Positions 1-44,901 of a DNA stretch of 44,901 bases are shown here, piece by piece. The position numbers were made by a program, and so were the translations under genes. The stretch spans positions 1 through 44,901 of the forward strand of contig CAMHGK010000003.1 in the NCBI GenBank assembly GCA_946184695.1, read 5' to 3'. This DNA is from an uncultured Bacteroidales bacterium (GTDB lineage: Bacteria; Bacteroidota; Bacteroidia; Bacteroidales; Paludibacteraceae). Below the pieces are notes generated by a model that did no database searches, was not told the origin of the DNA, and saw only the letters and a list, made by a program, of their open reading frames with translations. Position 1 is the first letter of the stretch. The number at the start of each line of letters is the position of its first letter.

Positions 1-549
1 GTCGGGCGCCGAGATATTCATTGCTGCAAGCACGTCTCCATCGGTTCTGCGGACGCGATTCAGAGGACATGCATTGAGTATTCCTCCATCCACTAAGAGC
101 ATGTCGCCACGGACGACAGGGCGGAAAAACAAAGGAATAGAGACCGATGCCCTGACAGCATCAAACAGATCGCCAGTCTCCATCACAACCTCTTTATTGT
201 GAATTACATCGCTGGCTATCAACGTGACAGGGATAGGCAGATCCTCTATCTGGCAGTCGGGCACTATTTCACGAAAAGCATTAACCGTGCGGTCGCCTTT
301 GACGAGGTAGTTCTTAGATAACGAAAAATCGCCCAACGAGAGAATTTTCTGCTTGTCGAGCGATAAAAACCAGCGTTTGCCTTCTTCGAGCTTGCCTGAT
401 GCGTAAATCCCCGCGATAAGTGCACCCACAGAGCACCCTGCGAGCGACGAAATCTCATATCCGCGAGATTCCAGTTCCTCGATTGCTCCTATGTGCGCGA
501 GTCCGCGAGCACCTCCGGAAGCCAATACAAGAGCTACTTTTCGTTTCAT
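1..549 (-). CDS. Patatin-like phospholipase, partial (C-terminus off the left edge)
   Basis: Reverse translation from ATG at 549 reads MKRKVALVLASGGARGLAHIGAIEELESRGYEISSLAGCSVGALIAGIYASG...DGGILNPCPL; GxSxG (GCSVG) and DGG patatin motifs. Not in the ORF track because it is open at the window edge. Confidence 0.9.
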   Translation of the reverse strand, partial: MKRKVALVLASGGARGLAHIGAIEELESRGYEISSLAGCSVGALIAGIYASGKLEEGKRWFLSLDKQKILSLGDFSLSKNYLVKGDRTVNAFREIVPDCQIEDLPIPVTLIASDVIHNKEVVMETGDLFDAVRASVSIPLFFRPVVRGDMLLVDGGILNACPLNRVRRTDGDVLAAMNISAPD

Positions 550-620
550 GGGTGCAAAATTACAAAATATATAGTAATGGTGCAAGCATAAAGCGAAATT
601 TTATTGAATTTAATGGCTAT

Positions 621-2987
621 TTAGCTTGGTATGGCGAAGTTGATGACCTCTTGTATGTCGTGAACGAAATGGAAGGTGAGACCTTTGAGGTAAGTCTGAG
701 GTATGTCGTCAACGTCCTTTTGGTTTTCGTAGCACATGACAATGTCAGTTATACCTGCACGCTTGGCAGCAAGAATCTTCTCCTTTATCCCTCCTACGGG
801 CAATACTTTTCCGCGGAGCGTCATCTCACCGGTCATGGCAAGGCGCGGTCTGACGCGTTTACCGGTGAAAGCGGACACAAGAGCAGTGGTCATGGTAATA
901 CCCGCCGATGGACCGTCTTTGGGAATAGCTCCTTCTGGAACGTGAATATGTACGGCGGACGACTCTAATTTCTTCTTGTCGATACCAAACTGAGCGGCGT
1001 GAGCTTTGATATAACCTAACGCTATGGTTGCCGATTCCTTCATTACATCGCCGAGGTTGCCGGTGAGAGTCAGGGTAGGGACTTTTGCAGGCGATAGACT
1101 CGTCTCGATAAACAATATCTCACCTCCCACCTGCGTCCATGCCAATCCGGTGACGACGCCTACATATTTATTGTTTTCGTAGGTGTCGCGGCTATATTTC
1201 TCTCGGCCGAGCCACGACTTGATGTCATCGGGCGTAGGAGTCTGGTTGTAAGGCTCGTCGGTTGCCACACGCTTGACCACTTTTCTGCAAATAGCAGCAA
1301 GCTGACGATCAAGTTCACGAACACCTGATTCACGCGTGTATTTCTCAATCAGATATTCTAACGTAGGCTTCCGCAGATGCAGTTGCGAGCTTTTGAGACC
1401 GTGATTTTCAAGCTCTTTGGGTATAAGATGGCGCTTGGCAATCTCTATCTTCTCTTCAGGCAGGTAGCCGGTCATCTCAATGAGTTCCATGCGGTCGAGT
1501 AGGGGACGCGGAATGGTATTGAGAGTATTGGCTGTGGCGATAAAGAGTACCTTGGATAGATCGTAATCAATGTCTAAATAGTTGTCGTGGAAAGTTGTAT
1601 TCTGTTCGGGGTCGAGTACTTCGAGCAGTGCAGAGGTGGGGTCACCATGATAATCTGCTGCTATTTTGTCGATTTCATCGAGAACAAATACCGGATTAGA
1701 AGATTTTACCTTGCGTATGTTGTCAATAATTCGTCCCGGCATAGCTCCTATATAGGTTCTGCGGTGACCACGGATTTCAGCTTCATCGTGCAATCCGCCG
1801 AGAGATATGCGAGCGTATTTTCTTCCGAGTGACTTTGCTATCGACTTGCCTAAACTCGTCTTGCCGACTCCGGGAGGGCCGTAAAGGCAGATAATCGGCG
1901 ATTTCATGTCGCCTTTAAGCTTGAGCACTGACAGATATTCAAGAATGCGCTCCTTAACTTTCTCCATGCCATAGTGGTCTTCATCAAGTACCCGCTTGGC
2001 GTTATTTATGTCGAAATTATCATCGGTAAACTCGTTCCACGGCATCTCAAGCATGAGCTCCAGATAGTTGAGCTGGGTGGAGTAGTCGGGAGAGTGGGGA
2101 GTGATGCGCTCTAATTTCTTGAGTTCATCTCGGAATGTCTTTTCCACTTGTTCCGACCACTTCTTTTCTTTAGCTTTTTCTTGAAGCTCAGCAATAGTTC
2201 CTTCGGACGTGTCACCGAGCTCTTTCTGGATGGTACGCATCTGTTGCTCAAGGAAATACTCACGTTGCTGCTTGTTCATATCCTCGCGAGTCTTGTTTTG
2301 AATAGAACGCTTTATCTCAAGCATTTGCAGTTCTTTACTGAGCATTTCAAGCAGTTTGGTGGTGCGGTTTTCGATTTTCTCTTCTTGTAGGAGCGACTGT
2401 TTGTCTATTATAGACAATCCGAAATTGACGCATACATAATTGACAAGCAGCGTTGGGTTATCGATATTCTTCAGAGCAAATCCGGCTTCTTGCGGCAATT
2501 CAAGTGCTTGGATAATTTTCAAAGAGGTATCTTTTAGACTTGAAACAGTGGCAATAAAATTCTTGTCAGACATATTTGGCATTATTTCCGGCATAACGAA
2601 AATATTGGCCTTAAGAGTCCTAACACCGGTAAACTCCTTGACCATAATGCGTTGTGTGCCTTCAAGGATGATGGTTGTAGAGCCGTCCGGCAAGTCGAAC
2701 GTGCGCAGAACACGAGCTGCTGTTCCTAACGGATATAGATCGTCAGACTTAGGATCCTGAACGTTAGCGTCTTTCTGACAAAGTACTGCCAATAATTCGC
2801 CCGTCTCAAATGCCGATTTGGCCAACTTGAGAGATTTCTGTCGTGATACCACAACAGGCAACAGCACATGAGGAAACAACACCATATTCTTTAGTGGCAG
2901 AACACTGAGAACATCGTCGTTGTTGAGAATTTGCTGACTATCTGAATCGTCAGGCGAAATAATCGGAATAATGGTTGACTGTGACAT
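621..2987 (-). CDS. lon: ATP-dependent Lon protease
   Basis: 788 aa; Lon N-domain, Walker A GPPGVGKT, catalytic [11 protein letters not shown]. Confidence 0.98.
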
Positions 2988-3200
2988 GATTTTATACGCA
3001 GTTTGATTTATTCAAGTGTATTTTTTATACGCAGATCTATTTATTTCAGTCTATTTCAAACCCTGTGCCAAACATCTAAATACTGACAAAATGTCATAAT
3101 ACGTTGAGCAAAAGCAAATTAAAAGATAATTGGCATTATGTTAAATAAGTTTTATGAGAAATATAAAGGTACTACCTATTATCGAATAATTGGCGTAGAT

Positions 3201-3716
3201 TTATTTTATAAGAAGTTTTGAGAAAATAACAGCATCAGAACTACGAAACCAATTTCTAACTATGGCAGATTCTATAAATCTGTTTTTCCGAAAAATAGCC
3301 AGGCTTGGCAGGTTCGTTGAAGCTACAATTGCATAAAGCAGCCTAAGATTAAGGAACTCTGATGCATAATTCTCTATTAGATTTATAGACTCCGAGCCTA
3401 AACCTGAATTTCTGTACTCATCTATGATATAAATGCCGATGCCTGCGCGAAGATTATGAATGTCAAGTTCATATAGATCGATACATCCCACTATATGCTT
3501 ATCATCTTCCTGACTTTCTATTATCAAACGGAGTTGTCCGTCTTTATATATATCGCCCGTAGAGGATGTGATATAGTCGGATAAGTCTTTGCAAGATAGT
3601 GGGTTATGTGTATCGGAATGTTGCCACGCAAGTTCGTCGTTTTCTATTATATATAGGTATGGCAAGTCAGTTGGCTCAAGTTTGCGAAGTCGGATATGCT
3701 CGTTCGACAGGTGCAT
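3201..3716 (-). CDS. GNAT family N-acetyltransferase (RimJ/RimL-like)
   Basis: 171 aa; 'LRKLEPTDLPYLYIIEND', 'YIIDEYRNSGLGSESINLIENYA' acetyl-CoA binding region. Confidence 0.85.
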   Translation of the reverse strand: MHLSNEHIRLRKLEPTDLPYLYIIENDELAWQHSDTHNPLSCKDLSDYITSSTGDIYKDGQLRLIIESQEDDKHIVGCIDLYELDIHNLRAGIGIYIIDEYRNSGLGSESINLIENYASEFLNLRLLYAIVASTNLPSLAIFRKNRFIESAIVRNWFRSSDAVIFSKLLIK

Positions 3717-3781
3717 GGCACTTTAATTTGACGTATAACTTATATTAAAATTAAATGTTGCTTTTGACAACTTAAAATATA

Positions 3782-4201
3782 TTAGCGCCCGAATAGTTTT
3801 CCAAAAAACGATTTTTTATTGCTATTCAGGTCTGGTAATTCGTTTCTGACAGGCTGAAGTGCCCTACCCTCGCTAATCATCTGATAGATAACTCCCCAAT
3901 CGGGCAGTCCTCCGAGGTTGCGGTCGTCGATATAAAGGTCGGCTGTTACCTTACGCGGAAAGATATAGTCCTCGAGTTGTTCAGGATAGTTGCTATTGAC
4001 AGCATAAAACTCAAGTCCTTTTGCTCGGCAATACTCCACTGCCTCATCCAAAAGCTGTCCTTCTCTGACTGTCCAAAGTATTATCAGATGTTGCTCTGTC
4101 TGCAACTTTTTCAGAGTCTCTATGGCAAACGGAATGGGCTTACCAATGCGGGGATATTCATGTGTGACGATGGTTCCATCGAAGTCAACGGCGATAGTCA
4201 T
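3782..4201 (-). CDS. HAD-like hydrolase (BT0820-type)
   Basis: MTIAVDFDGTIVTHEYPRIGKPIPFAIETL; DxDGT motif and DLYIDDRNLGG. Confidence 0.8.
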   Translation of the reverse strand: MTIAVDFDGTIVTHEYPRIGKPIPFAIETLKKLQTEQHLIILWTVREGQLLDEAVEYCRAKGLEFYAVNSNYPEQLEDYIFPRKVTADLYIDDRNLGGLPDWGVIYQMISEGRALQPVRNELPDLNSNKKSFFGKLFGR

Positions 4202-4218
4202 AGCTGAAATGTGTTTGT

Positions 4219-4677
4219 TTATTGTTTGGGTTGCTGATTGTCTTCAAGTTCAAGTCTGAGTCGGCTTTCTTGCGGTTTGCAAAAGATAAGTCCGATGGCG
4301 GCTATTGCAGCGCACCAAATCATTGGCCGATGTCCACCTAACAAGTAGAAAGCTATAATGCCGAGTATGATTCCAGTGCCGATGATTATTATTCTGATGG
4401 CTGATGCTTTGAAATAGCTTTTGAGTCGCAACTCAGAATCGGTTATTGCCTTGAGTTTGTCGCAATACTTTTTGAAGCCGAACATTGCACATGGCAGTGA
4501 GGCTATAATGTAGCAAATTACGATGGTTTGAAAAGCTTGTCCTGATGAACTCAGCGGATCAAGGTACGGCAACTGCTCTTTCTTTGCAAGAAAAATCAGA
4601 AGGGTTACTACCAACAAACTCAGCAGTATTATACCATAGTAAAAATAGCTGATTTTACGAATAACGGCTCTTTCCAT
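4219..4677 (-). CDS. Small integral membrane protein, unknown function
   Basis: 152 aa with about four hydrophobic segments; no recognisable family motif. Confidence 0.6.
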   Translation of the reverse strand: MERAVIRKISYFYYGIILLSLLVVTLLIFLAKKEQLPYLDPLSSSGQAFQTIVICYIIASLPCAMFGFKKYCDKLKAITDSELRLKSYFKASAIRIIIIGTGIILGIIAFYLLGGHRPMIWCAAIAAIGLIFCKPQESRLRLELEDNQQPKQ

Positions 4678-4718
4678 AGTGATTTATGTTTGTTTAATTT
4701 ATATTTTCCTACATTCTC

Positions 4719-5327
4719 CTACCCTTTGAATTCCGTCCGATTGACTATGGAGCGACCGAGAGTTATCTCATCGGTAAATTCAAGTTCATTGCCAATAGCA
4801 ACGCCTCGGGCTATTTGCGTAATTCTTATGTTGAATTGTTGCAATCGTTTGAAGATATAATAGTTGGTGGTGTCGCCTTCAAGAGTGGTAGGTAGGGCGA
4901 GAATTACTTCCTCTATGTTCTCAGGCTCAATGCGTTCAACGAGCGAGTCGAGCTCGATATCTTTAGGACCGATACCGTCAACCGGCGAGATTACTCCGCC
5001 AAGTACATGGTAAAGTCCGTTGTACTGCCCGGTCTTTTCGATTGATAGCACATCCTGTATGTTTTCTACCACACATATTGTTTGCCGCTGGCGTTTGGAG
5101 CTTGAGCAGATGGAGCACACCTCGGTGTCACTAATGTTGTGGCAGTATTTGCAGTAATGGACTTCTGTCTTTAGCCTTGTCAGTGCGGAGGCAAAGTGGT
5201 TGACCTCATTCGAGTCACGTCGGAGCAGGTTTAGCACGAGTCTTAGAGCTGTTTTTCTGCCTATGCCTGGCAACGAAGCGAACTGACTTACAGCGTTTTC
5301 TAATAGTACTGATGGATATTCGTTCAT
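4719..5327 (-). CDS. recR: Recombination protein RecR
   Basis: 202 aa; '[15 protein letters not shown]', C4 zinc finger [16 protein letters not shown], Toprim segment. Confidence 0.97.
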
Positions 5328-5336
5328 AGCAGTCGG

Positions 5337-7454
5337 TTAGAGTCGAGTTACGCGTTTAACACCTTTAATTGTTGCGAGTTTCATTATAATGAGTTCCATC
5401 TGCTGCTTATCAGACACCATAATGGTAAGTTGTCCGTCGAAGAGTCCGTCGTGCGAGTCGATAGAGATATTTCGGAGCAGTACCCCACTCTCTTTATTGA
5501 TGACAGAAGTCATATTAGTGACGATACCTATGTCGTCGTTGCCTACTACTTGCAGAGTTATAGGATATGCAGACCCCACAGGCTTACCGCTCCATCTCGT
5601 TTCTACAATGCGATACGGAAAACGCTGCAACATCTGGGCGGCATTAGGACAGTTGCGCCGGTGAATGCTGATGCCGTTGGTTATGGAAACAAACCCGAAT
5701 ACATCGTCACCATAGATAGGATTGCAGCACTTGGCAAAGTGGTAGTCCACATTTTTGATATTGCTGTCAATAACGAGTACGTCGCTTGCATTTTCCGACT
5801 GACGTACGTTATTTGTCAGCTCAAAACTGTCGGCCGACTGCTGCTGTGCCGGTTGAACATCATGGTTCTCGGATCGCTCGATGAGTTCTTTCACTCTGAG
5901 CAGGTTCTCTGAACCGTTGGCTATCGACTGATAGAAGTCGGATACTGATTTATAGCCTATCTTAAGTGCAAGTCTTGCTATTTTCTTCTCCTCGTATTCA
6001 AGTTTCCAGTTTCTGAGTCGGCGTTCCAAAAGTTCGCGCCCCTCGGTGGCATTTTTGAACTCTATCTCTTTGAGAGCCTGACGAATTTTGTTTTTTGCCT
6101 TCGAGGTCTTAACGAAGTCGAGCCACTGGCGCGATGGCTTTTGTGAGGGCGAGGTGAGTATTTCTATCTGGTCACCGTTTTGCAGCTTATGTCTTATTGG
6201 AACGTTGCGCCCGCCTATTTTTCCGCCTACGCACTTGCAGCCTAAGGCTGAGTGAATCTGAAAAGCGAAATCGAGTACGGTAGCTCCTTGCGGCAGCTTA
6301 TGCAGGTCGCCATTGGGTGTGAATACAAACACCTCCTCATCATATAGTGTCAAGCGGAAATCGTTGATGGCATCGCGGTTGTCAATGTCGGGATTTTCAA
6401 GCATCTCGCGCACTCCCTTCAGAAACGAATCCATATCTGTCTCACTCTTGATGCCCTTGTATTTCCAGTGGGCAGCCACACCCTTCTCTGCTATCTCGTC
6501 CATGCGAGTGGTACGTATCTGCACCTCCACCCACTTGTTTTCAGGACCAAGAACGGTGGTATGCAGCGATTCATATCCGTTAGACTTAGGTATAGTCAGC
6601 CAGTCACGCATGCGCTTCGGATTGGGCTGATACATATCCGCCACGATGGAATATACTTGCCAGCACCATGCCTTTTCTTTTTCAAGCGGGGCGTCTAAAA
6701 TAATGCGAATGGCAAATAAATCGTAGATATGGTCCACATCGCAATGCTGCTTCTGCATTTTGTTGTAAATCGAGTGTATCGACTTGGTTCGCCCTTTCAT
6801 GTGGAAAACAAGTCCTTCTTGCTCTAAGCGCTGCTTGAGAGGTTTAATAAACGATTCAATATATGCATCGCGCGACTTTTTCGTCTCGTGCAGAGCGGCT
6901 GCTATTTGCTTATAGGTAGTGTAATCCTTGAATTTGAGTGAGAGGTCTTCGAGTTCTGTTTTTACGGCATAGAGTCCCAATCTGTGAGCCAACGGAGCAT
7001 AGAGGAAGGACGTCTCGTTAGCCACATCTTCTACTTTTGAAAAGTCGGAGTCTGCTGAGAGCTGCTCATTGAGCTCGCGCATCAGTTGCAGCCTTAGGGC
7101 AATGATAATGAGTACCACCCTTACGTCTTCGGCAAATGTCATGAGCAACTTGCGGAAGTTTTCTGTTTCATAGGACGTATGACGCTGGTAGAGCGAGTCC
7201 ACTTGCCTGAGCCCGTGTGTCATGGTTGCCACGCTCTTGCCGAAAGTTTGCGTGAGTTGTTCTGCGTCAGCCGTCTTAAGCAGCATCGCTGCAATAGCAT
7301 CGCGGTCAAGCCCGATTTCGTTAACTGCTATGCGAACTGCGCGCAGCGTACTCAGCGATACGTCGGCCGATTGAAGCATGTCCAGCTCCGGCTGAGTATA
7401 ACTCAGACGAAGCTCCGCAAGCGTAGTTAGTATGTCTGAAGATGATGTGTTCAT
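5337..7454 (-). CDS. relA: RelA/SpoT family (p)ppGpp synthetase with degenerate HD hydrolase domain
   Basis: 705 aa; synthetase motifs GRTKSIHSIYNKM, NGYESLHTTVLGP, EVQIRT; TGS and ACT domains; HD residues replaced (see findings). Confidence 0.93.
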   Translation of the reverse strand: MNTSSSDILTTLAELRLSYTQPELDMLQSADVSLSTLRAVRIAVNEIGLDRDAIAAMLLKTADAEQLTQTFGKSVATMTHGLRQVDSLYQRHTSYETENFRKLLMTFAEDVRVVLIIIALRLQLMRELNEQLSADSDFSKVEDVANETSFLYAPLAHRLGLYAVKTELEDLSLKFKDYTTYKQIAAALHETKKSRDAYIESFIKPLKQRLEQEGLVFHMKGRTKSIHSIYNKMQKQHCDVDHIYDLFAIRIILDAPLEKEKAWCWQVYSIVADMYQPNPKRMRDWLTIPKSNGYESLHTTVLGPENKWVEVQIRTTRMDEIAEKGVAAHWKYKGIKSETDMDSFLKGVREMLENPDIDNRDAINDFRLTLYDEEVFVFTPNGDLHKLPQGATVLDFAFQIHSALGCKCVGGKIGGRNVPIRHKLQNGDQIEILTSPSQKPSRQWLDFVKTSKAKNKIRQALKEIEFKNATEGRELLERRLRNWKLEYEEKKIARLALKIGYKSVSDFYQSIANGSENLLRVKELIERSENHDVQPAQQQSADSFELTNNVRQSENASDVLVIDSNIKNVDYHFAKCCNPIYGDDVFGFVSITNGISIHRRNCPNAAQMLQRFPYRIVETRWSGKPVGSAYPITLQVVGNDDIGIVTNMTSVINKESGVLLRNISIDSHDGLFDGQLTIMVSDKQQMELIIMKLATIKGVKRVTRL

Positions 7455-7837
7455 ATACTTGTTAAATAGGATACATTATGCACCTATAATGCCTAATATG
7501 CATAAATTGGCTGCAAATATAGTAAAAAGATTTGGTATGCACAAATACACTTTTATCATACTCCCAAAATTACATATATCTACCTGCTATTCACCGCATT
7601 AAAGGTGCTTTGTTCCCGGCATGATCGGGTGAAGATCGGGTGAAGAACGCATAGAGCAAACGTAAGTGATTGATATATTGTAAGCTCTGCAAGCAACTTT
7701 TAGGGCAAAATTTTCATCCTCTTTGTGGTATAGTTGTTATCCTTAAAACTGAATGCTGATTTTATCGAAAAGAAAGCATAAAACACATTTGTCGAAAAAA
7801 AAATGTTAAAAAAATTACGACAATTAAAATAGTTTTT

Positions 7838-7845
7838 GTATCTTT
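7838..7845 (+). promoter_or_regulatory. Candidate Bacteroidota -7 box (TATCTTTG) upstream of the 7956 gene
   Basis: TAnnTTTG match in 'gtatctttgcc' about 110 nt upstream of the start codon; position approximate to within a few nt. Confidence 0.45.
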
Positions 7846-7955
7846 GCCACGTTTTTGGGCAAGGGCATATTATCAGTGATGCTTTTGCAAGGACAAAAAT
7901 CATCGTAAATCTACGTACAAATAGCAAAATAGATAATAACTAAATAATTATAGCT

Positions 7956-8699
7956 ATGAAAACTACCATTCGTATTCTTTTAACTATTGCTGTGTGCTTG
8001 CTCGTATATCTGTGTGTATGGAGCGTATATACTCCTATACGTTTTGAGCAGAAGCGTGAGGCACGCGAACCTCAGGTGATTGCCAAGTTGGTTGACATCC
8101 GTACTATAGCTGTTGAGTACAGAGCTCAGCACGGTAGATACACTAACAGCATCGACTCACTACTCTTATTCGTCAAGCAAGGTGCCAAGAAAGAAGTGCA
8201 CAAAGAGGGTGCTCTTACCGACAAGCAGTTGGAAGCCGGTATGACGGAGCATAAGGCAGTCAACATTATCAAAAAAGCTAAGGGAAGAGTTAAAAAAATG
8301 GAGTTTGCCGACGACGATGAGTTGTATGCTTACTTGTGGGCTAACGATGCTGAGATAAAGAAGCAAGGTCTGCAAGGATTCCGCCGCGACACTATTTCTA
8401 CTCCACTCCTTGAAGCTCTCTTCAAAGGAAAGTTCGACGAGAATAGTATCGACGACATCTTCGTAATTCCTTTCTCTGATGGTCAGAAATTTCAGTTGGC
8501 AGTTAACAACGAGTACACCAATAAAAACGGTGTAGTGCCTTTGTTCCAAGCTTCTGCTCCGTTCTCAAGTTATCTTGACGACCTTGACAAGCAAGAGCTT
8601 GCCAACCTGACAGACAAAGAAGAGAAACTGGGTCACTATCCCGGTCTGCGTGTAGGTTCTATAGATGAGCCTAATAACAATGCCGGCAACTGGGAATAA
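7956..8699 (+). CDS. Conserved-type single-TM hypothetical protein
   Basis: 247 aa, N-terminal TM helix followed by a soluble, probably periplasmic, domain; good coding character and own terminator. Confidence 0.7.
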   Translation: MKTTIRILLTIAVCLLVYLCVWSVYTPIRFEQKREAREPQVIAKLVDIRTIAVEYRAQHGRYTNSIDSLLLFVKQGAKKEVHKEGALTDKQLEAGMTEHKAVNIIKKAKGRVKKMEFADDDELYAYLWANDAEIKKQGLQGFRRDTISTPLLEALFKGKFDENSIDDIFVIPFSDGQKFQLAVNNEYTNKNGVVPLFQASAPFSSYLDDLDKQELANLTDKEEKLGHYPGLRVGSIDEPNNNAGNWE

Positions 8700-8750
8700 T
8701 AGTAGGCCGACCTACTTCAAACATAGTTTGAGGTAATCCATTAACAAACA

Positions 8751-8780
8751 GAAAATGAGTGATTGTCATCACTCATTTTC
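8751..8780 (+). terminator. Intrinsic terminator-like hairpin
   Basis: GAAAATGAGTGAT-tgtc-ATCACTCATTTTC, 13-bp perfect stem, downstream of the 7956 gene. Confidence 0.75.
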
Positions 8781-8872
8781 TTTAACCACAAGACCATGCA
8801 GGGCAAGAGTAGATAAGTATCTTAGTAGGTATCTTAGTAGATAACACATAGACAGTTGTTCTGAATAATCTT

Positions 8873-9403
8873 ATGCGAATAATATCAGGAAAATACCGCG
8901 GGCGGCATTTTAACCCTCCCAAGAACATTACTGCACGTCCAACGACCGACTTTGCCAAAGAGAGTTTGTTCAATCTGCTTCAGAATCGCTTGGATTTTGA
9001 AGGATTAGACGTACTTGATTTGTTTGCAGGCACAGGTAGTATAGGATTAGAGTTCGTGTCTCGTGGTGCCCGCACCGTAACATCAGTTGAATTGGCACAT
9101 ACTCAGCAAAACTTTATCATTGCCACTTGTAAGTCACTTGGCGTGAATAATCTGACAGTAATAAGAGGCGATGTGTTTAAGTATGTAGCGGCATGCCATC
9201 GAGACTTCGACGTGGTTTTCGCTGACCCTCCCTACTCTCTTGATACGCTTGCTATTATTCCGGACTTAGTGTTCGACAACAAAATACTTCGCAATGGCGG
9301 ACTCTTTGTCTTAGAACATTCTGCCGCATACGACTTCTCCGCCAACGAGCATTTTTCCGAACACAGAAGTTATGGCAATGTTCATTTCACTTTTTTTGAA
9401 TAA
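8873..9403 (+). CDS. rsmD: 16S rRNA (guanine966-N2)-methyltransferase RsmD
   Basis: MRIISGKYRGRHFNPPKNITARPTTDFAKESLFNLL, LDLFAGTGSIGLE, VFADPPY. Confidence 0.96.
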   Translation: MRIISGKYRGRHFNPPKNITARPTTDFAKESLFNLLQNRLDFEGLDVLDLFAGTGSIGLEFVSRGARTVTSVELAHTQQNFIIATCKSLGVNNLTVIRGDVFKYVAACHRDFDVVFADPPYSLDTLAIIPDLVFDNKILRNGGLFVLEHSAAYDFSANEHFSEHRSYGNVHFTFFE

Positions 9404-9429
9404 GGTTCATTTCACTTTTTTTGAATAAG
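9380..9429 (+). repeat. Perfect 25-bp tandem duplication spanning the rsmD stop codon
   Basis: gttcatttcactttttttgaataag at 9380-9404 and 9405-9429, identical. Confidence 0.95.
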
Positions 9430-9477
9430 ATTTCGAAAAAATGCATTGAATAAAGAGAGGCACTCTCAAAAAAGCGC

Positions 9478-9508
9478 GACGGCATGTTCTTCGTACGAAC
9501 TTGCCGTC
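9478..9508. terminator. Hairpin between convergent genes (probable terminator)
   Basis: GACGGCAtGTTC-ttcgtac-GAACtTGCCGTC between rsmD (+) and the isomerase (-). Confidence 0.55.
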
Positions 9509-9545
9509 ACTTATATAGTATAGAGTTTAGTTTTGATATAAAATA

Positions 9546-10544
9546 TCATGAGATATAGACTTCCAATAGTTGGCAACTACCAAGAGGATTGAAAACTACA
9601 TCGTTGATAGATGCCGGCATAAGCACCAATTCACCACATCGTATGTCTGTTTCCGTATCAGCTGCGGCTATCACTGCTGCCCCATCAACGCAAAGATATG
9701 CCACAAAGGAATCAAGAGTGGCATAGTCGCGCCCGATGGGTTGATTGAAGCTCAAAGTATTGACTGTGAAATAGGGTGTCTGACAGATATTGGCAGCACC
9801 ATTGTCTTTTTTCTTGTAGTCAATAAGAACTGAGTCGGCAGGCTCAAGCACTGCCACATCGAGTGCCTCGTTGACGTGAAGTTCGCGCTCATTCCCGCTG
9901 CTGTCACGTCTGCCATAATCATACAAACGGAAAGTAACATCTGCACTCTGCTGAATTTCTGCAACCATTACCCCTTTGCCCAAAGAGTGGATAGTACCGC
10001 TGTTAATTAGTACACAATCTCCGGCACTCACCCTCTCGTGGTGCAGATGATTCATAAAGGAGTGATCGGTTAGCGATTGGCGAAGTTGTGATGCAGAGAG
10101 CTGCTTGTCGAGCCCATAAACTATTTGCCCGTCATTGGAATGTAAGACATACCACATCTCCGTCTTGCCTGAATCAAGACCGTTATCGAAAGCATACTTG
10201 TCATCAGGATGAACCTGAACTGAAAGGTCATCATCTGCATCAATAAGCTTAAACAGCAGCGGGAATGAGTCACCAAACTGTTCATACACCTTGTCGCCTA
10301 CAAGCTCTCCCATATATACTTCCACAAGCTCCGTGATGGTGTTGTCGGCAAGATAGCCGTTGGTAACCACCGTCTGGTCGTTGCCAAGCCCTGATAGGAG
10401 CCAACTCTCCCCCACTCCTTGTGCCCCATCGGTATGCCCAAAGAGTTTGTGCAGACGATGACCGCCCCATATCTTCTCTTTATATATCGGGCGAAATTTG
10501 AGCGGATAAAGACTTAGTGATGTGCTATTTGATGATGTAGCCAT
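9546..10544 (-). CDS. manA: Mannose-6-phosphate isomerase, class I
   Basis: 332 aa; 'FRPIYKEKIWGGHRL', 'LSVQVHPDDKYA', 'LINSGTIHSLGKGVMVAEIQQSADVTFRLYDYGR'. Confidence 0.93.
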   Translation of the reverse strand: MATSSNSTSLSLYPLKFRPIYKEKIWGGHRLHKLFGHTDGAQGVGESWLLSGLGNDQTVVTNGYLADNTITELVEVYMGELVGDKVYEQFGDSFPLLFKLIDADDDLSVQVHPDDKYAFDNGLDSGKTEMWYVLHSNDGQIVYGLDKQLSASQLRQSLTDHSFMNHLHHERVSAGDCVLINSGTIHSLGKGVMVAEIQQSADVTFRLYDYGRRDSSGNERELHVNEALDVAVLEPADSVLIDYKKKDNGAANICQTPYFTVNTLSFNQPIGRDYATLDSFVAYLCVDGAAVIAAADTETDIRCGELVLMPASINDVVFNPLGSCQLLEVYIS

Positions 10545-10576
10545 AATGTATGTGTGCGTTGTTTTGTAAACTTTGC

Positions 10577-11743
10577 TTATGCTTTGCGCTTTAATCGTTT
10601 AGCAGTTGCAAGTATTTCTTCGTCTTCGTTAATAATGACATATTTGCCGTCCCTCTGCTTGCGATGGCGCATCCATGCACCATATATCTCTGAGCAGTTG
10701 CCGGCTGTTATGAAGGCATCGATTTTGCTCTCTCTGATGAATTCGAGCAGACTGGAGAATTCCATTTGAGTGAGAATCACCTGTATCTCCTTGTATGCAT
10801 CGTTGCTATAACCTCCGGTGACATCATAAATTGAACAACCTCTTGATAGGCTTTTTATGATATACTGCCGGACAGGCTCGGTTTGCTTCGAGATAATGCA
10901 AACTCGCTTGCGGTTATTTAGGCCGTTGGTGAAATGATTGACGGCAAGTCCGTTGATCCATGTGCCTATAAGTCCGATGATAACCATTCTGAAGTCGTTG
11001 ATTGCAAAAGCGGAACAGCAAATTATTGCTCCGGCAACTGAGACAGAGGTGCCTATGTCGAAATGCAGGTACTTGTTGACTATCTTCGCTAAGATGTCGA
11101 GTCCGCCGGAAGACGCGTTGATTTTGAACAGAAACGACTGGCAGATCGAAAGTACTACTACGAAACAAATAAGGTCGAACCAGATATCTCCGAGTCCTAA
11201 TCCGGCACTCATAACCGAGTCTTTCACTTGTTCAAGTACGTTGCCCGCATGGTCAAGCAGATATGGATTGCCGTTGGCATCAAGCACTCGCTCTCCATGT
11301 TGCAGTTGCAGAAGCAGGTCGGCAGGGCAGTCCTCCACAATCCGATGAGTGAAATTGGTGGAGGGATACACTCTGTCCCAAAACTGTATGCAAGGACCAA
11401 GAATTAGTGCCGTATATACAGTCTTTGCGCCAAACTCATTGCCTATAAGCAAGAATGCCAAAACAAGCAGAAAGGCATTTATTGCTACCACAATGAGCGA
11501 CATCGTATCAGCATTGCCTCCGATGGCTATGTTTATTACGATGGACAGTCCTGATATCGAACCGACGATAAGATGGCTTGGCATGAGGAAGTAATATACT
11601 GCCACAGCACCGAGCAACATTGCTACCGTCATTTGTATGAGCTCAATCCAGAACTTCTTTGTGCGTATAGCATGAGCGAAAGAAGCAAACAGCTCTTTCC
11701 AATAGGCACCGGTAAACACTTGGTGCAAGAATGTATTTTCCAT
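10577..11743 (-). CDS. YitT family membrane protein (DUF2179 C-terminus)
   Basis: 388 aa, multiple TM helices; 'SSGGLDILAKIVNKYLHFDIGTSVSVAGAIICCSAF' and C-terminal 'DVTGGYSNDAYKEIQVILTQMEFSSLLEFIRESKIDAFITAGNCSEIYG'. Confidence 0.88.
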   Translation of the reverse strand: MENTFLHQVFTGAYWKELFASFAHAIRTKKFWIELIQMTVAMLLGAVAVYYFLMPSHLIVGSISGLSIVINIAIGGNADTMSLIVVAINAFLLVLAFLLIGNEFGAKTVYTALILGPCIQFWDRVYPSTNFTHRIVEDCPADLLLQLQHGERVLDANGNPYLLDHAGNVLEQVKDSVMSAGLGLGDIWFDLICFVVVLSICQSFLFKINASSGGLDILAKIVNKYLHFDIGTSVSVAGAIICCSAFAINDFRMVIIGLIGTWINGLAVNHFTNGLNNRKRVCIISKQTEPVRQYIIKSLSRGCSIYDVTGGYSNDAYKEIQVILTQMEFSSLLEFIRESKIDAFITAGNCSEIYGAWMRHRKQRDGKYVIINEDEEILATAKRLKRKA

Positions 11744-11807
11744 TAGATTTTAAGGTGTTATTGTTAGGTCAGCCATACGGCAGCGTGTTTCAACAAGCGT
11801 AAGCGAT

Positions 11808-11849
11808 TATCAATTCTCAAATATCAATTCTCAAATATCAATTCTCAAT
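11808..11849. repeat. 14-bp tandem repeat x3 (TATCAATTCTCAAA)
   Basis: Three head-to-tail copies, last one with A-to-T at the final base, in the gap before ribH. Confidence 0.95.
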
Positions 11850-11880
11850 TTAGAATGGTAACCGCCTGATTAAGTTACCT

Positions 11881-12381
11881 CTATTCGGTGTCGTACTTGA
11901 AGCGTGCCATCTTAATCGCAGTGACGGCCCCCTCTACTCCTTTGTTGCCCAATCTTCCTCCTGCACGGTCAAGCGCTTGCTGTTGGTCGAGAGTGGTGAG
12001 GACGGAAAATATAACAGGTGTGCCCCCTTTGGAATTGATCTCGGCTATGCCCTGAGTCGCAGCCTGACAAACATAATCAAAGTGAGGGGTGTCCCCCTTA
12101 ATGACGCAGCCTATAGCAATTATTGCATCAGCAAGCCCTCTGTTGGCAAATCGTGCAGCAGCATATACCAGTTCTACTGTTCCCGGGACATGCAGTACGT
12201 CAATATGGCTTTCTGTGGCCCCGTTTGAAACGAGTGTATCAATAGCACCCTGACACAGTTTAAAAGTGACATCGGAGTTCCAGTCTGATACAATAACGAC
12301 AAAACGCTGACTGTGAACCCAGTCAGCGCTTGGCATTGTTGTCAAATCATACTCCGACAAATTATGTAAATTTGTTGCCAT
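11881..12381 (-). CDS. ribH: 6,7-dimethyl-8-ribityllumazine synthase
   Basis: 166 aa; 'HVPGTVELVYAAARFANRGLADAIIAIGCVIKGDTPHFDYVCQAATQGIAEI', 'GNKGVEGAVTAIKM'. Confidence 0.97.
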   Translation of the reverse strand: MATNLHNLSEYDLTTMPSADWVHSQRFVVIVSDWNSDVTFKLCQGAIDTLVSNGATESHIDVLHVPGTVELVYAAARFANRGLADAIIAIGCVIKGDTPHFDYVCQAATQGIAEINSKGGTPVIFSVLTTLDQQQALDRAGGRLGNKGVEGAVTAIKMARFKYDTE

Positions 12382-12425
12382 GATTTACAATATAAGTAAT
12401 GATATGACTTGTAAAGACAATGATA

Positions 12426-13091
12426 TTATTCAGCAAACATTGCTGCGGTTTGTGCTGCTTCGCTTTGCGGATATTCATTCATGATAGCCTTATATGCCTT
12501 CTTTGCTGCTTCTTTTTGTCCGAGTGCTTCGTAAGCACGTGCAGCCTTGAGCAGACTCATAGGACTCAGTACATCGTGCTTCATTGCACCTACTTGCTCA
12601 AAGCATTGCGCTGCTTTCTCAAGTTGGTCTGTTTGCACATAAGCATCGCCAAGCAATTGTTTCGAAGCAGCTGCATACGATTTCTCTTTGGTGCTATAGG
12701 ACTTGAGGTAACCGATAGCTTCATCGTAGTTGCCAAGCTGATAACTGCATACGCCTGCACAGTATTTTGCCAACTGACCCTCTTGGTTGTGGTATTTGTC
12801 AGCAATAGCAGCAAACCCCATGCAATCATCATCGTTGCCATTGAGAGCAGTTTCATAGTCCTGTTGCATGAAATAGGTCATGGCTACTGCATTCTCGTTG
12901 CTGGCCTGCTCTTTTTTGGGCTCCAACACGTATGCGCGCACAAGCCAAATGCATAGAGCAATAGCCAAAATGCCTAAGATAACCCATGTGATGAGGTTCT
13001 GATGCTCCTCAATCCAGCGACCTGATGTTGACAGAGCCTCTTGTACGTTTTCAAGTTGCTCGTCTTGTTTTTTTGTTGAATTCTTTGCCAT
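12426..13091 (-). CDS. Membrane-anchored tetratricopeptide-repeat protein
   Basis: 221 aa; one N-terminal TM helix then TPR-like repeats (YDEAIGYLKSYSTKEKSYAAASKQLLGDAYVQTDQLEKAAQCFEQV). Confidence 0.85.
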   Translation of the reverse strand: MAKNSTKKQDEQLENVQEALSTSGRWIEEHQNLITWVILGILAIALCIWLVRAYVLEPKKEQASNENAVAMTYFMQQDYETALNGNDDDCMGFAAIADKYHNQEGQLAKYCAGVCSYQLGNYDEAIGYLKSYSTKEKSYAAASKQLLGDAYVQTDQLEKAAQCFEQVGAMKHDVLSPMSLLKAARAYEALGQKEAAKKAYKAIMNEYPQSEAAQTAAMFAE

Positions 13092-13317
13092 ATTAGTAGT
13101 TTGATTTATTTAATTTCCATAAGTTAGATTCGCTCATTATAATGAGAGAAATATCTGTTTAAGATGTCTTCTGACAAGCATTTTTCGATTATCTGCGCAA
13201 AAGACGCGCAAAGATACTATTTTATTTTCAACTGACGAAATCAAAATGCAAAAAAAATAAAGAATAGATATTCTTTCGTCAAATAGTCGTTTTTTTTGCC
13301 ATTCTCGAAAGATTTAG

Positions 13318-13325
13318 TACCTTTG
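13318..13325 (+). promoter_or_regulatory. -7 box TACCTTTG of a candidate standalone RNA; matching TTTG -33 box at 13295-13298
   Basis: TAnnTTTG with 19-nt spacing to an upstream TTTG, as in Bacteroidota primary-sigma promoters. Confidence 0.7.
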
Positions 13326-13330
13326 CACAT

Positions 13331-13598
13331 AGAAACAACGCAAATTGCTCTGTAGAGCTATTGCAAGAAAGTTTGCTATTGTTTCAAAGAAATAAGCCTT
13401 CGTTGCTAAGAGACCGGAAAACTCTACATTTTTTTCTAAACCGAGTTAAATCGGCCTGACCGATGGCGCGCTGCTAATCCACGCGATGACTTGCCTTGGC
13501 AAAGAGCGGAAGATTCAGGCAGATTACAAAGGTCGGCTGGTGCTCAAATCCTGTAATATAGGAGTTTTTCTCGAGTAAAAAGCAACGGGGCTTTTTTT
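13331..13598 (+). ncRNA. Candidate structured ncRNA (possibly 6S-like/Bacteroidales-1-type; family unverified)
   Basis: No supported ORF; promoter upstream; domain 1 hairpin GAAACAAcGCAAA(13332-13344)/TTTGCtaTTGTTTC(13372-13385); domain 2 closed by CGTTGCT(13401-13407)/AGCAACG(13581-13587) and AAAACTC(13418-13424)/GAGTTTT(13562-13568); inner GCCTGA(13454-13459)/TCAGGC(13515-13520) and TTGCC/GGCAA(13491-13502). Confidence 0.7.
13577..13598 (+). terminator. Intrinsic terminator of the candidate ncRNA
   Basis: AAAAAGC-aacggg-GCTTTTTTT. Confidence 0.7.
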
Positions 13599-13655
13599 GT
13601 GAGATTAACGGAAGTGCTTTCGTGTGAAATCAGTTGGCTTATAGCAAACTGCATC

Positions 13656-15134
13656 TTAGTTGTGCCATGCAATGGTAAGCACGATGCCGTTGGTGAGGCT
13701 TGACATGCGTAGTGGCGTCTCTTGTCGGAAATAAGTATAGAGGTCTGCTTGCGAGAGACGAAAACGATATGCACCTTCAACATTAAAATATCTGCCTCTA
13801 TAGCCAATACCGAAAGTGGCATAATGCCTAAATTCACCAAGTCGATAGTCGAGGTCGGTGCGCGTGTCAGCGTAATGAGGCTGAAGAACACTCATGTTCT
13901 TAGAGAGCCACTCATAGGCATATCCTGCTCGCAAATACATACGTTTGTAAGCCCTCCACTCGGCACCGGCATGTAAGCCATGAACATCACTAATCGCATC
14001 GGCAGGATTACTCTTACCTACTATTTTGTGAGCATAGTTGTACTGGATGCTTATAAGGCCGTTGGTTGAGAACTGATAAGCAGCACCGACAGATGTGCGT
14101 AGCGGCAAGGGATAGTTACTTATATTATATGTGTTGATAGGCGTTTGTGAGTTGCCCAGAGTCGAGTAATTCCTGATATTGAATCTGCCGGCAGACGGAC
14201 TGATAAAAGAGATACCTAATCGAAGTTGCTCAATGGGGTGAGCTATTAGTCCGATACTACCTATGACCAGAGTGCTATTAGCTGAGAAGTTGGAAACAAG
14301 TGAGTATTTGGTGTTATTTGCAGCAGTAAGTCCTTCGTTGAAATAGGAAGTCTTACTATAGTTCAGCGACAACACATTAAGTCCGACACCTAAAAACCAT
14401 TGATTAGAGATGTTCAGTGACCATGCCAGTGTAAATTCGTTGTTGCTTCCGAGTTCATTGACAAAGAGGTCGGAATATGTCTGGCGTCCGGTAGCCGACC
14501 ACGAGTTGCCGGAATCGTATGTTTCGATGACATGCTCCGAAGCCATCAGTGCACTCAGCCAACCAATGTCAGCATCATAATACACATCACTACCTCCTTT
14601 TTCCAAATATGTGTGCAGACTGCTTCGATATGGATTGGAGTTGGTAATGTTTGCTACTGCCTGCGCAAGCGACTGACGGTTGAGCAACGAGGAATCATAA
14701 AAGCCTTGACGAGCAAAATTCTTGAGCAGCTGATAGCTAATCATTATATTACTGCGAACCACGCCTGTATATCTCTCGTCGTTTCCAAAAGAAAAGACTA
14801 ACGCAGCTGACGGGGCAGAGAAACTATTGACCTTGTCGGGTCTTTGGTTGCCCACGCCCGTTGCATCCTGTTGCCATGCCAAACTCAGAGCTACCTGACT
14901 TCTGCGCATCACTCCAAGCGAAGCAGGGTTGTCTCTGACAGCGCTCTCATCACCTCCGACTGCTGTCATCGCTCCTCCCATACCAACATATCGAGCAGTA
15001 CCTATCAGGTCAATTTCTGACAGAGTCTGCATATCAAAATCTTGTGCATTTGCAGCAGCGAACAGGCATGCAAGGAGTATTGCGCATAATATTCGCAGCT
15101 TACTTGATGAAATATTATAAATTCTGCTCAGCAT
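13656..15134 (-). CDS. OMPP1/FadL-like outer-membrane beta-barrel protein ('hemin receptor'-type annotation in Bacteroidota)
   Basis: 492 aa; signal peptide, 'GTARYVGMGGAMTAVGGDESAVRDNPASLGVM', alternating beta-strand pattern, aromatic C-terminus. Confidence 0.8.
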   Translation of the reverse strand: MLSRIYNISSSKLRILCAILLACLFAAANAQDFDMQTLSEIDLIGTARYVGMGGAMTAVGGDESAVRDNPASLGVMRRSQVALSLAWQQDATGVGNQRPDKVNSFSAPSAALVFSFGNDERYTGVVRSNIMISYQLLKNFARQGFYDSSLLNRQSLAQAVANITNSNPYRSSLHTYLEKGGSDVYYDADIGWLSALMASEHVIETYDSGNSWSATGRQTYSDLFVNELGSNNEFTLAWSLNISNQWFLGVGLNVLSLNYSKTSYFNEGLTAANNTKYSLVSNFSANSTLVIGSIGLIAHPIEQLRLGISFISPSAGRFNIRNYSTLGNSQTPINTYNISNYPLPLRTSVGAAYQFSTNGLISIQYNYAHKIVGKSNPADAISDVHGLHAGAEWRAYKRMYLRAGYAYEWLSKNMSVLQPHYADTRTDLDYRLGEFRHYATFGIGYRGRYFNVEGAYRFRLSQADLYTYFRQETPLRMSSLTNGIVLTIAWHN

Positions 15135-15342
15135 CTACGGAGTCAGGTGTGAAGATGAGTTCTTTGGCATGAGGATTAAAATACGGGGCAAGTGAAGCAG
15201 GGTCTGCAGCATTAAACGGCAAATAATAGACATCGTCTATTACTTCTGGTTGAGCAGCATATTGAGCAGAACTGCAACAGCTCAGAGCAACCACCACGGC
15301 GGCTGCAATGAATAATGACCATATCGTCCGGCAAAATCTCAT
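15115..15342 (-). CDS. Small putative lipoprotein overlapping the downstream OMP gene
   Basis: ORF 15115..15372; more plausible start at MRFCRTIWSLFIAAAVVVALSCCS (second Met, 15342); lipobox-like ALSC; 20-bp overlap with the OMP gene suggests coupling. Confidence 0.65.
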   Translation of the reverse strand: MRFCRTIWSLFIAAAVVVALSCCSSAQYAAQPEVIDDVYYLPFNAADPASLAPYFNPHAKELIFTPDSVDAEQNL

Positions 15343-15406
15343 TCGGTTGCAATATATTTTTTTAGCCAACAACCCTAATTGTTTATAAGTCCAACAACCT
15401 TATTTG

Positions 15407-15874
15407 CTACTGCTGTTCAACACTAATCGGGAGCGAGCGTTTGATACGTTGGTCGAGTGCGGTGAGCGTCTCGGTCTTCATAACTCCCTCTATCTCTTGT
15501 ATTTTGGAATTAAGAAGCTGCATTAGATGTTCATCATTGCGAGCATAGAGTTTGATAAGCATTGTGTAGGTGCCGAGCGTGAACTGACATTCTACAACCT
15601 CAGGTATTTTCTCTAATTCGCGGCAAACGGCATTGTAAAGCGAGCCTTTCTCTAATGTTATGCCTACATAAACACATAGATGGTAGCCTAATTTCTTAGG
15701 GTCAACTACAAATCCTGAGCCCGTGATAACACCTTCGTCGGTCATGTTTTGGACCCTTTGGTGAACGGCAGCACGGCTTATGCCACACAGCTCAGCTACG
15801 TCCTTAAAGGGAATACGAGCGTTTTGAGCAATGATACTGAGGATTTTCTTGTCGAGAGAATCAATCTTTTCCAT
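15407..15874 (-). CDS. Lrp/AsnC family transcriptional regulator
   Basis: 155 aa; 'LDKKILSIIAQNARIPFKDVAELCGISRAAVHQRVQNMTDEGVITG' HTH plus RAM domain. Confidence 0.95.
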   Translation of the reverse strand: MEKIDSLDKKILSIIAQNARIPFKDVAELCGISRAAVHQRVQNMTDEGVITGSGFVVDPKKLGYHLCVYVGITLEKGSLYNAVCRELEKIPEVVECQFTLGTYTMLIKLYARNDEHLMQLLNSKIQEIEGVMKTETLTALDQRIKRSLPISVEQQ

Positions 15875-16091
15875 GTTAGGTTGTTGTTGAAAGTTGTGTA
15901 GATTTATGAAATATGATGGTTTTACATTTATATGCTTACTTTATATTACAGCATGCAAATTTACAATAAAAAGTCCGAATAGCAATTTTTTAGTGACAAA
16001 ATGATTGCTATAACAGAAATTTTGTGTAATTTTGCAATATGATAGTAAAGAAACATAACATCTTGAATAAAGAAACAAAACAAATTGTAAC

Positions 16092-16739
16092 ATGGATATA
16101 AGCGAATACATCGAACAGCATTGTGGCGAAGAAAGCGAGTTGCTCAAGCATATAGTTCGCAATACTCATCTAAACCAAGTTAATCCTCACATGCTTAGCG
16201 GCAGACTGCAGGGCAGGTTTTTGAGTATGCTTAGCAATTTGATTCGCCCGAGACGAATACTTGAACTTGGCACCTTCACCGCCTACTCTACCCTCTGTTT
16301 GGCAGAGGGTTTGGACTCTGCCGACGGCGTTATTGTAACTATCGAAAGCAATGATGAGCTTGAGCAAACTATCTTGAGCAATATAGAGAGTTCTGCTTTT
16401 CGCGACAACATTCACCTTCTCATAGGTGATGCTGTAAAGTTGCTTAGCGATGAACGGGTGGAGATAATAAGGCAAGCCCCTTTTGACCTCGTATTTATAG
16501 ATGCTGATAAGCGTGAGTACGAGAAATACTACGAATTAGTATTTCCTCTTGTAAGGCCTAACGGACTTATTATAGCAGACAACACTCTTTGGGATGGACA
16601 CGTGACAGAATCAGCCTATGATCGCGACAAGCAGACCCTTGCCATCCGCCATTTCAACGACATGCTGATAACCGATGAACGTGTGGAATCGCTCATCTTG
16701 CCACTCAGAGACGGGATAACACTTATTAGGAAAAGATAA
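16092..16739 (+). CDS. O-methyltransferase (class I SAM, COMT-like)
   Basis: 215 aa; 'ILELGTFTAYSTLCLAEGL', 'FDLVFIDADKREYEKYYELVFPLVRPNGLIIADNTLWDG'. Confidence 0.93.
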   Translation: MDISEYIEQHCGEESELLKHIVRNTHLNQVNPHMLSGRLQGRFLSMLSNLIRPRRILELGTFTAYSTLCLAEGLDSADGVIVTIESNDELEQTILSNIESSAFRDNIHLLIGDAVKLLSDERVEIIRQAPFDLVFIDADKREYEKYYELVFPLVRPNGLIIADNTLWDGHVTESAYDRDKQTLAIRHFNDMLITDERVESLILPLRDGITLIRKR

Positions 16740-17028
16740 GGGTACTATTCTAAAAATTTGCTTTTTATATTTTTCCCCAATAAAAAGAAGCACTTTTGCC
16801 AATTAAAATGTTTTTGGTATGTACTATAAGTCAATAGTTTACGGAATATTCACTTGTTCTTCACTCGCTCTTGACTCATTCTTCACTCGGACACGATAGG
16901 AATAAAACACACTAATACATTAAATAGCAGGTAGATAAAGGCTTTAACAAAAAGGGATTAGAAAAGTCATTTTGCCAAGTTTGAAATTCGTAGATTTGAA
17001 ATGCAGATGTCTTCTTTGCCGGCAAGTG

Positions 17029-18015
17029 TCAGTTACCTTTAAGCTTGTCGAACCCTCGTCCAAAGACTCCGGAGGCTTGTGTCTGACTGACAAAGGCATC
17101 GGGGTCTATTTGTTTCACTATTTTCAGAATCTTAGATTTCTCGTTTTCTCGTGCCAAGACGGTAATAACCTTGACGGGCTGCTGCGAGTACCACCCGATG
17201 CCGTCAAGCACGGTAACGCCTCGATGTACTGTCCGGTTGATATCGGACGCTATTTGTGCGTAATGTTTGGACACAATCATCAGCTGAACAGACTGATGCA
17301 TGCGTGACATGAACCAATCGAGAGAGAAAGTGTATGATACGGTCATGCAAAGTCCATACATTATTCTCTTCACCTTGAAATCAAAAATCTCACTCTGCGT
17401 TAATGATGCGCTATCTGGCACCGGTAGCAGATACGAACTTGCGATGATGATGAAGTCGCAGATTACCATCACGCGCCCGAGAGAGATGTCGTGGTGCTGA
17501 TTGACTATCATGGCAATGATGTCAGTGCCGCCTGATGAGCCGTTGTTGACCATAGCAATGCCGAGTCCGATACCGAAAACTATTCCGCCAACTATGCATG
17601 CCGTTACAGGGTCTTCGATAAGGGGTGTGGTTCTGAGAGGGATGACTCGATACCAAAAAGCTAATGCGAACACCCCTACAATGGTCCTCACACAGAATCG
17701 CCACCCGACGGATACGATAGCAGCTATGAGCAACAAGATATTGATTGATAGCGATGAGAGCCAGATAGGAATAGCCCCGCCATATTCTGCAAATGCATTG
17801 TCGAATAGTCCTTGTGTGGCATAGAAAATAAGTGAGCATATACCTGTCAGCCCTCCACCGACAACATTATGTGGCACGAAAATCCAATTGACCATCAGAG
17901 CAAACGGAAACAGTCCGAAGATGATACAAATATATTCGGTAATGGTCACGACAGCGGGCTTATGGTAGTAGGCTTCGAGAGTCTGCTTGATATTAGGCTT
18001 TTCGGTTTGTGGCAT
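17029..18015 (-). CDS. YitT family membrane protein
   Basis: 328 aa; 'VPHNVVGGGLTGICSLIFYATQG', 'NNGSSGGTDIIAMIVNQHHDISLGRVMVICDFIIIASSYLLP', DUF2179 tail. Confidence 0.92.
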   Translation of the reverse strand: MPQTEKPNIKQTLEAYYHKPAVVTITEYICIIFGLFPFALMVNWIFVPHNVVGGGLTGICSLIFYATQGLFDNAFAEYGGAIPIWLSSLSINILLLIAAIVSVGWRFCVRTIVGVFALAFWYRVIPLRTTPLIEDPVTACIVGGIVFGIGLGIAMVNNGSSGGTDIIAMIVNQHHDISLGRVMVICDFIIIASSYLLPVPDSASLTQSEIFDFKVKRIMYGLCMTVSYTFSLDWFMSRMHQSVQLMIVSKHYAQIASDINRTVHRGVTVLDGIGWYSQQPVKVITVLARENEKSKILKIVKQIDPDAFVSQTQASGVFGRGFDKLKGN

Positions 18016-18066
18016 AACACTCTATTTGCAAATAAATTGAATAGGAAAACGGCTTGCGGTGTACAA

Positions 18067-18108
18067 TATAGCATTGTTAGAATTTGCTATAGCATTATTA
18101 GAATCTGT
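18067..18108. repeat. 21-bp tandem repeat x2 between the YitT paralogs
   Basis: tatagcattgttagaatttgc / tatagcattattagaatctgt; 18 of 21 identical, abutting the stop codon at 18109. Confidence 0.9.
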
Positions 18109-19017
18109 TTATCGGTACATTTGGTCGAATCCTTTGCCGAAGACCCCTATCGTTTCGCTCTGACTGACAAAAGCAGAGGGGTCGATATCTTTTACGAGTT
18201 TGAATATCTTTCCTGACTCGTTCTTGCGTGCAAGAACGGTGATTATTTTCATGGGTTGCTTGGAATACCAACCTTCGCCGTCAATAAGGGTTACACCTCG
18301 CGGGATACCGGTCATGATGGCATCGGCTATTTGTTCATATTTTTTTGAGAAAATGAAGAACTGAACAGACTGTCGGCTACGATTCATTATCCAGTCAACG
18401 GCTGTGGTAGCCACAAAAGTACAGCAAAGACCAAACAATACACGTTCAATGCTATGTACGTTAGGAAGAAAGTATGCGCTTGAAATTATGATAAGGTCGC
18501 AATAAAGAAGTATGCGTCCGATAGGCACATGTGTGTATTTGTTGACAATCATTGCTACAATATCGGTGCCACCGGTGGAGCCATTGTTCAGAAAGACGAG
18601 TCCCATAGCTGCACCTGATAGCAATCCACCCAATACACTCGCCATGAATGCATCATGGACAATAGGTTCCTGAGATATGGATATTACCTTGAACCAGATA
18701 GTCAACCAGAGCACTCCGTACATCGTCCTGATGCAAAATCTCCAGCCGATTGTGGCGACAGCGACAAGCAGCAGCAAGGCATTGAAACTGAATGTGGATA
18801 GCCAAATAGGAATAGTACGTCCGGAAGCAAAGTAAATAATCTCACAAATACCTGTCAAGCCACCACTTACGACATTATGGGGAATCAGTATCTGATTGAC
18901 TGCCACGGCGTAAGGAAGCGTGCAGATAGCTATCATTATGAGTTCTTTTACCTCGATAAAAGGCTTCCATTTTTTTCTACTTTCGATGTACTGCTTTACA
19001 TCATTAACTTTTTTCAT
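18109..19017 (-). CDS. YitT family membrane protein (paralog of 17029 gene)
   Basis: 302 aa; 'IPHNVVSGGLTGICEIIYFASG', 'NNGSTGGTDIVAMIVNKYTHVPIGRILLYCDLIIISSAYFLP'. Confidence 0.92.
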   Translation of the reverse strand: MKKVNDVKQYIESRKKWKPFIEVKELIMIAICTLPYAVAVNQILIPHNVVSGGLTGICEIIYFASGRTIPIWLSTFSFNALLLLVAVATIGWRFCIRTMYGVLWLTIWFKVISISQEPIVHDAFMASVLGGLLSGAAMGLVFLNNGSTGGTDIVAMIVNKYTHVPIGRILLYCDLIIISSAYFLPNVHSIERVLFGLCCTFVATTAVDWIMNRSRQSVQFFIFSKKYEQIADAIMTGIPRGVTLIDGEGWYSKQPMKIITVLARKNESGKIFKLVKDIDPSAFVSQSETIGVFGKGFDQMYR

Positions 19018-19059
19018 TTTAGATATGTTAAAAAATGCGATAATATCATTGCAAGAATA

Positions 19060-21882
19060 TCAAAATCTTGCTATCAGGTTTCTATCGCCCCAACCATTAT
19101 CCACACGGCTTACCGGGAGCCAGAATTTGTTTTCTGCCACCCATGCAGCAGGGAATGCCGCTTTTTTGCGGCTATATGAGTGTTGCCACTCGTCGGCAGT
19201 AACCTCATACTCAGGATGTGGAGCATTGAGAAGGACGTTGTCTTTTGCGTCAGCCTTGCCATCGGCAACCTCTTGTATCTCTTGGCGAATAATAAGCAGA
19301 GCGTCGATAAAGCGGTCTAATTCGCTGAGCGACTCGGATTCAGTGGGTTCAACCATGAGTGTACCGTGCACGGGGAACGAGAGCGTGGGTGCGTGGTATC
19401 CAAAGTCCATCAGACGCTTGGCAATGTCGGTTTCGGTAATGCCTAAGGCATGGAACTGTCGGCAGTCGAGTATGAGCTCATGCCCTACTCTGCCATTGCT
19501 GCCGGTATAGACTATACCGTATGCATCTTTAAGTCTGGCAGCCATATAATTGGCACTGAGAATAGCCGCCTCGGTAGCCTGCCGGAGTCCGTCGGCTCCC
19601 ATCATGCGAATGTATCCGTATGAAATGAGTGCCATATTGGCATTTCCTTCGAGCGATGAGCTTACGCGGTTGAAGTCGTCGGTAGGCATATATTTGACAA
19701 GGTGCTTTGCAGCGCATACCGCACCTACGCCCGGACCGCCACCTCCATGAGGAGAAGCAAAACTCTTGTGCAGGTTGAGGTGGCAGATGTCAGCTCCGAT
19801 GAATGCGGGAGTTGTAAGCCCGATTTGCGCGTTCATATTGGCTCCGTCGAGATATACTTGTCCGCCGTTGTCGTGTATGATGTTGCACATCTGTCTGATA
19901 TTGGCCTCGAAAATGCCATGCGTTGATGGATATGTAATCATGCATCCTGCGAGCACATCCTTGTTGTCAGTGGCTTTTTGCAGCCAATCATTCAGGTCGG
20001 TGTTGCCATGCTCATCACAGCTGACGATGAGCGGAGTGAAGCCTGCTTGCACGCACGAAGCGGGGTTGGTTCCGTGTGCAGATGCGGGAATAAGCAACAC
20101 ATTGCGTTGCTGTTGTCCGTTTGCACGCAAGTACTCGCGAATAGTAACGAGTCCCGTGTATTCTCCGGCAGCACCGGAAGTAGGCTGAAGATTGCATGCC
20201 TCGAAACCGGTGATGACGCAGAGTTGTTCCTTGAGTTCATCGAGGATTTGTCGATAGCCTTCCACCTGATTGGCAGGCGCCATGGGGTGAACGGCAGCAA
20301 ACCCGCTATAAGTAATAGGTAACATAGCAGCCGCAGGGTTGAGTTTCATGGTGCACGAGCCAAGCGGAATCATGGAATGAGTGAGCGAGATGTCTTTTCT
20401 TTCAAGGCGCTTCAAGTAGCGCATCATCTCTGTCTCAGTATGATAGCGGCAGAACACATCAGCCTTCAGGTAGTCAGGTTCGCGGCATAGTTGCTCATCG
20501 ATAGACCAAAGGTCCTGAAAAGCCTCTTCGCTTTGTTCGTAAAGCGGCATGTTGCCGGTCAGTTCTGCGAAAAGTTCAATCAGAGTGTTCATATCATCGA
20601 GAGTGGTAGTCTCGTTGAAAGCGAGACCAACCCACCCCTGTTTGTCGTAATAGAGGTTGATATGTTTCTCTTCGGCAAGAGTTCTGAGTTCGTTTTGCGT
20701 CAGTCCATCGGGTAGTTCGATTTTGAGAGTATCGAAGAAATTGGCATTGTCTTGTCCATAGCCGTAAGCCTGCAGCATCTCGCTAAGATAGACTGCCTTA
20801 CCATGAATCCTTTGCGCTATTTCTCTTATTCCTTCGGCCCCATGGTACACTGCATAGAAACCCGCCATCATGGCGCATAGCGCTTCAGCAGTGCAGAGGT
20901 TAGACGTAGCCTTCTCGCGTTTGATATGTTGCTCGCGTGTTTGCAACGCCAAGCGGTATGCCGGTTTGCCGTGGCTATCTTTAGATAGTCCGATGATGCG
21001 CCCCGGCATGTCTCGCTTGAACTCATCGCGTGTGGACATATAGCCGGCGGTAGGACCACCAAAGCCCATAGGCAGACCAAATCTTTGAGCAGAACCGCAT
21101 ACAATGTCGGCTCCGAAATCTGCAGGAGCTTTCAGCAATGCCAGTGAGAGCAAATCGGCAATAACGGTGAGTTTGCCGCCAGCCTTATGAACCATATCAG
21201 CGAAATATGAATAGTCCTCTATTGAGCCATCTGCACGCGGCAACTGTACAACTGCTCCGAAGAAATCGGCAGAAGGAATGAAATCAGCATATCTGCCAAC
21301 GACAATCTCTATCCCCTGTCCTGCAGCACGGGTACGCAAGACGCTGAGAGTCTGTGGAAAGATATTCTCATCAACAAATACTTTGCATACACCTTGCTTT
21401 ACCTGCTCGCGCGAGCGTAGATTGCGCATCATCGTCACCGCCTCTGCCGCTGCCGTAGCCTCATCGAGAAGCGAGCAGTTGGCAAGCGGGAGACCTGTCA
21501 GGTCGCTTACAAGAGTTTGAAACACAAACAAAGCCTCTAAACGTCCTTGAGAGATCTCAGCCTGATAAGGTGTATAAGAGGTGTACCATACCGGGTTCTC
21601 AAGCACGCACCGTTGTATAACGGCAGGAGTGGCGGTGTCGTACCAGCCACGACCTATATACGACTTAAAGAGCTTATTGCGAGTACTCAGCTCATATATG
21701 CTTGACAGATGCTCGTGCTCTGACATCGCTGGCTCCAAGTCGAGGGGCTTCTTTAGACGAATGTCTTGAGGGAGAGTTTGAGATATAAGTTGCTCTATAT
21801 CGGAAACTCCGACAATTTGGAGCATTTTACTTTTATCGGCCTCAGATAGACCGACATGACGGGAGATGAGTTGGTTGGTCAT
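19060..21882 (-). CDS. gcvP: Glycine dehydrogenase (aminomethyl-transferring), P-protein
   Basis: 940 aa full length; PLP-lysine segment 'CHLNLHKSFASPHGGGGPGVGAV', 'HSMIPLGSCTMKLN', 'QPTSGAAGEYTGL'. Confidence 0.97.
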   Translation of the reverse strand: MTNQLISRHVGLSEADKSKMLQIVGVSDIEQLISQTLPQDIRLKKPLDLEPAMSEHEHLSSIYELSTRNKLFKSYIGRGWYDTATPAVIQRCVLENPVWYTSYTPYQAEISQGRLEALFVFQTLVSDLTGLPLANCSLLDEATAAAEAVTMMRNLRSREQVKQGVCKVFVDENIFPQTLSVLRTRAAGQGIEIVVGRYADFIPSADFFGAVVQLPRADGSIEDYSYFADMVHKAGGKLTVIADLLSLALLKAPADFGADIVCGSAQRFGLPMGFGGPTAGYMSTRDEFKRDMPGRIIGLSKDSHGKPAYRLALQTREQHIKREKATSNLCTAEALCAMMAGFYAVYHGAEGIREIAQRIHGKAVYLSEMLQAYGYGQDNANFFDTLKIELPDGLTQNELRTLAEEKHINLYYDKQGWVGLAFNETTTLDDMNTLIELFAELTGNMPLYEQSEEAFQDLWSIDEQLCREPDYLKADVFCRYHTETEMMRYLKRLERKDISLTHSMIPLGSCTMKLNPAAAMLPITYSGFAAVHPMAPANQVEGYRQILDELKEQLCVITGFEACNLQPTSGAAGEYTGLVTIREYLRANGQQQRNVLLIPASAHGTNPASCVQAGFTPLIVSCDEHGNTDLNDWLQKATDNKDVLAGCMITYPSTHGIFEANIRQMCNIIHDNGGQVYLDGANMNAQIGLTTPAFIGADICHLNLHKSFASPHGGGGPGVGAVCAAKHLVKYMPTDDFNRVSSSLEGNANMALISYGYIRMMGADGLRQATEAAILSANYMAARLKDAYGIVYTGSNGRVGHELILDCRQFHALGITETDIAKRLMDFGYHAPTLSFPVHGTLMVEPTESESLSELDRFIDALLIIRQEIQEVADGKADAKDNVLLNAPHPEYEVTADEWQHSYSRKKAAFPAAWVAENKFWLPVSRVDNGWGDRNLIARF

Positions 21883-22060
21883 GGTATGATGAATAAAATG
21901 TTGTCTTGTGATACGATATGCCGCATTGTGTGTAATAATGCCGCATGAAACGGCGCTACAAAATTACAATAAATTCCATACACTCACAAAAATTTTTCGT
22001 ATATAAATATTTTTCGTACTTTTGCAAACCGAACATACAATCTTCATAGGATATTTTTTT

Positions 22061-22714
22061 ATGTCAATTATAATATTTGACTTAGACGGTACACTTCTTA
22101 ATACCATCGCCGACTTGGGCGAAGCCTGCAACAATGCACTCCGTAAACATGGCTTTGCAGAGCATGAGGCTGAAGAATACCCCCACTTGGTAGGCAACGG
22201 TGTAAACAAACTCATTGAGCGTGCTTTGCCCGAGGGACACAAGGATATGAGTACGGTACTGCGGCTTCGCGAAACGTTTGTCGAGTACTATGATTTACAT
22301 AATTGTGACCAAACAAAACCTTACGATGGAATTCACGAATTACTCAATCGGCTTAAATCTGACGGATATAAACTTGCTGTAGCTTCAAACAAGTATCAAA
22401 GTGCAGCGCAAAAGATAGTGGAGCATTATTTCGGCACAGAGATGTTTGACGTGATTTTCGGTGAACGTGACAACTGTCCGAGAAAGCCTAATCCGCAGGT
22501 AGTTGAAGATATAAAACATAAGTTAGGCTTTACAACACAGACGCGACTGTACTATGTAGGTGATTCAGATGTAGATATGCAGACAGCTCATAATGCGGGT
22601 GCGCCTGCGATAGGTTGCACGTGGGGATTTTGCAGCCGTCAGCAACTTTTGGCAGCCAATCCTGACTTTCTTATCGACCACCCACAAGAGCTGATTCCAA
22701 TAATTACACATTGA
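22061..22714 (+). CDS. HAD-IA phosphatase, phosphoglycolate phosphatase-like
   Basis: ORF 22022..22714; likely start at MSIIIFDLDGTLLNT (22061); 'YVGDSDVDMQTAHNAGAPAIGCTWGF'. Confidence 0.9.
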   Translation: MSIIIFDLDGTLLNTIADLGEACNNALRKHGFAEHEAEEYPHLVGNGVNKLIERALPEGHKDMSTVLRLRETFVEYYDLHNCDQTKPYDGIHELLNRLKSDGYKLAVASNKYQSAAQKIVEHYFGTEMFDVIFGERDNCPRKPNPQVVEDIKHKLGFTTQTRLYYVGDSDVDMQTAHNAGAPAIGCTWGFCSRQQLLAANPDFLIDHPQELIPIITH

Positions 22715-22738
22715 CTTTTAATATCTTTACTATACTAA

Positions 22739-23209
22739 ATGGATATAATTGTTAAGACATTTGCTGAACTCACAACTTCAGATCTTTACGAGATATTCAA
22801 GGCTCGCTTTGCCGTGTTTGTCATGGAGCAGCGATGCTTCTATTTAGATATGGACGACATCGACTATGATGCCATTCATATCTTTTGCAAGGAAGGCAAT
22901 GAGGTGATAGCCTACGCGCGGCTTTTTCCTGACAGACTTGCCCCTGAATTCGAGGTACCCCGCAGCAAGGATGCCAATGCTTGGCATATAGGCAGATTGC
23001 TGACACGCAAGCGCGGGATAGGATTAGGCAGAACAATCATTGAAAAGGTGATTTCCACGGCTCATGAGCAAGGGGCGACACTATTGCGTATGGAGGCTCA
23101 AACGCATGCCATAGGACTGTACGAGAAATTCGGCTTCAAGGTCATATCTTGTCCGTTTGACGACGCCGGAATAGAACACGTGGAAATGGAAAAACGACTT
23201 TTCAATTGA
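22739..23209 (+). CDS. ElaA-like GNAT N-acetyltransferase
   Basis: 156 aa; 'TSDLYEIFKARFAVFVMEQRCFYLDMDDIDYDAIHIF', 'RKRGIGLGRTIIEKVI'. Confidence 0.88.
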   Translation: MDIIVKTFAELTTSDLYEIFKARFAVFVMEQRCFYLDMDDIDYDAIHIFCKEGNEVIAYARLFPDRLAPEFEVPRSKDANAWHIGRLLTRKRGIGLGRTIIEKVISTAHEQGATLLRMEAQTHAIGLYEKFGFKVISCPFDDAGIEHVEMEKRLFN

Positions 23210-23252
23210 TAATGTAAACAGTACTCTATACTATAATCTAAACTCAATTAAA

Positions 23253-24644
23253 ATGAAGAAAATCATCCATTCAGTACTTGCAATTATGTTGTTGGCAAGT
23301 TGTAATACAAAGCCTGCTCCGGCGGATACAGGTGGCAGTCATGAAGAAGAAAACGGTTCGGTGGTCTATATGACACAGGATATTTCTCCGGAATCTTTGG
23401 TTCGCATATATCTTGCCCTCGGCAAGCCAGCAGAAGGCAGAGTGGCAGTTAAAATCTCGACAGGTGAGGCAGGTGGGCACAACTATCTCAAGCCTGAACT
23501 GATAAAACTGTTGGTAGATACGGTGAAAGGTACCATAGTCGAGTGCAACACCGCCTACCCCGGGCGCCGAAACACGACAAAAGAACACTGGCAGACCATT
23601 CGCGAACATGGATTCTTAGATATAGCAAAGGTTGACTTGATGGATGAGGAAGGCGATTTCACCATTCCAGTAGAAGATACGACATGGATACATTATGATC
23701 GAGTAGGTACTCACATGAAGAACTACGATTTCATGATTAACCTTGCACATTTCAAAGGTCATGCAATGGGCGGCTTTGGCGGCGTACTGAAAAATCAGTC
23801 GATAGGTGTGGCTTCGGCTAATGGCAAGGCATATATCCATTCGGCAGGTAAGACCGAAGATACAAAGAAATGCTGGCTTCATACCGGCAATCAGGACGGC
23901 TTTCTTGAGTCGATGGCAGCCGCGGCACAAGCAGTGCACAACTACTTTGGCAGAGGAGAGCGGATCTTGTATATCAATGTCGTCAACAACCTGTCGGTTG
24001 ATTGTGATTGCGATTCCCACCCTGCTGACCCCGAGATGAGCGACATAGGTATATTGGCTTCGCTTGACCCCGTTGCCCTCGACCAAGCATGCGTTGACCT
24101 TGTGTTCAACTATCCCTCAACCGAAGGAGACGATGCCGCTGCACTCATAGAACGTATCAATTCGCGTCATGGCATACACACCATTGAACATGCTGCCAAA
24201 ATCGGCTTGGGCAAACGCGAATACCGCCTCGTAAGCATTGACGGCCCGGATATGCTTGCCAATCTAAATGCACAAGGGCTGAGCTTGCTTGTACGTAATC
24301 ATGGTATTACTACCGAGCATACTCAGCGCGGAGTGAAAGACCTGATAAACCTGCTTGACCAGCAGCCTGCCCGACTCAAGGGGGCCACTGTTGCAGATAA
24401 GATGATAGGCAAAGCAGCTGCTGCGCTGATGATAGAAGGTGGCGTTAAGCGAGTATATACCAACCTGATATGCACACCCGCCCGCGAGCTGTTCGAGAAG
24501 GCAGGCATACCTGTCGAAGCTACTCAGGAAGTGCCGATGATACTTAATCGCGACCGCACAGGACAATGTCCGATGGATAGCAAGTTGGTTGATACCGATG
24601 ATGTTAGCGAGTGTGTGAGAATACTTCGAGAGGCTGTGAAATAG
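23253..24644 (+). CDS. DUF362 domain-containing lipoprotein
   Basis: 463 aa; SPII signal MKKIIHSVLAIMLLASC; 'VKISTGEAGGHNYLKPELIKLLVDTVKGTIVECNTAYPGRR', 'MINLAHFKGHAMGGFGGVLKNQSIG'. Confidence 0.88.
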   Translation: MKKIIHSVLAIMLLASCNTKPAPADTGGSHEEENGSVVYMTQDISPESLVRIYLALGKPAEGRVAVKISTGEAGGHNYLKPELIKLLVDTVKGTIVECNTAYPGRRNTTKEHWQTIREHGFLDIAKVDLMDEEGDFTIPVEDTTWIHYDRVGTHMKNYDFMINLAHFKGHAMGGFGGVLKNQSIGVASANGKAYIHSAGKTEDTKKCWLHTGNQDGFLESMAAAAQAVHNYFGRGERILYINVVNNLSVDCDCDSHPADPEMSDIGILASLDPVALDQACVDLVFNYPSTEGDDAAALIERINSRHGIHTIEHAAKIGLGKREYRLVSIDGPDMLANLNAQGLSLLVRNHGITTEHTQRGVKDLINLLDQQPARLKGATVADKMIGKAAAALMIEGGVKRVYTNLICTPARELFEKAGIPVEATQEVPMILNRDRTGQCPMDSKLVDTDDVSECVRILREAVK

Positions 24645-24655
24645 AGCCATAATAA

Positions 24656-24757
24656 AAGATGGGCGTATGGCATACGCCCACAATAGAAGAAAACATCGGT
24701 GAGGGGAAGATGGGCGTATGGCATACGCCCACAATAGAAGAAAACATCGGCGAGGGG
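24656..24757. repeat. 51-bp tandem duplication, each unit carrying a GGGCGTATG-G-CATACGCCC palindrome
   Basis: Copies 24656-24706 and 24707-24757 differ at a single base (ggTgagggg/ggCgagggg). Confidence 0.95.
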
Positions 24758-24815
24758 AAAGTGGAAAGGGAAAGGAGAACGGGTGATTGAGGGTGATGGA
24801 GGCTGATAGGTTAAG

Positions 24816-24848
24816 AAAAAAGCACTTACGGTGGTAGGTGCTTTTTTT
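24816..24848. terminator. Bidirectional terminator-like hairpin
   Basis: AAAAAGCACTTA-cggtgg-TAGGTGCTTTTTTT between convergent genes. Confidence 0.7.
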
Positions 24849-24866
24849 GCGAGTGGCTATGCATTA

Positions 24867-24938
24867 CTTTTTTGCGGATTATCTTTTTGCGGATTATCTT
24901 TTCGGATTATTTTTGCGGATTATCTTTTTGCGGATTAT
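24867..24938. repeat. About 15-bp tandem repeat x5 (CTTTTTGCGGATTAT)
   Basis: Five adjacent copies of 13-16 bp; the last contains the stop codon (TTA at 24935-24937) of the minus-strand lipoprotein gene. Confidence 0.95.
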
Positions 24939-26803
24939 CTTTTTTGTGTGTTGACAGCTTTACGAATTTCTGAAGGTTTCTGCTTGTCAATAGGCAACTT
25001 ATATAAGTCCCATGTTTCTTCAAACTCCCAATTTGCCCGTAATGTAAGCTTTTGCGGGAAGTAGAACACAGGCTCCGGCTGACGCCGCATTCTCCAATCA
25101 CCGGTAGTCCATTTGCCGTCGTTATTGACATCAATGAAGGCTCGCAGATAGTATGACGTAGGTTTGAGATACTCGAATCTGGTTCCATCAGGCAGAGCCG
25201 GCAACTCCCGCACCACAGCATCCTTATCAGAGAGAATCTGAATGACTACATTCTCATAGTATGGCTCAAGCTTCACTATGAGCGTAGAGTATTGGTCAAG
25301 CGAAAGAGTCTGAAAACTGATAGATAGCTTGTCGTTGGTTTTGCCGTATAAGTTAACGATAGCACCGCTATCAACTTCAAGCAGATACTTGGTCTCAGGC
25401 AACCACTGCTGACCAACATTCAAAAACATACCCGCACTGTCGGCCTCAATCTGCAATGGTATAGCAAGCTTCGTAGTATCGTTAATCTGATACAGATGCA
25501 TACTGTCAGAACTATAGCGACTGATTGGCAACGCAAATCTCAGAGTCAGCGGTCGATAGATGTCAAACTTCTTAGAACCGTTATTAGTGATTTGCATTTT
25601 TTGCTCTTCATCGCTACGTGCGTTTTTCTGATTAGCAGCTTGTCGCGGTGCACGATATACCACGCGCATGGTGTCGGTTTGGGGTTTAAGCTGATAGACG
25701 CTGTCGGATTTGAGATAGTCGATTTTTACGAGCAACGAGTCCATCGTAATGACTGCCGAATCGGTCAACCAATAGTTGATGGTATCGAACGTAGCATTAG
25801 GCTGACAAAAGGCATCTTTAAGCCAATCTCCGTTGATCGACTCGACATTGGGCATAGAGTCTTGCGGAGCATTGAAATAGATAGAGAACAGATGTCGCTC
25901 AGACCGCAGAACACGAGTGATATACTGGCGCACCTTGTTTTCTTTGAAGTAAATGAGTACCAAACTATCAGGCTTATAGTAAGTCTTTTGCTTAGTCAAG
26001 ATGGTGTCAATATAGGTAAGAGTGTCGTACAAGATTTCACCATCGGATATTCTCTGTGCGATGGTATCATGCCAAATGGTATCTGAAGTGACTTCGTTAA
26101 CCATAGTGGGACGAATGATAGAATCATACATGGCAAGTGCTTCACCCGGCTGATACTGATAGTCTTTGCTGACATCGTTGAGTGCATAAATTCGATAATT
26201 GCTCTCGCGTACATTCTTAATCAGAAAATTACCATTGGCATCTGTCTTGGCTATACGCACAAAAGGGTTCGAATCAAATGCTGAATCATTCAGGTTGCTA
26301 TGAATACCTACCATGACCGTTCCTACGGGATTGAGGTCTTCGGCATTAAGCAATATGCCGCCTATTTGCATGGAGTCGATCTGAGGACCGGTAGAGAATG
26401 AGAAAGTGTAACCCTTGATTGGGTTCTTCTCATTGTTGTCGCAGATGGCTGAACCGAAATCTATGGTATAGGTGGTTGAGTCAAGCAAGTCCTGCTCGAA
26501 CTTAACAATCAGCCTTTTGCCTATAGCTCTGACCTCGGGCGGACGCTGCTGAGGAGGCGAAACAAGTACGTTGTCAGTAACCTTGTCTAACTGTATGTAT
26601 TCGTCGAAGAATACCTCAAATATCTTACCGGTATAGTTGACCGAGCCGTTCTCCGGCATCTCCTTAACAATCACAGGCGGTTTTTCGTCTTTAGGCCCTC
26701 CTTGCGGACCTACTCCGCGATTAGCACATGCACATATAGCCGCAAGCACAATAACTAATAGAAGCCGTGATGCTATATTTATCCGAAACTTATTTGTCAT
26801 CAA
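24935..26803 (-). CDS. Ig-like (Big_5) domain lipoprotein of the GPQGGPKD type
   Basis: 622 aa; lipobox CACANRGVGPQGGPKDEKPPVIVKEMPENGSVNYTGKIFEVFFDEYIQLDK; 'AFIDVNNDGKWTTGDW'. Confidence 0.85.
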   Translation of the reverse strand: MMTNKFRINIASRLLLVIVLAAICACANRGVGPQGGPKDEKPPVIVKEMPENGSVNYTGKIFEVFFDEYIQLDKVTDNVLVSPPQQRPPEVRAIGKRLIVKFEQDLLDSTTYTIDFGSAICDNNEKNPIKGYTFSFSTGPQIDSMQIGGILLNAEDLNPVGTVMVGIHSNLNDSAFDSNPFVRIAKTDANGNFLIKNVRESNYRIYALNDVSKDYQYQPGEALAMYDSIIRPTMVNEVTSDTIWHDTIAQRISDGEILYDTLTYIDTILTKQKTYYKPDSLVLIYFKENKVRQYITRVLRSERHLFSIYFNAPQDSMPNVESINGDWLKDAFCQPNATFDTINYWLTDSAVITMDSLLVKIDYLKSDSVYQLKPQTDTMRVVYRAPRQAANQKNARSDEEQKMQITNNGSKKFDIYRPLTLRFALPISRYSSDSMHLYQINDTTKLAIPLQIEADSAGMFLNVGQQWLPETKYLLEVDSGAIVNLYGKTNDKLSISFQTLSLDQYSTLIVKLEPYYENVVIQILSDKDAVVRELPALPDGTRFEYLKPTSYYLRAFIDVNNDGKWTTGDWRMRRQPEPVFYFPQKLTLRANWEFEETWDLYKLPIDKQKPSEIRKAVNTQKR

Positions 26804-28031
26804 AAACAGATTTAGTGAATATATTGTACCCTACCTCGCAATCGAAACAACGATTTGCAACGCAATAGTTTTGAGTAAGATGAATAAAAACCTGTGAATC
26901 AGCGGCATTATTGATACTCATACCGAGGTCAATCCAATCGCTGATGATATGGTTGTTTTCGGCGGGCAAGTCCTGAAGTATCCGACATGACTGAAGCACA
27001 TAGCTATCATCATCTATGTGTTTTCCGTAGGCATACATATATGGTACTACAGAGTTGATAATTAGCAAATCAACTGAACTTTTACCGAGTTGCTGCCCTA
27101 CTCTGCCATCTCCGAGTTTCAATGAAAAGGCTTTGCGGATTTGTTTGAGATCGCAGGTAGTAACAAAGGTGGAGAATAGAGCTTCAGTCTGGTAAATGAG
27201 TTGTGCAAATTGTCGGACCCTGAGATGCGGGAAATTCTGAGGTCTCATTCTAAGGCGCTTCCATAATGAGTCATCTATTGGAACCAATGAGAACTTCTTG
27301 CGTAAGAAGTCGTATTCGGTAGTCAGGCGGTTTTGGTATTGTTGGTCTTCGACATATTTAAGAAGTCCTGCCTGACCTAAAAGCAGTGCTTCCAACTGGA
27401 ATAGCGAGTTGCGATGCTTACGTAAAACTGCAATAGGCGTTTGCTTGGCAAGCATCTCAAATGGGAGACCGTTGGTATGAAAACCAAAATTATGAGCGAG
27501 GGTAATATAGAAACTGTCTTCCCAACTATTGTGCGTCAGCGCAAGCAAGGTTCTAATGTCGTTAGTCTTGCGCTCCATTCTGTCGGCAAATAACACATCG
27601 CGCCAATGCTCTGATAGCAGCGACGGATTGTTGCGTAATGAAGTATTGCACATCTCCTGTTTTTCAGTCAGGAATCTGCGAAGATGAATTTCTTTGTCAG
27701 CAAAGCGCAATTCGCACTGCACAATAGCCTCGCCACGACTGTTATATATCAGTTTGTCGGCTTTGCAAACAACGTGGAGAATAGTGTTGTCGTATGATTT
27801 GTCGGTATGGTGATGATGGCGAAACCAATCAGAAGAGCGTATGTGCATTTCAACATTTCCCGTCCACAGCATATCACCAATTTTTATTGTTGCTCCGAAA
27901 AAGTCGGGGCCTGAGTCGGTGTTGTATTTTCCTATGTTTATAACTTCGATAGACCTTCCATCCGTAGTTTGCTGCGTAAATGGAAGAAACAGGCGCCGCA
28001 TCCAAATATAATGTAAGAGCAGTTCGGGCAT
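26790..28031 (-). CDS. DUF2851 family protein
   Basis: ORF 26790..28127, likely start at MPELLLHYIWMRRLF (28031), removing the artefactual overlap with the deacetylase; 'IEVINIGKYNTDSGPDFFGATIKIGDMLWTGNVEMHIRSSDW'. Confidence 0.88.
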   Translation of the reverse strand: MPELLLHYIWMRRLFLPFTQQTTDGRSIEVINIGKYNTDSGPDFFGATIKIGDMLWTGNVEMHIRSSDWFRHHHHTDKSYDNTILHVVCKADKLIYNSRGEAIVQCELRFADKEIHLRRFLTEKQEMCNTSLRNNPSLLSEHWRDVLFADRMERKTNDIRTLLALTHNSWEDSFYITLAHNFGFHTNGLPFEMLAKQTPIAVLRKHRNSLFQLEALLLGQAGLLKYVEDQQYQNRLTTEYDFLRKKFSLVPIDDSLWKRLRMRPQNFPHLRVRQFAQLIYQTEALFSTFVTTCDLKQIRKAFSLKLGDGRVGQQLGKSSVDLLIINSVVPYMYAYGKHIDDDSYVLQSCRILQDLPAENNHIISDWIDLGMSINNAADSQVFIHLTQNYCVANRCFDCEVGYNIFTKSVFDDK

Positions 28032-28056
28032 GAGAGGAACTATTTGTTGTGGAGCA

Positions 28057-28683
28057 CTATAGTTTATCGAATGAATATCCCTCAGACATGAGCCATTTAA
28101 TACACTCAGGGAGGGCTGAAATAACATTTTTCTCTGACTTTACTGAGTCGTGGAAGTTGATGACAGAACCGTTGCGTGTATATCGGCGAACTATGTCAAG
28201 AATCTTCTGTGGGGTATATCGTGGATTATAGTCATGGGTGAGCACATCCCATAAGACAATCTTATGTGTAGCAGCTATCTGATGTTTCTGTGAAAGACTC
28301 ATTCTGCCGTAAGGCGGACGGAAAAGTCGCGGCGAAACTCCATAATTGCTCATAAGTTCATCGGTGCTCCTGACATCATCAATATATGCCTTGGCGGGCG
28401 TTTGCCATCCCGGAAGATGATGGTAGGTATGATTTCCTACGCTATGACCCTCGCTCAGTATTAGTTCAAAAATATCAGGATGCTTTCGGATGTTGTCGCC
28501 GACACAAAAGAAGGTAGCCTTAACGTCGTATCGCCTGAGTATTGCCAATATCTCTGTTGTCACTCCTTCGATGGGTCCGTCGTCGAAAGTGAGATATACT
28601 ATTTTGCGAGTGCTATCCTTGCGCCACAAGACATTAGGATAACACCGCTGGAGCCACGTAGGGAATTGGTATAGAATACGCAT
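28057..28683 (-). CDS. Polysaccharide deacetylase (NodB/CE4 family)
   Basis: 208 aa; 'VYLTFDDGPIEGVTTEIL', 'HSVGNHTYHH', 'FRPPYGRMS'. Confidence 0.95.
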   Translation of the reverse strand: MRILYQFPTWLQRCYPNVLWRKDSTRKIVYLTFDDGPIEGVTTEILAILRRYDVKATFFCVGDNIRKHPDIFELILSEGHSVGNHTYHHLPGWQTPAKAYIDDVRSTDELMSNYGVSPRLFRPPYGRMSLSQKHQIAATHKIVLWDVLTHDYNPRYTPQKILDIVRRYTRNGSVINFHDSVKSEKNVISALPECIKWLMSEGYSFDKL

Positions 28684-28710
28684 TAAGACAAGCTGTGAAT
28701 TGTGTTTGAT

Positions 28711-29712
28711 TTACTGGTGGTCATCGGGAGCCGGCGTCATAGGAGCTTGTGCGTCAACGTCCCAAACCAAAGCCGAGGCACCGAGTATAGCAGCGTCGGA
28801 GTCCTTCAGGCTTGAGAATAGCACTTTAACTTTGTCCTTCCAGAAACGAACCACGTTCTCGTTCATTGAGCGAACGATAGGCTGCATGAGTATATCGCCT
28901 GCTTTTGTCAGTCCACCGAAGAGAACAATAGCTTCTGGAGCTGAGAAAGCAATAAAATCGGCAAGTTTGGCACCAAGCAAGTTACCTGTGTATTCAAATA
29001 TCTGCTTGGCCATCTCGTCGCCTTTCATAGCTGCATCGAATACGTCTTTTGATGTAACGTTTTCGCAAGGCATGTCTCTTAGCAGTGATGGTCGGTCTGT
29101 GGTAGAAAGGAGTTCTTGAGCCGTACGAGCCACGCCGTTGGCCGATGCGTACGCTTCAATGCAACCTTTCTGACCGCAACCGCAGAGGCGTGCCGAACTG
29201 TCGCGAATAATCTTTGTATGTCCGAGTTCGCCGGCAAAACCGTCGTGTCCGTAAACCACCTTTCCGTCGATTACGATGCCTGAGCCCACACCGGTGCCGA
29301 GAGTAATCATGATAAAGTTCTTCATACCCTTAGCCACACCGAATGTCATCTCACCCATAGCAGCTGCGTTAGCATCGTTGGTTATGCGGCATGGTACTCC
29401 CATTCGGTCAGAGATAAGACGTGCAAACGGTACAATTCCTTTCCACGGAAGATTTGGTGCGTTCTCGATATTGCCGGTATAGTAGTTGGCATTAGGGGCT
29501 CCAACTCCCACTCCTCGCACATTCTCAATACCTCCTTGTGCCTCCACAAGTTTCATCATTTCAGCACATAGAACATCACAATACTCATTGATATCGGTGT
29601 ACTGCTGAGTTTTGATGGAGGATGAGTTGAGCACATTACCTCTCACATCGACGATACCGAACTTGGTGTTCGTTCCGCCCATGTCTATTCCAAGTACGTA
29701 TGGTTTTTCCAT
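28711..29712 (-). CDS. ROK family glucokinase
   Basis: 333 aa; 'GIDMGGTNTKFGIVD', ROK zinc motif 'CGCGQKGCIEAYAS'. Confidence 0.93.
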   Translation of the reverse strand: MEKPYVLGIDMGGTNTKFGIVDVRGNVLNSSSIKTQQYTDINEYCDVLCAEMMKLVEAQGGIENVRGVGVGAPNANYYTGNIENAPNLPWKGIVPFARLISDRMGVPCRITNDANAAAMGEMTFGVAKGMKNFIMITLGTGVGSGIVIDGKVVYGHDGFAGELGHTKIIRDSSARLCGCGQKGCIEAYASANGVARTAQELLSTTDRPSLLRDMPCENVTSKDVFDAAMKGDEMAKQIFEYTGNLLGAKLADFIAFSAPEAIVLFGGLTKAGDILMQPIVRSMNENVVRFWKDKVKVLFSSLKDSDAAILGASALVWDVDAQAPMTPAPDDHQ

Positions 29713-29736
29713 GATTATAAGGTTTTTAGTTGTTTG

Positions 29737-30987
29737 TTATATGATGTTTTGTTTTCTACCTAAGAATGTGTCCAAAAACAATTGTTCTGATTGTTCTATT
29801 GACTGAATTGTAAGTACCTCGCGCGGTGCAGATAGTATGGCATAACCAAATTTATCGCGGTCGCCATCATCGATATACTGCCCATAATGCTGTCCTGCAC
29901 GCAATCCGTCATGTCGCTCAAAATGCACCTTAATTCGCGGGTCAAGGAACTTAGTGATGTCGGTATCACATACCGAATCGGAATTGGCAGGAATATCATA
30001 TCCGAACCACATGCTCGAAACCGGTCCGCAGAGATAGTTGCCCTGCTCTACTTTGCCTCCATGCAAGACGTTGATATAATCGCGCATATAGTCGTGTCCT
30101 GACGCGAGACTTACAGTGTGAGAGCAGATAAAACCGCTACTTCGCGCTCCCATCTCTACGGGGGTAAATGTACCGTCGTCTTTCATTATAATCTCAAGGT
30201 GACCGAACATGGAGCAGAGTCCGAGTGCTTTATAGCACAATATTCCGAAATCGGCTATACGATTCCATGTCGCATCATCATATTTGAGTGAGTTCCAGTG
30301 ATGCTTCACGGTCACACGGTTGCTTGGAGCATTGACTGAGTGATATTGAATACTGCTACCATAGCAGTTGATATTGCCAAAACTATCACCGAGCATATCG
30401 ACCGTAAACTCCTCTCCCTCTACAAATTCTTCTATCAAACACTGATTGTCGAAACTTATTTGTTGAGCCAGAATCATAGCTTTTTGCAACTCTTCGCGAC
30501 TGCGTCCCTTAGGCAGTATCGTTATCCCTCGCGAACTTGCTGCTACGTTAGGCTTGCATATTAGTTTCATGCGCTGCGATAATTCATAGACATCCTCAAG
30601 TGTGAGCTCGGTACTGAATTTAGAAATCCGATTGAATAGTCCCGCCCGCATCCATGCATCGCGCATCTGCTCTTTCTCGAGCACATGGTCGAACATGCCG
30701 GGCATTGTGCAGTTGCCGCACCAGCGATTGATAGCATTGACGGTTGGAGCTGCAAGGTCAATACTCGAAAGAGCGCCATCGACCCTGTTTTTTAATCCTA
30801 ACTCTTCCAATCGGCGAATTATACCATCAGCGTCTTTAACATCTAATTGCAAGAACATATCGCAGTCGAAGTTGGCTTTATCGCGCCACGACACCGCTAT
30901 CACTTTATATCCGAACTCACGGAGTTTGCACACCTGCCCCCAGAGGAGCTGATTGTCGCCAAGCAGTACAAAATAGTCTTTTTTCAT
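29737..30987 (-). CDS. ATP-grasp domain protein
   Basis: 416 aa; 'MKLICKPNVAASSRGITILPKGRSREELQKAM...EEFVEGEEFTVDML', 'LEIIMKDDGTFTPVEMGARSSGFI'. Confidence 0.85.
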   Translation of the reverse strand: MKKDYFVLLGDNQLLWGQVCKLREFGYKVIAVSWRDKANFDCDMFLQLDVKDADGIIRRLEELGLKNRVDGALSSIDLAAPTVNAINRWCGNCTMPGMFDHVLEKEQMRDAWMRAGLFNRISKFSTELTLEDVYELSQRMKLICKPNVAASSRGITILPKGRSREELQKAMILAQQISFDNQCLIEEFVEGEEFTVDMLGDSFGNINCYGSSIQYHSVNAPSNRVTVKHHWNSLKYDDATWNRIADFGILCYKALGLCSMFGHLEIIMKDDGTFTPVEMGARSSGFICSHTVSLASGHDYMRDYINVLHGGKVEQGNYLCGPVSSMWFGYDIPANSDSVCDTDITKFLDPRIKVHFERHDGLRAGQHYGQYIDDGDRDKFGYAILSAPREVLTIQSIEQSEQLFLDTFLGRKQNII

Positions 30988-30996
30988 TGTCTCCTT

Positions 30997-31524
30997 CTAT
31001 GCTACCATTGCATGAAGGAGAGGCTCTGCTGCTTGCGAATTACCCCCCCCCCATGTGGATTTATTAGTATTCGTATCTATTTTCCTTACAAAACGTGCCG
31101 GATTGCCATGCCAGAGTTCGCCGGCAGGTACATGGTGAGTGACAACGCTACCCATACCAATCATTGCATTCTCACCAATAGTTATTCCACAAAGAATCGA
31201 GCATCCGGCACCTATGCTCGCTCCACGCTTGATTATGGTTTTTTCCAATATCCAATCTTGGTTCTTGGCACGCGGGTAACGGTCGTTGGTGAACGAAACG
31301 TTGGCCCCTACCTGCACGTTATCTTCAATTACAACACCATCCCATATCTGTACGCCGTTTTTTATAGTCACGTTATTGCCAATGACGGCTCCGTTCTCTA
31401 TATAGCAATGTGAACAGATATTGCAGTTCTCGCCAATTTGTGCCTTAGGGAGAACCACACAATACTGCCAAATGTTAGTTGATTCAGGCACCTTAGCCTG
31501 ACAATCACTCAATGGGTGTATCAT
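30997..31524 (-). CDS. Left-handed beta-helix acyltransferase (WbbJ/FdtC-like)
   Basis: ORF 30997..31599; likely start MIHPLSDCQAKVPESTNIWQ (31524), giving an ATGA overlap with the upstream gene; hexapeptide repeats (IGENCNICSHCYIENGAVIGNNVTIKNGVQIWDGVVIEDNVQVG). Confidence 0.9.
   Translation of the reverse strand: MIHPLSDCQAKVPESTNIWQYCVVLPKAQIGENCNICSHCYIENGAVIGNNVTIKNGVQIWDGVVIEDNVQVGANVSFTNDRYPRAKNQDWILEKTIIKRGASIGAGCSILCGITIGENAMIGMGSVVTHHVPAGELWHGNPARFVRKIDTNTNKSTWGGGNSQAAEPLLHAMVA
31043..31052. repeat. C10 (coding-strand G10) homopolymer in the acyltransferase 3' end
   Basis: 'attaccccccccccatgtgg'; encodes W-G-G-G on the minus strand. Confidence 0.9.
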
Positions 31525-31937
31525 AATCCTTTGTATTTCAAAAAGTCTTGATAGTCGCGTATGTAATCTTCTGCTTGATAGTGCTCTGAGGCAAGACATA
31601 GCAGCACGGCTCCTGACGAGAAGTCATCGAGGTCACGCCAAATGCCGGGCACGACAAGCAGCCCGTAGTATGAGCGTTTGAGATTGAAGGAATGTTTGTT
31701 TTTTCCATCATCAAGGGTAACGGTAAAAGACCCATTGGCAGCCACTATAAGTTGATACAGAGCCTTATGAGCATGAGCACCGCGACTTTCACCGCCTGGT
31801 ACATCATAGAGGTAATATACGCGCTTGATATCGAAAGGCACATCCGCTCCGCCTTCAATTGACGTCAAATTACCACGCGGGTCTGTAATCTTTCGAAGGT
31901 CGATAATTCGGCAATCGTTTATTGTTGTGTGTTTCAT
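31521..31937 (-). CDS. WxcM/FdtA-like cupin (sugar 3,4-ketoisomerase family)
   Basis: 138 aa; 'ITDPRGNLTSIEGGADVPFDIKRVYYLYDVPGGESRGAHAHKALYQLIVAANGSFTVTLDDG'. Confidence 0.9.
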   Translation of the reverse strand: MKHTTINDCRIIDLRKITDPRGNLTSIEGGADVPFDIKRVYYLYDVPGGESRGAHAHKALYQLIVAANGSFTVTLDDGKNKHSFNLKRSYYGLLVVPGIWRDLDDFSSGAVLLCLASEHYQAEDYIRDYQDFLKYKGL

Positions 31938-32186
31938 ATTATTCTTTGTGCTTCATATTATTCTCAGTGTAAAATTACACATTTCCACAAAAAAACACTT
32001 TTCGTCCTTGTAACATCTGATTACAAAAGGATTAGGCAACGCTTTTATCTTTATAGTTTGTTATAAAGCAATAAAATTATTGCGCCGCAAAGGTGCATAT
32101 CTCAGATATTGTACCTTGCACGGTGCAAAATTAAACTTTTATTTCTTTTTGTGCAAATAAGAATTTTGAAAAAATCGAAAAAAACT

Positions 32187-33212
32187 CTATAGTGCCGCCA
32201 TTCCCTGCTTGCGATAGGTGCGTTCTTTGTAGAAGTGGAATGCAACAAAATGCAGCCACGAGCGCATGAAACGCAGTGCCTGACGATAGCGTGGTTCTGC
32301 GGCGAGATGCTCATAGCGCTTCAGCAGTTGCCGAGCATTACCATACTCCAAACGGTGCAAATAAAGCAAGAACTCCTTGTAAAATTCATAGTCTTGCAGT
32401 TGCAATTCGGTGAAACATGCATCTTGAGGGAATAACTCGTTTAGATACCGCCGAGTGTCGGCAAGGCCATGATGATAACTTAGATATTTGGGATGGTCAA
32501 ACGGTACGAAGGTTGCCGATTCCTTATAAATACGATATGTAACGAGCAGGTCATCCAAACATGCAAAATGCGTATGCTGCGACCATATAGCTTGTATGGG
32601 GTAGTCCTCAACTGGTAGTTGACGTCGAACAATCTCATCAAAATCGATGAGTTCAAGCATATCACGGCGAATCATCATACCGACAGGTTTGAAATACACC
32701 CCACCCTTATAGTCGGCAGAGAAATAGAAGTTACGAGCGCGGTCGGTCTTAGCCGTGACAGCAGGATTAAGCCCTGGCTCCTTGCGATTCTGACGAACAA
32801 AAAAACGATAACCATTAGAGCCCATCACTCCGACCTCAGTGTGTTCCAACATATAATGCATTTGCTTGTTGAGCGCGTGGTCGTCGATATAGAAATCATC
32901 ACCGGCTATGTCGCCAATAAACTGACCGGTGCATGCCCTTAAAGTACGGAAATAATTAGCTGTGATGCCGAGGTTCTTCGGTCCACTCAGCACTTTGACG
33001 ATATTGGGATAGTGTTCTTCAAATTGCTTGCAGATGCTAAGAGTTCGGTCGGTAGAGCAGTCCTCACCAACCACTACTTCTAAATCAAAGTCACCCTGTT
33101 GCATCAATATGCTCTCAAGAGTCTGACCGATAGTGTCTTCTTGATTATAAGTGATGACAGCTACTGATATTTTAATTTTGCCATTCATGTCCATGAAGAT
33201 ATTATTTTTCAT
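32187..33212 (-). CDS. Glycosyltransferase family 2
   Basis: 341 aa; 'ISVAVITYNQEDTIGQTLESILMQQGDFDLEVVVGEDCSTDRT', 'GDIAGDDFYID'. Alternative start MNGK at 33188. Confidence 0.92.
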   Translation of the reverse strand: MKNNIFMDMNGKIKISVAVITYNQEDTIGQTLESILMQQGDFDLEVVVGEDCSTDRTLSICKQFEEHYPNIVKVLSGPKNLGITANYFRTLRACTGQFIGDIAGDDFYIDDHALNKQMHYMLEHTEVGVMGSNGYRFFVRQNRKEPGLNPAVTAKTDRARNFYFSADYKGGVYFKPVGMMIRRDMLELIDFDEIVRRQLPVEDYPIQAIWSQHTHFACLDDLLVTYRIYKESATFVPFDHPKYLSYHHGLADTRRYLNELFPQDACFTELQLQDYEFYKEFLLYLHRLEYGNARQLLKRYEHLAAEPRYRQALRFMRSWLHFVAFHFYKERTYRKQGMAAL

Positions 33213-34095
33213 TGATTATCGACCTGCGAAAATCGCGAGCTGTCATACCGGATGTGCGAGCAAAGAAGCGGCAGAAAGTTGCCTGATCGGTGAATCCTAA
33301 ATAGTACGCCACTTGCTGTATCTGCATATCATGGCGTGTAGAAAGCAACTGTTTGGCTTGAACTAAAATATATTGTTCAATCCAAGCTTTTGCCGTCACT
33401 CCTACAGCATCGTGTATGAGTTTTGAGAAATACTTGGTGGAAAGGTGCAACTGCTGTGCATAGAAAGAAGCTTCGTGTTGCTCACGATAGTGATGAGCCA
33501 ATAAGTCGCAGAACTCATTGAACAAGATATTGCTTCTTTTGTCAATCGAATTGTTGTTAGCAACTTGCGCTGCAATTGTATTTTCGCGCTCGGGTATGCT
33601 TTGACTGATAAGTTCGTAGGTGATGATTATCAGCTGAATCAGCATCTCACGTCGGTGTGGCAACTGTTCTGTGGGTTTCTCCAAAACAATTTCTATAACA
33701 TCTATCATCTTAGAAATGCTTGCAATCTCTTTCTCGCTAAAGATGCGTGAAGGTGCTATATGGTATTTGCTATAGTTGTGAGATAACATTCGCAGCTTGA
33801 GTTCCTTGAAAAACTCAGCCGACAAGATTATGCGTGTAGCTTTGTAGTCCTGACTGCTCTCTATCGGGTGCAAGATGTGATTAGGCATTATCACTGCCAC
33901 TTCGCCGGCTGTAAACATCACCTCGTTCATGTCGTAGAGCAACTTAGCTTGACCTGAGGTGCAAATCACTACAACCAATTTCCCGGTAGTCATATCCTCT
34001 CCATAAATAGGCAAACGGGATATGTTACGTTGCAAAACGATGTCGGCTTCATGCCTCGGTTCTTCCAATCTAATGATTTTCTCTAATGTGTTCAT
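33202..34095 (-). CDS. AraC family transcriptional regulator with cupin-type N-domain
   Basis: ORF 33202..34152, likely start MNTLEKIIRL (34095); C-terminal AraC HTH 'MQIQQVAYYLGFTDQATFCRFFARTSGMTARDFR'. Confidence 0.92.
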   Translation of the reverse strand: MNTLEKIIRLEEPRHEADIVLQRNISRLPIYGEDMTTGKLVVVICTSGQAKLLYDMNEVMFTAGEVAVIMPNHILHPIESSQDYKATRIILSAEFFKELKLRMLSHNYSKYHIAPSRIFSEKEIASISKMIDVIEIVLEKPTEQLPHRREMLIQLIIITYELISQSIPERENTIAAQVANNNSIDKRSNILFNEFCDLLAHHYREQHEASFYAQQLHLSTKYFSKLIHDAVGVTAKAWIEQYILVQAKQLLSTRHDMQIQQVAYYLGFTDQATFCRFFARTSGMTARDFRRSIINEK

Positions 34096-34151
34096 GGCTC
34101 TCTTAGTTGGGAGTTTATAATGTCGCAATAAGGTTATTATTATTACACACA

Positions 34152-34182
34152 ACGCATAAAAGTCTCTTTGACTTTTATGCGT
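34152..34182. promoter_or_regulatory. 13-bp perfect inverted repeat between tRNA-Ala and the AraC gene
   Basis: ACGCATAAAAGTC-tcttt-GACTTTTATGCGT. Confidence 0.85.
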
Positions 34183-34252
34183 CAGATGTTAATTTTGCTT
34201 CCAAAAAAGATTTGAATTAGGTTAGAAACTAATAAAGGAAATATCTTATTAG

Positions 34253-34326
34253 TGGAGCATAGCGGACTCGAACCGCTCACCTCGACACTGCCAGTGTCGC
34301 GCTCTAACCAGATGAGCTAATGCCCC
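34253..34326 (-). tRNA. tRNA-Ala, anticodon GGC
   Basis: Cloverleaf by eye: acceptor GGGGCAT/ATGCTCC with G3:U70 (Ala identity pair), D arm GCTC/GAGC, anticodon arm CGACA-CTGGCAG-TGTCG, T arm AGCGG-TTCGAGT-CCGCT, discriminator A; CCA not encoded. Confidence 0.96.
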
Positions 34327-34545
34327 CTCTGAGTTATAATATCATTGCCAATCTGCTTGATTTACACTGCTATTTCAAGATTGCGGCGCAAAGGTAATAC
34401 ATTATTTTTAATTACACAAATACTTTTGCAGATTTTTCTTAAAATGCTCTTTCGCTGCCTCTCTGCTGAGCCCTGATAATATGGCATATTGTTTATACTT
34501 GATGCGGAATTATAGTTGGAGTTTGCGAGTATAAAAAAAATAGCT

Positions 34546-34553
34546 TAAATTTG
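34546..34553 (+). promoter_or_regulatory. Candidate -7 box TAAATTTG upstream of yigZ
   Basis: TAnnTTTG match about 30 nt upstream of the conserved YigZ N-terminus. Confidence 0.5.
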
Positions 34554-34581
34554 CCGCAAATTTTTTTATTACAATCCAACA

Positions 34582-35187
34582 ATCGATACATATCGAACCA
34601 TATTATCACCGAGCGAAGGACTATACAAAGAAAAAGGCTCTAAGTTCTTAAGTTTTGCTCATCCCATTGGCAGTATTGACGATGCCAAGCGTATAGTGGA
34701 GACTTACCGCAAGCAATACCACGACGCACGGCATGTTTGCTTTGCTTATATTGTTGGAACTGAAAAGCAGTTATTTAGAGTAAATGATGATGGAGAGCCT
34801 TCGGGCACGGCGGGCAAACCTATTTTAGGTCAGATACATGCCCTTGAACTGACCAATACGATAGTGGTGGTGGTGCGCTATTTCGGTGGAATCTTGTTGG
34901 GAACGGGCGGACTTACAGTGGCTTATCGTGAAGCTACTCGTGATGCATTGAGCAAAGCACAAATAGTAACCAAAGACATAATGCAACGAGCAAAAGTAAG
35001 TTTCCCATTGGACAAGACCAACGAGGTCATGCGGCTCATACGCTCAACGCAAGCCACAATAGTCTCGCAAGATTACACCGACAGATATATCTATCTGCTT
35101 GATATTCCCAATGCTTCGGTTCAGAGCTGGCGAAATACCGAATATACTATTAAGGTGGACTTTGCAGATTCAGACATAGAAAGTTGA
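34582..35187 (+). CDS. YigZ/IMPACT family protein; start inferred at a near-cognate ATC codon
   Basis: In-frame upstream translation (I)DTYRTILSPSEGLYKEKGSKFLSFAHPIGSIDDAKRIVE joins the track ORF (34696 GTG); 'NDDGEPSGTAGKPILGQIHALELTNTIVVVVRYFGGILLGTGGLTVAYREA'. Confidence 0.85.
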   Translation: MDTYRTILSPSEGLYKEKGSKFLSFAHPIGSIDDAKRIVETYRKQYHDARHVCFAYIVGTEKQLFRVNDDGEPSGTAGKPILGQIHALELTNTIVVVVRYFGGILLGTGGLTVAYREATRDALSKAQIVTKDIMQRAKVSFPLDKTNEVMRLIRSTQATIVSQDYTDRYIYLLDIPNASVQSWRNTEYTIKVDFADSDIES

Positions 35188-35223
35188 TTTAGACTTATTT
35201 GACAATGATTAAACTATAAAACC

Positions 35224-36387
35224 ATGGATAACAAATTCGACGACATACGCGCCTATGAGCAAGAAGACTTTCTCCTTGTTCGTCAGCAACTGGTATCTAA
35301 TCCCGAGTTTTGCTACATACTTGACATGCTAAGCAAGCAGATGTTTGCGGGAAACAAGCATGTGAGTCTGCTTGACGTGTTCAGAGGATGCGAGAGCGTG
35401 GAGGATGTCGATTGGCGAATTATCATACCTTTGCTTGAGTATGTAGTAAAGCTGACAGCCACCTCTATCAATATCAAAGGCTCAGAAAATATCACTTCAG
35501 CCGGGCAACTATTCCTATCCAACCATAGGGATATCATCCTTGATGCCTCACTGCTGACTATGCTTATCCGCAAGCATAACAATCAGCGTATATATATGGG
35601 TATGGGTACCAACTTATACGTCACCTCATGGATAGAACCGCTGGTCCGACTTGCGAAGTGTTTCTCGGTCAAGCGTGGTGGTACACCGCGCGAGCTGCTT
35701 TCCAACTCTACCCTACTCTCGGAGTATATCGCCGCCATCATTCGCGACAGGCACTCAGGAGTGTGGCTTGCACAGCGGGAAGGACGGGCCAAAGATTCTA
35801 ATGATCTCACTCAACCCGCTCTTATTAAGATGCTCTTGCTTGCTGCCAACAAACAGCTTAGCTTAGACGAGCAAATAGCTCAGCTGCACATAACTCCGGT
35901 GGCTATAAGTTACGAATACGACCCATGCGACTATCTCAAGGCTCGGGAACTTCAGCTCCGACGCGACTACAAGGACTTCCGCAAGACTCCACAAGACGAC
36001 TATGATAGCATGCTGCAAGGTATAAAAGGATATAAGGGCAGAATCAACTACCAGATATGCAAGACTATTGATGACGAAGCAAGACAAATATGCTCAACAC
36101 CTGATACCCGCAACGAACAGATTAACAAAATATGCCATGCTATCGACCAGAAAATCCATTCCGGATATGTCATCTATGAGGTAAACAAAATAGCTTATGA
36201 CTTGCTTCTTTCTACCGACCGCTTTGCAAATGAATATAATCAGGAGCAGAAACATGCATTTGAAAGTTATTTGGCACAGAGATTGCAGCTTATAAATATA
36301 GAGAACAAAGACAATGAGTTTCTCAGGCATAAGCTGCTTGAGATGTATGCCAATCCGCTAATTAACCAAATTGCTGCTGTCAGTTAA
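35224..36387 (+). CDS. PlsC-type 1-acyltransferase family protein
   Basis: 387 aa; HX4D motif in 'LSNHRDIILDASLLTML'; 'KRGGTPRELLSNSTLLSEYIAAIIRDRHSGVWLAQREGRAKD'. Confidence 0.85.
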   Translation: MDNKFDDIRAYEQEDFLLVRQQLVSNPEFCYILDMLSKQMFAGNKHVSLLDVFRGCESVEDVDWRIIIPLLEYVVKLTATSINIKGSENITSAGQLFLSNHRDIILDASLLTMLIRKHNNQRIYMGMGTNLYVTSWIEPLVRLAKCFSVKRGGTPRELLSNSTLLSEYIAAIIRDRHSGVWLAQREGRAKDSNDLTQPALIKMLLLAANKQLSLDEQIAQLHITPVAISYEYDPCDYLKARELQLRRDYKDFRKTPQDDYDSMLQGIKGYKGRINYQICKTIDDEARQICSTPDTRNEQINKICHAIDQKIHSGYVIYEVNKIAYDLLLSTDRFANEYNQEQKHAFESYLAQRLQLINIENKDNEFLRHKLLEMYANPLINQIAAVS

Positions 36388-36438
36388 ATCAGATAAGGCA
36401 CGTGCTTATTCTTCTCCCAACAAACTAAACTACTTAAT

Positions 36439-36885
36439 ATGAACACTGCTATTTTCCCCGGCACATTCGACCCCTTCACCATCGGGCATGAGAATATCGT
36501 TCGTCGCGGACTTGCCATATTCGATAAAATAGTAATAGGTATAGGCAGGAACGCAGCAAAGAAAGCACTATACTCTGCCGAGCAGAGAAAAGAAGCTATA
36601 GAACAAGTGTTCCATGACCAGAGCAGAGTGAGCGTTGTAGTGTACGAGGGCTTGACCATTGAGTTGGCAAAACAAGTAGGAGCGCGATTTATTCTGCGTG
36701 GAGTCAGAACGATGGCTGACTTTGAGTATGAGCAACAGATGGCGGCAGCTAACCGCCAACTTGCAGACATCGAAACCGTACTATTGTTTACTGAACCTCA
36801 GTTGGCACATATCTCCTCGTCGCTTCTGCGGGACCTGCACTCTCACAACTATGATATCTCCGCGTTTCTGCCCTCAGGCAATTGA
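36439..36885 (+). CDS. coaD: Pantetheine-phosphate adenylyltransferase
   Basis: 148 aa; 'FPGTFDPFTIGHENIVRRGL', 'ISSSLLRDL'. Confidence 0.97.
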   Translation: MNTAIFPGTFDPFTIGHENIVRRGLAIFDKIVIGIGRNAAKKALYSAEQRKEAIEQVFHDQSRVSVVVYEGLTIELAKQVGARFILRGVRTMADFEYEQQMAAANRQLADIETVLLFTEPQLAHISSSLLRDLHSHNYDISAFLPSGN

Positions 36886-36921
36886 CCTCAATTCTATCAG
36901 AACAATCAAAAGGAAAGAAAA

Positions 36922-38553
36922 ATGACATTATCCCGCCGTATATCTATCATGCTGGTTGCATTTTTGGTGTCTGCAACCATGTTGGCACAACAGCAATCTA
37001 CAAGTGCTGCGAAAAACGCTTTGGAAATATATTCGGACATCCTTCGCCAACTTGACATTAACTATGTTGATACCATCGACTATCTGAAACTCAACGAAGC
37101 GGCTATCAACTATCTGCTATTCCAGCTTGACCCATACACCGTCTATTATTCCAAGAAAAACGACGATGCCTACAAACTGCTCAGCACCGGCAAATACAGC
37201 GGAGTCGGGTCACGGCTCCTCAAAGTAGGCGACTACACATATTTTGCCGAACTATTTGAGAATATGCCTGCACACAAGGCAGGAATACAAGCAGGCGACA
37301 AGATAATAGCAATTGATGGTAAGAATGTTGAAAAGAAGCCTATTGATGAAATCAATAAGAAGTTGCGCGGTGTGGCGGGCGAGCAAATCACGGTACGAGT
37401 TGAGCGCCCGGGAGTTAAGAAACATTTGGATTTTCTTGTTACCCGACAAGAGATAAAACTTCCGGCAGTAGCCCTCTCTACCTTCATCCCTACAACTAAA
37501 GGCGATGTCGGTTACATTGCTTTCACTGACTTCTCGCTCAACTCATCTGATGAGTTCCGCAGAGCCCTTGATGCCTTATCACAACAGAAAGAGCTAAATT
37601 CGCTCATCATCGACCTGAGGGGCAATGGCGGTGGAATAGTGGACGAGGCTGTCAATATATTGTCGAACTTCCTGCCCAAAGACACCAAAGTCACACAAAC
37701 AAAGGGCAAAGACCCTAAGCATAATTTTACCTATATCACTCATACTGAGCCACAATATCCGGACCTGCCTCTTTTTGTGTTAGTGGACAATGAGTCGGCA
37801 TCGGCAAGTGAGATTCTCGCAGGTACTCTGCAAGACCTTGACCGAGCAACCATCATCGGACAACACACCTACGGCAAAGGATTGGTGCAGTCAACGCGAC
37901 CCATTGCCAATGGCGGACATATCAAGCTGACTACCTCCAAATACTACTTGCCTTCCGGCAGATGCATACAAGCTTTCGACTATTCAGAGCGGCGCGAACG
38001 CGGCAATATCCGACGCGTGCCCGACAGCCTTACACATGAGTTCCGTACCGCAAAAGGCAGAATCGTTCGGGACGGCGGGGGCATAAAGCCCGACATAGCG
38101 GCAGCGGACTCTATTTCAAGATATACCATTTGCTATCCGCTGTTTCGCAATAATTGGTTCTTCAAATATGCCGTGCATTACAGAAAGACGCATCTGACCC
38201 TACCCTCGCCCGAACAGTTTGAGGTGAACGACAGCATATTCAATGACTTTGAGCAGTTCCTCAGAGACAATAACTTCACCTACGAATCGGAGACCCACAA
38301 GACCTACCAGAAAATGCTAAAAATAGCGCAATTAGATAAGCTTTCTGATTCCACAATCGAACTGCTACGCTCACTCGAAGATAAACTCAACGACGATTTG
38401 CATACCTCGCTCGTAAACAGCCGAAACGACATCAACCAGCTCTTAGGAGCCGAGCTTATGACCTCATACTATTTCAACAAAGGAAATCGACAGTATATTC
38501 TGCGCTACGACAACGTTCTCAAGCGTGCTATCGAATACATAGAATCAAAATAA
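36922..38553 (+). CDS. S41 family C-terminal processing peptidase (PDZ domain)
   Basis: 543 aa; signal peptide, PDZ 'HKAGIQAGDKIIAIDGKNVE', catalytic 'VDNESASASEILAGTLQDLDRATIIGQHTYGKGLVQ'. Confidence 0.95.
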   Translation: MTLSRRISIMLVAFLVSATMLAQQQSTSAAKNALEIYSDILRQLDINYVDTIDYLKLNEAAINYLLFQLDPYTVYYSKKNDDAYKLLSTGKYSGVGSRLLKVGDYTYFAELFENMPAHKAGIQAGDKIIAIDGKNVEKKPIDEINKKLRGVAGEQITVRVERPGVKKHLDFLVTRQEIKLPAVALSTFIPTTKGDVGYIAFTDFSLNSSDEFRRALDALSQQKELNSLIIDLRGNGGGIVDEAVNILSNFLPKDTKVTQTKGKDPKHNFTYITHTEPQYPDLPLFVLVDNESASASEILAGTLQDLDRATIIGQHTYGKGLVQSTRPIANGGHIKLTTSKYYLPSGRCIQAFDYSERRERGNIRRVPDSLTHEFRTAKGRIVRDGGGIKPDIAAADSISRYTICYPLFRNNWFFKYAVHYRKTHLTLPSPEQFEVNDSIFNDFEQFLRDNNFTYESETHKTYQKMLKIAQLDKLSDSTIELLRSLEDKLNDDLHTSLVNSRNDINQLLGAELMTSYYFNKGNRQYILRYDNVLKRAIEYIESK

Positions 38554-38570
38554 ATAAAAAAACATACACA

Positions 38571-40298
38571 ATGAAAACTTATTTTAGACTTGCAGCCCTG
38601 TTGTTTTCAGGGCTTGCACTGCAGAGTTGCCTGACTACTCTGCTCACCGTAACCGAGCCTGCTCCCCGCGTGGTTGAGACGCCCGTAGTTGTCAAGTCGC
38701 CAACGGTTGTATATACGCAACCTGTGGTAACTACAACGACCATCAAGACGCCTGATAACCACTCTACTACGACAGTTATTAAAGTAAATGCCGCAACGCA
38801 GGACCTCTGCTTATATCTTGACCTGAATGCTGTCGGAGTAGCTTTTGCACAAGCGTCTTCCGTGCAAGAGTTCGAGATGATACTCAACTCGTCGCGCTAC
38901 ATGATCTCTAACCTCGACCTCAACCGCGATGGTTTTATAGACTACATACGTGTCATGGAAGTGGTGAACGGCTACAACCACTTGTTTGTGTTGCAATCGG
39001 TGTTGGCTCATAACGTATTCCAAAACTTAGCGACCATCGTCGTTGAGATGGGATACAGCACTCCCTACTGCCAGATTATAGGTGAGCCGTATATATATGG
39101 TACTGCCTATATTGTTCAGCCTGTATTCGTCAAGACACCGTCTATCTATGCTCCCTTGGGCAGGCACAACTACGTAGCTTGGCAGTCGCCGTACTATTGG
39201 AACAACTTCCCATCATACTATGCCAAACCGCAGCCGCAGCCGCTTGGACACTATCAGGCATACGTTACCACCTACATGACCAACAACCACTATTGTCACG
39301 AGGCGACCTTCCCGCATCAGCCACACTTTACCAACTATGAGACTCTGCGTCACCCCGTTTCGCGCACCGACTATCAGACCTCGAATCCGCAGTTGGGTTT
39401 CACCTCGCGCACTGCAAACATCAGCAGCAACAATGGCACCACGCGTAGTCTTAGAAACGCAACCGATGTCAGACAAATAGCGCAAGAGTCAACCACGACT
39501 ACCACTTCGCGCAGCAACAAAAACACCTCCACTAAGTCTGCCAACACCTCCTCGCGAAGCAATAATCAATCATCAACAGCGTCTTCTACACAGCGTTCAG
39601 GCGATGTGAGGTCAGCTAACTCATCATCTTCCACTTCATCCAGTTCGCGCAACAACACCTCCGCCGCCACAACTAATAACGGCTCTACATCGCGAAGCAA
39701 TGCCACAACATCCACACAAGCCTCTTCGTCGTCATCAACATCACGCTCCGGCAATGCCAATAGCAGCGCTGCAAGCAACAGTTCGAAAAACTCCGACACT
39801 AAGTCATCCTCGGCAACCACTCAAAGAACAAGCGACGTGAGATCGGCAACGTCATCCGGTTCGGCTTCTTCATCCTCGCGCAACAACACATCGGCTGCCA
39901 CCACAAATAGCAGTTCTACCTCGCGAACCAATGCAACACCTGCTTCGGCTTCAACATCTACCTCGCGTTCATCATCTACTAACACTTCGCGCGCTGCCGG
40001 TGCCTCATCTGACTCCCGAAGCGGTAACACGTCATCACGAAGTGCCACTACCACAACGACAAAAGTAAACAGCAATGGCACCGTCAAAACCAGGACGTCA
40101 CGTAGCAATGCCGCCGCTCAGGAGCAGAATACGCAATCTACTTCATCGCGTAGCAACAGTACCTCTACACGTAGCTCTAACAGCAGCTCGTCGCGCAGCA
40201 CAAGTGCAACAAGCACTTCTAATCGTAACTCAAGTTCCGGCATCAGCCGTACATCGACCGGTTCCACATCGTCGCGTTCAGGTTCGTCGTCAAGATAG
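38571..40298 (+). CDS. Ser/Thr/Asn/Arg-rich low-complexity lipoprotein with EF-hand-like loop
   Basis: 575 aa; lipobox ALQSC; 'DLNRDGFIDYIRVMEV'; C-terminal ~290 aa almost entirely S/T/N/R/A. Confidence 0.85.
   Translation: MKTYFRLAALLFSGLALQSCLTTLLTVTEPAPRVVETPVVVKSPTVVYTQPVVTTTTIKTPDNHSTTTVIKVNAATQDLCLYLDLNAVGVAFAQASSVQEFEMILNSSRYMISNLDLNRDGFIDYIRVMEVVNGYNHLFVLQSVLAHNVFQNLATIVVEMGYSTPYCQIIGEPYIYGTAYIVQPVFVKTPSIYAPLGRHNYVAWQSPYYWNNFPSYYAKPQPQPLGHYQAYVTTYMTNNHYCHEATFPHQPHFTNYETLRHPVSRTDYQTSNPQLGFTSRTANISSNNGTTRSLRNATDVRQIAQESTTTTTSRSNKNTSTKSANTSSRSNNQSSTASSTQRSGDVRSANSSSSTSSSSRNNTSAATTNNGSTSRSNATTSTQASSSSSTSRSGNANSSAASNSSKNSDTKSSSATTQRTSDVRSATSSGSASSSSRNNTSAATTNSSSTSRTNATPASASTSTSRSSSTNTSRAAGASSDSRSGNTSSRSATTTTTKVNSNGTVKTRTSRSNAAAQEQNTQSTSSRSNSTSTRSSNSSSSRSTSATSTSNRNSSSGISRTSTGSTSSRSGSSSR
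39588..39938 (+). repeat. ~40-aa internal repeat within the Ser-rich lipoprotein
   Basis: TQRSGDVRSANSSSSTSSSSRNNTSAATTNNGSTSRSNAT (39588 on) and TQRTSDVRSATSSGSASSSSRNNTSAATTNSSSTSRTNAT (39819 on). Confidence 0.85.
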
Positions 40299-40316
40299 AC
40301 TGACGCTTATATTAAA

Positions 40317-40361
40317 AAAGAGGAGGCTGTCTAACAAGTTTTGTTAGGCAGCCTCCTCTTT
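40317..40361. terminator. Strong bidirectional terminator between convergent genes
   Basis: AAAGAGGAGGCTGtCTAACAA-gtt-TTGTTAGgCAGCCTCCTCTTT. Confidence 0.9.
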
Positions 40362-40436
40362 GATTAGAAGACGCCATAGGCGAACATTTTTCGGATAATA
40401 GGTTCTGACAAAATTCAGATAGACTCTAAGCCTGCG

Positions 40437-40595
40437 TCAGCACTCTTCAAAATCTTCTTTTCCTACACCACATGTCGGGCATACCCAATCTTCGGGTATG
40501 TCTTCAAACTTAGTTCCGGGTGCTATTCCGCCATCCGGATCTCCAACTGCAGGGTCATATACATAACCGCAAACAGTGCAACGATACTTCTTCAT
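40437..40595 (-). CDS. Rubredoxin
   Basis: 52 aa, below the ORF-track length cutoff: [52 protein letters not shown]; two CxxCG iron ligand motifs. Confidence 0.97.
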
Positions 40596-40816
40596 AATTG
40601 CCTTATTTTTTTAATTACAAATGTGTCCCGCGTAATCAGCAAATACCTATTTGGGGGACTATCAAGACTTAGGTATTATTCGACTAAAGTTCTTATGCTT
40701 TCAAAATCATATATTACGCACTTGATTTATTTAATAGCCTTTTTCAAAGGTTATGCAAAAGTATTTATATTTTCCCAAACATGCAAATTATTCTTGCGCG
40801 AATAAGAAAAAAAATG

Positions 40817-40824
40817 TAATTTTG
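40817..40824 (+). promoter_or_regulatory. -7 box TAATTTTG of pheT
   Basis: TAnnTTTG about 105 nt upstream of the pheT start codon. Confidence 0.6.
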
Positions 40825-40836
40825 CGGCGCTTTAGC

Positions 40837-40896
40837 GTCAGTATTTTTTGCGATGTAAGCGCAATCCGTTTCGTTTGGCAAACATCCAATACTGAC
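40837..40896 (+). promoter_or_regulatory. Structured 5' leader of pheT (branched hairpin)
   Basis: Closing stem GTCAGTATT(40837-40845)/AATACTGAC(40888-40896) enclosing TTGCG-atgtaag-CGCAA and a second GTTT/AAAC arm. Confidence 0.6.
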
Positions 40897-40928
40897 CACA
40901 AAAACGGAAAATCAATTAAACTTATTTT

Positions 40929-43400
40929 ATGAATATCTCTTATAATTGGCTGAAGCGATTCATCACTCTTCCCGAAGATGCTCAGCAAGTAGCCAAACAC
41001 CTCACTTCCATAGGCTTGGAAGTAGACTCTGTTGAGAAAGTGCAAACTATCAAAGGTGGATTAGAAGGCTTAGTGGTGGCGCAAGTGCTCACTTGTGTTC
41101 CCCACCCCAATAGCGACCACCTGCATATCACCACCGTGCAACTTGCCGAGGGCGCAGAACCCGTACAGATAGTATGCGGTGCACCCAATGTTGCAGCAGG
41201 ACAGAAAGTAATCTGTGCTACCATAGGCACCGTGCTATATAGCGGCGATGAACATTTCGTGATTAAGAAAAGCAAGATTCGTGGCGTAGAAAGTTTTGGT
41301 ATGCTGTGTGCAGAAGACGAGATTGGCATCGGCTCATCGCACGATGGAATTATTGTACTTGCAGATGATGCTCCCGTAGGCATGCCGGCACGCCAGTACT
41401 ACAAAGTGGAAGACGACTATATCATCGAGGTTGATATCACTCCCAACCGTGCAGATGCATGCTCTCACTTTGGAGTAGCGCGAGACTTATACGCTTATTA
41501 CAAAGCACATAACATCGACGTCACACTGACTTGCCCATCAGTAGATGATTTCAAAGTGGACAACCACGATTTGCAGATAGAAGTGGACGTGAAAAATGCA
41601 AATGCATGCCCCAGATATAGTTCGCTGACTATAAAAGATGTGCATGTGGCAGACTCGCCCGAGTGGCTTCAGAATGCACTTCGCAGCATCGGGCTGAGAC
41701 CTATCAACAATATCGTTGACATCACCAACTTCATACTGCACTCTTTCGGACAGCCAATGCATGCTTTTGATGCCGACCATATAGCAGGTGGCAAAGTAGT
41801 GGTTCGTAATGCTCGTCAAGATGAACCATTCGTTACGCTTGACTCGGAGCATCGCACTCTTTCGGATAATGATTTGATGATATGCAATGCCACCGCCCCC
41901 ATGTGTATTGCCGGTGTATTTGGCGGACTCGACTCGGGCGTTACGGAGCACACACGCAATGTCTTCCTCGAAAGTGCATACTTCAACCCCGTCAGCATAA
42001 GGAAAACGGCACACCGCCACCAGCTGTCAACCGATGCTTCGTTCCGCTATGAGCGTGGTTGCGACCCTAACATCACCATTTTCGCCCTCAAATACTGCGC
42101 CATGCTCATCAAGCAAATAGCAGGTGGTACGGTATCGATGGAAATTATCGACCGAAAAGCCGAAGATTTCCCTCCCTTCCCCGTAACACTCTCGCTAAAT
42201 TATGTTTGGGCACTTATCGGCAAGCAAATAGAAGCTGAACAAGTGGAAAACATACTCAGTGCTCTTGATATTGAAATTGTAGAGAAGCGTCAAAACGACA
42301 GCGACACAGTATATGAACTTCGTGTACCTCGCTACAGAGTGGATGTGCAAAGACCGTGCGATGTGGTTGAAGATATACTGCGTATATATGGCTACAACAA
42401 CATCGAGATGACCGAAAAGCTGAGCAGCAACCTGTCACACCAGCAAATACCTGACCCTACTGCACTGCAACGCCGACTAAGCGAACAACTGACTGCTCAG
42501 GGATTTAATGAGATTCTGAACAACTCGCTGACCAAACTTAGCTACTATGATAAGTCTGAAGATTATCCGCTTGCACATGCAGTAAGATTGCTCAACCCTC
42601 TATCAGCAGATCTTGCGCTGATGCGACAAACATTGCTCTTTGGAGGCTTGGAGAGTATTCAGAGAAATATCAATCGTCAGAATTCCGACCTCAAGTTCTA
42701 TGAGTTTGGCAACTGCTATCACTATAACCCCGACTGCGATGCCCAACAGCACGTAAAGGCCTACAGCGAAGAGATGCACCTCGGACTCTGGCTCACAGGC
42801 AACAAGGTAGCACAGTCATGGACGGCTCAGCAAACAGAGGTCACTTTCTATATGCTGCATGCATATGTTCAGAACCTGATGCGGCGCATTGGAATTGACA
42901 TCAACAAATGCAAACTGCAAGAGTTCTCCAACGAGCTTTTCAGCGATGGACTTAGCATCATCGCTCACAACGGACAGACAATAGGCTGTATGGCCGTGGT
43001 AGCCCGAAAGACTCTCAAGCAATTTGACATTGACAACCCTGTTTACTACGCTGACCTCAATTGGGAGACTTTGATTAAGATGGCCAAGCAGCATAAGCTT
43101 GTAATATCTGACCTGCCACGCTTCCCTGAAGTTAAGCGCGACCTTGCACTGCTGGTTGACAAGTCGGTGAAGTTTGCGGACCTCAGACAAGCAGCTTTCA
43201 ACACCGAACATCGTTTGCTCAAGGATGTATATTTGTTTGATGTATATGAGGGCAAGAGTTTGGAGCTCGGAAAAAAATCATACGCGCTATCGTTTATTCT
43301 TCAAGACCCCGACAACACTCTTAAAGATAAGCAGATAGAAAACGTCATGCAGCGCCTGCAGCATACTTTCGAGCAGCAGTTTGGAGCACGCCTCAGATAA
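40929..43400 (+). CDS. pheT: Phenylalanine--tRNA ligase beta subunit
   Basis: 823 aa; tRNA-binding N-domain, 'VEVDITPNRADACSHFGVARDL', C-terminal FDX-ACB 'FPEVKRDLALLVD'. Confidence 0.98.
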   Translation: MNISYNWLKRFITLPEDAQQVAKHLTSIGLEVDSVEKVQTIKGGLEGLVVAQVLTCVPHPNSDHLHITTVQLAEGAEPVQIVCGAPNVAAGQKVICATIGTVLYSGDEHFVIKKSKIRGVESFGMLCAEDEIGIGSSHDGIIVLADDAPVGMPARQYYKVEDDYIIEVDITPNRADACSHFGVARDLYAYYKAHNIDVTLTCPSVDDFKVDNHDLQIEVDVKNANACPRYSSLTIKDVHVADSPEWLQNALRSIGLRPINNIVDITNFILHSFGQPMHAFDADHIAGGKVVVRNARQDEPFVTLDSEHRTLSDNDLMICNATAPMCIAGVFGGLDSGVTEHTRNVFLESAYFNPVSIRKTAHRHQLSTDASFRYERGCDPNITIFALKYCAMLIKQIAGGTVSMEIIDRKAEDFPPFPVTLSLNYVWALIGKQIEAEQVENILSALDIEIVEKRQNDSDTVYELRVPRYRVDVQRPCDVVEDILRIYGYNNIEMTEKLSSNLSHQQIPDPTALQRRLSEQLTAQGFNEILNNSLTKLSYYDKSEDYPLAHAVRLLNPLSADLALMRQTLLFGGLESIQRNINRQNSDLKFYEFGNCYHYNPDCDAQQHVKAYSEEMHLGLWLTGNKVAQSWTAQQTEVTFYMLHAYVQNLMRRIGIDINKCKLQEFSNELFSDGLSIIAHNGQTIGCMAVVARKTLKQFDIDNPVYYADLNWETLIKMAKQHKLVISDLPRFPEVKRDLALLVDKSVKFADLRQAAFNTEHRLLKDVYLFDVYEGKSLELGKKSYALSFILQDPDNTLKDKQIENVMQRLQHTFEQQFGARLR

Positions 43401-43425
43401 GCATTGCCTATAGTCTTGCAGATTA

Positions 43426-43839
43426 TTGCTTATAGAGAATATGGCATTACATAACCTATTCGGACAAAAAGGTGAGCAGATGGCGGCAGACCTACTCAAA
43501 GACAAAGGCTATACCATCTTAGAACGCAATTGGAAATACAAAAAATTAGAGGTAGATATCATTGCCTCTAATAACAAAGAGATTGTGTTTGTAGAAGTGA
43601 AGACCCGCTCATCCGACCTGTGGATGAATCCTGAGGATGCCGTTGACCTTGATAAGCAATGTAACCTGACGGTAGCAGCCAATGCATATATTCTCTCACA
43701 CCACATAAATCTCGAACCTCGCTTTGATGTGATTGCCATTGTCAGCAATACCTCAAAGCAAGAGATAACTCATTTTGAAAATGCGTTTCTGCCGATGTCG
43801 AGATCTTGGGAACAAAAACGTCGCCGAAACCGGTACTGA
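43426..43839 (+). CDS. YraN/UPF0102 endonuclease-fold protein
   Basis: 137 aa; 'LFGQKGEQMAADLLKDKGYTILERNWKYKKLEVDIIASNNKEIVFVEVKTRSS'. First track Met is at 43426; MALHNLFGQKGE at 43441 is also plausible. Confidence 0.93.
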   Translation: MLIENMALHNLFGQKGEQMAADLLKDKGYTILERNWKYKKLEVDIIASNNKEIVFVEVKTRSSDLWMNPEDAVDLDKQCNLTVAANAYILSHHINLEPRFDVIAIVSNTSKQEITHFENAFLPMSRSWEQKRRRNRY

Positions 43840-43860
43840 TTCAGCAACCGGCTTCGGCGA
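43821..43860. terminator. Terminator-like hairpin overlapping the yraN stop region
   Basis: TCGCCGAAaCCGGT...ACCGGcTTCGGCGA. Confidence 0.65.
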
Positions 43861-43917
43861 AGCTTTATAAATTAGACTGACAACTTTTGTTAGCTTCTGC
43901 TACGAATCGAAAATTCA

Positions 43918-44475
43918 TCAGTTATCTGAAGGATCGAAAACGTCATACATATTGTCGTCGAACAATATAATCACTTTCTTAATCTTCCTGTCGCGCATAG
44001 CCACATTCATATCAATGTTAGGTATAGGCGTACTCTGCTGAGCTGATTCGGCAGAGTTTTTTGTTGCCTGTTGCTGAGTTGGCATGGTAGGGCGGTTTGT
44101 CTGCCGTCTTGCCTCGTCATACAAGCTACCACTGTCTGAAACGCTATTCCTCATATTAGGAGCAACATTTCTGTTCTCGAAATTGTCGCCTCTACCATCT
44201 GAAAATAAGGGTGATGCACCATCATCCGTAAAGCTTATGAGCTCCTGAGAATCCGATTTTTCAGAGAGCATCGGACCTTTACCCAAAAAAAGCCAGTCAG
44301 TAGATAACTGAGGGAATGCCACACTTATCTTCTGCAAGAGTTCCAGACTCGGACGGTTTCGGCGAGAGACGATATTAGATATCGTACTTGGCTGAACACC
44401 TATCTCGGCTGCGAACTGGCGAGCCGTCATGTCAAAGCTCTTCATCAGTTCTACAATACGTTCATTATCTTCCAT
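43918..44475 (-). CDS. XRE-family helix-turn-helix regulator
   Basis: 185 aa; 'MKSFDMTARQFAAEIGVQPSTISNIVSRRNRPSLELLQKI' HTH. Confidence 0.9.
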   Translation of the reverse strand: MEDNERIVELMKSFDMTARQFAAEIGVQPSTISNIVSRRNRPSLELLQKISVAFPQLSTDWLFLGKGPMLSEKSDSQELISFTDDGASPLFSDGRGDNFENRNVAPNMRNSVSDSGSLYDEARRQTNRPTMPTQQQATKNSAESAQQSTPIPNIDMNVAMRDRKIKKVIILFDDNMYDVFDPSDN

Positions 44476-44489
44476 AATACATAGTCATA

Positions 44490-44538
44490 TATGTGAATTT
44501 CGTGTGCAAAGGTATGAATATTATTTCACATACACAAA
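44490..44538 (-). promoter_or_regulatory. Promoter and candidate operator of the XRE gene
   Basis: Minus-strand -7 TACCTTTG (44507-44514) and TTTG -33 (44535-44538), with inverted half-sites TATGTGAA (44490-44497) and TTCACATA (44525-44532). Confidence 0.6.
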
Positions 44539-44844
44539 TATAAAATTCAATTTTGCAACTGCAAACTATATTCACACATAAAAACAAACATTTTATTAAC
44601 ATGTTGTTCACACTGCTGACAATTAGGTATTTAATAAATATAACATTACTTTAACTATATTGTGTTACTTAAAGAAAATATGAGAATTAACGATTACATA
44701 ACTTAGTAAATCTTAAAATTCACAACTTTAACATGGCATTATCGGTCAATGACTGACTTTTAACTTTAGATTTTTTATGTAACTATTGGTTTATAAGCCA
44801 TTATAGCAACGAGACAGATTGTATTTTTTCTTTATATATATGTA

Positions 44845-44861
44845 TAATTTTGATATGTGAA
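44845..44861 (+). promoter_or_regulatory. Candidate outward promoter -7 box TAATTTTG with adjacent TATGTGAA half-site
   Basis: TAATTTTG at 44845-44852 followed by TATGTGAA at 44854-44861. Confidence 0.45.
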
Positions 44862-44901
44862 GTCTGAGGCGCACTTGTGAAATTAAACTCTATATGCACT
44901 G

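Follow-up and report, generated by a model that had tools for sequence, protein, structure and literature searches.

The RNA gene described here lies in a 44,901-nt stretch of DNA, which we refer to as the window, from an uncultured Bacteroidales bacterium of the Paludibacteraceae (assembly GCA_946184695.1, contig CAMHGK010000003.1, positions 1-44,901 of the forward strand). It is located between two genes on the minus strand. One encodes a TPR protein (12426-13091; Pfam TPR), and its synteny is conserved. The other encodes an outer-membrane-protein-like (OMP) protein of 492 aa (13656-15134), which had no hit in Pfam. On the plus strand, the intervening region contains a promoter of the Bacteroidota sigma-ABfr type (13295-13325), a leader hairpin (13332-13385), a structured core (13394-13598) and a terminal U tract (13592-13598). 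The RNA diverges from the TPR gene and converges with the OMP gene, and about 58 nt lie between its end at 13598 and the OMP stop codon at 13656.

Using cmscan, we found that positions 13398-13598 match the Rfam family RF01693 (Bacteroidales-1) over its full model (1-179 of 179 positions), scoring 61.9 bits, a small margin of 1.9 bits above the cut-off of 60. As expected for this family, the RNA is intergenic and stand-alone in a member of the Bacteroidales. It also shares the family's invariant blocks and has its own TAnnTTTG promoter like the rest of the family. Conversely, its score is low compared to those in other families of the order, which reach up to 184 bits, and it has ACCGGAAAACTC where the family has GGGAAACTC. 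Its leader is also longer, at about 70 nt with a hairpin, than the mostly 7-31 nt, unstructured leaders of other loci. The 6S family RF00013 gave no match up to an E-value of 10. The 6S-Flavo family RF01685 showed weak similarity over 13421-13567, but its 26.2 bits fall short of the gathering score of 85, and a search for this family across the class returned one weak match only. Wehner et al. 2014 is reportedly the main paper on 6S RNA prediction in Bacteroidetes. An earlier, sequence-only reading of this DNA had proposed a stand-alone RNA with its own promoter and terminator, belonging to the 6S or Bacteroidales-1 kind, or else an undescribed RNA, to be checked against these three families. 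The match to RF01693 bears out the first proposal and rejects the second.

The source genome contains a single RF01693 copy, as do nearly all matching genomes. Matches were found in 138 of 150 genomes of the family. Within the genus, 81 of 101 genomes had a match at E ≤ 0.001, while just 17 of the 101 scored above the Rfam cut-off, so this threshold misses most of the genus lineage. Near-identical core motifs were present in MAGs from rumen and gut that carry the label Paludibacteraceae or Bacteroidales.

The fold of the whole region has a free energy of -79.5 kcal/mol (z = -2.6), which was equalled or bettered by 1 of 200 shuffles. The core is predicted to form a long interrupted rod. Its closing helix, P1, pairs AAGCCT-u-CGTTGCT (13394-13407) with AGCAACGGGGCTT (13581-13593), which continues into the U tract. 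The next helix, P2, has CGGAAAACTC (13415-13424) as its 5' arm and GAGTTTTTCTCG (13562-13573) as its 3' arm; in the alignment it is nearly invariant, with CGGAAAACUC paired to GAGUUUU(U)CUCG. Beyond P2 is an A/U-rich central bubble, with a 5' strand at 13425-13442 and a 3' strand at 13546-13561 that contains the invariant AAATCCT and a small UCCU/AGGA hairpin. The rod is completed by an apical arm of helices P3-P6 (13443-13545). In general plan this resembles canonical 6S RNA (RF00013; SsrS in E. coli), which has a closing stem, a central bubble with a small hairpin on the 3' strand and an apical arm.

We assessed this structure in an alignment of 46 sequences, comprising the window and its congeners, with 40 consensus pairs. 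Compensatory changes occurred in 23 of the 40 pairs, compared to 19 in shuffles, and double-change cells numbered 226 against 74. Of the cells at these pairs, 94.2% were paired, a value that dropped to 36-48% after sliding one side. All 11 alignment pairs of P1 vary on both sides, and 12 of the 17 pairs of the apical arm show compensatory changes. Covariation, the check suggested in the sequence-only reading, strongly supports the core at 13394-13598. The two helices that it had named are in place (CGTTGCT at 13401-13407 with AGCAACG at 13581-13587, and AAAACTC at 13418-13424 with GAGTTTT). Invariant bases are concentrated in ACCGGAAAACUC, AAAUCCU and GGAGUUUU, a clustering that would fit a role as template and promoter mimic.

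Together, we consider it very probable that the window RNA is the 6S RNA gene of this organism, running from the sigma-ABfr promoter to the U tract, with a rod fold and, by analogy, a role in RNA polymerase binding and pRNA synthesis. Its transcript would start near 13330 and end in the U tract at 13592-13598. By analogy with known 6S RNAs, the simplest reading is that it sequesters RNA polymerase and is released through pRNA synthesis. The rod would mimic an open promoter and bind the housekeeping polymerase, and release would follow from synthesis of a short pRNA on the bubble's 5' strand, which from 6S biology is the likely template together with 13413-13424. It is very unlikely that the RNA shares only the fold and functions as something other than 6S, for example as a trans-acting sRNA. 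RF01693 was originally published as a motif without an assigned function (PMC2864571), and its Rfam title, "6S-Bacteroidales suggested", offers the 6S label as a suggestion only. Against this stand the rod with its central bubble, the single copy per genome and the partial alignment to 6S-Flavo, in which the ACUC...GGAGUUU frame and the bubble are similar. In addition, a 6S RNA and its pRNAs were observed experimentally in Bacteroides thetaiotaomicron (PMC7366714).

The same paper gives the sigma-ABfr consensus in Bacteroidota as TAnnTTTG at -7 and TTTG near -33. The window fits this consensus as TTTG-N19-TACCTTTG, with the -33 element at 13295-13298 and the -7 element at 13318-13325, separated by a 19-nt spacer. 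With a matrix trained on 43 independent family- or order-level loci, the window promoter scored 11.1, a value equalled by none of 100 shuffles of the same region. Both promoter elements are those named by the sequence-only reading. The 54-nt hairpin that it had placed behind them was found as well (13332-13385, -15.6 kcal/mol), but this is a private leader rather than a family feature. Its stability is not exceptional (P = 0.06 versus dinucleotide shuffles), and the two nearest relatives lack it, their similarity to the window beginning only at 13398/13401. A repeat search of the genome with the hairpin found no full-length second copy. As it is not conserved and lies outside the RF01693 model, we rejected it as a conserved second domain, and the proposed two-domain picture is not supported. 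This lineage-specific leader is probably trimmed or inert. Some congeners with the promoter (L155, L041) have leader hairpins unrelated to that of the window (P 0.01-0.03), and this clade may loosely favour structured leaders.

At the 3' end, the proposed terminator AAAAAGC-aacggg-GCTTTTTTT is present in the sequence, and a U tract follows P1 in nearly all relatives. The small AAAAAGC/GCUUUUU hairpin itself, which has two G-C pairs only, was not listed by a terminator scan. The symmetrical hairpin at 13577-13596, with its A-run and T-run flanks, could serve as a terminator for both the 6S RNA and the OMP gene. It is highly improbable that the region acts as a two-domain switch that controls the RNA itself or the adjacent OMP gene through competition of either the 5' hairpin or the AAAAAGC/GCUUUUU hairpin with the closing helix. 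Both hairpins are able to form in the window, and a hairpin resembling the second, AAAAGC-gcgca-GCTTTT, occurs in L155, the nearest relative. However, pairing of the terminator hairpin across the genus alignment does not exceed that of shuffled letters, the 5' hairpin is not conserved, and the OMP gene is convergent in the window, not downstream. Competition between the terminator hairpin and the closing helix was rejected, and the two alternative folds envisaged earlier lack covariation support genus-wide. That the region is protein-coding or a chance intergenic sequence is barely conceivable: mechanical ORFs overlap it, but no conserved ORF was seen, and the compensatory substitutions, together with the invariant non-coding blocks, refute a coding function.

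The window RNA is of a known kind, and the window itself is ordinary. The gene order OMP, 6S RNA, TPR and ribH is conserved among relatives. Divergence of the RNA from the TPR gene is shared by the window, the family-level outgroups with a findable TPR gene and about eleven congeners. TAnnTTTG is found upstream of it in the outgroups and nearly all divergent congeners. In a TPR tree, the divergent state lies outside and basal to the genus, and two state changes are required. The window arrangement, with its own TAnnTTTG promoter and divergent from the TPR gene, is the ancestral one.

Most sampled congeners have another arrangement, where the 6S RNA is inverted in place and points from OMP to TPR, with a co-directional gene, usually OMP, upstream. 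TAnnTTTG occurs within 100 nt in 10 of 11 divergent congeners, versus 4 of 57 other loci (Fisher P = 4e-8, ignoring kinship and counting genomes rather than independent events). The co-directional loci are from related species, and the background for TAnnTTTG is 3.9% per interval searched. Nearly all of the co-directional loci (L002, L004-L007, L009, L010, L013, L015-L021, L023-L029, L031-L033, L035, L037-L040, L042, L043, L045-L050, L052, L053, L055 and L057-L070) are without a recognisable housekeeping promoter. In 32 of the 55 loci with a recognisable upstream frame, the 6S RNA starts less than 40 nt past the stop codon of the co-directional gene. Because the RNA is inverted, has no recognisable promoter and is mostly this close to a stop codon, its capture as a 3'-UTR product is suggested as the best reading of these sequences, although a promoter that we did not recognise is possible.

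Most upstream frames of the co-directional loci end like OMP. Those of L045, L046 and L053 end like tryptophanyl-tRNA synthetase (trpS-like, as judged by eye), while the gene upstream of the 6S RNA in L052 is Lrp. In these four loci and in L158, where the gene is also trpS-like, the 6S RNA lies about 13-20 nt behind the non-OMP gene, which suggests that it was captured repeatedly into different 3' UTRs.

Ten co-directional loci (L004, L005, L007, L016, L023, L024, L025, L027, L028 and L035) share TTTGGCAY-N5-TTGT, a sigma-54-like -24/-12 element located 29-104 nt ahead of where the 6S RNA starts. RpoN is encoded in all 12 genomes checked. A putative sigma-54 promoter possibly drives the 6S RNA in this subgroup. 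For the genus, we consider the following scenario evenly balanced: the 6S gene would have been inverted, lost its housekeeping promoter and become the 3' end of another mRNA (mostly OMP, in a few cases trpS-like or Lrp), produced by read-through and processing, with one subgroup perhaps using a sigma-54-type promoter instead.

The window 6S RNA is useful for annotation and, because most congeners score below the RF01693 cut-off, as a divergent seed for this family. The comparison between sister species outweighs the window feature itself, as 6S RNA, a global RNA polymerase regulator, appears to exchange its own housekeeping promoter for a site behind protein genes. This natural experiment makes the setting of 6S RNA levels testable across sister species. 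If true, the supply of 6S RNA would be tied to a different signal in the sister species, while the window keeps the ancestral wiring.
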